Shown in pieces: positions 1 through 64,000 of a stretch of DNA of 64,000 nucleotides. The first letter of the stretch is position 1. Each line of letters opens with the position of its first letter. The position numbers were made by a program, and so were the translations under genes. The notes beneath the pieces were generated by a model that was not told the origin of the DNA, ran no database searches, and saw only the letters and a list, made by a program, of their open reading frames with translations. Source of the DNA: Gloeomargarita lithophora Alchichica-D10. Lineage in GTDB: Bacteria; Cyanobacteriota; Cyanobacteriia; Gloeomargaritales; Gloeomargaritaceae. The stretch is from assembly GCF_001870225.1 (NCBI RefSeq), contig NZ_CP017675.1:895660-959659 (forward strand), given 5' to 3'.

Positions 1-73
1 GCAAGAACGACAAATGCGTTTAGATTTAATTGCTCGGCTAAAAGAGCGAGGTATTGACCCGGATAATTTATAA
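1..73 (+). CDS. C-terminal end of a Uma2-family (DUF820) putative endonuclease, cut by window edge
   Basis: Frame 2 is open from the first base to a TAA at 71-73 and encodes a charged helix ending in LKERGIDPDNL. The closing pattern 'L-R-x-x-G-I-D-P-D-x-L' is the usual C-terminus of cyanobacterial Uma2 proteins of the PD-(D/E)XK superfamily. Only 23 residues are visible, so the catalytic region cannot be inspected. A full-length relative, ending differently, lies at 44428-45003. The assignment rests on tail similarity only. Confidence 0.5.
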   Translation, partial: QERQMRLDLIARLKERGIDPDNL

Positions 74-106
74 AATTTGCAAAAAATAAATCAATTTTTT
101 TAGAAG

Positions 107-337
107 TGTCCTGATGACTGCGCTTGTCTTCACTGCGAAAGACATACTGAAGATATTGATCAAAATTGCCCCATTCTAATACGAGATTTACCGGTCTTTG
201 GTCAAAAAGTTTACCTCAAGATTCCCCATTGTCAATTTTACTGCGCTAACTGCCAACGCTATTTCACTGACAGGCGAGAACCTTAGCTGGATTCTCTGAT
301 TAGAGAAACTTATCACCTTGAGTACAGGAGAGCCTGA
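107..337 (+). pseudogene. Remnant of an ISL3-family transposase (N-terminal zinc-ribbon region)
   Basis: The translation from 107 shows two cysteine pairs (CPDDCACLHC, then FYCANCQRYF) around an IRDLPVFGQKVYLKIPHCQF stretch. This is the zinc-ribbon and following segment at the N-terminus of ISL3 transposases. A TAG interrupts the frame after TDRREP, the frame resumes (LDSLIRETYHLEY) and stops at 335-337. No start codon, DDE domain or inverted repeats are seen. It is a decayed insertion-sequence fragment between the Uma2 tail and the devB-like gene. Confidence 0.75.
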
Positions 338-400
338 AGCACTGTCCCGCAAAAACCAAAAATTGATTAAGATTTGATAAGACTATTTATCTCAACCTAA

Positions 401-1486
401 ATGCTGGGAAAATTTCAGCGGGAAATCGCCGCAGGTAAGCTCAAAATCAAGTGGCACTGGCTCGCCTTAGGGGTAGTCGCCCCCGGATTGCTCCTGGTAG
501 CGGTGCGGTTGGGATTAGATTATTGGGCGCAATCCCAAGCCCCAGCACCCACCCCACCCGTTGTCAAGGTGAAACCGATGATTGCGGCACTGGGTCGCAT
601 ACAGCCGGAGGGAGAAATTATTACGTTGTCCGCACCGAGTTCGATTGAGGGGGCACGGGTATCAGAGATTTTGGTGCAAGAAGGGGAAGTGGTACGGCAG
701 GGGCAGGTGTTGGCGAATTTGGACACCACCAGCAAACGCCGGGTAGAGGTACAACTGGCGGCTAATGAGGTGGCGATTGCCCAGGCCCAGTTGAATCAGG
801 TGTTGGCGGGGGCAAAAACCGGGGATATTCAGGCGCGTCAAGCCCAGGTTGGTCGCCTGGAGGCGGAATTACGCCTGGCTCAGACGGATTTGCAACGCAA
901 CCAGGGACTTTATCAAGAGGGAGGCATTTCGGCGGCGGCGCTGGATAATTTTCGGCTCCGGGTGGATACGGTACGCCAGCAATTGCAAGAAGCCCAGGCG
1001 AATCTCCGCAGTGTGCGGGAGGTGCGGGGGGTGGATGTGAAGCTCGCTCAGGCGCAGGTAGCCCAGGCGCGTAACCGTCTGGCTTTGGCACAGGTGGAAC
1101 TGGACTTGAGTTTGATCAAGGCACCCGTGGCGGGGCGGGTGTTGAAAATCCATACCCGGGTGGGGGAAACCGTGGGCAATGAAGGGATTCTTGACCTGGG
1201 GCGCACCGCCCGGATGTTTGTCGTGGCCGAGGTGTACGAAACGGATATTCTGGGGGTGCAGGCGGGGCAAAGGGCGGTGATTACGGGGACAGCGTTACCG
1301 GCGGGGGTGCGGGGGACGGTGACCCAGGTGGGTTGGCAGGTGGCGAAAAAAGACGTGTTGGATACCGACCCGGTGGCGGACGTGGATGCGCGGGTGGTGG
1401 AGGTGAAAATTGCCCTGGATCAGGCCGCTTCTGCCCAGGTGAATCGGTTGACCAATATGGTCGTCAACGTTCAGATCGAGCGATAA
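401..1486 (+). CDS. devB: DevB-type membrane fusion (HlyD family) subunit of an ABC exporter
   Basis: A 361-residue periplasmic adaptor. One N-terminal transmembrane helix (about residues 20-40) is followed by a biotinyl-lipoyl-like half (GRIQPEGEII, VQEGEVVRQGQVLANLD), a long Ala/Gln-rich coiled-coil hairpin (about 110-230) and the second lipoyl half (LIKAPVAGRVLKIHTRVGE). This order is typical of DevB/HlyD proteins that link an inner-membrane ABC exporter to an outer-membrane channel. In heterocystous cyanobacteria DevBCA exports envelope glycolipids; elsewhere the substrate is unknown. Two bases separate its stop from devC, so they are cotranscribed. No DevA ATPase follows, which is unusual for the family. 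Confidence 0.85.
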   Translation: MLGKFQREIAAGKLKIKWHWLALGVVAPGLLLVAVRLGLDYWAQSQAPAPTPPVVKVKPMIAALGRIQPEGEIITLSAPSSIEGARVSEILVQEGEVVRQGQVLANLDTTSKRRVEVQLAANEVAIAQAQLNQVLAGAKTGDIQARQAQVGRLEAELRLAQTDLQRNQGLYQEGGISAAALDNFRLRVDTVRQQLQEAQANLRSVREVRGVDVKLAQAQVAQARNRLALAQVELDLSLIKAPVAGRVLKIHTRVGETVGNEGILDLGRTARMFVVAEVYETDILGVQAGQRAVITGTALPAGVRGTVTQVGWQVAKKDVLDTDPVADVDARVVEVKIALDQAASAQVNRLTNMVVNVQIER

Positions 1487-1488
1487 CG

Positions 1489-2727
1489 ATGGGCATCCCT
1501 CTGGCATGGTTGCAGTTATCCCGGGAGCGGATGCGCCTGTTGGTGGCCTTGGCGGGGATTACGTTTGCCGATGTGTTGATGTTTGTCCAGTTGGGGTTTC
1601 GGGATGCTCTATTTGAATCCGCCATCCTGGTGCATCGCAACCTAAGGGCGGATTTGGTGCTGATCAATCCCCAATCCCAGGCGTTTTTTGCCATGCAACA
1701 ATTTCCCCGGCGCAGACTATATCAGGCGTTGAGCTTGCCGGAGGTCGCCAGTATCAGCCCCATGTATGTGGATTTACTGCCCTGGAAAAGCCCGGTTTGT
1801 CCGCCCACGCCCACGGCTACTAGTTGTACCCGTTCCATTTTGGTGATGGGATTTAACCCGGCGTTTTCTGTGTTGGATTTCCCGGAAGTGGAGGCCAATT
1901 TAGGGCAAATTCGGCAGGCGGATGTGGTGCTATTTGACCGGATTTCCCGCGAGGAATTTGGCACCGAATTTATTAATAAAGAATTTGCCGCCGGACGACC
2001 GGTACAAACTGAAATCAATCGCCGGCGGGTGCAGGTGGGGGGCTTGTTTGAACTGGGGGCATCCTTTTCCGCTGATGGCAATGTGATCACCAGTGATTTG
2101 AATTTTTTGCGGATGTTTCCAGGGCGGCAAGCCGCACAAATTGATGTGGGTTTGATTACCTTACAACCGGGAACCGATGTGGAACCGGTACGGGCGAAAT
2201 TGCGGCAGTTGCTGAATACGGAACTCAAAATTCCGGGGCAATTTCTCTGTCAAGGGGCGAGCGGTTCCCCGGAATTTGCCAACGATGTGTGTATTCTCAC
2301 CCATGGGGAATTTGTGGAATTGGAGCGGCATTACTGGGCAACGGGAACCGCCATCGGGTTTATTTTTGGCCTGGGAACGGTGATGGGATTTGTGGTGGGA
2401 ATTGTGGTAGTTTATCAAATTTTGTACACGGATGTATCGGATCACCTGGCGGAATATGCCACCCTCAAAGCGATGGGCTACACGGATGGTTATTTACTTG
2501 TGGTCGTGTTCCAGGAGGCGATGATTTTGGCAGTCTTGGGGTTTATTCCGGGGTTTTTCGTCTCCAATGGTTTGTATGCCCTCACCCAGGCCGCTACCCA
2601 ACTTCCCATTGCCATGACGGTGGGGCGGGCGGTGACCGTATTTAGCATGACGGTAATAATGTGTTTCCTGGCCGGAGCGGTGTCGGTGCGGCGTTTGGGG
2701 GCGGCAGACCCGGCGGATATTTTTTAG
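1489..2727 (+). CDS. devC: DevC-type ABC exporter permease (FtsX/MacB-like)
   Basis: A 412-residue permease starting MGIPLAWLQLSRERMRLLVALAGITFA, which is the standard DevC opening; the ATG at 1489 lies two bases after devB. One N-terminal transmembrane segment, a periplasmic domain of about 220 residues and three C-terminal helices (from about residue 290) give the FtsX-like layout. With DevB it forms the membrane part of an exporter. The usual third gene, devA, is absent: downstream lies an opposite-strand small gene and a MITE. The ATPase must be encoded elsewhere or has been lost. Confidence 0.85.
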   Translation: MGIPLAWLQLSRERMRLLVALAGITFADVLMFVQLGFRDALFESAILVHRNLRADLVLINPQSQAFFAMQQFPRRRLYQALSLPEVASISPMYVDLLPWKSPVCPPTPTATSCTRSILVMGFNPAFSVLDFPEVEANLGQIRQADVVLFDRISREEFGTEFINKEFAAGRPVQTEINRRRVQVGGLFELGASFSADGNVITSDLNFLRMFPGRQAAQIDVGLITLQPGTDVEPVRAKLRQLLNTELKIPGQFLCQGASGSPEFANDVCILTHGEFVELERHYWATGTAIGFIFGLGTVMGFVVGIVVVYQILYTDVSDHLAEYATLKAMGYTDGYLLVVVFQEAMILAVLGFIPGFFVSNGLYALTQAATQLPIAMTVGRAVTVFSMTVIMCFLAGAVSVRRLGAADPADIF

Positions 2728-2990
2728 CCCTGAATCAGCAAATTTATGGTTTGTTGGATGACCGCCTGCCTATCCACCATGATTGCCAATTCATGTACTT
2801 CATATTGGCCTTTACAAACCTCCAGGGCGGCTTGTTTGAGGGCTGATTCGTAGCCATCTTCCAGCGTTTCTTGAATATCAACGGGTGTGAAATAATAACC
2901 CCCGGAACTTCGGCGCTGATTAACCCTTTGAATTTGTTTAACCGCATTAAAAATTGAAATATCCCAGGAGCGGGTCGTCCGCTGTTCCAC
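2724..2990 (-). CDS. Small conserved-looking hypothetical protein, possibly 5'-truncated
   Basis: An 88-residue ORF starting at GTG (2990) and ending four bases inside the 3' end of devC (convergent). The sequence is acidic and helical (VDIQETLEDGYESALKQ, CKGQYEVHELAIMVD) with no transmembrane segment or motif I recognise. Only ten bases upstream of the start lies a MITE (3001-3183). The frame stays open to the MITE edge and, if the MITE is mentally removed, continues upstream, so the native start and promoter may have been separated by the insertion. Function unknown. Confidence 0.55.
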   Translation of the reverse strand: MEQRTTRSWDISIFNAVKQIQRVNQRRSSGGYYFTPVDIQETLEDGYESALKQAALEVCKGQYEVHELAIMVDRQAVIQQTINLLIQG

Positions 2991-3000
2991 TTTTTGCTTA

Positions 3001-3183
3001 ATGGGACTTTGAGAGAAACTGGCTCCTAAACGGCCTCAGACCTAGACACAGCAATTGTTTTACCTCGATCAGCATATTTTCTTGATGCGACTAGGTTCCA
3101 GCCATTTTTACCTTGTCGATGTGTTTTGCCTGTCTTGCTTGAGCTTGAGCCTGTTTTAGGGCTTAAAATTTATAAAGTCCCAT
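3001..3183. mobile_element. 183-bp MITE, copy 1
   Basis: A non-coding element with inverted ends ATGGGACTTT / AAAGTCCCAT, flanked on both sides by the dinucleotide TA (2999-3000 and 3184-3185). A nearly identical copy of exactly the same length lies at 55962-56144; the two differ at only a handful of positions. TA target duplication with short inverted ends is the mark of IS630/Tc1-mariner type transposition, so this is probably mobilised in trans by such a transposase. No transposase for it is seen in the window. Confidence 0.9.
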
Positions 3184-3210
3184 TAGAGCGCAACTTAGGG
3201 AGCAACCACC

Positions 3211-3426
3211 ATGAAACAAGCAGGTTGGCGGGTAGATTCCCGGGGTCGGCCTGGGAAACGCAAGGGGAAAAGTACACCCCGGAAGCGGCAACAAGCCATC
3301 GCCCGGATTCAAGCGGCAGTTAAGAAGATCAAAAACCAAAATCAAAAACCACGCAACCCCGCCCAGGGGTTTTTTAATGTCCTTGAATCCTCTGGAGCAA
3401 CTGCTCAACCCGGGGCAAATCCTTAA
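3211..3426 (+). CDS. Possible small basic protein (uncertain)
   Basis: A 71-residue ORF just downstream of the MITE with a plausible ribosome site (AGGGAG) before ATG. The first 50 residues are strongly basic and helical (KRKGKSTPRKRQQ, AVKKIKNQNQK), resembling small nucleic-acid-binding proteins. It runs through the terminator-like hairpin at 3355-3375 and overlaps the 3' end of trpF on the other strand, which argues against the last 20 residues being real. The ORF may be spurious. Confidence 0.35.
   Translation: MKQAGWRVDSRGRPGKRKGKSTPRKRQQAIARIQAAVKKIKNQNQKPRNPAQGFFNVLESSGATAQPGANP
3355..3375 (+). terminator. Rho-independent terminator, plus direction
   Basis: A 6-bp stem AACCCC / GGGGTT with a five-base loop runs into six T residues. 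In the plus direction it would end transcripts coming from the small basic ORF or from across the MITE. It lies at the 3' boundary of the convergent trpF. Confidence 0.6.
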
Positions 3427-4009
3427 CGCCCGGAGCCACTTCCACGCCGCTCGATACATCAATGCCATCCGGTTGGGTCTGGGCAACCGCCGCCCCACAA
3501 TTTTCTGGGGTAACCCCCCCGGCCAACCACCACCGCAAACTTGGGGTTTGATCGGCAAGCATTTGCCAATCCCAAGCTAATCCCGTACCGCCCAAGTGTT
3601 GGGGGTCATAGGCATCCAATAATATCCGATCCACCCAGGGGGCATAGGCGGCAATTGCGGCCAAACTTCCCGCATCCCGCACCCGCATTGCCTTGATTAA
3701 AAATACCTGTGGCAGTGCTTCTCGCACATATTGGCAATCTGCGGGGGATTCTTCCCCGTGCAGTTGGAGGGCATTAAACCCGCTAGTGCGTGCTATTTCT
3801 ATCACTTCAGGGATGGGGCTTTGGGCAAATACCCCCACCCGCCACACCGGATAGTCCGCCAGGGCGTGGTTCAGTTCCTGCTGTTGCGCCGGAGCCACAT
3901 AACGGGGGGAAGAGGGCACACAAATGATCCCCACCGCCGTCACCCCCATGCGGGCAATGGCGACCGCCTGTTCCACCCGGGTTAAACCACAGATTTTTAC
4001 CTCCATCAA
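3374..4009 (-). CDS. trpF: Phosphoribosylanthranilate isomerase
   Basis: A 211-residue (beta/alpha)8 barrel enzyme that isomerises N-(5-phosphoribosyl)anthranilate to the carboxyphenylamino deoxyribulose phosphate in tryptophan synthesis. The N-terminus carries the catalytic cysteine in VKICGLTR; other family signatures are LQLHGEE, the catalytic aspartate in ILLDAYDP followed by GGTGLAWDW, the phosphate-binding LAGGVTPENC, and GIDVSSGVE near the C-terminus. Its start overlaps the stop of the MlaE-type permease by four bases (ATGA), so both are translated from one message. trpE is unlinked at 51-53 kb. Confidence 0.95.
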   Translation of the reverse strand: MMEVKICGLTRVEQAVAIARMGVTAVGIICVPSSPRYVAPAQQQELNHALADYPVWRVGVFAQSPIPEVIEIARTSGFNALQLHGEESPADCQYVREALPQVFLIKAMRVRDAGSLAAIAAYAPWVDRILLDAYDPQHLGGTGLAWDWQMLADQTPSLRWWLAGGVTPENCGAAVAQTQPDGIDVSSGVEVAPGVKDLPRVEQLLQRIQGH

Positions 4010-4785
4010 CCCACCGTCGTTTCCAGCCCCCGAAACATTAACCAGGATAGGAAAAAATCCGAAACAAAAATCGCCAACAACCCGGTCACCACCGCCGCCG
4101 TCGTGGATTGCCCCACGCCCTTTGCCCCACCCGTGGTAGTCAAACCCCAGCCACAGCCAATCGTCGCCACCAACATCCCAAAAATCGCCCCCTTAATCAG
4201 GGCTTTCAGCACGTCCCAGCCGTCCATAAATTGCTGTACCGAGTCCAAAAATTGGGAAACACTGAGGTTGTACATACTATTGGCAATCAGTACCCCGCCC
4301 CCAATGCCCACCACAAAGGCCACCACGGTTAACAAAGGTACCATCAAAATACAGGCCAGCACCCGGGGTAAAACCAAATAATCCACCGGGTCGGTTTTGA
4401 GCATATACAAAGCATCAATCTGTTCCGTGACCTGCATGGTGCCCAACTCAGCGGCAAAAGCCGCCCCCACCCGCCCCGCCACAATCACAGCGGTCAACAC
4501 GGGAGCCAATTCCCGCACCAGGGCCAGCGCCAACACCCCCCCCACCAAATCCCCGGAGCCAAAGCGGACAAATTCCCGTGCCACCTGAATCGTAAACACC
4601 ATGCCAACAAACAAACCGGTGAGAATGACCACCAGCAAGGATTCCGGCCCAACAATTTCCAGTTGGGTGAGCAAATTCCGCCGGTGTACCCGCCCCTGGA
4701 GCAGATGCACCAACACCTGACCCCACAGCAGTACCGTACTGCCAAACCGTTGCCCCCACCGCCAGGATTGCCCAAAAATGACCAT
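4006..4785 (-). CDS. MlaE/YrbE-family ABC transporter permease
   Basis: A 259-residue inner-membrane protein with five or six hydrophobic segments and the MlaE landmarks: GPESLLVVILTGLFVGMVFTIQ, LVRELAPVLTAVIVAGRVGAAFAAELGTM and the 'EQIDAL' EQ loop that contacts the ATPase. Such permeases move phospholipids between the membranes; chloroplast TGD1 belongs to the same family. Neither the ATPase (MlaF/TGD3) nor the MCE subunit (MlaD/TGD2) is adjacent; in cyanobacteria these are often dispersed. It is translationally coupled to trpF. Confidence 0.88.
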   Translation of the reverse strand: MVIFGQSWRWGQRFGSTVLLWGQVLVHLLQGRVHRRNLLTQLEIVGPESLLVVILTGLFVGMVFTIQVAREFVRFGSGDLVGGVLALALVRELAPVLTAVIVAGRVGAAFAAELGTMQVTEQIDALYMLKTDPVDYLVLPRVLACILMVPLLTVVAFVVGIGGGVLIANSMYNLSVSQFLDSVQQFMDGWDVLKALIKGAIFGMLVATIGCGWGLTTTGGAKGVGQSTTAAVVTGLLAIFVSDFFLSWLMFRGLETTVG

Positions 4786-4896
4786 AGTTTATCCCTTCAG
4801 CCTGATCCAAATTCTAAGCTGGAATCCCCCGTGAACCAAAAACCCCCCATCTCCGTATAAACTTTTGGTTACTATGGACATATAACGTAATACTAA

Positions 4897-5409
4897 ATGC
4901 CAAAATTAAGTTTTATGTACAGACGCTGGCTCCGGCTGGTTTTAGTAGGGTTGATGCTTCTGGGGGGATGGCTGGGTATGGCCTTCCCGGCGCAGGCGGC
5001 CAGTCCCCGTTATGTGCAAGCGGCACTGGTGAGCGAGGTGCAGACTATCCAACCGGGGACACCCTTTTGGGTGGGTTTGCAGTTAAAAATTACCCCGGGC
5101 TGGCACGTCTATTGGCAAAATCCGGGGGATTCGGGCGACCGGGTGCGCTTAAACTGGCAACTTCCACCGGGTGCAACCGCTGGCGAACTGCAATGGCCTT
5201 ACCCACAGCGGTTTCCCGTCGGGCCTTTGGTGAATTTTGGGTATAAAGACCAGGTATTACTGTTAGCCCAAATTACGCCCCCGGCGGACCTGACTCCCGG
5301 CCAAACCTGGAATTTACCCGCCCAGGCCAGTTGGTTGGTGTGCCAGGAGGAATGTATCCCGGAGGCGACCCCGGTGCGTTTAACCCTACCCGTGGCGACC
5401 GCAGCCTAG
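4897..5409 (+). CDS. DsbD/ScsB-like thiol:disulfide interchange protein, N-terminal fragment upstream of an in-frame stop
   Basis: A 170-residue exported domain: basic N-terminus, hydrophobic signal, AxA-like cleavage site (FPAQAAS), then a domain with ITPGWHVYWQNPGDSGD and WLVCQEECIPE. These are signatures of the periplasmic N-terminal domain of DsbD/ScsB, including its two cysteines. Translation ends at TAG 5407-5409, but the same frame continues without another stop to 6993 and encodes the remaining domains. In the family these are one polypeptide, so this is best read as one gene broken by a nonsense codon (CAG to TAG would explain it), or expressed as two chains or by readthrough. Confidence 0.8.
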   Translation: MPKLSFMYRRWLRLVLVGLMLLGGWLGMAFPAQAASPRYVQAALVSEVQTIQPGTPFWVGLQLKITPGWHVYWQNPGDSGDRVRLNWQLPPGATAGELQWPYPQRFPVGPLVNFGYKDQVLLLAQITPPADLTPGQTWNLPAQASWLVCQEECIPEATPVRLTLPVATAA

Positions 5410-5421
5410 GCCAATCCGGCG

Positions 5422-6993
5422 GTGATGGGGGCGTTTCAGCAGGTGCGGCGCCGGCATCCCCAACCCAGTCCTTGGCCGGTGGTCTATCGGGTGCAGGGGG
5501 AAAACGTTACGTTACATCTGTCCCTGGGGGGGGTGAGCGCGGCGGCGTTTTTCCCGTTCAGCGATGGGGTGATCACCAATGCGGCGCCCCAGACCCTGAC
5601 CGCAACGGCTCAGGCCACGGAATTAACGGTGGAACGGGGGTATCAACAAGACCTAGAAACCCTTGAGGGTGTGCTGGTGGTGACCACCGGGCAGGGGACG
5701 CAAGCCTACACCATTCAGGCGGCACCAGGGGCATTACCTGCCAAAGGCGGTGCGGGCAACCTGATACAAGTGCTGGGGCTGGCTTTTCTGGGCGGCTTGG
5801 TATTGAACGTCATGCCCTGTGTCCTGCCGATTTTGTCCCTGAAAACCCTGCAACTGGCGGATAAAAGCCGTAAATCCCCCCGGCAGGTGCGCCTGGGCGG
5901 GTTGAGCTATGGGGCGGGGGTGTTGGCAAGTTTTCTGGTGCTGGCCGGGGGGTTGCTGACCCTGCGGGGGTTGGGACAGCAGTTGGGGTGGGGATTTCAG
6001 TTGCAGTCACCGGGGATGGTGCTGGTATTGATCTATGTCCTGTTTGCGGTGGCGTTGAACCTATCCGGGGTGTTTAGTGTCGGCACGGGCTGGATGGGAG
6101 CGGGGCAAGGCTTGACCGAACGCCCGGGTTATGGGGGGGAATTTTTCACCGGGGTGCTGGCAACGGTGGCGGCTACCCCCTGCACGGCTCCCTTCATGGC
6201 GACGGCAATTGGGGCGGCCTTAATTTTACCCACCGGGGGTGCCTTGGCGGTGTTTACGAGTTTGGGGCTGGGGTTTGCTTTGCCCTACGTGGGGCTGTGT
6301 TTTGTCCCCGGCTGGCGCCAATGGTTGCCGAAACCGGGAGCTTGGATGCACACCCTGCAACAGGGCTTGGCCTTTCCCTTGTACGGGGCGGCGGCTTGGT
6401 TGCTCTGGGTATTGACCCTCCAGACCGGCACCGATGGCTTGGCAGTGGGATTGATGGGGCTGGTGCTGGTGGGGTTGGCGGCCTGGGTGTACGGTTATGG
6501 TCAACACCGGGCGGGCTGGCGGCGGCTAAGTATTTTTAGTACGTTGTTAATCCTGGGTTTTTGTCTCACCTTGCCGGGGTGGTTGCCGAGTGGGACGACG
6601 GTGGGCAGTGCCAACCCCCAGGATAGCCAGACGGTGCAAGCTACGATCTGGGAGCCTTTTACCCCCCAACGCTTGCAGGAACTGCGCCAGCAGGGGAAAC
6701 CGGTGTTTGTGAATTTCACGGCGGCCTGGTGTGTCACCTGCCAGGTGAATGAACGGCTGGTATTGAGTCGTCCAGCGGTGCAGGAAGCGTTTACCCAACG
6801 GGGGGTGACCCTGGTAAAAGCAGACTGGACGCGACAGAATCCAGACATTACCCAAGTTTTACAGGGGTTTGGCCGCAGTGGCGTGCCCCTGTATGTCCTG
6901 TATCCGGGGGCAAACCAACCCCCGGTGGTGTGGCCCAGTCGGCTCAGTCCGACCCAGGTCACGGCGTTGTTGTCATCCCAATTAGGAGGTTAA
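5422..6993 (+). CDS. DsbD/ScsB-like protein, membrane and thioredoxin domains, downstream of the in-frame stop
   Basis: 523 residues in the same frame as the preceding fragment, 12 bases after its TAG. It begins inside the periplasmic domain, then has an eight-helix CcdA/DsbD transporter domain from about residue 115 with the redox cysteines in VMPCVLPILSLKTL and ATPCTAPFM, and a C-terminal thioredoxin domain with AAWCVTCQVNERL. The domain passes electrons from cytoplasmic thioredoxin across the membrane. It lacks its own signal peptide and a clear ribosome site; translation would rely on reinitiation at GTG 5422 or ATG 5425. The following redoxin begins three bases later and probably receives electrons from it. 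Confidence 0.85.
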   Translation: MMGAFQQVRRRHPQPSPWPVVYRVQGENVTLHLSLGGVSAAAFFPFSDGVITNAAPQTLTATAQATELTVERGYQQDLETLEGVLVVTTGQGTQAYTIQAAPGALPAKGGAGNLIQVLGLAFLGGLVLNVMPCVLPILSLKTLQLADKSRKSPRQVRLGGLSYGAGVLASFLVLAGGLLTLRGLGQQLGWGFQLQSPGMVLVLIYVLFAVALNLSGVFSVGTGWMGAGQGLTERPGYGGEFFTGVLATVAATPCTAPFMATAIGAALILPTGGALAVFTSLGLGFALPYVGLCFVPGWRQWLPKPGAWMHTLQQGLAFPLYGAAAWLLWVLTLQTGTDGLAVGLMGLVLVGLAAWVYGYGQHRAGWRRLSIFSTLLILGFCLTLPGWLPSGTTVGSANPQDSQTVQATIWEPFTPQRLQELRQQGKPVFVNFTAAWCVTCQVNERLVLSRPAVQEAFTQRGVTLVKADWTRQNPDITQVLQGFGRSGVPLYVLYPGANQPPVVWPSRLSPTQVTALLSSQLGG

Positions 6994-6995
6994 CT

Positions 6996-7631
6996 ATGGC
7001 TCGTTTCGCTTGGCTAGTTCCCGCTACCGCCGCTGTGGTGGTCACCGGGATTGCTGTAAGTACATTGACAGTTAATACATCCGCCGCCGTGCGGGTGGGC
7101 AATCCGGCACCAGACTTTACCGCCAAGACCAGTACCGGCCAGACCGTGCGGTTGAGTGATCATAAGGGTAAGGTGGTGGTTTTGGAATGGACAAACCACG
7201 AATGCCCGTTTGTGGTCAAGCACTACGGCACCGGCAATATGCAAAAACTGCAACAGGAGGCCAAGGCTAAAGGGGTAGTGTGGTTGTCCGTGGTGTCTTC
7301 CGCTCCGGGGCAACAGGGGTTTGTCACCGCTGACCAGGCCAATGGGGTGGTCAAGGATAAAAAAGCCACCCCCACAGCGGTATTGCTTGACCCGGATGGT
7401 AGCCTGGGTAAGATGTACAATGCTCGTACAACTCCCCATATGTTTGTGATTGATAAATCCGGTAAATTGCAGTACATGGGAGCCATTGATGATGCCCCCA
7501 GTTTGGCGGATCAAGACGTGAGCAAGGCCAATAATTATGTCCGCACTGCCCTGGGTCAAGTGATGGTGGGTCAACCGGTCACCACCAGTACCACCCAGCC
7601 CTACGGGTGTTCGGTGAAGTACAAAAACTAG
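6996..7631 (+). CDS. Exported thioredoxin-family protein (redoxin / peroxiredoxin-like)
   Basis: A 211-residue protein. The ATG at 6996 is preceded by TAGGAGG at ideal spacing, so it was preferred over an upstream in-frame start. An N-terminal hydrophobic segment acts as signal or anchor, then VGNPAPDFTAKTSTGQTVRLSDHKGK begins an AhpC/TSA-type fold. The active-site region is NHECPFVVKHY with a single cysteine in place of CxxC; a second cysteine lies near the C-terminus (YGCSVKY). It follows the DsbD-like gene directly, which suggests the DsbD homologue reduces it. Substrate unknown. Confidence 0.85.
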   Translation: MARFAWLVPATAAVVVTGIAVSTLTVNTSAAVRVGNPAPDFTAKTSTGQTVRLSDHKGKVVVLEWTNHECPFVVKHYGTGNMQKLQQEAKAKGVVWLSVVSSAPGQQGFVTADQANGVVKDKKATPTAVLLDPDGSLGKMYNARTTPHMFVIDKSGKLQYMGAIDDAPSLADQDVSKANNYVRTALGQVMVGQPVTTSTTQPYGCSVKYKN

Positions 7632-7645
7632 GGTGAAATCCCCGG

Positions 7646-7681
7646 CATCCCCCAACCTTCGCCTGGGGGATGTCAGTTTTT
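7646..7681 (+). terminator. Rho-independent terminator of the DsbD-redoxin operon
   Basis: A 9-bp perfect stem CATCCCCCA / TGGGGGATG with a nine-base loop is followed by a T-rich run, 15 bases after the redoxin stop codon. Confidence 0.85.
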
Positions 7682-7689
7682 GCCGTATG

Positions 7690-7890
7690 TATAGCGAATG
7701 TATTAGCAAAATAAGGTAAAGTTGTCGCCTTGGGTTAAAGAATAACCATTGCGGGCGTTGCATAATAGGGCTATGAATTGCAGGACACCTTTATTTACTG
7801 GAACCAACCGATAGCCTGCGTGTCCGCAGGACATTAGCCTGCGTGGCGTAGCCATCCTCAGGTAGGATTGCTGTATATTATTTAGAACTG
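7690..7890. repeat. Degenerate dispersed repeat cluster
   Basis: It starts with TATAGCGAATG and includes AAGGTAAAGTTGTCGCC, which matches the left end of the element at 61073-61168. It then holds nested palindromes built on GCCTGCGTGTCCGCAGG and GCCTGCGTGGCGTAGCC, also seen near 19.1, 44.2 and 54.6 kb. No ORF is supported between 7632 and 7938. Confidence 0.6.
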
Positions 7891-7938
7891 ATAATGGGGC
7901 TACATCCCTACAATTCCCATGATGTTAATATACCCTAC

Positions 7939-8250
7939 TCAATCCCAATCATCAGCAAAGTCCCATTCCTCATCGGATGGGGGCGGTTTGCGCCGGGGAT
8001 ATTCCACATAATCTGGCTCTAAAACAATCGGTTCCTCTTCATATTGACGGCGTTGACGTTTGGGCATTCCCAACCAGCGGTCTAACCCCCATGCACCCAA
8101 AAAACCCAAGAGAAAAGCCACCAAAAAACCTAATCCCAAAGGAACAGGGAAAATCACATTACCCAAAAGCACTAAAGGTATCCACGGTTGCCAATTTTGC
8201 ACCAAAAATACCAGCAATAATAACCCTAAACCCAGCCCCAGCCACTTCAT
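7939..8250 (-). CDS. LapA-like small membrane protein
   Basis: A 103-residue protein with two hydrophobic segments (KWLGLGLGLLLLVFLVQNW and the span around PVPLGLGFLVAFLLGFLGAW) and an acidic, tyrosine-rich cytoplasmic tail ending DFADDWD. The 'VQNW...I.LVLLG' first-helix pattern is that of LapA/DUF1049 proteins. The ATG at 8250 overlaps the ubiX stop as ATGA; a longer in-frame start at 8274 would intrude further into ubiX and is less likely. Function in cyanobacteria is unknown. Confidence 0.7.
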   Translation of the reverse strand: MKWLGLGLGLLLLVFLVQNWQPWIPLVLLGNVIFPVPLGLGFLVAFLLGFLGAWGLDRWLGMPKRQRRQYEEEPIVLEPDYVEYPRRKPPPSDEEWDFADDWD

Positions 8251-8855
8251 CGCCAGCGCCGTAATGGAACACAATCAATATCCAGTTGATCCAAGGCTCT
8301 GGCCACCACAAAATCTACTAAATCCAGCACCGATTGGGGTTGATGATACCAGGCTGGAATGGCAGGCACAATCCGCACCCCCACTTCCGCCAAAGTGGTT
8401 AAATTCCGCAGATGAATCAAACTAAACGGGGTTTCCCTGGGAACAATCACCAACCGCCGCCCCTCCTTTAGATGTACATCAGCGGTACGTTCCAGCAGAT
8501 CATCACTCAGGCCACAGGCCAATTTTGCCACCGTACCCATACTGCACGGCATCACCACCATGCCCTGGGTGCGGTAGGAGCCACTGGCGATCCCCGCCCC
8601 AATATCCTGCCAGTGATGGCAGATGAGTTTACCCGCCGTGGGCACCCCCACCTGTTCCCGCCAAAATTCCCCCTGAGCCGTTACCGCCGGGATTTTCATC
8701 CCCATTTCCTCGCGCCAAACTGCGTAGGCTCCCTTAGAGATAATTAATTCAACAATCGCCTCTGATTGTAATAAATACTTGAGGGCTTGGAGGGCGTAAA
8801 TCTGCCCCGATGCCCCCGCCACGGCTAGGACAACCGGTTCCTGCTGTCCCCTCAT
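8247..8855 (-). CDS. ubiX: UbiX-type flavin prenyltransferase
   Basis: About 202 residues. It makes the prenylated FMN cofactor of UbiD-type decarboxylases, here most likely for plastoquinone or related quinone synthesis. The Rossmann-like N-terminus VLAVAGASGQIYALQALKYL binds flavin, and YRTQGMVVMPCSMGTVAKLACGLSDDLLERTADVHLKEGRRLVIVPRETPFS contains the conserved CSM, R-D and ExP residues of the family. ATG 8855 overlaps the upstream gene's stop by four bases, and its own stop overlaps the lapA-like start, giving a tightly coupled three-gene operon. Confidence 0.93.
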   Translation of the reverse strand: MRGQQEPVVLAVAGASGQIYALQALKYLLQSEAIVELIISKGAYAVWREEMGMKIPAVTAQGEFWREQVGVPTAGKLICHHWQDIGAGIASGSYRTQGMVVMPCSMGTVAKLACGLSDDLLERTADVHLKEGRRLVIVPRETPFSLIHLRNLTTLAEVGVRIVPAIPAWYHQPQSVLDLVDFVVARALDQLDIDCVPLRRWR

Positions 8856-9271
8856 ATCGCCGTCGCCTGTTGCACCAGGCCACAAATATCCCCATAACTG
8901 AAGCCCAAATTTTCGCCCAGGATGGCCACCAGGTCATTTTCCTCGATCAGGGTCTGACCATCCGCTTGGGCAAGTTTGGCCACCATTTTCAGAGCAATTT
9001 CCCGATCCTCGGGGGCAATCCCCCGTACCCCCGCCCAAAACAATTCCAGGGGGTCAACCTCCCGCAACCACTGCGCTACCTGCCCGCGTAAATGGGAGTT
9101 GAGGTCAACCCCGGCGGCGGTTAGCTGGATTTCCAACTGCGCCAATTCCACGGGTAGTACCTCGTCATCAATGGCAATCATGGCGACGGCCAAGGCGGTG
9201 AGGGCTTCCTGCCGGTTCAGGGTCAGAACCGTGGGTGTCGGTTGGCGCAAGCTCTCCCAGACGTAACGCAT
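8852..9271 (-). CDS. TerB-like (tellurite-resistance/Dictyostelium-type helical) domain protein
   Basis: A 139-residue all-helical soluble protein. The pattern ALTALAVAMIAIDDEVLPVELAQLE, then ALKMVAKLAQADGQTLIEENDLVAILGENLG follows the TerB fold, with repeated acidic residues following hydrophobic helices (IDDE, QADG). It is the first gene of the operon with ubiX and the lapA-like gene. Its role is unknown; the TerB name does not imply tellurite resistance here. Confidence 0.65.
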   Translation of the reverse strand: MRYVWESLRQPTPTVLTLNRQEALTALAVAMIAIDDEVLPVELAQLEIQLTAAGVDLNSHLRGQVAQWLREVDPLELFWAGVRGIAPEDREIALKMVAKLAQADGQTLIEENDLVAILGENLGFSYGDICGLVQQATAI

Positions 9272-9337
9272 AACGAGCGGGACTAAGGATCACTTCCATT
9301 CTAACCCTGGCATTGGCGGGGGCTGGTCAATCACTAG

Positions 9338-9445
9338 AACACCTCTAAAAATAGGTCGCCGGGGCACCGCCCCCGGACTTGGTTCTCGGTAATACCGGCA
9401 TTCTAGCGAGATGACTTTCTGCTGGTGCAAATCAATAGAGGTGTC
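9338..9445. mobile_element. Dispersed miniature element with ACACCTCTA ends
   Basis: A 108-bp segment with inverted ends ACACCTCTA / TAGAGGTGT, flanked by the direct repeat CACTAG on both sides (9332-9337 and 9446-9451), consistent with a target-site duplication. The interior holds the palindromic GGTCGCCGGGGCACCGCCCCCGG-like core shared by the other dispersed repeats. Non-coding; the ends recur near 36.0 and 61.3-61.4 kb. Confidence 0.7.
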
Positions 9446-9470
9446 CACTAGATCAAAATAGGTTTCAATA

Positions 9471-9498
9471 AAAAAAGCCAGGGTATGACACCCCGGCT
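9471..9498 (-). terminator. Terminator-like hairpin, minus direction
   Basis: Read on the minus strand, AGCC-GGGT stems around a five-base loop (one mismatch) and ends in at least six T residues. No annotated minus-strand gene lies immediately upstream in that direction, so it may limit antisense transcription from the plus-strand gene at 9653 or belong to the adjacent repeat. Confidence 0.5.
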
Positions 9499-9652
9499 GA
9501 CCTGTGTATCCATCTGAGAGAGGAGAACTCTGGGATTACCTTAGCATTTATTGAAAAATAATGTCAAGAACTTGGAGCAAAATTGGGGATGGAACCTAAA
9601 TTCCTGGCGCAACATCCAGTGTTATGGACTAGAATTTTGCCACAGGAGTTTT

Positions 9653-10741
9653 ATGAGCAGGACAAAACAGGTGCAACGCATTGTCGTGACTGGAGTATTG
9701 GGTTTGGGGTTGTTGGGGTTGGGGGCAACGGGTCTGCCGGGAATACCCCTGCCGGTGGCGGTGGCGCAACAGGTCGGCGACCCCAACCCGGAGCCGGATA
9801 GCCGCCAAGTGTCCCCGGATACTTCAATTTCCGGGGTATTTAGCGAGGCGCAGGTGAATCCCAATTCCGTGCGGATTGTGGTCAATGACCGGGATGTGAC
9901 CCGCCAAAGCACCATTACCCGGACATTTTTCAGCTATCGTCCCCCCAGTCCCCTGCCCACGGGTCGCAATACGGTGCGGGTGACCTATGCCGGAGCGGGG
10001 GGGGCGACCCGGACGGTGCAGTGGTCATTCCGGGTGCAACCGGCCCAGGCGCAGGTGAAAATCAATAGCATTACCCACAATGCGGACAGTCAGCCCCTGG
10101 GGCCGGGCAGTACGTTTTTGGCGACCATCAACGGCACCCCCCGTTCCCAGGCGACGGTCTGGTTGGTGCGGGAAGGGCGGACACCGGAAGCTCTCAGTGC
10201 CCAGGAGGTTTCCCCCGGTGTTTATGTCGCCACCTTGGCCGTGCGTTCTGGGGATGTTTTTCGCAATGGGGTGGTGGTGGGTCGTCTCCAGCGCAATGAC
10301 CAGTTGGTGAATGGAGCGGCTTCCCAACCGGTGGAATTTGTCAATACGGCCACCAATACCCCCGTGCCGCCCATTGGCACCGTACCGCCCACCAATCCCA
10401 CCAATCCAGGGGTTGTGGCTCTGCAACCCCAATTCACCAGCCATCGCACCGGGGATGAAATCCGCACCCGGGGCTTTACGTTGGTGGGGCAAACCCGTCC
10501 CCGGGCGGTAGTGCAAATCCGGGTTACCTCCCAGGTGCCCGTGTTCGGGGGGGTGATTACGGTGGCACCCCAGACGTTGGTAAATCAGGACGTGGTGGCG
10601 GATGGCAATGGCCGTTTTGAGATCGCCGTGCCCTACCGGGGGGTGGTGCCAGCGGGAGCCGAATATCGGGTACGGGCGGTGGGTCGCTCCGGGAATGAGG
10701 CCAGTGCCCCGGCGGAATTGGTGCTGGTTCAGGGGCGATGA
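9653..10741 (+). CDS. Exported Ig-like/beta-sandwich hypothetical protein
   Basis: A 362-residue protein. The start at 9653 (MSRTKQVQR) has CAGGAG upstream and a clean signal peptide ending PVAVAQQ; an in-frame start at 9551 would bury the signal. The mature part consists of beta-rich, Ig-like segments (SISGVFSEAQVNPNSVRIVVNDRDV, TRTVQWSFRVQP) split by a Pro/Thr/Asn linker (about residues 230-255, TNTPVPPIGTVPPTNPTNP). It resembles periplasmic or surface proteins with bacterial Ig-like domains. Its stop overlaps the argF start by four bases, an odd pairing for an envelope protein. Function unknown. Confidence 0.75.
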   Translation: MSRTKQVQRIVVTGVLGLGLLGLGATGLPGIPLPVAVAQQVGDPNPEPDSRQVSPDTSISGVFSEAQVNPNSVRIVVNDRDVTRQSTITRTFFSYRPPSPLPTGRNTVRVTYAGAGGATRTVQWSFRVQPAQAQVKINSITHNADSQPLGPGSTFLATINGTPRSQATVWLVREGRTPEALSAQEVSPGVYVATLAVRSGDVFRNGVVVGRLQRNDQLVNGAASQPVEFVNTATNTPVPPIGTVPPTNPTNPGVVALQPQFTSHRTGDEIRTRGFTLVGQTRPRAVVQIRVTSQVPVFGGVITVAPQTLVNQDVVADGNGRFEIAVPYRGVVPAGAEYRVRAVGRSGNEASAPAELVLVQGR

Positions 10742-11661
10742 ATACCCTGGCGGGTCGCGATATTTTGAGCATGGCGGATTTTACCGCCGCCGAAATCCAC
10801 GCATTGCTGGACTTAGCCCGCCAGTACAAACAGGGACAAACCAGCCCCATGGCGCCGGGACGGGTATTGGGGCTGTTGTTTACCAAAGCCTCCACCCGCA
10901 CCCGGGTCAGCTTTTCCGTCGCCATGATGCGCCTGGGGGGGCAGGTGCTTGACCTCAACCCCGGCGTGATTCAGATGGGGCGGGGGGAACCCCTCCCGGA
11001 CACGGCACGGGTGTTGGATCGGTATTTAGACGTGTTAGCGATGCGTACCTTTGCCCAGGCGGATGTGGTGGCCTTCGCTGAATGGGCGGATATGCCGGTG
11101 ATTAATGCCCTCACGGATCAAGAACATCCCTGTCAGGTGTTGGCGGATTTACTCACGGTGCAGGAATGTTTTGGGGATTTAGCGGGCGTGAAAATGGCCT
11201 ACCTGGGGGATGGCAACAACGTCAGCCATTCCCTCCTGCTGGGCTGTGCCTTGGTGGGTATGTCCCTCACCGTGGCTACCCCACCCCATCATCCGCCCAC
11301 GGCTGAGATTTTGCAGAAAGCGCAGGCTTTGGCGAGTCATGGTACTAATATTATTCACACGAACGACCCTGAATCTGCCGTCCGAAATGCCCAGATACTT
11401 TATACCGACGTGTGGGCGAGCATGGGGCAAGAAGCGGAAAATCAAGAACGCATCCCCCGGTTTCAGCCCTACCAAATCAATGAAACCCTATTACAAAAAG
11501 CTGACCCCCAAGCGATTGTTTTGCATTGTTTACCCGCGCACCGGGGGGAAGAAATTAGTGAGGCGGTGTTAGAAGGAACCCAGTCCCGGGTGTGGGATCA
11601 GGCGGAAAATCGCCTCCACGCCCAGCAAGCCCTGCTCGCCCAAGTTTTGGGATTGGTGTAA
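10738..11661 (+). CDS. argF: Ornithine carbamoyltransferase
   Basis: 307 residues, the normal length. It makes citrulline from ornithine and carbamoyl phosphate in arginine synthesis. Carbamoyl-phosphate binding STRTRVSF (near residue 48), the DQEHPCQVLADLLT motif, the ornithine-loop region YTDVWASMGQE and the catalytic cysteine in HCLPAHRGEE are all intact. It is translationally coupled to the exported protein upstream (ATGA). tRNA-Val lies downstream on the other strand. Confidence 0.97.
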   Translation: MNTLAGRDILSMADFTAAEIHALLDLARQYKQGQTSPMAPGRVLGLLFTKASTRTRVSFSVAMMRLGGQVLDLNPGVIQMGRGEPLPDTARVLDRYLDVLAMRTFAQADVVAFAEWADMPVINALTDQEHPCQVLADLLTVQECFGDLAGVKMAYLGDGNNVSHSLLLGCALVGMSLTVATPPHHPPTAEILQKAQALASHGTNIIHTNDPESAVRNAQILYTDVWASMGQEAENQERIPRFQPYQINETLLQKADPQAIVLHCLPAHRGEEISEAVLEGTQSRVWDQAENRLHAQQALLAQVLGLV

Positions 11662-11742
11662 TAACATTTTAAGTATTAATCTGGCAATATCACCCATCAA
11701 AAACCCTGCAAGTGAGCAAAATTCCCTTTTTACCATTGTCCA

Positions 11743-11814
11743 TGGGCGGTACTGGGATCGAACCAGTGGCCACCTGCTTGTAAGGCAGGCGCTCTACCGC
11801 TGAGCTAACCGCCC
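11743..11814 (-). tRNA. trnV: tRNA-Val (UAC)
   Basis: On the minus strand the sequence folds as a cloverleaf: acceptor GGGCGGT/ACCGCCC, D arm with AGCTCAGCGGTAGAGC, anticodon stem CCTGC/GCAGG around loop CTTACAA (anticodon UAC), and T arm with GGTTCGATCC. The discriminator base is A and CCA is not encoded. Confidence 0.95.
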
Positions 11815-11918
11815 CCGTACTTTCTACCTTATCAATATTTGGAACCGATATTTTGGTAACCAAGCCTTGGGTGTGGCTCCAGTACCATAAGAACTGGCAG
11901 GTTAGGAGAATTTTGGGT

Positions 11919-12659
11919 ATGAGCCAATCCCTACTGGTGGTGGAGCAGGTGTACGCCGGGTATGCGGCGGGGTTGGATATTTTGCAGGGCGCCAACATTG
12001 AGATTCATTGCGGCGAATTGGTGGCCTTGATTGGGCCTAATGGTGCGGGTAAATCCACGCTCCTGAAGGCGATTTTTAATCTATTACCCCAGTGTCGGGG
12101 ACAGATTGAATTGGGAGGCAAAAAAATCCAGGGGATTCCCCCCCATCAATTAGTTGGTTTAGGGATGGGTTATGTGCCCCAACTGGCTAATGTTTTTCCT
12201 TCCTTAACGGTGGCCGAAAATCTGAGCATCGGGGCGGTATCTTCCCAGGGTAAAATCTTAAAAGACCGACTGGCAGAATTAACCAATCTATTCCCTATTT
12301 TACAAGAACGCTATCACCAACGAGCCGGTACCCTATCCGGGGGCGAACGGCAGTTATTAGCCATGGCACGGGCATTGATGGGACAACCCCGGTTATTGCT
12401 ATTGGATGAACCTTCGGCGGCACTTTCTCCCAAATTGGTGGGGGAAGTGATGGGTCATATACAACAAATCAACCGTTTGGGAATCACGGTTTTACTGGTG
12501 GAACAAAACGCCCGCCAAGCCCTGAAAATTTCCCACCGGGGCTACGTCCTAGACAATGGCCGGGAATGCTATAGCGGTGCGGGACAGGAACTCCTGCACG
12601 ACCCCCGCATCGGCGAATTGTATCTGGGGATCAAATCGCCCCTGGCCACCAAACCTTAG
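11919..12659 (+). CDS. natE: LivF-type ABC transporter ATP-binding protein (branched-chain/neutral amino acid uptake)
   Basis: A 246-residue ATPase. ATG 11919 has TAGGAG upstream; the ORF extends further 5' but without a good site. Walker A GPNGAGKST (about residue 43), Q-loop YVPQLANVFPSLTV, signature LSGGERQLLAMARAL, Walker B LLLLDEPSAALSP and H-loop VLLVEQN are intact. The short length and 'VPQ...FP.LTV.ENL' match LivF, named NatE in the cyanobacterial Nat-I permease. Partner genes (livG, permeases, binding protein) are not adjacent, as is common in cyanobacteria. The 3' end overlaps txlA by four bases (convergent). Confidence 0.85.
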   Translation: MSQSLLVVEQVYAGYAAGLDILQGANIEIHCGELVALIGPNGAGKSTLLKAIFNLLPQCRGQIELGGKKIQGIPPHQLVGLGMGYVPQLANVFPSLTVAENLSIGAVSSQGKILKDRLAELTNLFPILQERYHQRAGTLSGGERQLLAMARALMGQPRLLLLDEPSAALSPKLVGEVMGHIQQINRLGITVLLVEQNARQALKISHRGYVLDNGRECYSGAGQELLHDPRIGELYLGIKSPLATKP

Positions 12660-13177
12660 GAAACCGGGGTGCCGTGGGTGAGGGGTTCCACGGTGGGTTT
12701 GGGGTTGAAACCGGGGTTCACCGGGGAACTATGCCCCGCCCGCACAAACGGTAAGGGCTGATGTTGCACCAGGGCAATCACATTGGCATCCATGACGGTA
12801 CGGGGTTGCAGACCCACCGCATCCCCCACCAGATGCTGTTCCCGGTCAAGGAAAATAAAGCGGGGCACCCCATCTACTTCGTACTGGAGCAATTCCGGAA
12901 TCCAGCGGGGATTGTCAACATTTAGAAGGACAAAATTCATTTGTTCCCCGTACTCCGATTCTAAACTTTGTAAATCTTTGGCCATCTGCTGACAGGTCTG
13001 ACACCAATCCGCATAAAACTCAATCATCGTTGGGCGTTTATTCGTCAAAGCTACCTCCAAAGGCACCGCCCGCGCCGCCAAACTCGCCAAGGAAACGGCA
13101 CTGCGCTGCCCCCGCACGCCCAAAAACAGAGCCACCGCCAGCAAAATGGCTCCCACCGCCAAAACCCAACGTTGCAT
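12656..13177 (-). CDS. txlA: Membrane-anchored thioredoxin-like protein (TxlA/HCF164 type)
   Basis: About 173 residues. The start at 13177 (MQRWVLAVGAILLAVALFLGVRG) gives one N-terminal anchor helix followed by a thioredoxin domain with the redox pair WCQTC, the VPRFIFLD cis-proline loop and a proline-rich tail. HCF164/TxlA proteins face the thylakoid lumen and reduce apocytochromes during cytochrome b6f biogenesis. An upstream in-frame start at 13213 would place charged residues before the anchor and is less likely. Confidence 0.88.
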   Translation of the reverse strand: MQRWVLAVGAILLAVALFLGVRGQRSAVSLASLAARAVPLEVALTNKRPTMIEFYADWCQTCQQMAKDLQSLESEYGEQMNFVLLNVDNPRWIPELLQYEVDGVPRFIFLDREQHLVGDAVGLQPRTVMDANVIALVQHQPLPFVRAGHSSPVNPGFNPKPTVEPLTHGTPVS

Positions 13178-13288
13178 GGGACATCCCCCGGACGTACCCC
13201 TCCAGTGTATCAAGAAATGTAACGCCTGCTGGCAAGGGGGGCAATGGCGGTAGCATACTGGTCAAATGAAAGATTAGTAAAAACACCT

Positions 13289-14365
13289 ATGGTTGCCACG
13301 CCGCAAGAGACTGATTTTTCGGAAATACGCCCCGGCATTAAAGCCCCGGCCAAGGAAACGATTTTAACGCCCCGGTTTTACACCACGGATTTTGAAGCCA
13401 TGGCGGCGATGGACATCCGGGCAAATGAGGAGGAATTGCGGGCAATTTTAAGGGAATTTCAAGCGGATTATAACCGGCATCACTTTGTCCGGGATGGGGA
13501 TTTTGATCGTTCCTGGGAACATATTGACGGGGAAACCCGCCGTCTATTTATGGAGTTTTTGGAACGCTCTTGCACCGCTGAGTTTTCGGGTTTTTTACTA
13601 TACAAAGAATTAGCGCGCAAACTGAAGGGTAAAAGCCCCGTGCTGGCGGAATGTTTCTCTTTGATGTCCCGGGATGAAGCCCGGCATGCGGGTTTTTTGA
13701 ACAAGGCAATGGCGGATTTTGGTCTGAGTTTGGATTTAGGTTTTTTGACCAGCCATCGGAGCTACACGTTTTTTGCACCCAAATTTATTTTTTACGCCAC
13801 CTACATATCGGAAAAAATCGGTTATTGGCGCTACATCACGATTTATCGCCATTTAGAACAGCATCCCGAAGACCGGGTTTATCCCATTTTCAAGTTTTTT
13901 GAAAACTGGTGCCAGGATGAGAACCGGCATGGGGATTTCTTTGATGCGATTTTGCGAGCCAATCCCCAATTTTTGAATGATTGGAAAGCCCGGTTGTGGT
14001 GCCGGTTTTTCCTCTTGTCCGTATTTGCCACCATGTATTTGAATGACCTGCAAAGGGCGAATTTCTATGCCACCATCGGTCTGGAAGCCCGCAGTTATGA
14101 CCTGGAAGTGATCCGCAAAACTAACTGGACTGCGGGGCGGGTTTTTCCGGTGATTTTGCCCGTGGAGCATCCCCAGTTTGAAAAATTGTTGGATGCCTGT
14201 GCCGCCCGTTATTTGCAAATTATCCAAATTGGTGAAGGCCAGGGAGCCAAATTCCTCAAGCGTCTGCGCCAGTTGCCCCACGCCCTGGCTATTGCCGGGA
14301 ATCTCCTGCGGCTGTACCTGATGCGCCCGGTGGATATGGAAGCGCAACGGGGACTCGTCTGTTAA
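13289..14365 (+). CDS. acsF: Mg-protoporphyrin IX monomethyl ester oxidative cyclase, aerobic diiron subunit
   Basis: 358 residues from ATG 13289 ([20 protein letters not shown]); an upstream in-frame ATG at 13244 is not supported by family length. AcsF/CHL27 closes the isocyclic ring of chlorophyll using O2. The diiron ligands appear in [28 protein letters not shown] and [14 protein letters not shown]. It is transcribed away from txlA and followed by vipp1, so two thylakoid-biogenesis genes are neighbours. Confidence 0.96.
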
Positions 14366-14416
14366 ACCGGGTCAAGGCTGTATAATGATTTGCATTGGTC
14401 GCTTGGGGATAAACCA

Positions 14417-15145
14417 ATGGGCTTGTTTGAACGCTTGAGCCGCTTGTTCCGTGCCAACCTGAATGCCGCCATCAGTGCCGCCGAAGACCCGGAAAAGGTT
14501 CTGGATCAGGCTCTGCTGGATATGCAGGAAGACCAAGTGCAACTGCGGCAGGCGGTGGCGCAGGCGATGGCGACTCAGAAACGAGTGGAGCAGCAGTATA
14601 ACCAGAATTTTGCCCTAGCGGAGGAATGGTACCGCAAAGCCCAGTTGGCCGTCCAAAAGGGGGATGAGGAACTGGCGAAGCAAGCCCTGTCCCGGCGCAA
14701 GGGGTATGGGGATACGTCAACAGCCTTAAAAACCCAACTGGATCAGCAGTCGGTGCAGTTGGAGAACCTGCGCCGCCAAATGACCGCCCTGGAGGGGAAA
14801 ATTGCCGAGGCCAAGACCAAGAAAGATATGCTCAAAGCCCGTCTGCGGGCGGCGAAGGCCACCGAGCAGGTGAATCAAGCCCTGGGGAAAGTGGGTACGA
14901 GCAGTGCCATGGCCGCCTTTGAGCAGATGGAAGACAGGGTTTTAACCCAGGAAGCCAAGGCCCAGGCGACGGTGGAGCTATCCGGGGATAGTTTGGAGGA
15001 GCAATTTAAGTTATTGGAAGGCACCAGCGATGTGGATGCGGAATTGTTGGCGATGAAAGCCCAAATGGGGATGCTTCCCCCCCCGGCGGCCAATCCCCAA
15101 CCGCTACCGGAATCCCTGAAGCAGGGAGAATTGGAGCAATCCTAA
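14417..15145 (+). CDS. vipp1: Vipp1/IM30 (PspA family) thylakoid membrane-remodelling protein
   Basis: A 242-residue ESCRT-III-like protein starting MGLFERLSRLFRANLNAAISAAEDPEKVLDQ: amphipathic helix 0 followed by long coiled-coil helices. The C-terminal extension (after LLEGTSDVDAELLAMKAQMG, about 25 residues rich in Pro and Gln) marks Vipp1 rather than PspA. It maintains and shapes thylakoid membranes. The ATG at 14417 was chosen over the in-frame 14390 start because the family starts at MGLF. Confidence 0.93.
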   Translation: MGLFERLSRLFRANLNAAISAAEDPEKVLDQALLDMQEDQVQLRQAVAQAMATQKRVEQQYNQNFALAEEWYRKAQLAVQKGDEELAKQALSRRKGYGDTSTALKTQLDQQSVQLENLRRQMTALEGKIAEAKTKKDMLKARLRAAKATEQVNQALGKVGTSSAMAAFEQMEDRVLTQEAKAQATVELSGDSLEEQFKLLEGTSDVDAELLAMKAQMGMLPPPAANPQPLPESLKQGELEQS

Positions 15146-15198
15146 GTGACTACAGGCATTTTTCAAAAAGACAAACTGCGCCTAAGGGTACTCGGAGC

Positions 15199-16182
15199 TT
15201 ATCCCCACCGGCAGACCACTGCCCCCAGGGTTAATCCGGCTCCAAACCCCGCCAGCACCAGGGTTTGCCCCGGTTGAATCCGCCCATCCCGCACCGCCTC
15301 ATCGAGCATAATGGGGATGGAAGCCGCCGAAGTATTGCCGTAATGGGCGAGATTACTCAACATCCGGGCGGGGGATACGCCTAATTTTTCCGCCACCGCA
15401 TCCAAAATCCGTTGGTTAGCCTGGTGCAAGACGAAATGATCCACCTGGTCGCTGGTGACGTTCGCCCGAAATAGGGCTTTTTCGATCACTTCTGGCACCC
15501 GTTTGACGGCAAATTTATACACCTCTTGACCGTTCATAAAAACGGGTTTGTAGGTGCCGGTATGGACGGTTAATTCATCCACTAAAGGTTGGTCTATTCC
15601 CTGGTAGGCCAAGGTTAAACAGGCGTTTTGACTGCCATCATTTTGCAATTCAAAGCCCAGCAAATGTTCCTCAGGACTGGGTTGCAATACCACCGCCCCC
15701 GCCCCATCCCCAAACAAAATACAGGTGCGCCGGTCTTGCCAATCCACCCACCGGGACAGGACATCCGCCCCAATCACCAGGGTTGTCCCGTAGGTGCCGG
15801 TGCGTAAAAACTGCGCCGCCGTCACCACCCCAAACACAAACCCAGAACAGGCCGCCGTCAGGTCAAAGGCCACCGCCCGTTTCGCCCCCAACCGCTCCTG
15901 CACCACACTGGCGGAGCCGAACAGGTCATCGGGGGTAGAAGTCGCCAGGACAATCAACTCCACCTCCAAAGGGGTAAGCCCGGCTGCCTCTAAAGCATTT
16001 TGCGCCGCCTGCACCGCCAGATGCGTCAGCCCTTGCCCCGCTGATACCAACCGGCGGGTGTGAATCCCCGTGCGGGTGACGATCCACTCGTCATTGGTAT
16101 CCACCAACCGGCTCAATTGCTGGTTATCCAGCACCGGGGACACCGCCGCTCGTCCCGTTCCTACCCAACGTACCCCCGGCAC
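15199..16182 (-). CDS. fabH: Beta-ketoacyl-ACP synthase III
   Basis: 327 residues from a GTG start two bases after the plsX stop. It condenses acetyl-CoA with malonyl-ACP to begin fatty acid synthesis. The N-terminal VGTGRAAVSPVLDNQQLSRLVDTNDEWIVTRTGI, the active-site cysteine in AACSGFVFG, the histidine in HQANQRI and asparagine in HYGNTSAASIP form the Cys-His-Asn triad. The plsX-fabH order is conserved in many bacteria and couples phospholipid and fatty-acid synthesis. Confidence 0.96.
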   Translation of the reverse strand: MPGVRWVGTGRAAVSPVLDNQQLSRLVDTNDEWIVTRTGIHTRRLVSAGQGLTHLAVQAAQNALEAAGLTPLEVELIVLATSTPDDLFGSASVVQERLGAKRAVAFDLTAACSGFVFGVVTAAQFLRTGTYGTTLVIGADVLSRWVDWQDRRTCILFGDGAGAVVLQPSPEEHLLGFELQNDGSQNACLTLAYQGIDQPLVDELTVHTGTYKPVFMNGQEVYKFAVKRVPEVIEKALFRANVTSDQVDHFVLHQANQRILDAVAEKLGVSPARMLSNLAHYGNTSAASIPIMLDEAVRDGRIQPGQTLVLAGFGAGLTLGAVVCRWG

Positions 16183-16184
16183 CG

Positions 16185-17207
16185 CTAACGACCGTCCCGC
16201 CGCGTCAAGGCACCGACTTTTTCCTGCAACCGTTGCACCACCCCTTGTTCCACCGCCTCGGTAGCCAAACGAATGGCATTAAACACCGAAGGGGCATGGG
16301 AACTGCCGTGGCCGATCACACAAACCCCCATTACCCCCAGCAGTAAAGCTCCCCCATGTTCCGCATCATCCAGGCGTTGTTTCACCCGCCGCAAATTGCC
16401 CCGCAGGAGCGGCACCCCCACTTGTCCACGCCAGCCCCGGGGCAGTTCATCCCGCAGGAGTTGCACAATTACCCGGCCAAAACCTTCCGCAAACTTGAGC
16501 AAAATATTCCCCACAAACCCGTCACACACCACCACATCGTAGGCACCGGAAATCACATCCCGACCCTCCGCATTGCCCACAAATTCGATCTGGGGATTTT
16601 GGGATAATAACTGATACGCCCGCACGGAAACATCATTACCTTTGGATGCTTCTTCACCGATATTCAGCAAACCCACCTTGGGAGAAGCAATCCCTAACAC
16701 ACATTGGCTATAGATCGAACCCATCAGGGCAAACTGATTGAGAAACTTCGGGCGGCAGTCCACATTCGCCCCCACATCTAACAACAACACCGATTTGTCC
16801 GGCAATAGGGTAGGTAAAGATACCCCAATCGCCGGTCGGTCAATCCCCGGCAAGCGCCCCAACTGCAATAGTGCCGCCGCCATCGCCGCCCCGGTGTGAC
16901 CCGCCGAATAGACCGCATCCGCCTGTCCATCCCGCACCAAATTCATCGCCACCGTGATCGAAGCATCCGGTTTGCGCCGCAGTGCCGTCAAAGGCTCTTC
17001 GCCCATGTCAATCACCTCCTGGGCAGGCACCAAAGTCATCCGGTGCTGGTGCAGTGACAACAGGGGCTGTAACCGGGCGGGGTCACCCACCAACAAAATA
17101 TCCGCTTCCAATTCCGCCTGAGCCCGCAATGCCCCCGTGACAATCTCCCCAGGAGCGTGGTCACCGCCCATCGCATCCACCGCAATTCGAGGCCGTTTTA
17201 CCGCCAT
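16185..17207 (-). CDS. plsX: Phosphate acyltransferase PlsX
   Basis: 340 residues. It converts acyl-ACP to acyl-phosphate for the PlsY acyltransferase in membrane lipid synthesis. Family hallmarks are RIAVDAMGGDHAP at the N-terminus, VYSAGHTGAAMAAAL, LLDVGANVDCRP and NIGEEASKGND. It is first in an operon with fabH, with a two-base gap. Confidence 0.96.
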   Translation of the reverse strand: MAVKRPRIAVDAMGGDHAPGEIVTGALRAQAELEADILLVGDPARLQPLLSLHQHRMTLVPAQEVIDMGEEPLTALRRKPDASITVAMNLVRDGQADAVYSAGHTGAAMAAALLQLGRLPGIDRPAIGVSLPTLLPDKSVLLLDVGANVDCRPKFLNQFALMGSIYSQCVLGIASPKVGLLNIGEEASKGNDVSVRAYQLLSQNPQIEFVGNAEGRDVISGAYDVVVCDGFVGNILLKFAEGFGRVIVQLLRDELPRGWRGQVGVPLLRGNLRRVKQRLDDAEHGGALLLGVMGVCVIGHGSSHAPSVFNAIRLATEAVEQGVVQRLQEKVGALTRRDGR

Positions 17208-17256
17208 GCTTTTATCAGAGGCACATCGGTTAAGTATTTTATCAGAATTCCCGCCC

Positions 17257-17967
17257 TCACCATACCCGCACCTGGGGCTGGCCGTCGGTCACCTCACCCA
17301 CCAACACCCGCCCCGCCAAACCCACAAACAAGCCATTTTCCAGCACGCCGGGAATATTATTGATGTGCATTTCCAGGCTGGCCGGGTCAGGAATTTCCGC
17401 AAATTTCACATCCACTACCATATTGCCCTGGTCGGTGATCACCGGCCCATCTTTTTTCACCGCCATGCGAATTTCTGGTTCCCCCCCCAACTGCTCTAAT
17501 GCCCGCATCACCGGCACTATCGCCAAGGGTAACACCTCCACCGGTACGGGGAATGTACTGCCCAAATGCGCCACCAATTTAGAGCCATCCACCACCACGA
17601 TAAATTCCTTCGCCAGCCCGTCCACAATTTTTTCCCGGGTGTGCGCCGCCCCACCGCCCTTGATCAAATTTTTCTGGGGGTCAACCTCGTCCGCCCCATC
17701 AATCGCCAAGTCAATCTCGCTCACCTCATCGAGGGTCGTCAGGGGAATCCCGGCTTGGCGTGCTAATACCATTGCCTGAAACGAGGTGGGAATCCCCCGC
17801 ACCTGCTGGAGTTCCCCCCGCTGGAGCCGCTCCCCCAAAAATTGGATCATAAAAGCGGCCGTGGAACCCGTCCCCAACCCCACCACCATGCCCGATTCCA
17901 CCCACTGCGCCGCCTGTTTCCCCACCGCCTGTTTCGCCTGCTTGACCAATTCCGGGGCTGTTGTCAT
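17257..17967 (-). CDS. rpiA: Ribose-5-phosphate isomerase A
   Basis: About 236 residues from ATG 17967 ([10 protein letters not shown]); a GTG at 17985 is in frame but adds only six residues. It interconverts ribose-5-P and ribulose-5-P in the Calvin and pentose phosphate cycles. The conserved [12 protein letters not shown] phosphate loop, AIDGADEVD with catalytic aspartates and [14 protein letters not shown] are intact. It lies 49 bases upstream of plsX on the same strand, so cotranscription is possible. Confidence 0.96.
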
Positions 17968-18501
17968 CACCCAAATCTCCACCACTGTACCTAAACTAAC
18001 CTAAAAACGCCCCGGTTAAAACCACCTCTCCACGCAACAAGGGTCTGGCTGTTACAGGAGCCAAACCCTCAGGGCGAAGTCAGCAATTGGTTTACGGCAA
18101 TAAGGGGTGCAGGTAAGGGATAAGAACCCCAACTCCGTCATCGCATTTCTGAATGGTAACTAGGTCAATTCAGACCTATTTTCAGGGTCTAACCTTAGAG
18201 TCAATCAAGAACTCAAAGCTAAATCACCCTCGTTATATTACCAAGACCAGAACCTTCTGAAAAACCCCACTGCACAGATAGTAATGCAGGGTTAAGCATA
18301 ATTCCTGACGGAAATCGGGTGGGATCTCGACCGGGGCATCAATGTCTTGATCCGGATTTTTAGGTGGTGTTCCTGCGATGCCTAACCTCAATATAAAAAA
18401 TCCTTTCTCCCTTAGCAACCCTTATTACATAATTGTGATAAGTCTTTGCAGATTGTGACTCAAGTATATTTGTTTAATGCCCGTGAACCCTTCGTTTTGA
18501 T
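17968..18501. other. Intergenic stretch without supported gene
   Basis: About 530 bases between divergent rpiA and the secreted protein at 18502. A 61-codon minus-strand ORF (18233-18418) has no recognisable content or ribosome site and is probably chance. The segment is locally AT-rich near 18.15-18.5 kb and must hold the promoters of both flanking genes, but I cannot assign them with confidence. Confidence 0.4.
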
Positions 18502-18954
18502 ATGCTGGAGGTAATGTTTGTGGTGATCCCCGTGTTACGTTGGTTGATTTTATGGGCGGCGGCGGTGGTGGTTTGGTGTAGCCAGACGGGGACTGCCCAG
18601 GCGCTAACGGAAGTGCGTTTATCCCAATTGACGGTGGGGGATTGTCCAGCGGCGTTGGCGGACGGAGCCGTAACCAGTGGGGGGAATACCCTGCCCGCCC
18701 GTTGTTACTGGGTGACGGGACAGGCGGAAAACCCCACCAACAAGACCGTTTACGATGCGGATGTGTTTGGCCGGGTTTATGATGCCAACGGCGAACCGGC
18801 TTTGCCCAAGCGGGGACGGGTGGGGACGATTGAGCAGATTCCGCCGGGGGTGAGCGAGTTTCATCTCCCTCTGATGGTACCGGCGGAGCAATCCCCACCG
18901 TTACAGTTGAGCCAATTTAAGGCGATGGGATTTAGTGCCAAGGTGCGGCGCTAA
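18502..18954 (+). CDS. Exported FxLYD-like hypothetical protein
   Basis: Up to 150 residues with a signal peptide (LRWLILWAAAVVVWCSQTGTAQA). The mature part contains CYWVTGQAENPTNKTVYDADVFGRVYDANGE and IPPGVSEFHLPL, the pattern of FxLYD/DUF3426-like beta-sandwich domains (a 'G-x-x-x-N-x-t-x-x-x-v-x-d-a-x-v' strand pair). The GGAGG at about 18507 sits too close to ATG 18514, so GTG 18520 or 18523 is the likely real start. Stand-alone transcription unit; role unknown. Confidence 0.65.
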   Translation: MLEVMFVVIPVLRWLILWAAAVVVWCSQTGTAQALTEVRLSQLTVGDCPAALADGAVTSGGNTLPARCYWVTGQAENPTNKTVYDADVFGRVYDANGEPALPKRGRVGTIEQIPPGVSEFHLPLMVPAEQSPPLQLSQFKAMGFSAKVRR

Positions 18955-18994
18955 GGAACTATTTTTCGATCAGAAATAAAAATTCATGGCTTGA

Positions 18995-19215
18995 TTGGGA
19001 AACATTTTGGAGCCATTCATTTGTCCATTTGATGCCGGCCATCAGGGCATCTCTATGGGCAATCCCACCCATTTGGCGTTAGCTTGCGTGCCGTAGGCAT
19101 ACAGAAATTCAGAAGAACCAAGGACGGGGTTTGCGCCCCTGCAACCGCTGTTCTCATAGCGTTAGCGATAGCGTGGCGTAGGCATTAGCGTGGCGTAGCC
19201 ATACCTAATTAGTTG
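18995..19215. repeat. Dispersed palindromic repeat cluster
   Basis: It begins with GGCATCTCTATGG, contains GTTAGCTTGCGTGCCGTAGGCATACAGAAATTC and the core GAACCAAGGACGGGG...GCGCCCCTGCAACCGCT, then short tandem units of GCGTTAGCGATAGCG and TAGCGTGGCGTAGGCAT. The same modules occur at 44190-44307 and 54617-54720. No ORF is supported in 18955-19341. Confidence 0.7.
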
Positions 19216-19341
19216 TTCTTCTTTTGAGGCGATAAACTTACGCCATTTTAGGATAGATTCACGGCCTTTTTGGGGTGCAATTATAGAGAACGTTATTCCC
19301 GTGTTATATTTGAAAAACCCAAATAGTACTCACTAAACGGC

Positions 19342-19791
19342 GTGAAATCCATCAGCGAAAATCGGGAAGCCCGTCATCTATACGAAATTCTGGAAACCTA
19401 TGAGTGTGGTATCGAACTCAAAGGTACGGAAGTCAAATCCGTGCGGGCCGGTAAAGTTAATTTACGAGATGGGTTTGCCCGCTTCAAAAATGGGGAATTG
19501 TATTTACTTAATGTGCATATCTCTCCCCACGAAACCGCCAGCACCTACTTTAACCACGACCCCCGCCGCTCCCGAAGGTTGCTCATGCATCGGGCGGAAC
19601 TACGAAAATTGGTGGGGAAAGTGAATCAGAAAGGTTTATCCCTCGTGCCCCTAAAAATGTACTTCAAGGGGGACTGGGTAAAAGTTCTGATTGGTTTGGG
19701 GCAAGGGAAAAAGTTGCACGATAAACGCCAAACCCTCAAGGAACGCCAGGAAAAGCGGGAAATGGAACGGGCGGTAAAGCACCAAGACTAG
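19342..19791 (+). CDS. smpB: SsrA-binding protein SmpB
   Basis: 149 residues starting at GTG. It delivers tmRNA to stalled ribosomes. [69 protein letters not shown] and the basic tail [19 protein letters not shown] are family hallmarks. Its RNA partner ssrA lies about 35 kb away in the same window. Confidence 0.97.
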
Positions 19792-19817
19792 GGTTTTGGG
19801 GACTGATTGGCAAAATG

Positions 19818-19831
19818 GTTATTTACGATAC
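19818..19831 (+). promoter_or_regulatory. Possible NtcA-binding site upstream of amt
   Basis: GTT-N8-TAC matches the NtcA consensus GTA-N8-TAC with one mismatch. A TAATAA hexamer sits about 25 bases downstream, the usual spacing for an NtcA-activated -10. Ammonium transporters are classic NtcA targets, which makes the match more credible than the sequence alone would. Confidence 0.35.
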
Positions 19832-19995
19832 AAATTACACTTAACGTTCTATCCCCTAATAAAGGGATGACGTGATGACGCAAGCCGGTGTTCCGGTGTT
19901 GGATTTAGTCACTTTTTGGGGGACTTCGCCCAAGGGGTGATGAGGTTGGCATCGCTGGAATGGCCGGGATTATTTTTTTTGGAGGAGTGTCACCC

Positions 19996-21561
19996 ATGCC
20001 TATTGTCCAGATGAAACCCCGTCGTCGCTTTCGTCTCAGCCCGCGAAAGTTGCGTTTTACTGAATTCAAGATTCCCCACGCTTGGCTGACGCTGTTGGGG
20101 TATTTGTATCTCCCGCTGATGATTTTGGGTGTGGTGGCTTGGGGCACGATGGTGGCGGCGCAAACCCCCACGCCCAGCCCGATGGTGACTCCGGTTGCCC
20201 CGGAAATTGATGTGACCGTCATCAAGGAGACCATTACCACGGTGACGGATCAGGCCGCTGGCTTGAAGGTGGCGATCGATACGGTGTGGGTCTTGGTGGC
20301 CGCCTTTTTGGTGATTTTTATGAACGCCGGGTTTGCCATGGTGGAAGCCGGTTTTTGTCGTCAGAAGAATGCGGTGAATATTCTGTCCAAGAACTTGATC
20401 GTGTTTGCAATTAGTACGATTTCCTTTTGGATTTTTGGTTTTGCCCTAATGTTTGGCAATGGTACGCCGTTTGTGGGTTTGGATGGCTTTTTCCTGGCGG
20501 GGGCGGATAACAGTCCGGCCACGGGGGATGCCTATCAGGGTATTTTTGGTTCCCTGAGTTGGACTGGGGTGCCCCTATCGGTCAAGTTTCTGTTCCAAGC
20601 GGCTTTTGCTGGGACGGCGGCCACCATTGTCTCCGGGGCGGTAGCGGAACGGATTAAGTTCATTGACTTTTTGTTGTTTAGCTTTATCCTGGTGGGTCTG
20701 ATCTATGCCGTCGGTGGTCACTGGGTCTGGGGTGGCGGGTTTCTCGCCACGCTGGGATTCTGGGATTTTGCTGGTTCTACGGTGGTGCATTCGGTTGGCG
20801 GCTGGGCGGCACTGATGGGGGCGGCCTTTTTGGGTCCCCGGATCGGCAAGTACACGGAAAATGGCATCAATGCGATTCCCGGCCACAATTTGGGGTTTGC
20901 GACCTTGGGGTGTTTGATCCTCTGGTTGGGGTGGTTTGGGTTTAACCCCGGTTCTACAATGGCCGCTGACCCGGGGGCGATTGGGCATATTGCCTTGACC
21001 ACTAACTTGGCCGCTTCATCGGGGGCGATTGCCGCTACGGTAACCGCTTGGATTTTGTTTGGCAAGCCAGATTTATCCATGATTATCAATGGCATCCTGG
21101 CGGGGCTGGTGGGAATCACGGCGGCCTGTGCTTTTGTCAGCCAAGTTTCCGCCATTATCATCGGTCTGATCGCCGGGATTATCGTGGTGTTTGCCGTCTC
21201 CTTCTTCGACAAGATCAAAATTGATGACCCGGTGGGGGCGATTTCCGTCCACTTGGTCTGTGGGATTTGGGGCACTTTGGCGGTGGGGCTGTTTGCTGAT
21301 GGGGCGAAAGAAAGCGGTGGCTTGTACACGGCTGGCCCGGCGGCGGGTTTACTCCTGGGGGGTGGCATTGAGCAACTCTGGGCCCAATTCCTGGGGGTGA
21401 TCATCGTCGGTGGCTGGGTCGTGGTCGCCAGTGCGGTGACTTGGTTGATTCTGAAGGGGTTTTTCGGCCTGCGGGTACTCCCCGAAGAAGAACTCAAGGG
21501 CTTGGATATTGGGGAACACGCGATGGAAGCCTACCCTGGATTCCTGAAAGAGGACGTGTAG
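19996..21561 (+). CDS. amt: Ammonium transporter (Amt family)
   Basis: 521 residues from ATG 19996, preceded by GGAGGAG; the 19960 start lacks a ribosome site. After an unusually long N-terminal extension containing one hydrophobic segment (about residues 30-52, probably a signal) come eleven transmembrane helices with Amt signatures: [16 protein letters not shown]-like [59 protein letters not shown] and [16 protein letters not shown]. The two pore histidines are present in VVHSVGG and VHLVCG. Imports ammonium across the cytoplasmic membrane. Confidence 0.96.
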
Positions 21562-21586
21562 AACCATTGCTTTCGCTTTGAAAAAG

Positions 21587-21630
21587 GGAGGTGTTAGGGG
21601 GGTGCCGCTCGTGGGGCATCTCCTTTTTTT
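21587..21630 (+). terminator. Rho-independent terminator of amt
   Basis: A stem GGAGGTG / CATCTCC (one G-T pair) closing a G-rich loop is followed by seven T residues, 26 bases after the amt stop. Confidence 0.75.
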
Positions 21631-21825
21631 GGGGAAATGCTCAGGATTTTGGGGCGGCAACCCCCCCATTGCCGCCGGTTAACCCTATAATTAAAACAAA
21701 CCGTGAAGAAACGTAAATTTTCCTTATAGGTGCGCTGACTCCTTGCGGGGGCTACAGTAGTAACTACAGGATAATTTGCTGGGCGGTTTTGGCCTACATT
21801 TTTAATCTCTGTTTGGAGAACAAAG

Positions 21826-22881
21826 ATGACCATTGCAATTGGACAGACCCAGGAGCGGGGCTTATTTGATGCCCTCGACGACTGGCTGAAACGGGATCGT
21901 TTTGTGTTTGTGGGCTGGTCGGGGCTGTTGCTATTCCCCTGTGCTTATTTGGCCTTGGGGGGTTGGCTGACTGGTACGACCTTTGTGACCTCTTGGTATA
22001 GCCACGGTTTGGCTTCTTCTTACCTGGAGGGGGCGAACTTTTTGACGGTGGCGGTGTCCACCCCGGCGGATGCCTTCGGCCATTCCCTGCTGTTTTTGTG
22101 GGGGCCGGAAGCGAATTGGGACTTTACCCGCTGGTGCCAAATCGGTGGCCTGTGGGCATTTGTGGCTTTGCACGGTGCCTTTGCGCTGATTGGCTTCTGC
22201 CTGCGCCAGTTGGAAATCGCCCGCTTGGTGGGGGTGCGTCCTTATAATGCGATTGCCTTCACCGGGCCGATTGCCGTGTTCGTGTCGGTATTTTTGCTGT
22301 ACCCCTTGGGACAATCCAGTTGGTTTTTTGCGCCTAGCTTCGGGGTGGCCGGGATTTTCCGCTTTATTTTGTTTTTCCAAGGCTTCCACAACTGGACGCT
22401 GAACCCCTTCCACATGATGGGGGTGGCCGGGATTCTGGGGGGTGCCTTGCTGTGCGCCATTCACGGGGCGACGGTGGAAAATACCCTGTACCAAGACGGG
22501 GAAGGCTCCAACACCTTCCGGGCGTTTGAGCCGACCCAATCCGAGGAAACCTACTCCATGGTGACCGCCAACCGGTTCTGGAGCCAAATTTTCGGGATTG
22601 CGTTTAGCAACAAACGCTGGTTGCACTTCTTTATGTTGTTTGTGCCGGTGACGGGGTTGTGGTTCTGCTCGATTGGGGTGGTGGGTCTGGCCTTGAACCT
22701 GCGGGCCTACGACTTTGTGTCCCAGGAACTGCGGGCCGCCGAAGACCCGGAATTTGAAACCTTCTATACCAAGAACATTCTGTTGAACGAAGGCATCCGC
22801 GCTTGGATGGCCACGATGGATCAGCCCCACGAAAACTTTGTCTTCCCCGAGGAGGTTTTGCCGCGTGGAAACGCTCTATAA
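21826..22881 (+). CDS. psbD: Photosystem II reaction centre protein D2
   Basis: 351 residues with five transmembrane helices. Typical N-terminus [30 protein letters not shown], chlorophyll- and iron-ligand histidines in [43 protein letters not shown] and [14 protein letters not shown], and C-terminus [10 protein letters not shown]. With D1 it binds P680, pheophytin, QA and the non-haem iron. It overlaps psbC by 17 bases, as in other cyanobacteria and plastids. The ATG has GGAGA upstream. Confidence 0.98.
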
Positions 22882-24250
22882 CCCTGGTTTGGTGGTTGGC
22901 GGTCGGGATCAGGATTCCACCGGTTATGCCTGGTGGTCTGGCAACGCCCGCTTGATTGAATTGTCGGGTAAATTGTTGGGGGCGCACGTTGCCCATGCGG
23001 GTCTGATCGTGTTTTGGACGGGGGCGATGACCCTGTTCGAGGTGTCCCACTTCAACCCCAACCAACCCATGTACGAACAGGGATTGATCCTCCTGCCCCA
23101 CGTGGCCACCTTGGGCTACGGGGTCGGTGCGGGTGGCGAAGTGGTGGATATTACCCCCTTCTTTGTGACCGGGGTACTGCACCTGATTTCTTCGGCAGTG
23201 CTGGGTTTTGGCGGCTTATTCCATGCCCTGATTGGCCCGGATACCCTGGAGCAATCCTTCCCGTCTTTTGGCTACGACTGGCGGGACAAAAATAAAATGA
23301 CCACGATTCTGGGGATTCACCTAGTCCTGTTGGGGTTGGGTGCCCTCCTGCTGGTGGTGAAGGCCATGTTCCTGGGCGGGGTGTACGACACCTGGGCACC
23401 GGGGGGCGGCGATGTGCGGGTGATTACCAATCCCACCATTGACCCCAGGGTGATCTTTGGTTATGTGCTGAACTCGCCCTTTGGGGGTGCCGGTTCCTTC
23501 GCCGGGGTTGACAACCTGGAAGATGTGATTGGCGGCCACATTTGGGTCGGTTTTATCTGCATCTTTGGGGGGATTTGGCACATTCTCACCACCCCGTTTG
23601 CTTGGGCACGGCGCTCCTTGGTTTGGTCTGGGGAAGCCTACTTGTCCTACAGCTTGGGGGCGTTGTCCCTGATGGGCTTTATCGCCTCGTTTACGGTGTG
23701 GTACAACAACACGGTCTATCCCAGCGAATTTTACGGGCCGACCGGGCCGGAAGCCTCCCAAGCCCAGGCGATGACCTTCCTGGTGCGTGACCAAAAACTG
23801 GGAGCCAATATCGGTTCTGCCCAAGGGCCGACGGGTCTGGGTAAATACCTGATGCGCTCGCCCTCCGGGGAAATCATTTTTGGTGGGGAAACCATGCGGT
23901 TCTGGGATTTCCGGGGTCCTTGGTTGGAGCCTCTGCGCGGACCCAACGGCTTGGATTTGAGCAAGCTGAAAAATGACATTCAACCCTGGCAAGAGCGGCG
24001 GGCGGCGGAATACATGACCCATGCCCCCCTGGGTTCGATCAACTCCGTGGGCGGGGTGGCGACGGAAATCAACTCGGTGAACTATGTGTCTCCCCGGGCG
24101 TGGTTGGCCGCTTCCCACTTCATCCTGGGCTTTTTCCTGTTGATCGGGCACCTGTGGCACGCCGGTCGCGCCCGGGCTGCCGTGGCGGGCTTTGAAAAAG
24201 GCATTGACCGCGAGTCCGAGCCGGTGATGTCTATGCCCAGTCTGGACTAA
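22865..24250 (+). CDS. psbC: Photosystem II CP43 antenna protein
   Basis: 461 residues. The GTG at 22865 ([15 protein letters not shown]) inside the psbD end is the conserved psbC start; a start at 22838 would add nine residues not found in the family. Six transmembrane helices with paired histidines ([37 protein letters not shown]) bind chlorophyll, and the large lumenal loop includes [26 protein letters not shown] with the arginine and glutamate that approach the Mn cluster. Confidence 0.98.
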
Positions 24251-24274
24251 GGAGTTTATCCCCAAACCAACGCT

Positions 24275-24309
24275 AAACCCCTGGGAGCGATCCTGGGGGT
24301 TTGGTTTTA
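24275..24309 (+). terminator. Rho-independent terminator of psbD-psbC
   Basis: AAACCCC-GGGA stems with TCC-GGGGGTTT around a short GCGA loop, followed by GGTTTT, 24 bases after the psbC stop. Confidence 0.8.
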
Positions 24310-24397
24310 TGCCAAGCTCATGCGATACAATAAAATTATTGAACCAAAGTCGGTCTAATTCCGTATAAAGTCTTAGACATTTTTTGTGGGAGAAACC

Positions 24398-24715
24398 ATG
24401 ATGCCATTAAAAATCACCTTGACCTTGGGTCTGATGCTAACCATGGCCGCTCCGGTCATGGCACAGGCCAGTAATTTGCTCACCCCCCGGCGCCAAGATG
24501 AATACCAAGGGCCGGCGGCGGAACCCACCTCGGCGGCGATTAACATGATGGAATTTATCAACAATGCTTCATTCAAGGCCAATACCCGCAGTACTTCCGA
24601 ATTTTTTGAAGACAGTCAAGGCGGCATTTCCAAAGCGGCGGAGGCATTTCGGGCGAAGCAACGACAATTGCTCAACACCCCAGAAACCACCGTTGAGGTC
24701 AAACCCGTTCCCTAA
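24398..24715 (+). CDS. Small exported hypothetical protein
   Basis: 105 residues from the ATG pair at 24398. A signal peptide (KITLTLGLMLTMAAPVMAQA) precedes a short polar mature chain of about 80 residues with a helical middle (SAAINMMEFINNASFKANTRS) and C-terminal AAEAFRAKQRQLLNTPE. GGGAGAAACC upstream serves as ribosome site. I do not recognise the family; it looks like a periplasmic or lumenal small protein. Confidence 0.65.
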   Translation: MMPLKITLTLGLMLTMAAPVMAQASNLLTPRRQDEYQGPAAEPTSAAINMMEFINNASFKANTRSTSEFFEDSQGGISKAAEAFRAKQRQLLNTPETTVEVKPVP

Positions 24716-24733
24716 GGCTTTGTCCCGCTGGCC

Positions 24734-25291
24734 ATGAAACCCACCTATCAGCCTGAGGAAGTCCAAGGGATTTTGCAATGGGCGATTGCCCATCAGGTGC
24801 GCCAGGGGGAACCGGCGGACACTCTGAGCCAGGCGCAACTCCAGGAGATCGCCCAGGAATTGGGGATTCCCCCGGATGATTTGGCCTTGGCGGAACAGGC
24901 GTGGCGGCAGGAGCAATCGTTGCAGTTCCAGCGGGGGGAGTTTCACCGTTGGCGCTGGCGGTTGTGGCAAGAACATCTGGTGCGTTCGGTGCTGGTAACT
25001 ACTTTGGTCACCACGCCTTTTTTTCTCTGGGATTGGATGCGGGATGGCCGGGTGCTGGTCTGGACGAGCCAGGGGTTAGCTTGGCCCTATTATCTGCCGG
25101 TATTGGTGGCCACACCCCTGGGGTTGTTGGTGCTGTGGCATCTGGGGCAAACCCTCCAACGGGAGGGGTCAGCCTACGAGCGAGATTGGCAAGCGTGGCA
25201 GAGGCACCAACGTTTTCAGCAAATCCAGCAAAAAGCCGTGCGGAAGCTCTCCGGGGTCGTCACCTGGCTGGAACGGCTGTTGGGAGATTAG
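24734..25291 (+). CDS. 2TM-domain protein
   Basis: 185 residues: an N-terminal helical segment (SQAQLQEIAQELGIPPDDLALAEQAW, a SHOCT/DUF1707-like 'sequence-dependent helix' pattern), two hydrophobic helices (about 80-97 and 115-137) joined by a short loop, and a basic amphipathic C-terminal part (WQAWQRHQRFQQIQQKAVRKL). This is the layout of the 2TM domain family, which often accompanies sensor kinases. It lies 18 bases after the exported protein and just before glyS; function unknown. Confidence 0.65.
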   Translation: MKPTYQPEEVQGILQWAIAHQVRQGEPADTLSQAQLQEIAQELGIPPDDLALAEQAWRQEQSLQFQRGEFHRWRWRLWQEHLVRSVLVTTLVTTPFFLWDWMRDGRVLVWTSQGLAWPYYLPVLVATPLGLLVLWHLGQTLQREGSAYERDWQAWQRHQRFQQIQQKAVRKLSGVVTWLERLLGD

Positions 25292-25330
25292 CACCTTGGG
25301 GTACACTAGGGGTCGGACGCTGGGCAAACG

Positions 25331-27457
25331 ATGACCGATTTTGTGTGGGAATTGGGTACCGAGGAACTGCCTGCGGATTTTGTCACCGAGGCACTGGCGC
25401 AATGGCAGGCAACCATCCCTAGCACCCTGGCGGCGGTGGATTTGGTGCCGCAAGCCATCCATTACTACGGCACGCCCCGCCGGTTGGCTATAGAACTAAC
25501 CGAGGTGCCCCAGCAACAGCCAGAACAACGGCTGGAGGTGAAAGGCCCCACCGTTGCCGCCGCCTATCAAAACGGGGAACCGACCCCGGCGTTACTGGGA
25601 TTTTTACGCTCTCGCCAAGCCCAACTGACGGATGTGGAACGGCGCCAGACTCCCAAGGGTGAGTTTGTTTATCTCCTGCAAACCATCCCCGGTCGTCCCG
25701 CCCCGGAAGTGCTGGCACAACTCATTCCCCAGTGGTGGCAGGGGTTGACTGGGCGTAGGTTCATGCGTTGGGGCGATGGCACGGTTAAATTCAGCCGCCC
25801 CATCCGCTGGTTGCTGGCACTGTGGGGGGAACAGGTGCTATCGGTCACCCTGGAAAATGGTTCCGAACACCTGCACAGCGACCGGATTAGCTACGGCCAT
25901 CGGGTCTTGCACCCAGAACCGGTAGTGATTTCTCATGCTAATAAGTACTTAGATTGTCTGCGAAAAGCAGGAGTGGAACCCCAGGTTTTGGTGCGCCAAC
26001 AACGGATTCAGCAGGAACTTGAGCAAGCGATTCCCCCGGACAGTTGCGTTGAAATCCCCCCCAATTTATTAGCAGAAGTCACCCAACTGGTGGAATGGCC
26101 GAGTAGTATCTTGGGGACATTTGACCCGGCCTATTTGCATTTGCCCGCCCCGGTGATTACCACCGTGATGACCCAACACCAACGTTATTTTTCCGTATTA
26201 AATGTGCAAGGGGAATTATTACCCAATTTCGTCACGATTAGTAATGGTGATCCTGAGCATGAAACTACGATTAAACAGGGCAATGAACGGGTACTCAAAG
26301 CCCGTTTAGCCGATGCCCAATTTTTCTATCAGGCGGATTTACGCCAACCCTTAGCCGAATATGTGCCCCAATTGGCAAGTGTAACATTCCAGGAAAAACT
26401 CGGTTCGGTGCTGGCGAAAGTGGAACGGCTCAAAAAATTATTAACCAAGGTTTTATCGGACACAAACTATGGAGAATATGAAATCCAATCTATGCTCCGC
26501 ACGGCACATCTATGCAAAGCAGATTTAGTCACACAAATGGTGGGAGAGTTTAGCGAATTACAGGGAATGATAGGGGGTCATTATGCCCTGCAAACGGGGG
26601 AATCAACAGCGGTAGCGCAAGCCATTAACGAACATTATCACGATATACCCACGACGCTAGTAGGGCAATGGGTCGCCCTCGCCGAGCGGCTGGATACGGT
26701 GGCGGGTATTTTGGCAGTGGGTTTGATTCCCACGGGTTCTTCCGACCCCTTTGCCCTGCGGCGAGCGGTTCGGAATATCATTCTGATCACAGCGCAAATT
26801 TATCCTACTTATCCCTTGAATTTAGAACAAATATTTCGAGAAACGATAACCATTTTGGCTGAGGATATTCCCCAATTCAATCATGCAGAAATTCAACGCC
26901 AATGGCATCTTTTATTGGCACAAAGACTGCACACAATTTTACAAGAAAAAGGGTTAGATTACGATCTAATCAATGCCTTATTAGATTCGGAAGAACCGGA
27001 AATCATTCAGCGAATTTGCGCCAATATCCAAGATTTTTTCCATCGGTCAGAACAGTTGATGCAGTTACGAGCCAATGGTATTTTACAATCCATTTATGCA
27101 ACAGTGAATCGAGCCAGTCGCTTGGCGAATCAAGGCGAATTGCCCAGCCTAGAATTAGATATAAAAAAGGTAATTGATACCCAAATTTTACAGCAACCCA
27201 TTGAACAGGAGCTCTATCGAGCGGTGACCCAACTACTCACTCAAGCTCAAGAAACCAAAAATACAGGTAATTATGACTATTTAATTCAGAACTTACAGGA
27301 AATTACGCCAATTTTGGAACGATTTTTTGATGGTTCAGAAAGCGTTTTAGTCATGGATGAGAACCTTGCCATTCGCCAAAATCGCCTGAATTTGCTCGGA
27401 TTAATTCGCAATAGTACCCTGGTGCTGGCGGATTTCTCCCAGATCGTCAAAATCTGA
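25331..27457 (+). CDS. glyS: Glycyl-tRNA synthetase beta subunit
   Basis: 708 residues. The N-terminus FVWELGTEELPADFV and later HQRYFSVLN, ISNGD, KGNERVLKARLADAQFFYQADL-type sequence (KQGNERVLKARLADAQFFY) and IPTGSSDPFALRRA are hallmarks of GlyS. It contributes tRNA recognition and editing-like HD domains and works with the alpha subunit GlyQ, which is not in the window. Its stop shares one base with the murD start (TGATG). Confidence 0.96.
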   Translation: MTDFVWELGTEELPADFVTEALAQWQATIPSTLAAVDLVPQAIHYYGTPRRLAIELTEVPQQQPEQRLEVKGPTVAAAYQNGEPTPALLGFLRSRQAQLTDVERRQTPKGEFVYLLQTIPGRPAPEVLAQLIPQWWQGLTGRRFMRWGDGTVKFSRPIRWLLALWGEQVLSVTLENGSEHLHSDRISYGHRVLHPEPVVISHANKYLDCLRKAGVEPQVLVRQQRIQQELEQAIPPDSCVEIPPNLLAEVTQLVEWPSSILGTFDPAYLHLPAPVITTVMTQHQRYFSVLNVQGELLPNFVTISNGDPEHETTIKQGNERVLKARLADAQFFYQADLRQPLAEYVPQLASVTFQEKLGSVLAKVERLKKLLTKVLSDTNYGEYEIQSMLRTAHLCKADLVTQMVGEFSELQGMIGGHYALQTGESTAVAQAINEHYHDIPTTLVGQWVALAERLDTVAGILAVGLIPTGSSDPFALRRAVRNIILITAQIYPTYPLNLEQIFRETITILAEDIPQFNHAEIQRQWHLLLAQRLHTILQEKGLDYDLINALLDSEEPEIIQRICANIQDFFHRSEQLMQLRANGILQSIYATVNRASRLANQGELPSLELDIKKVIDTQILQQPIEQELYRAVTQLLTQAQETKNTGNYDYLIQNLQEITPILERFFDGSESVLVMDENLAIRQNRLNLLGLIRNSTLVLADFSQIVKI

Positions 27458-28809
27458 TGGGTCAGGCACTGGTTCTGGGTCTGGGGAAATCGGGAATGGC
27501 GGCGGCGCGTTTGCTCCATCGGCAAGGCTGGCAAGTGCAAGTACAAGATAGTTACACTTCTCCTGGATTGGTTGCACAGAAATCCCAACTGGAACACCTG
27601 GGGATCACCATCTGTTTAGGAGAGCCGTTTAACCTACTCGAACCCCCGCCGCAGTTGGTGGTGGTCAGTCCGGGTGTCCCTTGGGATGTGCCGGTTTTGC
27701 AAAAATTGCGGGCGCAGGGGGTGTATGTCCTAGGGGAAATGGGGCTGGCCTGGCGCAGTCTTTGTACTGTTCCTTGGGTAGGAATTACCGGCACCAATGG
27801 CAAAACCACCACCACCAGCCTCGTTGTTGCTATCCTGGCCGAAGCGGGCTATCGGGCACCGGCCTGCGGCAACATTGGCACCCCCGCCTGTGATTTGCTG
27901 GGGCAGGATGTGGACTGGGTGGTGGCGGAAATCAGCAGTTTTCAGATTGAATCATCCCCGGAAATTGCTCCCCAAATTGGTGTCTGGACAACTTTTACTC
28001 CCGACCACTTGAATCGGCATTATACTTTGGAAAATTATTGTCAAATTAAAGCCCATCTATTAGCCCAATCCCAGGTGAAAATTTTGAATGGGGATGACCT
28101 TTATTTACGAGCGCATTTTCGTGAATGTTGGTCGGATACGATCTGGACAAGTATTCAGGGTGTTGATCATTTACCTAAATCAGAGAAACCGGGTATTTAT
28201 ATTCAAAATGAACAGGTAATTTTTGAAGGTAGAGCTATTTTTTCCCTGGAGAATTTCCCGATGCCGGGAGATCATAATCGCCAAAATTTACTCTTAGCAA
28301 TTGCAGTGGCAAATGTGCTGAAAATTCCTCCAGAAATGATCACGCAAGCCATGAGAAAATTTCCTGGAGTGCCCCACCGTTTAGAAGTATTGGGGGTGCA
28401 TCAGGGGATTACTTATATCAATGATAGTAAAGCGACTAATTACGATGCCGCTCAAGTGGGTTTAGCCAGCATGACCGTCCCAACGATTTTGCTCGCCGGG
28501 GGTCAGGCCAAAACCGGAGATGACCAAAACTGGTTACAAACCATCCAAAAACAAGCGGTTGGGGTGGTTTTGTTTGGGGTAGCGGCAGAGAGTTTTGCCC
28601 AACGATTAACGAGTATTAATTACACCCCTTTGATCACTGTAGAAAATTTAGGTGAAGCAGTTCCAGCCGCGCAAAAATTAGCCCAAGAAACAGGGGCTAA
28701 AGTGATTTTGCTCTCCCCGGCCTGTGCCAGTTTTGACCAGTATCCTAATTTTGAAGCCCGTGGGGATCATTTTCGGCAATTGTTTCAAGATTTACTAGAG
28801 TCTGACTAG
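27457..28809 (+). CDS. murD: UDP-N-acetylmuramoylalanine-D-glutamate ligase
   Basis: 450 residues. Adds D-Glu to UDP-MurNAc-Ala in peptidoglycan synthesis. Rossmann-like N-terminus LVLGLGKSGMAAARLL, ATP loop GITGTNGKTTTTSL, substrate residues in ISSFQIE and TFTPDHLNRH, and DSKATNYDAAQVGL near the C-terminal domain are intact. Translationally coupled to glyS. Confidence 0.96.
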   Translation: MGQALVLGLGKSGMAAARLLHRQGWQVQVQDSYTSPGLVAQKSQLEHLGITICLGEPFNLLEPPPQLVVVSPGVPWDVPVLQKLRAQGVYVLGEMGLAWRSLCTVPWVGITGTNGKTTTTSLVVAILAEAGYRAPACGNIGTPACDLLGQDVDWVVAEISSFQIESSPEIAPQIGVWTTFTPDHLNRHYTLENYCQIKAHLLAQSQVKILNGDDLYLRAHFRECWSDTIWTSIQGVDHLPKSEKPGIYIQNEQVIFEGRAIFSLENFPMPGDHNRQNLLLAIAVANVLKIPPEMITQAMRKFPGVPHRLEVLGVHQGITYINDSKATNYDAAQVGLASMTVPTILLAGGQAKTGDDQNWLQTIQKQAVGVVLFGVAAESFAQRLTSINYTPLITVENLGEAVPAAQKLAQETGAKVILLSPACASFDQYPNFEARGDHFRQLFQDLLESD

Positions 28810-28825
28810 AAAATTCCCAGGGAAT

Positions 28826-28912
28826 AGGTATAGAAATCCCACCCGATAGCTGGTTCTGGAGAACCAAATCCGGGCAGTGCCCCTGCGACCTATTTTTAGA
28901 GATGTCCTAATA
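28826..28912. repeat. Dispersed repeat copy
   Basis: Contains ATAGAAATCCCACCCGATAGC, then GGAGAACCAAATCCGGGCAGTGCCCCTGCGACC and a closing TTTTAGAGATGTCC. The same modules in the same order occur at 44190-44307 and 54617-54720. Lies between convergent murD and purM. Confidence 0.65.
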
Positions 28913-28930
28913 TCATGCGAGGCCATGTGA

Positions 28931-29962
28931 TTAACCCATGACTTCCCCAATGATGTACGTCTTCATGCCGAATTGCGCCACAATTTCCTGCGCCTTAGCA
29001 ACCTGCGCTGGGGGAAGCACCACCACATAACCGATGCCCAAATTAAAGGTTTCTCGCATGGCCGATTCACTGATATTCCCTTGCTGGGCTAACCATGGGA
29101 AAATTCCCGGCCATTGCCAATTTTGCCATTGAATTGCAACTTTTTGATTTTGACCTAAACACCGGGGTAAATTCTCTGGCAGTCCCCCCCCGGTAATGTG
29201 CGCCATGCCATGAATTTCAATCCCTTGTTCTCGCAGGGCATTTATCGCCGGAACGTAAATAGTTGTTGGTACTAATAAACTTTCTCCCAAGGTTTTCCCG
29301 CCCAGTTCTGGGGGTGTTTGCGCCAAAATTGCTAACATATTTGTATCGTCAGTGATTAAAGATTCGGTTAAAGATTCTAAAATTTTCCGCACCAAACTGT
29401 AGCCATTGCTATGCACCCCACTGCTGGCTAACCCCAAAGCCACATCCCCAATTTCTACCTGGGAACCGTTGAGTAATTCCCGCCGTTCGACTACTCCCAC
29501 GCAGAATCCCGCTAAATCATAGACTCCTGGGACATAAAATCCCGGCATTTCCGCCGTCTCGCCGCCCAGGAGCGCACAACCACTTTGCACACAGGCGTGG
29601 GTCATGCCTTCCACAACGGTGGCTAAGGTCTTACCATCCAGTACCCCGGTGGCGACATAATCCAAGAAAAATAGGGGTTTGGCATTACTCGTTAATACAT
29701 CATTGACACACATTGCCACCAGGTCTATGCCGATGGTGTCGTGTTTATTAAGGATTTGTGCCAGTTTTAATTTGGTGCCCACCCCGTCCGTTCCCGCCAC
29801 CAACACCGGTTCTTGGTAGCCCGCCGGTAGTTGAAAATAACCGCCAAACCCGCCAATGCCCCCCAATACACCGGGAACCTGGGTTCGCCCAATGGCCGGT
29901 CGAATGGCCTCGACAAACCCCCGTGCCCCGGCCAAATTTACACCCGCTTGTTGGTAATCCAT
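28931..29962 (-). CDS. purM: Phosphoribosylformylglycinamidine cyclo-ligase (AIR synthetase)
   Basis: 343 residues. Closes the imidazole ring in purine synthesis. [68 protein letters not shown] and [13 protein letters not shown] are family signatures. Single gene on the minus strand. Confidence 0.97.
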
Positions 29963-30142
29963 GCTGGACTTGTGTACTTAGGCTTGTGAAAACTCGTGAT
30001 AGTCTGTTACAGTCTGTGGGGGTCGCAGGCAACATTAGCCCTGACTTCCACTCTGCCACAAGAATGCCACCAGCGGGAGCGTTATTTTCCTGGTTTGTGG
30101 GTTATTTTTGTCGCTGAATTTTATGCGTTGTGAGGATCGGTG

Positions 30143-31057
30143 ATGCGAAACACCCCAAAAATGCTTGGTCTGGGAACCGTAACCCTAATCTCTTTAGTCG
30201 TTGGTACCTCCCTGCTGGTTCCCGCCGCTCCCGTGCGGAGTGAAGTTTTGAAAGTGGGAGAACGCACCCAGCCTGCCGCACCCCTAGTGACGGTGCGCCC
30301 CCATACCCTGGCAGGCCGACCAGCGGCCACCCTGTTTGTGAGAAATTTACCCATATTTAGCTTTCTTGGGCAAAAGTCTGGAGTTGCTGTGGGAACGAAG
30401 GTGGCGAATGGCCGGGTGGAAGGTGACCCCCTGGTTCCGGCAACCCAGTTGGCGGCGCGCTTGAATCGTCTGAGCCAACAACGGTGGGATGCCAAGGATT
30501 TGCAGGTAGTACGGGATGACCGCCAACACCTGTGGTTGCAGTACAAAAATGAGCGGTTGCTCCGGTTTGATGACACCCTCACGTTTGATGGTTTGACCAA
30601 AGACCAGGTACAAAATGCCCTGCAGATGACCAATCGCCTGCGCCTGCGGTTAGGAAATGCGCCCCCATTAACGGCGATGACTCCCCCAGCGGGTGCCCCG
30701 GCTCAGCCCTCTTTGGCGCAACGGGTGCTGACGGTGGCGGTGGGTTCGGTGCGTTCGGTACGTTCAGTCCTTCAGGGGTGGGCTTCCTGGTATGGTCCTG
30801 GGTTTCAGGGGCGGCGGACGGCCAGTGGGGAACCCTTTAATCCCCAGGCGTTGACGGCGGCGCATCGGACGTTACCCTTTGGGACGCAGGTGCGGGTGAC
30901 CAATTTACGCAATGGGCAGGCGGTGGTGGTGCGGATCAACGACCGGGGGCCACACATTCCGGGGCGGGAGATTGATATTTCAACGGGAGCGGCGCAGGCG
31001 GTGGGGTTGATCCAAATGGGTACGGCGCCGGTGCGGCTGGAGGTTCTTGGGCCTTAA
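30143..31057 (+). CDS. rlpA: RlpA-like double-psi beta-barrel protein
   Basis: 304 residues from ATG 30143, with GAGG at suitable spacing. N-terminal signal (GTVTLISLVVGTSLLVPAAPVRS), a middle region of about 170 residues resembling a peptidase-inhibitor-free linker domain, and a C-terminal RlpA domain: GWASWYGPGFQGRRTASGEPF, AHRTLPFGTQVRVTN, VVRINDRGPH and IDISTGAAQAVGL with the conserved catalytic-type H and D residues. RlpA proteins cleave naked peptidoglycan or act at septa. It leads directly into panC/cmk. Confidence 0.88.
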   Translation: MRNTPKMLGLGTVTLISLVVGTSLLVPAAPVRSEVLKVGERTQPAAPLVTVRPHTLAGRPAATLFVRNLPIFSFLGQKSGVAVGTKVANGRVEGDPLVPATQLAARLNRLSQQRWDAKDLQVVRDDRQHLWLQYKNERLLRFDDTLTFDGLTKDQVQNALQMTNRLRLRLGNAPPLTAMTPPAGAPAQPSLAQRVLTVAVGSVRSVRSVLQGWASWYGPGFQGRRTASGEPFNPQALTAAHRTLPFGTQVRVTNLRNGQAVVVRINDRGPHIPGREIDISTGAAQAVGLIQMGTAPVRLEVLGP

Positions 31058-31058
31058 G

Positions 31059-32588
31059 GTGCGTTTGATCCACACCTTGGCGGGGTTGCAAACCGCCCTG
31101 GCTGACCGGGAAGCTGTGGGTTTTGTGCCCACAATGGGAGCCTTACACCCTGGGCACGGGGCGTTAATCCGGGCGGCACGCCAGGAACACCGAACGGTAG
31201 TGGTAAGTATTTTTGTCAATCCCCTGCAATTTGCGCCGGGGGAGGATTTTGCCCAGTATCCCCGCACCCTAGAAGCAGACGAGGCTCTGTGTGCATCCTG
31301 GGGGGTGGATATTCTGTTTGCGCCCACAGTGCCAGAATTGCTGGGGTCTGCCCCCCTGACCCAGGTGGTGCCGCCGGTAACCCTGACCCAAAATCTCTGT
31401 GCCCCCCACCGACCGGGGCATTTTACGGGGGTGGCGACCATTGTGACATTGTTATTACAAATGATCCGGCCTCACACGCTGTACCTTGGGCAAAAAGATG
31501 CCCAGCAGGTGGCGATTTTACAACGGGTGATCCAGGATTTGCGCTTGGGGGTGCAGGTGCGGGTCGTGCCCACGGTGCGGGAGGCGGATGGTTTGGCTCT
31601 CAGTTCCCGGAATCGTTACCTCAACCCCGCCCAACGGCCACAGGCGGGGCGGATTTACCAGGGACTCCACCGGGCGGAAACTTTATTTCAGCAGGGGGAA
31701 CGGCAGGCTGGGGTTTTGGTCGAGGCGGTGGCGCAGGAATTGGCACAGGAATCAGCGTTAAAAATTCAGTACATTGAGTTGATTCATCCCCCCACTTTGC
31801 AACCTTTGACCCGGATTGAGACGGAGGGTTTATTAGCGGTGGCGGTATTTTTGGGAGATGTGCGTTTGATTGATAATGTCCTGCTAAAATCCCGCTTGCC
31901 GGTGGTGGCGATTGATGGACCGGCGGGGGCGGGAAAATCCACGGTGTCTCGGCTGGTTGCCCAACGGTTGGGGTTGACCTACTTGGATACGGGGGCGTTG
32001 TACCGGGCGGTGACCTGGGCGGTTTTGCGCTCTGGGGTGCCCCTTGCCGATGCGGTGGGGGTGGCGGAGGTGGCGGCCAGTACCCCGGTGGAATTGCGGT
32101 GGCAACCGGATTTACGGGTATTTGTGGCCGGGGAGGATTGTACTGATATAATTCGGACACCGGAGGTAACTCAAGCCGTGTCCCAGGTGGCGGCTCAACC
32201 GGCGGTACGGCAAGTATTGTTGTATATCCAACGGCAGTACGGCCAACGGGGAGGCATTGTGGTCGAGGGGCGGGATATTGGCACCACCGTATTTCCCACC
32301 GCAGAGTTGAAGATTTTTTTAACCGCTTCGGTGCAGGAACGGGCACAGCGGCGTTGGCAGGAACTGCAACAACAGGGAATAACGGGTCTGGATGTGGCGG
32401 CCATTGCCCAGGCGATCCAAAAACGGGATGCCCAGGACAGTCAGCGGCAGGTGTCTCCCCTGCGTCAGGCCGCCGATGCGGTGGTGATTGATTCGGATGG
32501 GCTGGACGTGGCGGGGGTGGTGGCGCAAATTGTGGCGGTGTGGCAAACTCGGAGCCAGTTTCAGAGCCAGTCAGCGGCACAGTTATAA
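31059..32588 (+). CDS. panC/cmk: Bifunctional pantothenate synthetase / cytidylate kinase
   Basis: A 509-residue fusion typical of cyanobacteria. Residues 1-275 are PanC (FVPTMGALHPGHGALI with the HIGH-like motif, LYLGQKDAQQVAILQR, LALSSRNRYL); residues 276-509 are CMP kinase (VVAIDGPAGAGKSTVS, YLDTGALYRAVTWA, GGIVVEGRDIGTTVFPTAELKIFLTAS). GTG 31059 (RLIHTLAGL) is preferred; an in-frame TTG at 31047, closer to GGAGG, overlaps rlpA and cannot be excluded. It supplies pantoate-derived pantothenate and recycles CMP/dCMP. Confidence 0.95.
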   Translation: MRLIHTLAGLQTALADREAVGFVPTMGALHPGHGALIRAARQEHRTVVVSIFVNPLQFAPGEDFAQYPRTLEADEALCASWGVDILFAPTVPELLGSAPLTQVVPPVTLTQNLCAPHRPGHFTGVATIVTLLLQMIRPHTLYLGQKDAQQVAILQRVIQDLRLGVQVRVVPTVREADGLALSSRNRYLNPAQRPQAGRIYQGLHRAETLFQQGERQAGVLVEAVAQELAQESALKIQYIELIHPPTLQPLTRIETEGLLAVAVFLGDVRLIDNVLLKSRLPVVAIDGPAGAGKSTVSRLVAQRLGLTYLDTGALYRAVTWAVLRSGVPLADAVGVAEVAASTPVELRWQPDLRVFVAGEDCTDIIRTPEVTQAVSQVAAQPAVRQVLLYIQRQYGQRGGIVVEGRDIGTTVFPTAELKIFLTASVQERAQRRWQELQQQGITGLDVAAIAQAIQKRDAQDSQRQVSPLRQAADAVVIDSDGLDVAGVVAQIVAVWQTRSQFQSQSAAQL

Positions 32589-32613
32589 TAAAATCTAAGC
32601 CGCAGGCTCTAGC

Positions 32614-33699
32614 ATGATGCTTAATTTGGTGATTATTGGCTCGTTAATTTTGGTGGCCGGAGCCTTGGGGTTTCGGAGCGTGGAGCTTTTGCCGCCGGAA
32701 ACTCTGCTACCGGTGAGTAATTTAAGTGGTTTACGCTGGGTCACTGGTGGCTTTGCGGCGTTGATTTTGGGTTTACCGACGGGGGTGATTTTGCAAGGGG
32801 CGTACCGGCGCCTGGAACAACGCCTGCGCCAGTGGCCGATTGAGGTAATTTTGACCCGGGCGGTGGGCTTGGTCTTGGGGTTGCTGTTGGCGAATTTATT
32901 GCTGGCGCCCCTGTTTGTGCTACCGATTCCTGCGGGGTTGGGGTGGCTGAAACCCTTGGCTGCGGTGGTGACCAGTCTTTCCCTGAGTTATGTGGGGGTG
33001 ACGGCGGCGGATACCCATGGTTCAGCGTTATTGCGTTTGGTGAGTCCCAATACGGTGCAACCGATGCTGTTGGCGGAGGGGACATTGCGCCCGGCGGCCA
33101 GTAAATTGCTGGATAGCAGTGTGATTATTGATGGCCGGATTGAGGCGATTTTGGCAACCCAGTTTTTGGAGGGGCAACTGATTATTCCCCGGTTTGTGTT
33201 GGCCGAACTGCAAACCCTGTCCGATAGTAGCAATGACCAACGGCGGGGGCGGGGGCGCAAGGGGCTAGAATTATTAAACCGGTTGCAACAAAATTATCCC
33301 CAGCGGTTGGTGATTCACAGTGCGGATTTCGCCGATTTGGATACGGTGGATGCTAAATTGGTGCGGTTGGCGCAGGAATTGAATGCTATGTTACTCACCA
33401 ATGATTATGGGTTAAATCAAGTCGCTTCGGTGCAAAATGTGACGGTTTTGAATGTGAATGAATTGGCGCAGGCGATGCGGGCGTTGTACCTACCGGGGGA
33501 TACGTTAGATTTGAAAATCCTCAAGGAAGGCAAGGAACCCAGCCAGGGGGTGGGCTACCTGGACGATGGCACGATGGTGGTGGTGGAACAGGGGCGGGCG
33601 CATATCGGCGATGAATTGCCGGTGGTGGTGACGGGAGCTTTGCAAACTTCGGCGGGGCGGATGATTTTCGCTCGCCCGAAAGCGTCTTTGAAAACGTGA
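32614..33699 (+). CDS. PIN-TRAM domain membrane-anchored nuclease-like protein (YacL family)
   Basis: 361 residues. Four N-terminal hydrophobic segments (to about residue 130) precede a PIN domain (LLDSSVIIDGRIEAIL, FVLAELQTLSDSSNDQRRGRGRKGLELL, DTVDAKLVRLAQELNAMLLTNDYGLN with the acidic metal ligands) and a C-terminal TRAM domain (EGKEPSQGVGYLDDGTMVVVEQGR). The layout is that of YacL/Ycf81-type proteins common in cyanobacteria and Gram-positives; the RNA target is unknown. Its last 15 codons plus stop are repeated in diverged form at 35860-35908. Confidence 0.9.
   Translation: MMLNLVIIGSLILVAGALGFRSVELLPPETLLPVSNLSGLRWVTGGFAALILGLPTGVILQGAYRRLEQRLRQWPIEVILTRAVGLVLGLLLANLLLAPLFVLPIPAGLGWLKPLAAVVTSLSLSYVGVTAADTHGSALLRLVSPNTVQPMLLAEGTLRPAASKLLDSSVIIDGRIEAILATQFLEGQLIIPRFVLAELQTLSDSSNDQRRGRGRKGLELLNRLQQNYPQRLVIHSADFADLDTVDAKLVRLAQELNAMLLTNDYGLNQVASVQNVTVLNVNELAQAMRALYLPGDTLDLKILKEGKEPSQGVGYLDDGTMVVVEQGRAHIGDELPVVVTGALQTSAGRMIFARPKASLKT
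33651..33699 (+). repeat. Direct repeat 1: 3' end of the PIN-TRAM gene
   Basis: 49 bases encoding the last residues GRMIFARPKASLKT and the stop. The copy at 35860-35908 matches at 43 of 49 positions, in the same orientation and the same reading frame. The two copies flank the NERD-helicase gene and a truncated binding-protein fragment. Confidence 0.85.
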
Positions 33700-33723
33700 C
33701 GTACTTTATTGTGGACGTTCATA

Positions 33724-35604
33724 ATGACCCGATTTATTTCGCCATCGAAAGATGAGCTACATCATCTCAGAACGCCTCTAACGATAGGGGAGAAAAGAGT
33801 CTTTGAGTTTTTTAATCAAAATCTTTCAGAAGATTGGGAGATATATATTCAGCCTCACTTGAATGGCTTACGCCCAGATTTTGTTTTACTGAATCCGAAG
33901 GTTGGAATTGCTGTTTTTGAGGTTAAGGACTGGGATCTAGCGGCAATGCCGTATCACATAAGGTATTCATCAACTGAATCCAATAACCCAGAGCTATGGG
34001 CAACATCGAGAGATGGCAGAAATTTTCGGATTAAAGACAATCCCGTTGAAAAAGTTCTCCTCTATAAAAACAGTATTGCTAACTTATACTGTCCACAAAT
34101 TAATAATAATTGCGCTGATCAATCCACTGCCTATCTTTCCTTGATCACGGCTGGAGTGATCGTGACAACCGCAGATACTAGAAGTCTAGAAGAGTTGTTT
34201 TCCCCTTTCTATCAGGCGCGGAACCTCCTTGGAAAAGCTAAACTTTACCATCCACTGGCAGGATGTGATGCTCTCCTATTAAATGATCTAGAAACTGTTT
34301 TTCCTACCGCAAATCGATGGCGCATTTCTAAATTCATGAAGCCTGAACTTGCTACATCTTTGCGAGGTTGGCTAGTCGAGCCAGACTTTTCAGCTACTCA
34401 ACGACAGCCGCTAGAGCTTAATCCTAAACAACGGCAATTGGCAACAAGCCGTACCATATCTGGGTATCGTCGTATTCGTGGTGCTGCTGGTTCTGGTAAA
34501 TCATTAGTATTGGCGGCGAGAGCCGCTCAGTTATCAATTGAATACAAAGATACCTTAGTCGTTTCGTTCAATATTACATTATGGCATTATCTCCGAGATT
34601 TAGCAGTCCGGTATTCCCTGCCAGGTAAAACGATTAATCGCTACATTACATGGCTCCACTTTCATGAATGGTGTAAGCAAGTCATCTGCGGCGAGGCAGG
34701 TCTAGATAATGAGTACAAGGCACTTTGGCGAGAGAATTCAAACATTTTTGAAATACTAGAAATTGAGATTGTGCAACTAACTAACAAGGCAATTGATATT
34801 GCAGGGACACAAATCACAAAGTATGATGTCATTCTTGTTGATGAAGGACAAGACTACAACCCTATCTGGTGGAATACGCTACGACGAGTCCTAAAGGCGG
34901 ATCGTGAGATGGTTCTAGTTGCTGATGAGACACAAGACCTCTATGAACGAGCTAGGAGTTGGACAGAAGATGCTATGAATGGTGCAGGCTTTAGCGGTCC
35001 CTGGGTACAACTAGAAACCTGCTATCGAATGCCTCATTCGCTTATTAAATACTTGAGGGACTTTGCAAAACGATATTTGCCTGACTTAAAACTTAACTTG
35101 CCAACGGCACAAGCATCTGAATTAGATTTATATCCTACAAACCTTAGATGGTTACAACTTAGCTCTTCTCAGTCAGTATCGAGAGAGTGCGTTAGTGCTG
35201 CACTCAAAATGCCTGGTTTAGCTACCCCAGATGTTATTGCTTACCCAGATATTGTTCTTCTCCTTCCAACTCATAAGTTGGGGCTAGCTTGTGTATCACT
35301 CCTTAACGAACAAAAATTTAATGTTATTCATATCTTTGATGAAGATCAACAAGAACAGAAGAGCCGGAAAATGGCATTTTTTATGGGTGATGCTCGAATC
35401 AAAGCTTGTACGATTCACAGTTTTAAGGGATGGGAAGCTCGCTACATGGTTATTGCTATTTCTGAAGACACAAATATTGAGTCTGCTTATGTTGCAATGA
35501 GTCGGCTAAAACGACACACAGAAGGAAGTTATCTAACTGTTGTCTGTTCCAATCCAATCCTCGAAGATTTTGGCAGAACTTGGGAAAATTTTATAAGGCT
35601 ATAA
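33724..35604 (+). CDS. NERD-domain / UvrD-like (SF1) helicase fusion
   Basis: 626 residues from ATG 33724. N-terminal NERD nuclease-related domain (residues about 10-120: GEKRVFEFFNQ, RPDFVLLNPKVGIAVFEVKDW, with the D-(E)xK-like pair), then a superfamily 1 helicase: Walker A RGAAGSGKSLVL (about 253), Walker B VILVDEGQDYNPIWW (about 370), LVADETQDLYER, and C-terminal TIHSFKGWEARYMVIAI and YVAMSRLKRHTEGSY. The gene is much AT-richer than its neighbours and sits between direct repeats, so it looks acquired. NERD-helicases are found in defence islands and on plasmids, but no partner gene is seen here; an antiphage or DNA-processing role is inference. Confidence 0.88.
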   Translation: MTRFISPSKDELHHLRTPLTIGEKRVFEFFNQNLSEDWEIYIQPHLNGLRPDFVLLNPKVGIAVFEVKDWDLAAMPYHIRYSSTESNNPELWATSRDGRNFRIKDNPVEKVLLYKNSIANLYCPQINNNCADQSTAYLSLITAGVIVTTADTRSLEELFSPFYQARNLLGKAKLYHPLAGCDALLLNDLETVFPTANRWRISKFMKPELATSLRGWLVEPDFSATQRQPLELNPKQRQLATSRTISGYRRIRGAAGSGKSLVLAARAAQLSIEYKDTLVVSFNITLWHYLRDLAVRYSLPGKTINRYITWLHFHEWCKQVICGEAGLDNEYKALWRENSNIFEILEIEIVQLTNKAIDIAGTQITKYDVILVDEGQDYNPIWWNTLRRVLKADREMVLVADETQDLYERARSWTEDAMNGAGFSGPWVQLETCYRMPHSLIKYLRDFAKRYLPDLKLNLPTAQASELDLYPTNLRWLQLSSSQSVSRECVSAALKMPGLATPDVIAYPDIVLLLPTHKLGLACVSLLNEQKFNVIHIFDEDQQEQKSRKMAFFMGDARIKACTIHSFKGWEARYMVIAISEDTNIESAYVAMSRLKRHTEGSYLTVVCSNPILEDFGRTWENFIRL

Positions 35605-35649
35605 CCACATAATTGAATCAACTAAATCCTTCAGTTTCAACCGCATTCT

Positions 35650-35859
35650 TCAAGGACTTGGACTGGCTTTTTTCAGCAACCAAAAGCGAAAAGTTTGGGT
35701 GGGTTCCAGGCGCACCCCCTGCACCTCCGGGCGGGCAAAGACAAATTCCCGGTTTTGCCAAAGGGGAATGTAGGGCACATCGGCGGCCATGAGTTTTTGT
35801 AATTCACCTAATAAGGCCAACCGTTGGGGGAGGGTACGGGGTCTGCGCCAACTAGCAGA
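35650..35859 (-). pseudogene. C-terminal fragment of an ABC transporter substrate-binding protein (family 5, peptide type)
   Basis: About 70 residues, RLALLGELQKLMAADVPYIPLWQ followed by NREFVFARPEVQGVRLEPTQTFRFWLL, match the C-terminus of oligopeptide-type binding proteins. The rest of the gene (over 450 residues in the family) is missing: upstream coding is cut exactly where direct repeat 2 begins. GC-rich, unlike the adjacent helicase gene, so it is a host-like remnant left by a rearrangement. Confidence 0.75.
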
Positions 35860-35908
35860 GGCGGGGCGAATGATTTTTGTGCGCCCCAAAGCGTCATTGA
35901 AAACGTGA
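35860..35908 (+). repeat. Direct repeat 2: diverged copy of the PIN-TRAM gene 3' end
   Basis: Reads in frame as GRMIFVRPKASLKT-stop, differing by one residue from the intact gene at 33651-33699 (43 of 49 bases identical). It abuts the truncated binding-protein gene on one side and ordinary intergenic repeat sequence on the other. Confidence 0.85.
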
Positions 35909-35924
35909 TATTAGGGTAAAATTA

Positions 35925-36074
35925 ACGAAACCTCTATTTATTGGCAATGACAGAAAATCATCTTGCCAGAAGCCTTATATTCAGGGGAACCAAGTCCGGG
36001 GGCTACGCCGACCTATTTTTCGAGGTGTCCTATAGCGACATAATTCTCTATAATGGTGAATGAATAGAGGTGTC
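35925..36074. repeat. Dispersed repeat with ACCTCTA / TAGAGGT ends
   Basis: Left end AACCTCTATTTATTGG and right end GAATAGAGGTGTCC form an inverted pair; between them lie GGGGAACCAAGTCCGGGGGCTACGCCGACC and an internal CGAGGTGTCC. Possibly one element nested in another. The region 35605-36101 otherwise holds only the fragments listed. Confidence 0.6.
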
Positions 36075-36101
36075 CTTTTCGTAATTTAAGGGAATTAAAC
36101 T

Positions 36102-37070
36102 TTGCATCCAACAGCGATCAAACTATTAAAATTATGCCGCCGAATTTACGGAGCCTTGCCCTTACCGGCAGAAGTACCTATTAGGGTAGATTACTCCGGT
36201 CAAACGGGGAGTGATTGGATTAAAAAAGCCCTGGAATCCCCTGATCCCTGCCTGATTTGTCGCTTTGGCAATGTGGAATTAAATGCGACACTGCGAGCAT
36301 ATCATATTCAACGTCAATCCCAATACTGGGGAGAAAAATCCTGGAACTATATCCAAGGGAAAATTCTGCATTTTTGGTGGGATCAAAGTGCCCAGGAATC
36401 TATGCGGATTGATGCGGGTTTTTTCCCCGATACCCCTGAGTATTTAGCACGTTTTTCCGAACGGATGATTCAAGATGCACAAATCATTGATATTTTGGCA
36501 TTTTGGGAAGGTAAACAAGACCATTATGTACAACAAATTAAGCATTTTTTAACCCAAGCAAAATTGGTGAGTTTTATGGATTTAGAACCCTACTACCATG
36601 AGCATCCTTGGTCAGAAGCATTGGCGGGTAAAACGGTTTTGGTTGTCCATCCCTTTGTGGAGACGATTCGGCAACAATATCAAAAACGAGAATTATTATT
36701 TCAAAACGCTAAAATCCTACCGCAATTTGAATTAAAAACCTTAAAATCGGTGCAATCCATTGCGGGCAATGACTGTGGTTTTCCCGACTGGTTTGCGGCC
36801 TTTGATTGGATGTGTGCAGAAATTGATAAAATTCAATTTGATATTGCTTTAATCGGGGCAGGTGCCTACGGATTACCCCTAGCGGCTCATGTGAAACGAT
36901 TAGGGAAAAAAGGTATCCATTTGGGCGGTCCTACCCAGATTTTATTTGGCATCAAAGGTGGACGGTGGGATGAAATGCCCTTTTTTCAGCAATTGTATAA
37001 TCAGCATTGGGTACGGCCTGCTCCCCAGGAAGTTCCGGCTAAAATTGACCGAGTTAAAGCCTACTGGTAA
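36102..37070 (+). CDS. GT-D-fold glycosyltransferase-like hypothetical protein, copy A
   Basis: 322 residues from a TTG start; the N-terminus aligns with that of the next gene, supporting it. Shared features: CRFGNVEL near residue 53, GFFPDTPEYLARF, VHPFVETIRQQYQKRELLF and a Rossmann-like C-terminal block FDIALIGAGAYGLPLAAHVKRLGKKGIHLGG. These resemble the GT-D (DUF1792) glycosyltransferase fold, though the usual DxE motif is replaced by F-G-N-V-E. Probably a cell-surface sugar-modifying enzyme. AT-richer than core genes. Tandem paralogue at 37101-38081. Confidence 0.65.
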   Translation: MHPTAIKLLKLCRRIYGALPLPAEVPIRVDYSGQTGSDWIKKALESPDPCLICRFGNVELNATLRAYHIQRQSQYWGEKSWNYIQGKILHFWWDQSAQESMRIDAGFFPDTPEYLARFSERMIQDAQIIDILAFWEGKQDHYVQQIKHFLTQAKLVSFMDLEPYYHEHPWSEALAGKTVLVVHPFVETIRQQYQKRELLFQNAKILPQFELKTLKSVQSIAGNDCGFPDWFAAFDWMCAEIDKIQFDIALIGAGAYGLPLAAHVKRLGKKGIHLGGPTQILFGIKGGRWDEMPFFQQLYNQHWVRPAPQEVPAKIDRVKAYW

Positions 37071-37100
37071 CCCATTACTAAATTTTGGAAAACTGAAATC

Positions 37101-38081
37101 ATGACACATTCTTCGGTAATTTTTGCGCTAAATACCGCCCGCCGGGTGTATGGCTGGGGACAGCGATTCACGGGTTATCAAAATTCTCCGTCCTTACCAG
37201 CCCTAGATTACTCTGGACAAGCGGCGAGTAATGTAATTAAAAGCAAAATTTTAGCCCCGGAACCCTTTATGATTGGCCGGTTTGGAGGTACTGAAATGAC
37301 CTCGCTGATGTACTATCACAATATTCAGAGAGAACCACGGTTCCCTATGGAGAAAAGCGTTAGCTATGTTATGGGGCTTACTCGTCCTTTTTGGTGGGAT
37401 AAAATGATTAAATATAAAATTCAATATTTATCTGGATTTTTTCCAGCCACGCCAGAGTATTTAGAGCGTTTCTGTGAACAGATGCTTCAGGATATAAAGG
37501 AGATTGATATTCTCGGTTCGTGGTTGCCGGAGGAGCAGATTTTACGCCATCGTATGTCCCAAGCAATTACCGTTAAATTACAGGACTTGGAACCCTACTA
37601 CCATGAGCATCCCTGGTCAGAGGCATTACAGGGAAAAACCGTGCTGGTCATTCACCCCTTTGCTAAGACGATTGAGCAACAGTATCAAAAACGAGAATTA
37701 TTATTTCAAAACCCGGATATATTACCAGAATTTACCCTAAAAACCTTAAAATCGGTGCAGTCTATTGCAGGCAATAATTGTGATTTTCCTGATTGGTTTG
37801 CCGCCCTAGAATGGATGATTCAACAGATAAGTAATATTCAATTTGATATTGCTATTATTGGGGCAGGTGCCTACGGGTTACCGTTAGCGGCTCAGGTAAA
37901 ACGGTTGGGGAAAAAAGGGATTCATTTGGGGGGAGCCACGCAAATTTTATTTGGTATTCGGGGCAAACGTTGGGATGATGACCCATTTTTTCAAAAATTA
38001 TTTAATGACCATTGGGTACGACCATTATCAACAGAAGTGCCCGGAAATTTTCAGGTAGTAGAGGGGGGATGCTATTGGTAG
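37101..38081 (+). CDS. GT-D-fold glycosyltransferase-like hypothetical protein, copy B
   Basis: 326 residues, 30 bases after copy A and clearly its paralogue: both share LEPYYHEHPWSEAL, YQKRELLFQN, LKTLKSVQSIAGN and AYGLPLAA. The N-terminal third is more diverged (GRFGGTEMTSLMYYHNIQRE) while the C-terminal two-thirds are close, also at the DNA level, suggesting gene conversion. No signal peptide or membrane segment. Function uncertain; glycosyltransfer is inferred from the fold-like C-terminus. Confidence 0.65.
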   Translation: MTHSSVIFALNTARRVYGWGQRFTGYQNSPSLPALDYSGQAASNVIKSKILAPEPFMIGRFGGTEMTSLMYYHNIQREPRFPMEKSVSYVMGLTRPFWWDKMIKYKIQYLSGFFPATPEYLERFCEQMLQDIKEIDILGSWLPEEQILRHRMSQAITVKLQDLEPYYHEHPWSEALQGKTVLVIHPFAKTIEQQYQKRELLFQNPDILPEFTLKTLKSVQSIAGNNCDFPDWFAALEWMIQQISNIQFDIAIIGAGAYGLPLAAQVKRLGKKGIHLGGATQILFGIRGKRWDDDPFFQKLFNDHWVRPLSTEVPGNFQVVEGGCYW

Positions 38082-38141
38082 GGTGGTGAAAATTAGGGCA
38101 TCATGGGAGAATAGGAAGCTGCCCCAGAATTTAATCATTTT

Positions 38142-39962
38142 ATGAATCAACTGATTTTGGCTACGGTTTGGTTGATCCCCGCCTATGGTTTGCTGGGGGC
38201 ACTGGTAACTTTGCCTTGGTCTTTGGGGCTAATTCAGCGCACCGGGTCACGTCCGGCGGCTTATTTGAATATCTTGGCTTCGGTGGTGGCCTTTTTGCAT
38301 GGGGCATGGGCTTTGGTGGTCGGGGGAGGTTTGGCACCGCAGGAATTAACGTTTCATTGGTTACAGGTTGCGGATTTGGATTTAACCTTGGCGGTGAGGT
38401 TATCTCCCCAAAGTTTGCTGGCCTTAACCACAGTGACAACCCTGACTTTAATTGCCCAAATTTTTGCCCTGGGGTACATGGAAAAGGATTGGTCATTGGC
38501 TCGTTTTTATGGTTTGATGGGCTTTTTTGAGGCGGCCTTGGGGGGAATTGCCCTGAGTGATTCCCTGATTTTGAGCTATATGTTATTAGAATTATTGACC
38601 CTATCTACCTATTTGTTGGTGGGTTTTTGGTATGCCCAACCCCTGGTGGTGACGGCGGCGCGGGATGCCTTTTTGACCAAACGGATTGGGGATGTTTTAT
38701 TCCTCATGGGTGTGGTGGCTTTGTCCAGTTTGGGGGCGGGTTTGACCTTCACGGAAATTAGTCATTGGGCGGCGACGGCGACCCTATCACCCACGGTTTG
38801 GGCTTTGCTGGGTTTGGCGTTAATTGCCGGGCCGACGGGAAAATGCGCCCAGTTCCCCCTGCATTTGTGGTTGGATGAGGCGATGGAAGGTCCGAATCCG
38901 GCTTCTATTTTGCGAAATTCCATCGTGGTATCGGCGGGTGCTTACGTTTTAGACCAGCTAGAACCCGTACTCGCCCGTTCGCCGGTGGCTTTGGATACCC
39001 TGGTGATTCTGGGTACGATTACGGCGGTGGGGGCTTCCCTAATGGCGATGGCCCAAATTGACATGAAACGCACCCTTTCCCATTCCACCAGTGCTTATTT
39101 AGGATTGGTGTTTATTTGTGTGGGTTTGAAACAACAGGAGATTGCCTTCCTGCTCCTGTTTGCCCATGGGGTGGCGAAGGCTCTTTTATTTATGAGTACC
39201 GGCGGGATAATTCTCACCACCTCCAGTCAAGATATTACGGAAATGGGGGGAATATGGCGGAGATTGCCGGTAACCACCACCAGTTTTGTGGTGGGAGCTT
39301 TGGGGTTGATGGGTCTATTTCCCTTGGGTATATTTTGGGTCTTTTGTCGGTGGTTTGCCACGGTGCCGGGCTGGATTTTGGGATTGATTTTGCTGGTGAA
39401 TTTCTTAAGTGCTTTGAACCTCACCCGGGTATTTCGTTTGGTATTTTTGGGTACAACTCAACCGAAAACCCGCCGTACCCCGGAGGTGGCGTGGCCGATG
39501 GCAGTGCCAATGGTGGCCATGATTGTCATTACTTTGTTGACTCCTTTTTTCCTGAATGCGGGGCAAATAACCCTGGGATGGGAGCAATCGGGGAAAGTCC
39601 TGCTGTTGGTGATTACCGGGATTTTGGGGTGTATAACGGGAGCCAGCTTAGGTCTGCAACGCCAGTGGTTGCGCTCAACCCAAACCTTTTGGCGGTTTAG
39701 TCAGGATTTTTTGGCCTACGATTTCTACATGGAGCGGGTGTATCAGGCGACGGTGGTGCAGTGGGTACGGCAAATCTCGCGCTTGACGGCTTGGCTGGAT
39801 CGGTATGTGGTGGACGGTTTGGTAAATTTGGTGGGGGTTTCCACCATTTTTAGTGGGCAATTACTGAGATATAGTGCCAATGGCAAATCGCAAGTGTATC
39901 TCTTAACCATCCTCATCGGCGTACTGGTGGTGTTTGGCTTCTTTCTAAATGGCGGCAAATAG
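38142..39962 (+). CDS. ndhF: NAD(P)H-quinone oxidoreductase subunit 5 (NdhF, CO2-uptake F3/F4 type)
   Basis: A 606-residue antiporter-like membrane subunit with about 15 helices. Key residues: GFFEAALGGIALSDSLILSYMLLELLTLSTYLLVGFW, KRIGDVLFLMGVVAL, KCAQFPLHLWLDEAMEGPNPAS, KRTLSHSTSAYLGL and HGVAKALLFMSTG (proton-channel lysines, histidines and glutamates). Its length and the N-terminus MNQLILATVWLIPAYGLLGAL match the NdhF3/F4 forms of the NDH-1MS complexes that convert CO2 to bicarbonate. ndhD3/D4 and cupA/cupB, usually adjacent, are absent here, so F3 versus F4 cannot be decided. Confidence 0.88.
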   Translation: MNQLILATVWLIPAYGLLGALVTLPWSLGLIQRTGSRPAAYLNILASVVAFLHGAWALVVGGGLAPQELTFHWLQVADLDLTLAVRLSPQSLLALTTVTTLTLIAQIFALGYMEKDWSLARFYGLMGFFEAALGGIALSDSLILSYMLLELLTLSTYLLVGFWYAQPLVVTAARDAFLTKRIGDVLFLMGVVALSSLGAGLTFTEISHWAATATLSPTVWALLGLALIAGPTGKCAQFPLHLWLDEAMEGPNPASILRNSIVVSAGAYVLDQLEPVLARSPVALDTLVILGTITAVGASLMAMAQIDMKRTLSHSTSAYLGLVFICVGLKQQEIAFLLLFAHGVAKALLFMSTGGIILTTSSQDITEMGGIWRRLPVTTTSFVVGALGLMGLFPLGIFWVFCRWFATVPGWILGLILLVNFLSALNLTRVFRLVFLGTTQPKTRRTPEVAWPMAVPMVAMIVITLLTPFFLNAGQITLGWEQSGKVLLLVITGILGCITGASLGLQRQWLRSTQTFWRFSQDFLAYDFYMERVYQATVVQWVRQISRLTAWLDRYVVDGLVNLVGVSTIFSGQLLRYSANGKSQVYLLTILIGVLVVFGFFLNGGK

Positions 39963-39997
39963 GGGATAGTAGAATTAAAAAATGCGAGAATTAATCC

Positions 39998-40459
39998 ATG
40001 ATAAAACGTTTTTTTCGGTCGCTGATCCATGTCTGGCATGATGAGCCTTTTTTAGCCATAATTGGAGCACTGGAATCCGTCATTGCCCGTTTTCTTTCCC
40101 TGGCGATGATGGTGGTCATCATTGTCGGTACAATTGATCTGATTCGATTACTTATCAGTGATTTAAGTGCGGAACCAAAAGGTTTTTTTAGTCAGAGTTT
40201 ATTTACGATTTTCGGGGCATTTTTGAATATTTTAATCGCTCTGGAAATTTTAGAAAATATCACCGGTTATTTGCGTAAACACGTATTTCAGGTGGAGTTG
40301 GTCATTGCCACTTCCCTGATCGCCGTGGCACGAAAAATAATTATCCTGGATTTAGATAAAACCACCGGTTTGAGTTTAATCGGTTTAGCTTCAGCGGTGC
40401 TGGCACTGGCGGTAAGTTATTGGATTATTCGCAAATCAAGTGCGACCAGTGAGGGTTAA
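39998..40459 (+). CDS. psiE: PsiE-like (phosphate-starvation-inducible E) membrane protein
   Basis: 153 residues with four hydrophobic segments. FLSLAMMVVIIVGTIDLIRLL, FGAFLNILIALEILENITGYLRKH and VELVIATSLIAVARKIIILD match the PsiE family. The 3' end overlaps clpB by 24 bases (convergent). Role unknown. Confidence 0.85.
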   Translation: MIKRFFRSLIHVWHDEPFLAIIGALESVIARFLSLAMMVVIIVGTIDLIRLLISDLSAEPKGFFSQSLFTIFGAFLNILIALEILENITGYLRKHVFQVELVIATSLIAVARKIIILDLDKTTGLSLIGLASAVLALAVSYWIIRKSSATSEG

Positions 40460-43057
40460 ATGGGGTTCAGTAAGCAGCGATAAACACAACTTGCCCGCCT
40501 GTACATCCGCCAGAATTTTCAAAGGACTAGGATTGTTTTGGCTGAGGATCAAATCCGCTAAAGCATTCTCCAATTCCCGTTGGATCGCTCGCCGCAATGG
40601 CCGTGCCCCATAGGCCGGATCATACCCCACCTCGACCAGGTAATCCTGCGCCGCTACCGTCACTTCCAACGTTAAATTTTGCTCAGATAATAACTGTTGT
40701 AGTTGGGTTAGTTGTAAATTCACAATCTGCCGGAGTTGTTCCCGGTCTAAACAATGGAAAATAATCATTTCATCAATGCGGTTGAGAAACTCCGGGCGAA
40801 ATTGGGCGGCAAGGAGTTGGCGAATTTTGGGTTCTAAAAATTCTAGGGTTTCCGTGCCTTCTAAAATCAATTCACTGCCCAAATTGCTGGTCATCACAAT
40901 AATTGTATTGCGAAAATCCACCACCCGCCCCTGGGAATCCGTCACCCGGCCATCGTCTAAAATTTGCAGTAATATATTAAAAATATCCGGGTGGGCTTTT
41001 TCGATTTCATCTAATAGCAGAACTGCGTAGGGACGGCGGCGAATGGCTTCCGATAGTTGCCCCCCCTCTTCATAACCCACATACCCCGGCGGTGCCCCCA
41101 ACAAACGGGAAATGGTTTGTTTTTCCATATATTCCGACATATCCAACCGTACCAGGGCTTGTTCACTGTCAAATAGGGCTTCGGCTAAGGTGCGGGCGAG
41201 TTCCGTTTTACCCACCCCGGTTGGGCCGAGAAACAAAAAAGAACCAATCGGACGACGGGGGGATTTTAAGCCCGCTCGGGTACGACGAATCGCCGCCGAT
41301 ACCGCTTTTACCGCCTGGTCTTGCCCGATTACTTTCTGATGCAAATACTGCTCTAAGTGCAACAGTTTCTGCCGTTCGGATTCTAACAAACGCCGCACCG
41401 GAATCCCCGTCCATTTGGCGACAATTTCCGCCACATCGGATTCCGTAACCTGTTCTCGCAAAAGGGTAGAACTGCGGGCTTGAATTTCCGAAAGGGTGGC
41501 TTCTTTGGCTTCTAATTCCTGATGCAAGGATTCCAAGCGACCATATTTTAACTGGGCGGCTCGATTTAGATCGTAATTGCGTTCGGCCTGTTCGATTTGC
41601 ACCCGAATTTGTTCTTCTTCTTGTTTTAGGGATTTAATCGCCTCTAAAACCTGTTTTTCCCCCTGCCACTGATTGCTTAATTCTTCCTGTTGGGTACTAA
41701 TCGTCTCAATTTCTTGGTCAATTTTTCGCAGGCGTTCTTGACTGACCCGATCCCGGTCTTCGATGAGGGATAACCGCTCCATTTGCAATTGCATTAACCG
41801 GCGATCCAAGGCTTCTAATTCTTCCGGTTTGGAGGTGATTTCCATGCGGAGTTTGGCCGCCGCCTCATCAATTAAATCAATGGCTTTGTCCGGCAAAAAA
41901 CGGTCGGGCAGGTAACGAATAGATAACACCACCGCTGAAACTAAAGCCGCATCGGCAATTTTTACGCCGTGATGCACCTCGTAGCGTTCCTTCAACCCCC
42001 GCAAAATAGCCACCGTGTCGTCCAAACTGGGTTCTTCCACCCGGATGGGCTGGAACCGCCGCTCCAGAGCCGCATCCTTTTCAATGTACTTACGATATTC
42101 ATCCAAGGTAGTGGCACCAATACAGCGCAATTCCCCCCGTGCCAGCATGGGTTTGAGCAAATTGCTGGCATCCATCGTCCCCTGGGTGGCACCGGCACCG
42201 ACCACCGTATGCAGTTCATCCACAAACAAAACCACCTGGCCTTCCGCCTGGGTGACTTCCCGCAGGACGGCCTGCAACCGCTTTTCAAAGTCGCCCCGGT
42301 AGCGGGCACCGGCCACCAAACTCCCCAAATCCAGGGAAATCAGGCGGCGATTTTTCAGGGATTCCGGCACATCCCCATTGATAATCCGTTGCGCCAACCC
42401 CTCGGCAATGGCGGTTTTTCCCACCCCCGGTTCCCCGATCAAGACCGGATTATTTTTCGTGCGCCGGGACAAGACCTGCACCACCCGCCGGATTTCCTCA
42501 TCCCGGCCAATCACCGGGTCAAGTTTCCCCGCCCGCGCCTGTTCGGTCAAATCCCGACCATAGCGTTCCAGGGCTTGGTAATGGGACTCCGGGCTGGCAT
42601 CCTGCACCCGTTGGTTGCCCCGAATGGTCTTGATGGCGGCGGTCAATTGCTCGGTCGTCACCCCCAAATTTTGCAATAACCGGCGACCCAGGCGTTCATC
42701 TTCCCCCAAACCCAGCAGGAAATGTTCCACGGAGATCAGTTCATCCGTCCAGGTCAGCCGTTGCGCTTCTGAGCGGTCTAACAATAGGTCTAAAAATCGC
42801 CCCAAATACAACTGCCCACTGCCATTGTTCACCTGGGGTTGACGGCGGGCAAAGGTATCAATTTGTTGGGTGCATTGGGTGAGGTCACAGCCGGATTGCT
42901 CCAGCATTTTGGCACCAAAATCGTTCTGCTCCAGCACCGCCAGCAGTAAATGCTCCACCTCCAGTTGTTGTTGGCGGTAGCGGCGGGCAATATCCTGGGA
43001 TTTGACGACCGCTTCCCAGGCTTTTTCGGTAAATTTATTCGGGTCAGTGGGTTGCAC
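40436..43057 (-). CDS. clpB: ATP-dependent chaperone ClpB
   Basis: 873 residues from a GTG start. N-domain (two Clp_N repeats to about 150), first AAA+ module with Walker A GEPGVGKT (about 205) and [21 protein letters not shown], the long coiled-coil middle domain (about 405-530) that defines ClpB rather than ClpC, and second AAA+ module with [19 protein letters not shown] (about 605) and [15 protein letters not shown]. It disaggregates proteins with DnaK. The N-domain differs from the common ClpB1 consensus ([18 protein letters not shown]), so it may be the ClpB2 paralogue. No HrcA/CIRCE site was seen upstream. Confidence 0.95.
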
Positions 43058-43144
43058 GGGAACTCGCTCGGAACCTGTCCTAGTGTACTGTAGGATTGGT
43101 GGGAATTTATCTCAATTTTAGCGATTTTTGGCGGCTCCCCACGG

Positions 43145-44068
43145 CTAAAACAGTCCCCGCCCAAATAACAGCAACCACAGGGGCAAGGTCACCAGTAACA
43201 GGCCCAACCCCAAACCAATGGCACTGACGGTCAAACCGGATTCCAGGCCGTAGGCTTCGGTTAAAATCAAGGTCGCCAGGGCGGGGGGCATCCCGGATTG
43301 CAGTACCAATAGCAAACGCAGGGGTTCCGCCAGGGGAAACAATTGCAAAATCAGCCCCACCAATAGAGGCACCACCAGCATTTTGATCCCCAAACTCGCC
43401 CATACCGCCTTGAGTTTGCCCCAATGTTGAATTTGGCCGAGGCGCACCCCGGTCAACACCAGGGAAAGAATCACCACCCCCCAGGCCAGGTTTTGCAGAG
43501 CGGCATTCAGCCAATCCGGGCGGGGCAACGGGTACAGCCCCAAGGCCAGCAGTGCCGACCAGAGGATGGGATTTTTGACCAATGCCCACCACGGTCGTGC
43601 CCCCTGCCCCCCCAGGCGTGCCGCCAACCACACCCCCAACCCATAGGAGCCGGTAAGCGTATTGGTCAAATCAAACACCACCGCCCAGGCGAAATACTCC
43701 GACCCCAACAGAAACAAACACACCGGATAACCCACATAGCCCGTATTGCCCGCCATCGAGGTGAGTAAAAAACTGCCCCGTTGGGGAGAGAGCCAACGCT
43801 TGCCCCACCCGGCCAACCACAGTTCCCCCAGCCCCCACGCCCCCCAAAAGGCCAGAATAGACACCAACCCCGCCCCCCACACGCTCCAGTCCAGGCGCAC
43901 ATTTAGGACAAAACCCAGTACACTTACCGGCACCCCCACCCAAAACAAAAATTGCCCCACCCATTCCAGGAGGCGCCGGGGCAAATATGCGCCCATGCCC
44001 CACCCCACCCCAACGCAGACAATCAAGGTGACGTATAACTTAATCAGCGCAATCAATTCCCCAGACAT
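43145..44068 (-). CDS. AEC-family transporter (auxin efflux carrier superfamily)
   Basis: 307 residues with about ten hydrophobic helices in two repeats. SFLLTSMAGNTGYVGYPVCLFLLG (the conserved N-x-G-x-x-G-Y-P element), NPILWSALLALGLYPLPRP and VLQSGMPPALATLILTEAYGLE (P-A kink of the second repeat) are typical of AEC carriers, which export or import small carboxylates. Substrate unknown. Stand-alone gene downstream of a repeat region. Confidence 0.87.
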   Translation of the reverse strand: MSGELIALIKLYVTLIVCVGVGWGMGAYLPRRLLEWVGQFLFWVGVPVSVLGFVLNVRLDWSVWGAGLVSILAFWGAWGLGELWLAGWGKRWLSPQRGSFLLTSMAGNTGYVGYPVCLFLLGSEYFAWAVVFDLTNTLTGSYGLGVWLAARLGGQGARPWWALVKNPILWSALLALGLYPLPRPDWLNAALQNLAWGVVILSLVLTGVRLGQIQHWGKLKAVWASLGIKMLVVPLLVGLILQLFPLAEPLRLLLVLQSGMPPALATLILTEAYGLESGLTVSAIGLGLGLLLVTLPLWLLLFGRGLF

Positions 44069-44189
44069 GGGCAGGCCAACCGCCGGACGCTTTCAGTGTA
44101 ACGGCCAGTCCCCGCAAAACTTAGTCACGCTCAGAATAAATTACTCTTTGATGGAGGATGAGATAATTGGTCTGGAAGAATTTGCCATA

Positions 44190-44307
44190 GCAATCCTACC
44201 CGATTGGCGTTAGCCTGCGTGCCGTAGGCATACAGAAATTCTGGAGAACCAGGGACGGGAGCCGCCCCCCTGCGACCGCTAATTTTCAATTTATAGAGGT
44301 GCCCTAA
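44190..44307. repeat. Dispersed palindromic repeat copy
   Basis: Starts TAGCAATCCTACCCGATTGGCGTTAGCC, contains GTGCCGTAGGCATACAGAAATTC and GGAGAACCAGGGACGGGAGCCGCCCCCCTGCGACCGCT, and ends TATAGAGGTGCCC. Same order of modules as at 18995-19215. Confidence 0.7.
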
Positions 44308-44310
44308 TGC

Positions 44311-44346
44311 CTCACTTCCCTCCGAGGAAGTAGAATTAATGGAAAC
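44311..44346 (+). repeat. CRISPR-repeat-like 36-mer, copy A
   Basis: 36 bases ending AGAATTAATGGAAAC with an internal CTTCC/GGAAG hairpin. It matches copy B (45123-45158) at 32 of 36 positions. The length, hairpin and GAAAC terminus are those of cyanobacterial CRISPR repeats. No spacer array or cas gene adjoins it. Confidence 0.55.
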
Positions 44347-44427
44347 CAGTCTTGGAAACTGTCCTGGATAATCAAAATACTGAAATGCCCTGCATGGCTT
44401 GTCATTTGCAATTTTGGAGTAATCGAA

Positions 44428-45003
44428 ATGGTTGCCATTAGTTCTAAATTTACCCTCGCTGAATATCTTTCCTATACTGATGGCACAGACACCCGGTATG
44501 AATTGGTTCAAGGGGAATTAGTAGCAATGGCGCAACCGACTGGAGTGCATGGGGCAATTTGTGAATTTATAAATGATGCTTTTCGCCCAGAGATTCAGCA
44601 ATTACAGCTACCTTTAATCTCAAAGCAAGAATTGATTGCAGTTCAGACATTATATATTAACAACAAAATCACTTGTCGGATTCCTGATGTTACAGTCATT
44701 ACCCTTGAGCAGTGGGAAAGTATTAAATTTTGTGAGGCAGTCTTAAAAGAAACTACTCCATTATTAGTTGTGGAAGTAGTCAGTGATGGTAGTCGGAATA
44801 TAGACTATCGTAAGAAAAGGGTTGAATATAATGCCATTGAAATTCCTGAATATTGGATTGTTGATTTTAGCGATCGCAAAGTTACTGTATTAATTCTAAA
44901 AAATGATCTTTATGAAGAGGTTATTTATGGAGATCAAAATAAGATTCAATCTGAATTATTTCCAAAAATACAGTTAATCCCGAAAGAAATTTTTTCGATC
45001 TAA
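44428..45003 (+). CDS. Uma2-family (DUF820) putative endonuclease
   Basis: 191 residues. FTLAEYLSYTDGTDTRYELVQGELVAM starts the family fold; the PD-(D/E)XK-like residues appear as RIPDVTVIT, LLVVEVVSDGS and the RKKRVEYNAIEIPEYWIVDF segment. Uma2 proteins are abundant and repeatedly duplicated in cyanobacteria, and their role is unsettled. This one is AT-rich and lies between two copies of a CRISPR-repeat-like 36-mer, so it may be an insertion into an old array. Confidence 0.85.
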   Translation: MVAISSKFTLAEYLSYTDGTDTRYELVQGELVAMAQPTGVHGAICEFINDAFRPEIQQLQLPLISKQELIAVQTLYINNKITCRIPDVTVITLEQWESIKFCEAVLKETTPLLVVEVVSDGSRNIDYRKKRVEYNAIEIPEYWIVDFSDRKVTVLILKNDLYEEVIYGDQNKIQSELFPKIQLIPKEIFSI

Positions 45004-45122
45004 GTTTGTATAGAGATTTTGTTTTTTAGCCAATATTCCAATAAGATGTGTGAAAATTTATATGACTTTGCAACTCAAAAAGCCGCTATAGCAGGTGGGT
45101 TTGAACAGAACTACGAACTTAA

Positions 45123-45220
45123 CTCGCTGCCCTCCGAGAAAGTACAATTAATGGAAACTGTGTGGTTTTATGGCCAGGTGTGCCCCTGGCTCGCTTCGGG
45201 GAAGTGGAATTAATGGAAAC
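45123..45220 (+). repeat. CRISPR-repeat-like 36-mer copy B, 35-base spacer-sized gap and partial copy C
   Basis: Copy B at 45123-45158 has the same 36-base layout as copy A. A second unit at 45194-45220 ends in the identical GGAATTAATGGAAAC-type tail (27 bases recognisable, hairpin CTTC/GAAG kept), leaving 35 bases between them, a normal spacer length. Copy C runs to the first base of the atpG stop codon. Together these look like the last remains of a CRISPR array. Confidence 0.5.
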
Positions 45221-46173
45221 TAATCCTTAAGCGCATTCGCTCCAGACACCACCTCCAGAATTTGCTGGGTAATGGCCGCTTGGCGGGCTTTGTTGTAAGA
45301 CAAGGTAAGCGTCTTAATCAGGGCTTTGGCGTTGTCACTGGCGTTGTTCATGGCCGTCATCCGGGAAGCCAATTCGCTGGAAGCCGCCTCCTGCAATGCC
45401 CGCAAAACTTGGTTATTCAAATACAGGGGCAAAAGGGCACTGAAAATCTGCACCGGGTCTTGCTCAAATACCATCTCCTGGGGGAATAGCTCGCCGGGAG
45501 TTGGGGTGCGGGGGGTGCGTTCCACCTCCAGGCGGCCTTCCCGGGTCGTGAGCCGGAAAATCTCATCATCCTGGGGTTCCAAGCCCTGCACGGACATGGG
45601 TAAAATCGTCTGCACCACGGGACGGGAGCTAATCAGGGACACAAAGCGGGTGTAGATCAATTCCACCCGATCCACATCCTCGGAGAGAAACAGGCTCAGC
45701 AGTTCCTGGCTAATCCGGCGGGCTTCCTCGGCGGTGGGAATCTGCTCCAACCCCGTAAACGAACGGTCAATCGGGTGTTGCCGCCGGGTGAAATACTGGG
45801 TGGCCTTGCGCCCCACCGGAATCAAAACGTACTCCAAACCCAGTTGTTTCAGTTCTGTGATCCGGTTATCCGCCCGCCGGATGACCGTGGCATTGTAGGC
45901 ACCGCACAACCCCCGATCCCCGGACAGGATCAACAGGGCTACCCGTTGCACCGGGCGTTGTTGCAACAAGGGTACATCCAGGTTTTCCAACTGCAACCGG
46001 GATTGCAAACCGTACAACACCTGGGCAAGCCGGTCGGCAAAAGGCCGGGTGGCCAACACCTGCTCCTGCGCCCGCCGCACCTTGGCCGCCGCCACCAACC
46101 GCATGGCCTCGGTGATTTTGCGGGTATTTTTCACGGATTTAATCCGATCCCGGATCGTTTTTAAGTTGGGCAT
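45220..46173 (-). CDS. atpG: ATP synthase F1 gamma subunit
   Basis: 317 residues (called atpC in cyanobacteria). N-terminal helix [36 protein letters not shown] and C-terminal [41 protein letters not shown] form the rotating shaft; [12 protein letters not shown] lies in the globular part. An insertion relative to E. coli around residues 190-235 is the photosynthetic gamma insert; it lacks the regulatory cysteine pair of plants, as usual in cyanobacteria. Last gene of the atp cluster here; beta/epsilon lie elsewhere, as is usual in cyanobacteria. Confidence 0.96.
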
Positions 46174-46182
46174 GGCTTCCCC

Positions 46183-47721
<1,539 letters not shown>

Positions 47722-48276
47722 CTAAACAACACTTTGACTCAATCGTAAAGCCAGCCTTTGCAACTGACTCCGCAAACTGGTATCCAAAAACTGGGAACCC
47801 AGTTGTACCGTGAAGCCCCCCAGCAGGGACGCATCTACGGCGGTTTCCAATTCGACTTGACGGGCACCACTCAGGTGGGTCAGCCGCTCGGTCAACTGTT
47901 GTGCCTGTTCCGGGGTCAAGGCCACCGCCGAGCGCACCCGCGCCAACTGGGTACCCCGCAGTTGCCGTGCCATGTCTTGAAAACTGGTGATAATTCGCTC
48001 CAGCAGGACAATTCGCCCCCGATCCACCAACAGCAGGAGAAAATTCAATACCAGCGGTTGTACCTGCCCGGCCAGCACCTGGCGCAGGACATTTTTTTTC
48101 TGCTCCAAGCTAATGGTGGGCTGTTGCAACACCTGCGCCAACTCCGGGGCACTGTGCAAAAGTTGCTTGATCTGCGCCAATTCCTGCTCAATCGTTGCCA
48201 ACTGGTTTTGTCCCTGCGCCAAGTCCAACAGCGCCTCGGCGTAGGGTTCCGCCAAACGAGCTATCTGCGCCGTCAT
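47722..48276 (-). CDS. atpH: ATP synthase F1 delta subunit
   Basis: 184 residues (atpD in cyanobacterial naming). N-terminal helical bundle RLAEPYAEALLDLAQGQNQL and C-terminal signature VRSAVALTPEQAQQLTERL, then DASLLGGFTVQLGSQFLDTSLRSQLQRL that links F1 to the b/b' stalk. Overlaps the end of atpF by four bases. Confidence 0.94.
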   Translation of the reverse strand: MTAQIARLAEPYAEALLDLAQGQNQLATIEQELAQIKQLLHSAPELAQVLQQPTISLEQKKNVLRQVLAGQVQPLVLNFLLLLVDRGRIVLLERIITSFQDMARQLRGTQLARVRSAVALTPEQAQQLTERLTHLSGARQVELETAVDASLLGGFTVQLGSQFLDTSLRSQLQRLALRLSQSVV

Positions 48277-48800
48277 ACCCCACCCCCTAACCGGGCAATC
48301 CCCTGGTCAATCAACCGGCTTTGTACCTCCGGGGTCAACCGCTGTTGCAGTTGGGCGGTCACCTGCGCCAGGGTCAATGCCGTAATTCGTTGGCGAATCC
48401 CCTCCACCGTCCGTTCCTGCTCTAGTTCAATACTCTGCTGAGCTTGCAGACCAATCCGCTCCACCTCCTGGGCGGCCAGGGCTAAAATGGCCGAGCGCAT
48501 TTGTGCCGCCTTGGCGACCCCCTCCTGCTGTAACTGCGCCGCTGTCGCCTGGGCTTGCGCCAGATTTTTCTGCGCTGTGGTCAAGGCTCCCGCCGCTTCT
48601 TTCTGGGCTGTTTCCGCCCGCCCAATGGTCTGGGCAATGGTTTGCCGCCGTTCCCCCAGCAGGTTACCCAAAAACCCCCGCCCATAGTAAATCAACAGCC
48701 CCAACACCAAAAAGATATTCAGGGCATTGGTACCCAAAAGGTCGGGATTGAACCGCACCCCGCCCCCCTCTTCCACCATCGCCAGCAGTAGGGAATCCAT
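48273..48800 (-). CDS. atpF: ATP synthase F0 subunit b
   Basis: 175 residues: short N-terminus, one membrane helix (LNIFLVLGLLIYYGRGFLGNLL) and a long Ala/Gln-rich coiled coil. It pairs with b' as the heterodimeric peripheral stalk typical of photosynthetic organisms. Four bases overlap with delta, three bases gap from b'. Confidence 0.94.
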   Translation of the reverse strand: MDSLLLAMVEEGGGVRFNPDLLGTNALNIFLVLGLLIYYGRGFLGNLLGERRQTIAQTIGRAETAQKEAAGALTTAQKNLAQAQATAAQLQQEGVAKAAQMRSAILALAAQEVERIGLQAQQSIELEQERTVEGIRQRITALTLAQVTAQLQQRLTPEVQSRLIDQGIARLGGGV

Positions 48801-48803
48801 AGG

Positions 48804-49262
48804 TTAAACCAGTAACTTTGCCAAAATCGCTTCCCCCAAGCTCTGCACCTGGGGTTCCAATTGCGCCAAGGCTTGCGCCTGTTGCGCCAACAAATCTGTT
48901 TGCGCCTGACTCAACTGGGTTTGCGCCGCCTGTTGCGCCACCCGGATTTGCGCCTGAGCCGACTGTTTGGCCTGCTCCTGCGCCGTATTCAAAGTTTTCT
49001 GGGCCTCTCGCCGTGCCAGAGCCAGTTCCTGATCATACTGGCGGGTCAATTCCCCCGCCTTGGTTTGCAGTTCCTTCGCCTGGGCTTGATTCGAGCGGAC
49101 GTACTCCTCCCGTTCATCCACCACCCGCAGCAGGGGCTTGTAGAAAACAGCATTCAAAATCGCCACAAACACCAAAAACTGAATTGCCATCAAGGGTAAG
49201 GTGGCATCCAGGTCGAACAACCCCCCCGCCTCCGCCAATAGCATACCTGTCCACACCATCAT
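48804..49262 (-). CDS. atpG': ATP synthase F0 subunit b'
   Basis: About 152 residues from the ATG at 49262 ([29 protein letters not shown]); an in-frame start five codons upstream is less likely. The membrane helix [32 protein letters not shown] is the b' signature, followed by a coiled coil. Named atpG in cyanobacteria. Confidence 0.93.
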
Positions 49263-49325
49263 TATCCGCCCTCCCAAAGTTCAGGCCCGATGGACACCCC
49301 ACCAGGCCCACGCAGTCTTTACTTT

Positions 49326-49625
<300 letters not shown>

Positions 49626-49663
49626 TCAACATACCAGGTTTTGTTCCCAGTACCACACAAATC

Positions 49664-50443
49664 TTAGGCCATTTCGGTGCCGTGTTCTTCCTCGTGTCCC
49701 GCTTCGTGTTCATGGTCTTCTAGGGCTTCAGCAATATAGGTGGAAGCCAGGGTAGCAAAAATCAACGCCTGAATCCCACTCAAAAATAACCCCAGCACCA
49801 TCAACGGCAAGGGCAACAACACCGGCACCAACAGCACCAACACCCCCACCACCAACTCGTCCGCCAGGATATTCCCGAACAACCGAAAGCTCAGGGACAA
49901 GGGCTTGGTAAAGTCCTCAATAATTTTGAAGGGCAACATAATCGGGGACGGGTATAAATATCCCTTGAAATACCCCAGCAGACCCTTACGGCTAAACCCC
50001 GCATAGAAATAAGCCAAGGAGGTCAACAACGCCAACGCCGCCGTGGTATTGATGTCGTTGGTACTGGCCGCCAATTCCCCCGCCGGGAGTTCGATCAACT
50101 TCCAGGGCACCAAAATCCCCGTCCAGTTGCAGGTGAAAATAAACAGGAATAAAGTACCCACAAACGGCAACCACGCCCGGTATTCCTTTTCCCCCAACTG
50201 ATCTCTGGTCAACGTACGAACAAAATCCAGCACATATTCCATGAAATTTTGCCACCCCTGGGGTACCCGTTGGGCATTCCGAGTCCCCAACAGCGATGCC
50301 CCGATCAACAACCCCATCACCACCCAGGAGGTAATAAACACCTGGCCGTGAATTTTGAGATTCCCCACTTCCCAGTACAAATGCTCCCCCACCTCCAAAC
50401 TAGCCAGAGGCGAGAATAGTAACCCGTTCAGCATATCCAGCAT
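49664..50443 (-). CDS. atpB: ATP synthase F0 subunit a
   Basis: About 259 residues from ATG 50443 ([27 protein letters not shown]), the family's usual start; the frame is open up to 50512. The proton half-channel region [22 protein letters not shown] contains the essential arginine. Named atpI in cyanobacteria. It ends with an acidic His-rich tail. The small atp1 gene that often precedes it is not recognised; instead a DUF1345-like gene lies upstream. Confidence 0.96.
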
Positions 50444-50515
50444 AATTGTGCCTGCAACCATCACCAGCCCCAGTCTAAGACCAGGACGGGTTCCGGCGCA
50501 ATTGTCCCCCACCGA

Positions 50516-51211
50516 TTAATTACCAAAAATATTACTGATATAATTCACTACCAAACCCAGAATGATTAAATTATACATAAACGAAAACATGCCATGAAAC
50601 AGAGCCAGTATCCGCAGATCTTTCCGGGAAATATTCACATCGGCGGTGGCAAACGTCATGGCAATCACAAACGACTCGTAGAGAAAATCCCAGTAGTGCG
50701 GCCAATCATCCTCGGTAAAAAGTAATCCCCGGTCAAACTCAGGGGTGGTTTCCCCCGCTGTATTTTTACCCTGGGAGGAATAGTACAATCTCGCATAATG
50801 CAAACCAAAAAAGATATTCACCAATACCCAGGAAGAGAAAAGGGCAAGAATAGATAAAAAAATGTGCAAGCCAGACTCAAATCTCGTCCAATCCTTAGGG
50901 GTATCCGCCAAACTAATCAGAGACATAATACTTGCCCAGGATAGGGCAATTACCGAAGCGAGCATGAACCAATTACTCGGTTCCTGATTGCGGATAAAAC
51001 GATAGGTATCTTGCACCGAAGCCAAACTAATGCGAGTAAAAAAAGCCACCTGATAAAATAAAACGGCCAAATTATAGGTAATCAAATAAATAAAATTTCC
51101 GTGCAACTTAGTCAATAAGGATAACAACGCCCAGACTATTAAAGCGATCATTAGGGAAAATATCGCCCGCCATTTGGGGTGGGTCAAAGCCAAAATGGTT
51201 TTGCGGTTCAT
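50516..51211 (-). CDS. DUF1345-like membrane protein
   Basis: About 231 residues from ATG 51211 (MNRKTILALTHPKWRAIF); an in-frame extension to 51304 overlaps trpE and is unlikely. Six hydrophobic segments; HYARLYYSSQGKN and DFLYESFVIAMTFATADVNISRKDLRILALFHGMFSFMYN match the DUF1345 family, whose last part resembles a K+-channel-like pore segment without the selectivity filter. It lies directly upstream of the atp operon on the same strand. Confidence 0.8.
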   Translation of the reverse strand: MNRKTILALTHPKWRAIFSLMIALIVWALLSLLTKLHGNFIYLITYNLAVLFYQVAFFTRISLASVQDTYRFIRNQEPSNWFMLASVIALSWASIMSLISLADTPKDWTRFESGLHIFLSILALFSSWVLVNIFFGLHYARLYYSSQGKNTAGETTPEFDRGLLFTEDDWPHYWDFLYESFVIAMTFATADVNISRKDLRILALFHGMFSFMYNLIILGLVVNYISNIFGN

Positions 51212-51281
51212 GTTAAATGGGTAATATAGAGGTAAAATTGCCGGTCTTGACCCCAAGCCTATCACAGGGGAATCACCCCGC

Positions 51282-52772
51282 CTACCCCTCCCCCAAGGCG
51301 GCAATCGCCGTCAGCAACCCCCTAGCCTTATTCCAGGTTTCCTGGTACTCCCGCTGGGGGTCAGAATCCGCCACCACCCCCGCCCCCGCCCGCACCCGCA
51401 CCCGCCCCTGGGACAGCACCATTGTCCGCAGGGTGATGGCCGTGTTCAACTGCCCCTCAAAATCGTAGTACCCATAACAGCCCGCATAGGGTCCCCGGTG
51501 CCGCTGTTCCAGTTCATAAATCAACTGCATGGCCCGAATTTTTGGGGCACCGCTCACAGTCCCCGCCGGAAAACAGGCTTGCAGGGCAGACCAGGCGTTA
51601 AATTGCCCAGCCAAAGTGCCGGTTACATTACTAACAATGTGCATCACATGGGAGTACTTTTCGATCACCATCATCTGATCCACCTGCACCGTCCCCCGCT
51701 GGGCGACCCGCCCCAAGTCATTGCGCGCCAGATCGACTAACATGATGTGCTCCGCCACTTCCTTGGGGTCACTGAGCAATTCCTGCGCCAACTGGTCATC
51801 CTGGGCAGGCGAATTTCCCCGGGGTCGGGTTCCGGCAATCGGTCGTAAGGTCGCCAAACGCCCCTCGGTTTTCACCATCACCTCCGGGCTAGAGCCGATC
51901 AACTGCCAATCGCCAAATTGGAAAAAGGCCATGTAGGGCGAAGGATTCACCAGGCGTAGGGAACGGTAAAGCAAAAAGGGGTCACCTTGGTACGATGTAC
52001 TGAGTTCCTGGGACAACACCACCTGAAAAATATCCCCCCGCCGGATGTATTCTTTTGCTTGTTCTACCCCGCTTTGAAACTCCTGCGCCGTGGTATCACT
52101 GGCGATGTCCAAAGACCGCCCCCCCGCCTGCCAAACCATGTGGGTAGATTCTGGGGCTAAAGGCTGTTGCAATTTAGCGAGCAACTGCTGGACTTTGTCC
52201 TGGGCATATTCATAGGCCCTGCGCACATCGCCGTTCTGCACATTCCCGTAGGCCACCGCCCAAATTTGCCGCCGCACCTGGTCAAACACCAACAGGTGAT
52301 CCATCTGCAACCAGCACCCATCAGGCAAATCCCCCCGCCCCACCACCGGCACCGTCGGTTCGATCCAGCGGATTAATTCATACCCCCAAAACCCAAACAA
52401 TCCCCCCAATCCGGGCGGCAGTTCCGGCACCGTCACCGGCTGGTAGGGGGCTAAACATTTTTGGATCACCTGAAACGGTTGCCCCGACCAGTGTTGCTCC
52501 CGCCCATCCCGAAACACCTGCTGGCAGTCCTCCCCCCAGGCCGTCAGCACCCACAAGGGGTCACACCCCAGCACACTGTAGCGACCAATCCGCTCGCCCC
52601 CCTCCACCGATTCCAGTAGAAAACTATAGGGCTGACCCCGACAGACCCGATACCAGGCCGACACCGGCGTATCCAAATCCGCAGGCCATTGTTGATACAC
52701 CGGGATAAAATTTCCCTGCTCACTCAGTCGTTGAAACTGCTCCCAATTTTTATTGGTTTTATTTTCATTCAT
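51282..52772 (-). CDS. trpE: Anthranilate synthase component I
   Basis: 496 residues. Converts chorismate to anthranilate with the glutaminase TrpG (not adjacent). LESVEGGERIGRYSVLG near the N-terminus contains the tryptophan-feedback LLES element; catalytic-domain motifs are RGDIFQVVLSQ, PIAGTRPRG, LVDLARNDLGRVAQ, and FPAGTVSGAPKIRAMQLI. The start overlaps the upstream FHA-PrsW gene stop by four bases (ATGA). Confidence 0.95.
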   Translation of the reverse strand: MNENKTNKNWEQFQRLSEQGNFIPVYQQWPADLDTPVSAWYRVCRGQPYSFLLESVEGGERIGRYSVLGCDPLWVLTAWGEDCQQVFRDGREQHWSGQPFQVIQKCLAPYQPVTVPELPPGLGGLFGFWGYELIRWIEPTVPVVGRGDLPDGCWLQMDHLLVFDQVRRQIWAVAYGNVQNGDVRRAYEYAQDKVQQLLAKLQQPLAPESTHMVWQAGGRSLDIASDTTAQEFQSGVEQAKEYIRRGDIFQVVLSQELSTSYQGDPFLLYRSLRLVNPSPYMAFFQFGDWQLIGSSPEVMVKTEGRLATLRPIAGTRPRGNSPAQDDQLAQELLSDPKEVAEHIMLVDLARNDLGRVAQRGTVQVDQMMVIEKYSHVMHIVSNVTGTLAGQFNAWSALQACFPAGTVSGAPKIRAMQLIYELEQRHRGPYAGCYGYYDFEGQLNTAITLRTMVLSQGRVRVRAGAGVVADSDPQREYQETWNKARGLLTAIAALGEG

Positions 52773-54016
52773 GACCGGGTTTTACCGACAATGCCGGTGG
52801 CGAAATTCTCATCCCGATTGGGGGAAAGTTGGCGGGCTTTCAAGATCGCCGCCGACAGCATCACATAGGCCAAAATCCCCACCACCGCCGCCGCCCAAGT
52901 GCCAATCGTATCCGAGGCATTCCAGAGGGCATGGACGACCGAGGAAGCAAAAAAAGCCGTCGGGATCACCAGCCACGCATACTTGGGTTTCAACGCCGCC
53001 AAGCCAATCCCATAGCCAAAGTACCCGCTGTAGGCCATGTGTCCCGCCACCGAACCCAAAATCCGGGGAATTAGCAACTGCAAACCCACCAATTCCCCCG
53101 CCAGGGTGCCCGCCTCCTGCGCCACCTCTTCCACGATCCCCGGCACGTATTCCCCCATCGTCTCCAGCCAGGTAAACCCCAACGCCGAAGCCGCCCCATA
53201 GATAATCCCATCCAAGGGTTCCACCACGCCGATGCGGGAACGCAGACGGTGGGGCAACAGCAGACCCAACCCCCACAAGAGAAAAATCGGCAAAGCTTTC
53301 AGCAATTCTTCCAACAACCCCGCCCCAAAAAAATGAGAAATAAACTGCACCACAAAACTTTGGCTATTTTCACTCAAATTCCCCGGCAAAATCTCTCGAA
53401 AAATTAACACAAATAAATTCCACACCGGGCTGAGCAAAAGCATGACCGTCAGCAAACCCACCAACCCCATCGCCCACCAGGGCTTGGATTTACCACAGAG
53501 TTGGTAAATAAAATAAAACCCCCCAATGCCCAGCAAAAAGGCCAAACAGGCATTAAATAAAGTCGGATTACCAATTGTGGAAAATAAAATAATCACCCCC
53601 ACCACCGTCACCGCCGCCGGGACTAAATGGGCTTTGTGCGCCAGGGCTTGGCCACTGCCAAAGACGGGGATCAACTGACTCAAACTCAAATCCGCCGCCG
53701 GAGCCACACTTCCCACCGTCACCACCGTAATTTCCGTCCGCCCCAAGCGCACCACACTACCGCTTTTCAAAGGCACCGGCACACTGCCCAACCGTTGCCC
53801 ATCCACCCAGGGCGGGTTGGATTCCCGCAGACAACGTAAATACGCTCCCTGGGCATCGGCGGCAATTTCCGCTTGTAATCCCGAAACCGTCGGGTCATTA
53901 AATACCACATCACACAGGTTGGGGTCGCGCCCCAAGCGAATCACCTGGGACGGATTCACGACATCCACCTGGCGCCGGTGGGTACGGTTGTCTTCCTGCC
54001 ATTCCAGGATAATCAT
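52769..54016 (-). CDS. FHA-domain / PrsW-family intramembrane protease fusion
   Basis: About 415 residues from MIILEWQEDN. Residues 20-100 form an FHA domain (VIRLGRDPNLCDVVFNDPTVSGLQAEI, VVRLGRTEITV), which binds phosphothreonine. The remainder has eight hydrophobic helices with PrsW protease landmarks: FGAGLLEELLKALPIFLL (E-E-x-x-K), EPLDGIIYGAASALGFTWLE, the GHMAYSGYFGYGIGLA helix and VVHALWN histidine. PrsW enzymes cleave membrane-bound anti-sigma factors. The fusion suggests phospho-dependent recruitment of the protease. Translationally coupled to trpE. Confidence 0.85.
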   Translation of the reverse strand: MIILEWQEDNRTHRRQVDVVNPSQVIRLGRDPNLCDVVFNDPTVSGLQAEIAADAQGAYLRCLRESNPPWVDGQRLGSVPVPLKSGSVVRLGRTEITVVTVGSVAPAADLSLSQLIPVFGSGQALAHKAHLVPAAVTVVGVIILFSTIGNPTLFNACLAFLLGIGGFYFIYQLCGKSKPWWAMGLVGLLTVMLLLSPVWNLFVLIFREILPGNLSENSQSFVVQFISHFFGAGLLEELLKALPIFLLWGLGLLLPHRLRSRIGVVEPLDGIIYGAASALGFTWLETMGEYVPGIVEEVAQEAGTLAGELVGLQLLIPRILGSVAGHMAYSGYFGYGIGLAALKPKYAWLVIPTAFFASSVVHALWNASDTIGTWAAAVVGILAYVMLSAAILKARQLSPNRDENFATGIVGKTRS

Positions 54017-54094
54017 GGCGACGCTCAAGGGCGGGTACGTTCATCAATTATCACCCGTTCTACCGTAAAACTTCCAACCCCCAGGCGCCACCTT

Positions 54095-54122
54095 TTGACT
54101 AGCCATCGGCAGAGATTATAGT
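54095..54122 (+). promoter_or_regulatory. Probable ssrA promoter
   Basis: TTGACT and TATAGT separated by 16 bases, about 20 bases before the mature tmRNA 5' end. An overlapping TATAAT at 54124-54129 is an alternative -10. RNase P would trim the leader. Confidence 0.45.
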
Positions 54123-54142
54123 TTATAATAAAGTTTACACCA

Positions 54143-54540
54143 GGGGCCGTAATGGTTTCGACGTGTTGGCGAACACGCATCCTATGATGCAGGCCGAGAG
54201 GGAGTCCACTCTCGTAAATCCAGGCTCAAAAAAACGTAACTGCGAACAACATTGTTCCTTTTGCTCGTAAAGCGGCTGTTGTGGCTGCCTAAGAGTCCCT
54301 AGTTAGTACTAGATCGACTTCGAGACGTTCTCGGTGACACCGTTAATCCCCGAACGTACCCCCCCAACGGTTGCCCTAGCGGAGTTTGTGCGGTTGTCCG
54401 TTAGTTAAGCCTTAACCGTAAGCCCCTGGCCAGTTTGGGACAAAATTGGTTCCCGGTGTTTGGATCAAGACACCTACGCCTGTGAATGAGTGGGACGTTA
54501 ATACCCAGTGCGGACAGCGGTTCGATTCCGCTCGGCTCCA
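54143..54540 (+). ncRNA. ssrA: tmRNA (10Sa RNA)
   Basis: About 398 nt. The 5' end GGGGCCGTAATGGTTTCGACG and 3' end GGTTCGATTCCGCTCGGCTCCA form the tRNA-Ala-like domain with acceptor pairing GGGGCCG/CGGCTCC. The open reading frame near 54242 encodes a tag ending AANNIVPFARKAAVVAA followed by TAA, a typical cyanobacterial degradation tag with the AA end recognised by ClpXP/FtsH. It is a one-piece tmRNA, not permuted. Partner: smpB at 19342-19791. Confidence 0.95.
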
Positions 54541-54616
54541 TTTGTCAAACATTTCCAGACGTAGCGAGAGAACCTAGAAGCTCATACTAGAGCCGGTTCT
54601 AGCCTATTTGTGTGTA

Positions 54617-54720
54617 TCTATAGCAATCCCACCCGATAGCTTGCGTGGCGGAGCCATTTAGCGCACAAATGTTCAGAAGAACCAAGTCCCGGAGGCGCGG
54701 TTTACAGCCCCCGGAGATGG
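54617..54720. repeat. Dispersed repeat copy
   Basis: Begins TATAGCAATCCCACCCGATAGC, then GCGTGGCGGAGCCATTTAGCG and AGAAGAACCAAGTCCCGGAGGCGCGG...CCCCCGGAG. The first 20 bases match the left end of the elements at 60742-60838. The 54541-54901 gap holds no supported gene; a 93-codon plus-strand ORF there is built from this repeat. Confidence 0.65.
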
Positions 54721-54901
54721 CTGACCGGCACCACCCGGAATATCCGCTTCGTATGGTGTTGATTGGCAAGATGGCGATGGGCATTCTCCCGGCTACCCCA
54801 CATGAGATTGTTTTGCTTCACCCTCCGAAAATAACCGCTAATAATTTCTCAATGGTCAGGTGCAGGGTGTTGTTAGCCTTACCTTACTCAGGATATAACT
54901 T

Positions 54902-56640
54902 TCACAATTTTACTGTTTGCACTTGATAAAACACTTTCTGTTCAAACAAACGCAACTGAACAGGCAAGCCAGACTCTTTTATTACATCATCAGGGATTGG
55001 TAATCTTTCCAGAGCGCGGGGTTCCACTTTTACAGCACCATCACCATAAGATTTTCCAATTAGAATAAGATTTGAAATTGTATCTTTATGGTTAAGAATT
55101 TTCCAAAGACGTTCCACAAATTCTTTGTCTTTGCTCTTGGGATAAACGCATAAAAAACCAGTAAGAGGAATAATTCCTGCAGTATTACGAATAAATCGTA
55201 ATTTTCTTCTTCCTAAGTAAGCAAAGATAAATGGGGGCACATTGCGAAATTCTGTTTTGTACCAGGGTTTTCGTTGTGAAATCAAAGGTCTTCGGGGTAA
55301 TCCCAGCTTTTCACCATAAAATAAATATGCTTTCAGCATTTCAGGGTATTTGTCAAAAGATTCCCCCTTCAGGGCTAACAAAAAAGTGGGGCGCCCTTTC
55401 TGACAAAGATTTTCTAAGGTTTCTTGTGTAATTTCTTCGCTAGTAACATCCCTTATACGTCCAATAGCCCGAACAAAATATTTTTCAGGGATTCCAAGCT
55501 GTTGTATTTGTTCATTTGTTAAAAAGAAAAATTCATTTGCTCCTGTGGCTACGCCCCGAATGATTTGAACAAAATCACCGAGAGTATATTTAGTGGCTTT
55601 CCCTGTCATTGGCGGACGAGATAATCCTGTTTTCAATCCCTCTGATAAGTCTCGTGTATAAGATTCAATACTACTTGATGATATATCAGAAAAACCTGAT
55701 CGCACCCATAGCTTAAACGTTTCAGTTTTTGATTCAAAGCACTTTGCCCAAATAAATTTATCCTTCGGCAAGTCTTTGCGGATGAAGAAGATAAGCGGGT
55801 TTGTATCTACATTCGGAAACGGAGATGCTTCGGGTGCAAAAGTAATCACTGCATCCAAACAAAAGCTTTTAGTAATCCATTTCCATAAATCACTTGAAAA
55901 TTTGCCCTCACAGGTATCAGCAGGCATAATAAAAGCCAATCTTCCATCTTTTTTCAGTATAGTGGGACTTTGAGAGAAACTGGCTCCTAAACGGCCTCAG
56001 ACCTAGACACAGCAATTGTTTTACCTCGATCAGCATATTTTCTTGATGCGACTGGGTTCCAGCCATTATTACCTTGCCGATGTGTTTTGCCTGTCTTGCT
56101 TGAGCTTGAGCCTGTTTTAGGGCTTAAAACTTATAAAGTCCCAATAGTTAATGCACGTATCAAAAAATAGATATGCAAACCCGCACGCCCATCTAAAACT
56201 ATTCCCGCATTTTCCATGCTCAACTGCTTGAGTTTTTTTTTCGTTTCTAGTGAAATTCGATGGTGCCGAATGTATGGAGGATTAGCAACAATTGCAGATA
56301 ATTTATCATTAATTGATTGAAATATAAAATCTCCGATTTTCACATGATTTATATCTTCCTTCAATAGTCCATATTGAATTGCTTCATTCAAAGCATTTGG
56401 ATCAATATCCATTCCTGAAAGTGAGTAGTGTAGATTTTTTTCATAGGCAATCACCTTTGCCGCCCTAAAAAATGCACCTGCACCAACTGCGGGATCAAAC
56501 AATAGACCACCTTGGTTGGCAAATACATAATCAACCATTGCTTCTGCAACCCAATCAGGTGTCCAAAATTGCCCCTTCTTCCGAAGATTCTCGCGTGCTT
56601 CACCCGACAATGGAATTTTGTAAGAGTTAACCTTTTGCAT
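54902..56640 (-). pseudogene. Adenine-specific DNA methyltransferase of a type II R-M system, split by a MITE
   Basis: The N-terminal part (56640 down to 56147) carries GQFWTPDWVAEAMVDYVF, the SAM-binding LLFDPAVGAGAFFRAA and the catalytic NPPYIRHH. The 183-bp element at 55962-56144 ends this frame. The C-terminal part resumes from 55961 with LKKDGRLAFIMPADTCEGKF, then a target-recognition-type region ending at 54902. Removing the element plus one TA copy (185 bp) joins the parts in frame as RALTILKKDGRLAF, giving 517 residues. The family is the M.TaqI/Eco57I-type N6-adenine methylase. AT-rich, hence acquired. Now almost certainly inactive. Confidence 0.9.
55962..56144. mobile_element. 183-bp MITE, copy 2
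   Basis: Ends GTGGGACTTT and AAAGTCCCAA, flanked by TA (55960-55961 and 56145-56146). Same length and nearly the same sequence as 3001-3183. It lies inside the methyltransferase gene; the original target was TATA, with one TA duplicated. Confidence 0.93.
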
Positions 56641-57579
56641 TTCTGATTTCTCTCAATATGTTTAGTGCTTCTTCATGGATGCTCATTATTCCATTTTCAA
56701 AGTGGACATAAGGCAAGATGTGACCATTTTTATCTGTGATTGATTTAGCTACAAGTCTTGGTTCTTCAACGGCATCACTAAGAGAATACCCATAATGATA
56801 ATAGAACTTATAAAGAGATTTTTCCGTTGTAGCACCGCCAGGAGCTTGAAAAGTTTGCTTTGTTGGTAAAGTATAACCCTCTCTTATAAGTCTTTGAGCT
56901 TCATTAAAGGAAATACCATAAGCCATATCGAAAAATACATGCCAAATATGGATAGGAATGCCAGTGGAATTTTGCCATGCTTGCAATGGCTCCCGATCTT
57001 CTTCTTTGATAATAATTGTTGGCAAGACAGCGTTCTTTTTTAATCCAAGTTTTCCCCAAGTCGTCTTTGTGGTCTGAGTGCAGTTTTGTAATCAGGCATG
57101 AGTTGCCCTTTCCATAAACTATTTTCGCATTCAATACCAACTAAGGTTTTGGACAAAATAGCCTGCATATTTACATCATTTTCTTGTATAAATGGCAATT
57201 CAGAAATCCCACCAAGTCTTTCTAAAGTTTCCATAATCAGTCTTTCATCTTCCCTTTTAAAGACTAGAAGGTCTGGCCGCTTGATTTTCCCTAATCCCGC
57301 CGCCTCCAATCGTTCAAAATATAACTCAAAAGACCTTATATCATCGTCAGGTGCAGTACTACTTGGTCCGTAAGGTATTGTCAAAAATTCACCATGTTGA
57401 TTTACGGCCTGTGTAATGCGTTCTTCGCTCCAAACTCCCTGTGACCAACGCATCAGAAAATCGCTCCCCCGCAAACGACGAGGATTTAGAAGAAAACTTG
57501 ACCATTCTGCAAAGTCGTTCCTAAACTCGAATTCAATATTTTCAATATAAACACTCAAGGTTATTTCAAAGGGGTGCAT
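56627..57579 (-). pseudogene. AccI-like type II restriction endonuclease, frameshifted
   Basis: The 5' part (57579 to about 57050) contains RRLRGSDFLMRWSQGVWSEERI, KIKRPDLLVFKRED and TLVGIECENSLWKGQLMPDYK with PD...E-x-N-like catalytic acidic residues; it stops at 57040. The 3' part (57025 to 56627) begins PTIIIKEEDREPLQAWQN and includes IHIWHVFFDMAYGIS and FQAPGGATTEKSLYKFYYHYGY. One extra A in the AAAA run at 57050-57053 would join them as RRLGEKLGLKKNAVLPTIII, a continuous 317-residue protein. This resembles AccI-type enzymes. It overlaps the methyltransferase start by 14 bases. ATG 57579 has GGAGG upstream. Confidence 0.82.
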
Positions 57580-57739
57580 ATTTTTACCTCCCCTTTCGGG
57601 GATACCCCGCAAGAATTATAAAATTTTCATCGTAAAAGGAAAAGGTTGGCAAGAATTTACTCCAGGAAGGAAATCAATTTTACTAAAAGACTGATTGGCT
57701 ATCCAGCTAGAGAATGAATGCTGTGGGCATCGTAGGGCA

Positions 57740-58273
57740 TCAATACACTTGAAACGAATTGACCACCTGATGGAGGGTGGTGACCAATTTCGGCCACCGG
57801 GATTCCGGGACAGAGGCATTCAGGGTGTAGAGTTTACCCCGGCTGGTGGCAATCGCAGCCAGATTGTGCCGACTGCCAGTACTCGTATTCACCACATACT
57901 CTAGGGTGTAGTACAACTGCTTTGCGTCTTGATGGCTCTCAGCACTGACCAATACGGGTTTTTGATCCACAGCGGCCTGCACCAAAGCCGTATTCATCAA
58001 GCGTTCCCCCAACTCCAGGGGCGAACCCAACTCCGCCAGGGTTTTGCCGGATTTAACGGGACTAATCACCAAACTGACGGTTTCACTGGGGTCAATCAGG
58101 TCGTGGAACAGAATATCTGCCCCTGGGTTGGCCTGAATCTGCACCCAGCCATTGGGATAGAGAAATTGATACCCATCTGCGGTGTCAATATAAGGATTTA
58201 GCCCCGCCGTACCAACGCTACAGCCGCCTAAACAAAGAGCCAGGAACGTTAACCCCAACCAAATCCAGCGCAT
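57740..58273 (-). CDS. psbP: CyanoP, PsbP-like photosystem II assembly lipoprotein
   Basis: About 177 residues. The lipobox LALCLGGC marks a lipoprotein; the mature domain YIDTADGYQFLYPNGWVQIQ, then FHDLIDPSETVSLVISPV is the PsbP fold. CyanoP acts early in PSII assembly with D2. MRWIW (58273) is preferred over the start four codons upstream. Divergent from the carotenoid oxygenase gene. Confidence 0.92.
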   Translation of the reverse strand: MRWIWLGLTFLALCLGGCSVGTAGLNPYIDTADGYQFLYPNGWVQIQANPGADILFHDLIDPSETVSLVISPVKSGKTLAELGSPLELGERLMNTALVQAAVDQKPVLVSAESHQDAKQLYYTLEYVVNTSTGSRHNLAAIATSRGKLYTLNASVPESRWPKLVTTLHQVVNSFQVY

Positions 58274-58376
58274 GGGATGACTCAAAATTGCTCAGATTTA
58301 ATTGTGCCACCAAATGCACTGTCCCCCACGCTAAAATCAAATTATTACGATTCTTTAACATTTTCTCCCCGTTCCC

Positions 58377-59807
58377 ATGACTGCCACCACCTCCCCCACC
58401 TACCGTTTGGACGATTGGCAGGGCGGCCACCGCACCCAGCCCCAGGAGTTTAGCTATGAAATTGAGGACATTACCGGGCAAATTCCCCCCGGATTGACTG
58501 GGACACTTTTTCGCAATGGGCCGGGGCGGCTAGACCGGGGCGGGCAACGCTACCACCATCCCTTTGATGGGGATGGCATGATCAGCCAGGTGAGTTTTCA
58601 GCGGGGGCGGGCGTTTTACCGCAACCGTTATGTGCAAACCCAGGAATTGCAAGCGGAGCAACGGGCGGACAAAATTCTCTACCGGGGGGTATTTGGCACT
58701 CTGAAACCGGGGGGGTGGCTGAATAATATGTTTGACCTGCGCCTGAAAAATATCGCCAATACGAATGTGATTTATTGGGGGGATAAATTACTCGCCCTGT
58801 GGGAAGCGGCGCAACCCTATCAGCTTGACCCAAATAATTTAGATACTTTAGGTTTAGATGATTTGCAGGGAACCGTACCCTCAGGTTATGGGTTCTCAGC
58901 CCATCCCCGCCTTGATCCCCAGGGTCTTTTGGTCAATTTTGGGGTTAAAGCCGGCCCGAATAGTCAAATTAATCTCTATGAGTTCAATCAAAACTGGCAA
59001 CTGGTTCGTCAACACCAACACCCGGTGAATGGCTTTGCATTTTTACATGATTTTATCCTGACCGAGAACTACTACATTTTCTTTCAAAATCCCGTGAATT
59101 TTAACCCGCTTCCCTACGTTTTGGGTTGGACGGGGGCGGCGCAATGTTTACAATTTGACCCGGAACAACCCACCCGCATTCTCGTAATTCCTCGCAACGG
59201 CGGGGCGGTGCGGGTATTTTTGACTGATTCCTGTTTTGTGTTTCACCACGCCAACGGCTATGAACAAGGGGACGAGTTAATTTTAGACTCCATTTGTTAC
59301 CGCCATTTTCCTACCATTGATCAAAAAACCGATTACCAAACCATTGATTTTGCCACCCTGCCCAGCGGTCAACTGAAGCGGTTTCGGGTGAATTTGACTA
59401 CCCATCAGGTGACAACAACGCTACTTTTAGAACGGTGTTGTGAATTTCCCCAGGTGCATCCCCAGCGGGTGGGACGGGAGTACCAACGGGTTTATCTAGG
59501 CGTGGCCGCCGACCCGGTAGCAAATGCACCCCTGCAAGGGATCATGGCATTGGATGTACAAACCGGTCAGCAGAAAATGTGGCAGGCGGGGACGCAGGGG
59601 TTTGTGAGTGAACCGGTTTTTGTATCCCACGGGGAAGGGGAAGACCAGGGTTGGCTCATTACTTTTGTTTATAATTCCGCCCGTCAATGTAGTGATATTG
59701 TCATTCTAAATGCGGCGGATATGACGGCGGTGGCAACGTTGCATCTGAAACACCATATTCCCTACGGCTTGCACGGCTCTTTTACCCCGGTATTGTTTGA
59801 TTCCTAG
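58377..59807 (+). CDS. Carotenoid cleavage oxygenase
   Basis: 476 residues of a seven-bladed propeller enzyme. GTLFRNGPGRLDRGG and HHPFDGDGMISQVSF near the N-terminus and iron-ligand histidines in GFSAHPRLDP, AFLHDFILTENYYIF, CFVFHHANGYEQGDEL and YGLHGSF are intact. Closest in layout to cyanobacterial apocarotenoid-15,15'-oxygenase (Diox1/ACO), which makes retinal from apocarotenals, but the exact substrate is not settled by sequence. Confidence 0.93.
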   Translation: MTATTSPTYRLDDWQGGHRTQPQEFSYEIEDITGQIPPGLTGTLFRNGPGRLDRGGQRYHHPFDGDGMISQVSFQRGRAFYRNRYVQTQELQAEQRADKILYRGVFGTLKPGGWLNNMFDLRLKNIANTNVIYWGDKLLALWEAAQPYQLDPNNLDTLGLDDLQGTVPSGYGFSAHPRLDPQGLLVNFGVKAGPNSQINLYEFNQNWQLVRQHQHPVNGFAFLHDFILTENYYIFFQNPVNFNPLPYVLGWTGAAQCLQFDPEQPTRILVIPRNGGAVRVFLTDSCFVFHHANGYEQGDELILDSICYRHFPTIDQKTDYQTIDFATLPSGQLKRFRVNLTTHQVTTTLLLERCCEFPQVHPQRVGREYQRVYLGVAADPVANAPLQGIMALDVQTGQQKMWQAGTQGFVSEPVFVSHGEGEDQGWLITFVYNSARQCSDIVILNAADMTAVATLHLKHHIPYGLHGSFTPVLFDS

Positions 59808-59855
59808 AGCTTCAGACATCCCCCCGGATGGTAGGATGGGAAAGCTCAGTGGTAA

Positions 59856-60203
59856 ATGAAAGGAATGACACCCAAAACGGATCATTTAACAACCAGCAAT
59901 CCGCCAGCAGGTTCATCTCAGTTGAAAATTTTTCTGGGCAGTTTTACTACGGTTTTGCTGGCGGAATTGGGGGATAAAACCCAAATCACGACGCTATTGA
60001 TGACCAGTTCTTCCCATCAGCCCTGGGTTGTGTTTAGCGGGTCAGCCCTGGCGTTAATAGTGACCAGTTTCTTGGGTGTTTTCCTCGGACAATGGCTTAG
60101 TCAACGGCTTGATCCCCGCCGGATTGAGGTGATTTCGGGGCTGATTTTCCTACTGGTCGCCCTGTGGTTGCTACTCGATATTTTTCAGGTTTTACATTTA
60201 TGA
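59856..60203 (+). CDS. hmx1: Hemi manganese exchanger 1-type half transporter (GDT1/UPF0016 family)
   Basis: 115 residues with a polar N-terminus of about 25 residues and three helices. The ELGDKTQ motif in TTVLLAELGDKTQITTLLM is the cation-binding signature of GDT1/Mnx proteins. In most cyanobacteria two such halves are fused in Mnx, which exports Mn2+ from the cytoplasm to the thylakoid lumen; here each half is a separate gene with ATGA overlap, the Hmx1/Hmx2 arrangement. Location next to PSII genes fits a Mn supply role. Confidence 0.85.
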   Translation: MKGMTPKTDHLTTSNPPAGSSQLKIFLGSFTTVLLAELGDKTQITTLLMTSSSHQPWVVFSGSALALIVTSFLGVFLGQWLSQRLDPRRIEVISGLIFLLVALWLLLDIFQVLHL

Positions 60204-60475
60204 ATTGGCAATTATTAGGTTTGACGTTTATAACGGTTTTTCTCTCTGAAATTGGGGATAAAAGCCAGTTGGCGACCATCGCCCTCAGTGGGAGTTCCTC
60301 TGCGCCTCGGTGGGTATTTTGGGGGACGGCAAGTGCCTTAATTATGGCTAGTTTTTTGGGGGTATTTTTGGGGGAACGATTGACAGAATTTTTACCCTTA
60401 AATACTCTGAAATTTATTGCCGCCGGGGGATTTTTGGGGTTGGGTATTCGTAGTTTGTGGCCGAAAAAGTCCTAA
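60200..60475 (+). CDS. hmx2: Hemi manganese exchanger 2-type half transporter (GDT1/UPF0016 family)
   Basis: 91 residues from ATG 60200 (MNWQLLGLTFITVFLSEIGDKSQLATIAL), overlapping the hmx1 stop by four bases. Three helices and the second EIGDKSQ motif, then SASFLGVFLGERLTEFLP-type second-half sequence. Must pair with the first half to form the six-helix exchanger. Confidence 0.85.
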   Translation: MNWQLLGLTFITVFLSEIGDKSQLATIALSGSSSAPRWVFWGTASALIMASFLGVFLGERLTEFLPLNTLKFIAAGGFLGLGIRSLWPKKS

Positions 60476-60482
60476 TGGGTGT

Positions 60483-60525
60483 ACCTAAAAATAGGTCGCC
60501 GGGGCACTGCCAAATCTCTGGTTCA
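60483..60525. repeat. Partial dispersed repeat
   Basis: ACCTAAAAATAGGTCGCCGGGGCACTGCC followed by GGTTCA corresponds to the left half of the element at 9338-9445. Confidence 0.55.
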
Positions 60526-60741
60526 ATGAGATAAATTATTTCGATTGCTTATCAATTAGTTTAAGATCATATCTATCCGTTGCAAAAATGTATTGAATCA
60601 ATCGCCCCAAATTAGAATCAGGAGCCGCTCCACGGACAATCAATGCACATATAACTAGAAAAACGCTGAAAGCTAAAGAAGATACAAAACCTTGCCAGAT
60701 AATAACCCAAAAACCCACGGATATTTTTTGGATACCAGATA

Positions 60742-60838
60742 TAGCAATATGACACGATTTACGAACAGAAATTCCACAGAACCAAGGGCGGGGGCGGTGC
60801 CCCTGCGACCGCTATTCTAAACCCAATTAGGATTGCTA
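60742..60838. mobile_element. 97-bp miniature element with TAGCAAT ends
   Basis: Inverted ends TAGCAAT / ATTGCTA, TA on both sides (60740-60741, 60839-60840). The interior holds CAGAAATTCCACAGAACCAAGGGCGGGGGCGGTGCCCCTGCGACCGCT-type palindromic core common to the dispersed repeats. Inserted in the 60536-61293 gene. Confidence 0.88.
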
Positions 60839-61072
60839 TAGTATCTCTTGTTTGTCTTCTGAAAAATTGTTTCGTAGAACTTTGAGTTGTTCTGATAAAA
60901 CTTTATCTTTATACTCATCAATTTTGCTTTCTAATTGAGCCTCAGCATATGATCCTGCAAATTGATAGAGTTGATTTTCTGCATTTTCTTTCAAACCTTT
61001 GAGACGACGCTCAGAAAATGTTTGCAAAAAGACATTGATTTCTTCATCAGTTCTTATAGGATTTTGCTGATA

Positions 61073-61168
61073 TAGCTAAGTAGGGTAAGGTTGTCGCCGC
61101 AAGATGCTGGGGAACCCGTGGGCTGCGCCCTGCGACCCATATTATGTCAACCTTTGCGTGTTTAGCTA
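61073..61168. mobile_element. 96-bp miniature element with TAGCTAA ends
   Basis: Imperfect inverted ends of about 23 bases (TAGCTAAGTAGGGTAAGGTTG against TAGCTAAACACGCAAAGGTTG on the other strand), flanked by TA (61071-61072, 61169-61170). Interior GGGGAACCCGTGGGCTGCGCCCTGCGACC resembles the other copies. Inserted in the 60536-61293 gene. Confidence 0.88.
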
Positions 61169-61299
61169 TACCATTCATATTTTTCTAGTTTATAATTTGC
61201 ATAAGCAAGCATTCCAACAACTCTTTCAAAAGAATCTTCCTGTTCTTGAAGAACTAATTTTTCAAAGATAGGATTATATTTGATTTCAGACATGAAGAT

Positions 61300-61433
61300 A
61301 CCTCTATAAATTGAAAATCAGTGGTCGCAAGGGGTTACTCCCCGCCCCAAAAGCACCTGCGGTGTATGGTTCTCCAGAATCTCTGCCTGCCAGCAGTGGG
61401 ATTTTCTGTTGGTTCAAATAAACAGAGGTGTCC
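61300..61433. repeat. Dispersed repeat with ACCTCTA / AGAGGT ends
   Basis: Left ACCTCTATAAATTGAAAATC and right AAACAGAGGTGTCC form an inverted pair around a palindromic GGTCGCAAGGGG...CCCC core read on the other strand. It lies just upstream of the start codon of the broken gene at 61293. Confidence 0.65.
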
Positions 61434-61467
61434 ATAAGAATTTAATCTGTTTGATTTTGAGTCCTTT

Positions 61468-61617
61468 TCAACCTTCGTTTTGGAAGCTAGACCTATCTGA
61501 CAATGCTTTTTCCATAGCTTCTTTAACTATCCTCGTATTGACAGCTACAATATCAGTACCAACTTTTACCCAGCGAATCTCAGATTTTTGCTCGAAACCA
61601 ATGTGCTTCCTTGGCAT
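61468..61617 (-). CDS. Small hypothetical protein
   Basis: 49 residues (MPRKHIGFEQKSEIRWVKVG, TDIVAVNTRIVKEAMEKALSD). AT-rich like the broken gene downstream on the same strand, so the two may have arrived together and formed a two-gene unit before the repeat at 61300-61433 separated them. No recognised family; coding status rests on composition and ORF integrity only. Confidence 0.4.
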   Translation of the reverse strand: MPRKHIGFEQKSEIRWVKVGTDIVAVNTRIVKEAMEKALSDRSSFQNEG

Positions 61618-61705
61618 AGAAATAACCTTTTATCCAAGACCATTGTTTTTAATATATCCTGCCGTGGGAGACTCTGTTCCCCTTGAAGTTTAATGAATTT
61701 ACAAC

Positions 61706-61733
61706 AAAAAGGAGCCAGGTCACCCCAACTCCC
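61706..61733 (-). terminator. Rho-independent terminator of psbB
   Basis: On the minus strand GGAGTTGG pairs with the CCTGGCTCC side (two G-T pairs, one bulge) and runs into TTTTTG, 24 bases after the psbB stop. Confidence 0.6.
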
Positions 61734-61756
61734 CGAATTTATTGGTACTAGAGTAA

Positions 61757-63292
61757 CTAAACCGCCGTTTCTTCCGTGCGCCGGGTGGAGCGGTCGCCCA
61801 CTTTCAAGAAGGCACCAAATTCCACCTGCTCGGTAACGCTTTCATCAATCCCGGCAAACACATCCCGGAACAGGGTGCGCGAGCCGTGCCAGATATGCCC
61901 AAAGAAGAACAGTAGGGCAAACGTGGCATGGCCGAAGGTAAACCAACCCCGGGGGCTGGTACGGAACACCCCGTCAGAGCCAAAGGCTTCCCGGTCAAAG
62001 CTAAAGGGTTCCCCCAGTTGGGCTTTGCGGGCAAACTGCTTCACCAACGCCGGGTCGGTAAAGGTTTTGCCGTTGTTTTCGCCGCCGTAGAAGGTCACAC
62101 TCACGCCCGTTTGCTCGATACTGTACTGGGAATCCGCCCGCCGGAAAGGAATATCCGCCCGCACGACCCCATCTTGATCCACCAACACCACCGGGAAGGT
62201 TTCAAAGAAGTTGGGCAAACGCCGCACGGTCAAGACCCGCCCCTCCGCATCCTTAAATTCCGGGTGACCGAGCCAACCCTGCGCCAGCCCATCCCCCTTG
62301 TTCATCGGCCCGACCCGGAACAAACCGCCCTTGGCCGGACTGTTGCCCACGTAATCGTAGAAGGCCAATTTTTCAGGAATCTGCGCCCAGGCTTGCTCTG
62401 GAGTCAGACCGGCAACCAAATCCGCCTGCACCCGCCGCTGGATTTCCTGCTGGAAATAGCCCTTATCCCACTGGAAGCGAGTCGGGCCAAACAGTTCCAT
62501 CGGGGTGGTCGCTGAGCCGTACCACATGGTTCCCGCCACGATAAAAGCGGCAAAAAACACGGCGGCAATACTGCTCGACAGCACGGTTTCGATATTCCCC
62601 ATTCGCAAAGCCCGGTAGAGCCGTTGGGGTGGCCGCACAGTCAGGTGGAATAATCCGGCAATAATCCCGACAATACCGGCGGCAATATGGTGCGCCACTA
62701 CACCCCCCGGATTGAAGGGATTGAACCCTTCCGGCCCCCAGGCAGGAGCCACCGCTTGCACATGGCCGGTCAAACCGTAGGGGTCAGACACCCACATCCC
62801 CGGCCCAAACAAGCCAGTGAGGTGAAACGCCCCAAACCCAAAACACAGCAGACCCGAAAGAAACAGGTGAATGCCAAACATTTTCGGCAAATCCAGCGCC
62901 GGTTCGCCCGTGCGGGGGTCACGGAACAATTCCAAGTTCCAATAAACCCAGTGCCAAATTGCCGCTAAAAACAATAAACCCGACAGAATAATATGCGCCG
63001 CCGCCACCCCCTCAAAAGACCAAATCCCTGGGTCAGCCGCCGGTTCACTTGCAATGCTCCAGCCCTCCCAGGAGTCCGTAATCCCCAACCGCACCATAAA
63101 CGGCAGAACAAACATCCCCTGCCGCCACATGGGATTCAACACCGGGTCACTGGGGTCAAAAATCGCCAGCTCGTAGAGAGCCATTGAACCCGCCCAGCCC
63201 GCCACCAGCGCTGTGTGCATCAGATGCACCGAAATCAGCCGCCCCGGGTCATTGATGACGACTGTATGAACACGATACCAGGGTAGTCCCAT
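61757..63292 (-). CDS. psbB: Photosystem II CP47 antenna protein
   Basis: 511 residues with six transmembrane helices. [41 protein letters not shown] is the canonical start; chlorophyll-ligand histidines recur in [57 protein letters not shown] and [24 protein letters not shown]. The small psbT gene that often follows is not present in the 64 bases before the terminator or beyond. Confidence 0.98.
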
Positions 63293-63505
63293 TGACTACA
63301 CGCCTCCTTCGTCTTAAATCTTTTTTGTACCGACAGCTTCGATTGTAAGGGTTAATTAGGCCAGCAAAACCGACCACAACCCCACCGCCAGGGGGACGGA
63401 TGCGAAACTTAGATTACATTTTACTAAGAACCTCCCCCAAAACCCTAGCGGTTTCTTAACATTGCTTAACATCAAGCTGAGAGAGCCTAGCCCCAGCGGG
63501 TCGGA

Positions 63506-64000
63506 ATGCCAATGAGTTTGCCCTGGGCGGCGGAAATTCATCTATTTACCCCAGCCGTACCGGAAACTGGGGCGATGCCAATTGTTTGGGCGTTTCCCAG
63601 TACTTACAATGTCGGGATCACCAGCCTGGGGTATCAGTTGATTTGGGGGATATTGGCGCAGAGAAGCGATGTGCGGGTGAGCCGGTTATTTACCGATGGC
63701 GGGGAAGTTTTACCCAGCCGACCGGAGTTGGTGGGGTTTTCTTTTGCGTGGGAGTTGGATTATCCCCATATTTTTAATCTTTTGGAGCAGTTGGGCATTC
63801 CCCTGCTCAGCCATGAACGGCAAAATCACCATCCCTTGGTCTTTGGGGGCGGGCCGGTGTTGAGTGCCAACCCGGAACCTTTTGCTAATTTTTTTGATGT
63901 GATTTTGCTCGGCGATGGGGAAGAATTGATCCCCAATTTTTTAGATAATTACCAAGCAATACGCAATCATAATCGCCCAGAAAAGTTATTGAGATTAGCA
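63506..64000 (+). CDS. B12-binding-domain radical SAM protein, N-terminal part (cut by window edge)
   Basis: 165 codons are visible and the frame is open at the edge. The start is ATG 63506 or 63512 (MSLPWAAEIHLFTPAVPETG). PSTYNVGITSLGYQLIWGILAQRSDVRVSRLF and LLEQLGIPLLSHERQNHHPLVFGGGPVLSANPEPFANFFDVILLGDGEELIPNFLD match the cobalamin-binding-like N-terminal domain of cyanobacterial radical SAM proteins of the YgiQ/B12-SAM type. The radical SAM CxxxCxxC would lie beyond the window. Substrate unknown. Confidence 0.82.
   Translation, partial: MPMSLPWAAEIHLFTPAVPETGAMPIVWAFPSTYNVGITSLGYQLIWGILAQRSDVRVSRLFTDGGEVLPSRPELVGFSFAWELDYPHIFNLLEQLGIPLLSHERQNHHPLVFGGGPVLSANPEPFANFFDVILLGDGEELIPNFLDNYQAIRNHNRPEKLLRLA

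What the first reader, a model, noticed from the sequence alone, without database searches (positions are those of the whole stretch)
60536..61293. One gene broken twice by two related TA-flanked miniature elements, both excisable in silico to restore the frame
Two elements of 97 and 96 bp with TAGC-type inverted ends sit in the same gene. Each is flanked by TA. Removing each with one TA joins the three coding pieces in one frame (YEWYQQNPIRT and EILSGIQKIS) and yields a 186-residue protein with a single C-terminal membrane helix. Two hits in one small gene suggest either a preferred target or relaxed selection after the first insertion. Both insertions (98 and 99 bp added) introduce in-frame stops. 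The uninterrupted protein is not a family I recognise.
Basis: seen in the sequence. Interest (0 to 1): 0.72.

Follow-up and report, generated by a model that had tools for sequence, protein, structure and literature searches.

The report
Gene broken twice by miniature transposons
A small membrane-protein gene, apparently acquired from elsewhere by a Gloeomargarita-type cyanobacterium, has been broken by two tiny non-coding transposons of kinds present in about a hundred copies in the same genome; this is well supported but is an ordinary kind of gene decay.

Summary
On the minus strand, removing 60740-60838 (element A, 97 bp plus one TA) and 61071-61168 (element B, 96 bp plus one TA) joins three pieces into one 186-residue frame. 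A profile built only from three alphaproteobacterial plasmid proteins scores the joined protein at 55.5 bits, against 34.4, 12.2 and 9.6 for the pieces and at most 4.8 for shuffles, so this was one gene. No relative was found in other cyanobacteria sampled; six congeners lack it at the same place, and its G+C is 32% against 52%, which points to horizontal acquisition. A and B are two MITE families: 109 perfect-ended copies here, none in the control. B's two different ends match both ends of IS630-family elements, one with an intact transposase frame, in sister species; one end of A matches other IS630 elements. This genome has only three IS630 loci. The same MITEs interrupt Cas3, LysR, GST, GGDEF and DNA-methylase genes here, and close neighbours are commoner than random, so two hits in a dispensable gene need no special target. 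Nothing supports reversible excision. New member of a known kind; low-to-moderate interest.

The parts
61169..61293 (-). first coding piece, from ATG at 61293 (about 42 residues; conserved YNPIFEKLV...GMLAYANYKLEKYEW motif)
   Evidence: 34.4 bits alone against a profile of plasmid relatives; frame
61071..61170 (-). MITE B with both flanking TA (element proper 61073-61168, 96 bp)
   Evidence: 100% identical to two other copies, at least 40 diverged ones; ends match IS630 elements of sister species at 20-22 of 24 bases
60841..61070 (-). middle coding piece (about 76 residues)
   Evidence: 12.2 bits alone; raises the first piece from 34.4 to 46.8 bits
60740..60840 (-). MITE A with both flanking TA (element proper 60742-60838, 97 bp)
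   Evidence: 100% identical to six other copies, many diverged ones; one end matches IS630 elements at up to 21 of 24 bases
60536..60739 (-). last coding piece, with the membrane helix and the stop codon
   Evidence: 9.6 bits alone; joined protein 55.5 bits; hydropathy
61297..61437 (.). third repeat (C), directly upstream of the start codon; its end appears to carry the AGAGG that would serve as ribosome-binding site
   Evidence: matches at many other places in the genome; ends compared by eye

Best explanation
A small AT-rich gene of plasmid/phage type, coding a 186-residue protein with one C-terminal membrane helix, was acquired by this Gloeomargarita lineage between a UPF0016 (TMEM165/GDT1-type) gene and psbB. 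It was then inactivated by two separate insertions of IS630-type MITEs, A and B, each landing at a TA and duplicating it. The transposases that moved them were probably of IS630-family elements like those still present in sister species; this genome keeps only three IS630 loci. The gene is now a pseudogene giving at most short fragments. Shown: frame restoration, homology across the joins, copy number and ends of the MITEs, absence of the gene in congeners. Inferred: horizontal acquisition, the cut-and-paste mechanism, loss of function, and which transposases did it.
For: Joined frame. Plasmid relatives cover all three pieces; profile without the query gives 55.5 bits joined against 34.4, 12.2 and 9.6 for the pieces and at most 4.8 for shuffles; phrog_22648 spans the first join. 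109 perfect-ended MITEs in the genome, control 0. IS630 partners with matching ends. No gene at the same place in six congeners, none in 386 cyanobacterial genomes, G+C 32% against 52%.
Against: No genome with an empty site was found, so the TA duplication is read from the flanks only. The other end of A agrees with known IS630 ends only in its first nine bases. At the first join the protein is about five residues shorter than its relatives, so some host bases may have been lost there. Expression was not tested.
Confidence: 0.93

Rival explanations
1. The insertions act as a reversible switch: the elements excise precisely with one TA in some cells and restore the gene.
For: The frame is restored by exact excision at both places and both copies are identical to others, so they are young.
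Against: The same follows from simple insertion. ISY100, of the same family, cuts two bases inside the 5' ends (PMC2170065), so repair would tend to leave extra bases. Only three IS630 loci remain here, and two exact excisions would be needed.
Confidence: 0.03
2. The three pieces are not one gene; the common frame is a coincidence.
For: Two joins restore a common frame by chance about one time in nine.
Against: All three pieces match one protein family in order, each adds score, and no shuffle comes close.
Confidence: 0.02
3. The gene offers a preferred target for these MITEs rather than simply tolerating them.
For: Two different families inserted within about 330 bp; the gene is AT-rich, which offers many TA sites.
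Against: Other close pairs occur: six within 331 bp against 1.35 expected at random, with no common host gene; recognisable genes of ordinary composition are also hit.
Confidence: 0.1

Closest known systems
IS630-derived MITEs (Tc1/mariner superfamily)
   Same: About 100 bp, no coding capacity, inverted ends, TA on both sides, many near-identical copies, ends shared with full-length IS630 elements of sister species
   Different: No partner with B's ends was found in this genome; A has one end that agrees with known IS ends only over nine bases
MITEs that make pseudogenes in Anabaena sp. 90 (PMC3542288)
   Same: About 150 small elements in one cyanobacterial genome, some of them inside reading frames
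   Different: Other elements; there no matching IS ends were found in the genome, here partners are seen in sister species; here one gene is hit twice
Uncharacterised plasmid proteins (Polymorphobacter, Methylobacterium, Skermanella) and phrog_22648
   Same: N-terminal YNPIFEKLV...GMxAYxxYKxxKxEW motif and C-terminal membrane helix
   Different: Only about 25-30% identical; function unknown; no other cyanobacterial member among those searched

Membership tests
MITE | Short element without coding capacity and with inverted ends | tested here: met
   97 and 96 bp; nine-base perfect inverted ends with the TA
MITE | Many copies in the genome | tested here: met
   109 perfect-ended elements, control 0
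IS630-derived MITE | TA target duplicated on insertion | tested here: inconclusive
   TA on both sides in nearly all copies read, but no empty site in another genome to prove duplication
IS630-derived MITE | Ends shared with a full-length IS630 element | tested here: met
   B: both ends, 20-22 of 24 bases, L126 and L148; A: one end, 20-21 of 24 bases, L146 and L151
IS630-derived MITE | Moved by that transposase | not testable with these tools
   needs a transposition assay
phrog_22648 / plasmid membrane-protein family | Significant profile match over most of the protein | tested here: met
   E 4.3e-5 over residues 4-122; 55.5 bits with a plasmid-only profile over residues 4-157

The most novel reading that the evidence does not exclude
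The GC-rich core (GGTCGCAGGG...CACCGCCCC...TTGGTTC) seen in A, B and repeat C, in a full-length IS630 element and as stand-alone repeats in sister species is a separate mobile or selected unit that has been swapped between MITEs moved by different transposases, that is, modular MITEs.
Probability: 0.25. Interest if true: 0.5.

Novelty: new member of a known kind. Interest (0 to 1): 0.25.

Why it matters
It gives a clean record of recent MITE activity in Gloeomargarita, the cyanobacterial lineage thought nearest to plastids (general knowledge), with likely transposase sources identified in sister species. It also warns that gene calls in these genomes are broken in places by about a hundred small elements, and adds one cyanobacterial member to an uncharacterised plasmid/phage membrane-protein family.

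Tried and rejected
Pfam, NCBIfam and PADLOC gave no family for the joined protein. Searches of 386 cyanobacterial genomes with protein and profile found no other member; one weak hit (L099, E 0.007, within a 1215-residue frame) was dismissed. Scans of genome contigs and viral contigs and tblastn in phages found none. Rfam gave nothing at 60400-61700. The DNA hairpin of A is not more stable than shuffles (z -0.7); that of B is somewhat (z -2.3). Structure prediction was not run, since the joined protein is not encoded letter for letter.

Full report
What is there. The minus strand between 61293 and 60536 holds three coding pieces separated by two elements of 97 and 96 bp. As it stands, both elements bring in-frame stops.

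Was it one gene? Frame restoration at two joins happens by chance about once in nine, so it needed an outside test. tblastn with the joined protein found a Polymorphobacter plasmid protein (E 9e-7, 85% of the query, 25.5% identity) and weaker matches on Methylobacterium and Skermanella plasmids. Aligned, these share an N-terminal motif (YNPIFEKLV...GMxAYxxYKxxKxEW) and a C-terminal membrane segment. A profile made from these three proteins only, without the query, gives 55.5 bits for the joined protein, 34.4, 12.2 and 9.6 for the pieces, and at most 4.8 for shuffles. phrog_22648 matches residues 4-122, across the first join. None of the relatives contains the inserted stretches. At the first join the cyanobacterial protein is about five residues shorter than the relatives; this is left open.

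Origin of the gene. No other member was found in 58 relatives including six of the same genus, or in 386 cyanobacterial genomes by protein or profile. In all six congeners the order carotenoid oxygenase, UPF0016 pair, psbB is kept, and the spacer where this gene lies is only 49-516 bp and does not hold the gene. The coding pieces have 32% G+C against 52% for the window, below every frame of 150 residues or more in it. Horizontal acquisition is the natural reading, though not proved.

The elements. A has six other identical copies in the genome and many diverged ones; B has two identical others and at least 40 diverged ones. A pattern with both nine-base ends finds 109 elements in this genome and 121 in a sister species, with none in the reversed-pattern control. 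The sister, G002, has the contig length of Gloeomargaritales cyanobacterium VI4D9; the window's genome is probably Gloeomargarita lithophora, judging by its size from memory. Both families are abundant in G002 and G004, A also in G005, and they are nearly absent from the other congeners.

Which transposase. This genome has three clear IS630-family loci. In G002 and G004, IS630 elements of about 0.93-1.06 kb have two different ends, TATAGCTAAGCAGGCAAAGGTTGG and TATAGTCAAGCAGGGTAAGGTCGT or near variants. B's two different ends match them at 20-22 of 24 bases, and one such element (L126) has an uninterrupted 300-residue transposase frame over the family's cut-off. One end of A matches other IS630 elements (L146, L151; 20-21 of 24), and L151 shares a further 21 identical bases at the same distance from the end; A's other end agrees only in the first nine bases or so. 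ISY100 of Synechocystis, of the same family, inserts at TA and duplicates it (PMC2170065).

Why two hits? The same families interrupt other recognisable genes here. In four the junction falls inside a domain: Cas3, a LysR regulator, a DNA methylase and a glutathione S-transferase; in a GGDEF protein it falls upstream of the domain. Excising 60 copies gave junction-crossing frames of at least 90 residues at 23, against 13 with the frame set off by one or two. Six neighbouring pairs lie within 331 bp against 1.35 expected at random, three of them in one tandem array. Two hits in an accessory gene are therefore unremarkable, and relaxed selection after the first hit is enough.

Excision. That the frame is restored reflects the past state. 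ISY100 transposase cuts two bases inside the 5' ends, so simple repair of an excision site would be expected to leave extra bases. No excised form was available to test.

Known kind. Cyanobacterial MITEs that make pseudogenes are known: 147 MITEs, 15 of them in disrupted frames, in Anabaena sp. 90 (PMC3542288), and MITE-inactivated genes are reviewed in PMC10969869. This case is a new member of that kind.

Noticed in passing
60742-60838, 61073-61168, 61297-61437; L151 (IS630 element); spacers in L090 and L091: A GC-rich core (GGTCGCAGGG...CACCGCCCC...TTGGTTC) is shared by repeats with different ends, by a full-length IS630 element at the same offset, and occurs alone in the UPF0016-psbB spacers of sister species.
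   Followed up: partly
61297-61437; also L064 and L098: A third repeat with GGAYACCTCTRTTTATTTGAACC-like ends sits directly upstream of the broken gene's ATG and, elsewhere, of another gene's ATG, where its end would supply the AGAGG ribosome-binding site.
   Followed up: partly
G000:C1:2479473-2479864 (L011): Four A-type copies lie head to tail every 97 bp, each sharing TATA with the next, as if elements inserted into each other's end.
   Followed up: no
L013 around 1501-1602 (G000:C1:1406867): An A-type MITE interrupts a cas3 helicase gene inside its C-terminal domain, so a CRISPR system here may be inactive.
   Followed up: partly
L007 and L063 (G000:C1:1313627-1313861): A B-type and an A-type element lie 14 bp apart, and the 14-bp stretch gcatcgaattcacc is repeated on the other side of the A-type element, longer than a TA duplication.
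   Followed up: no
L097 1842-2992 (G000:C1:2156841-2157991): A 1151-bp IS630 element with TATAGCAATCCTA ends has its transposase split over two overlapping frames near a long run of T; either decayed or frameshifted.
   Followed up: no
A-type copies L004-L033: Most A-type copies have a C just outside the TA at the TAGCAATCC end but varied bases at the other end, hinting at an orientation-dependent target preference.
   Followed up: no
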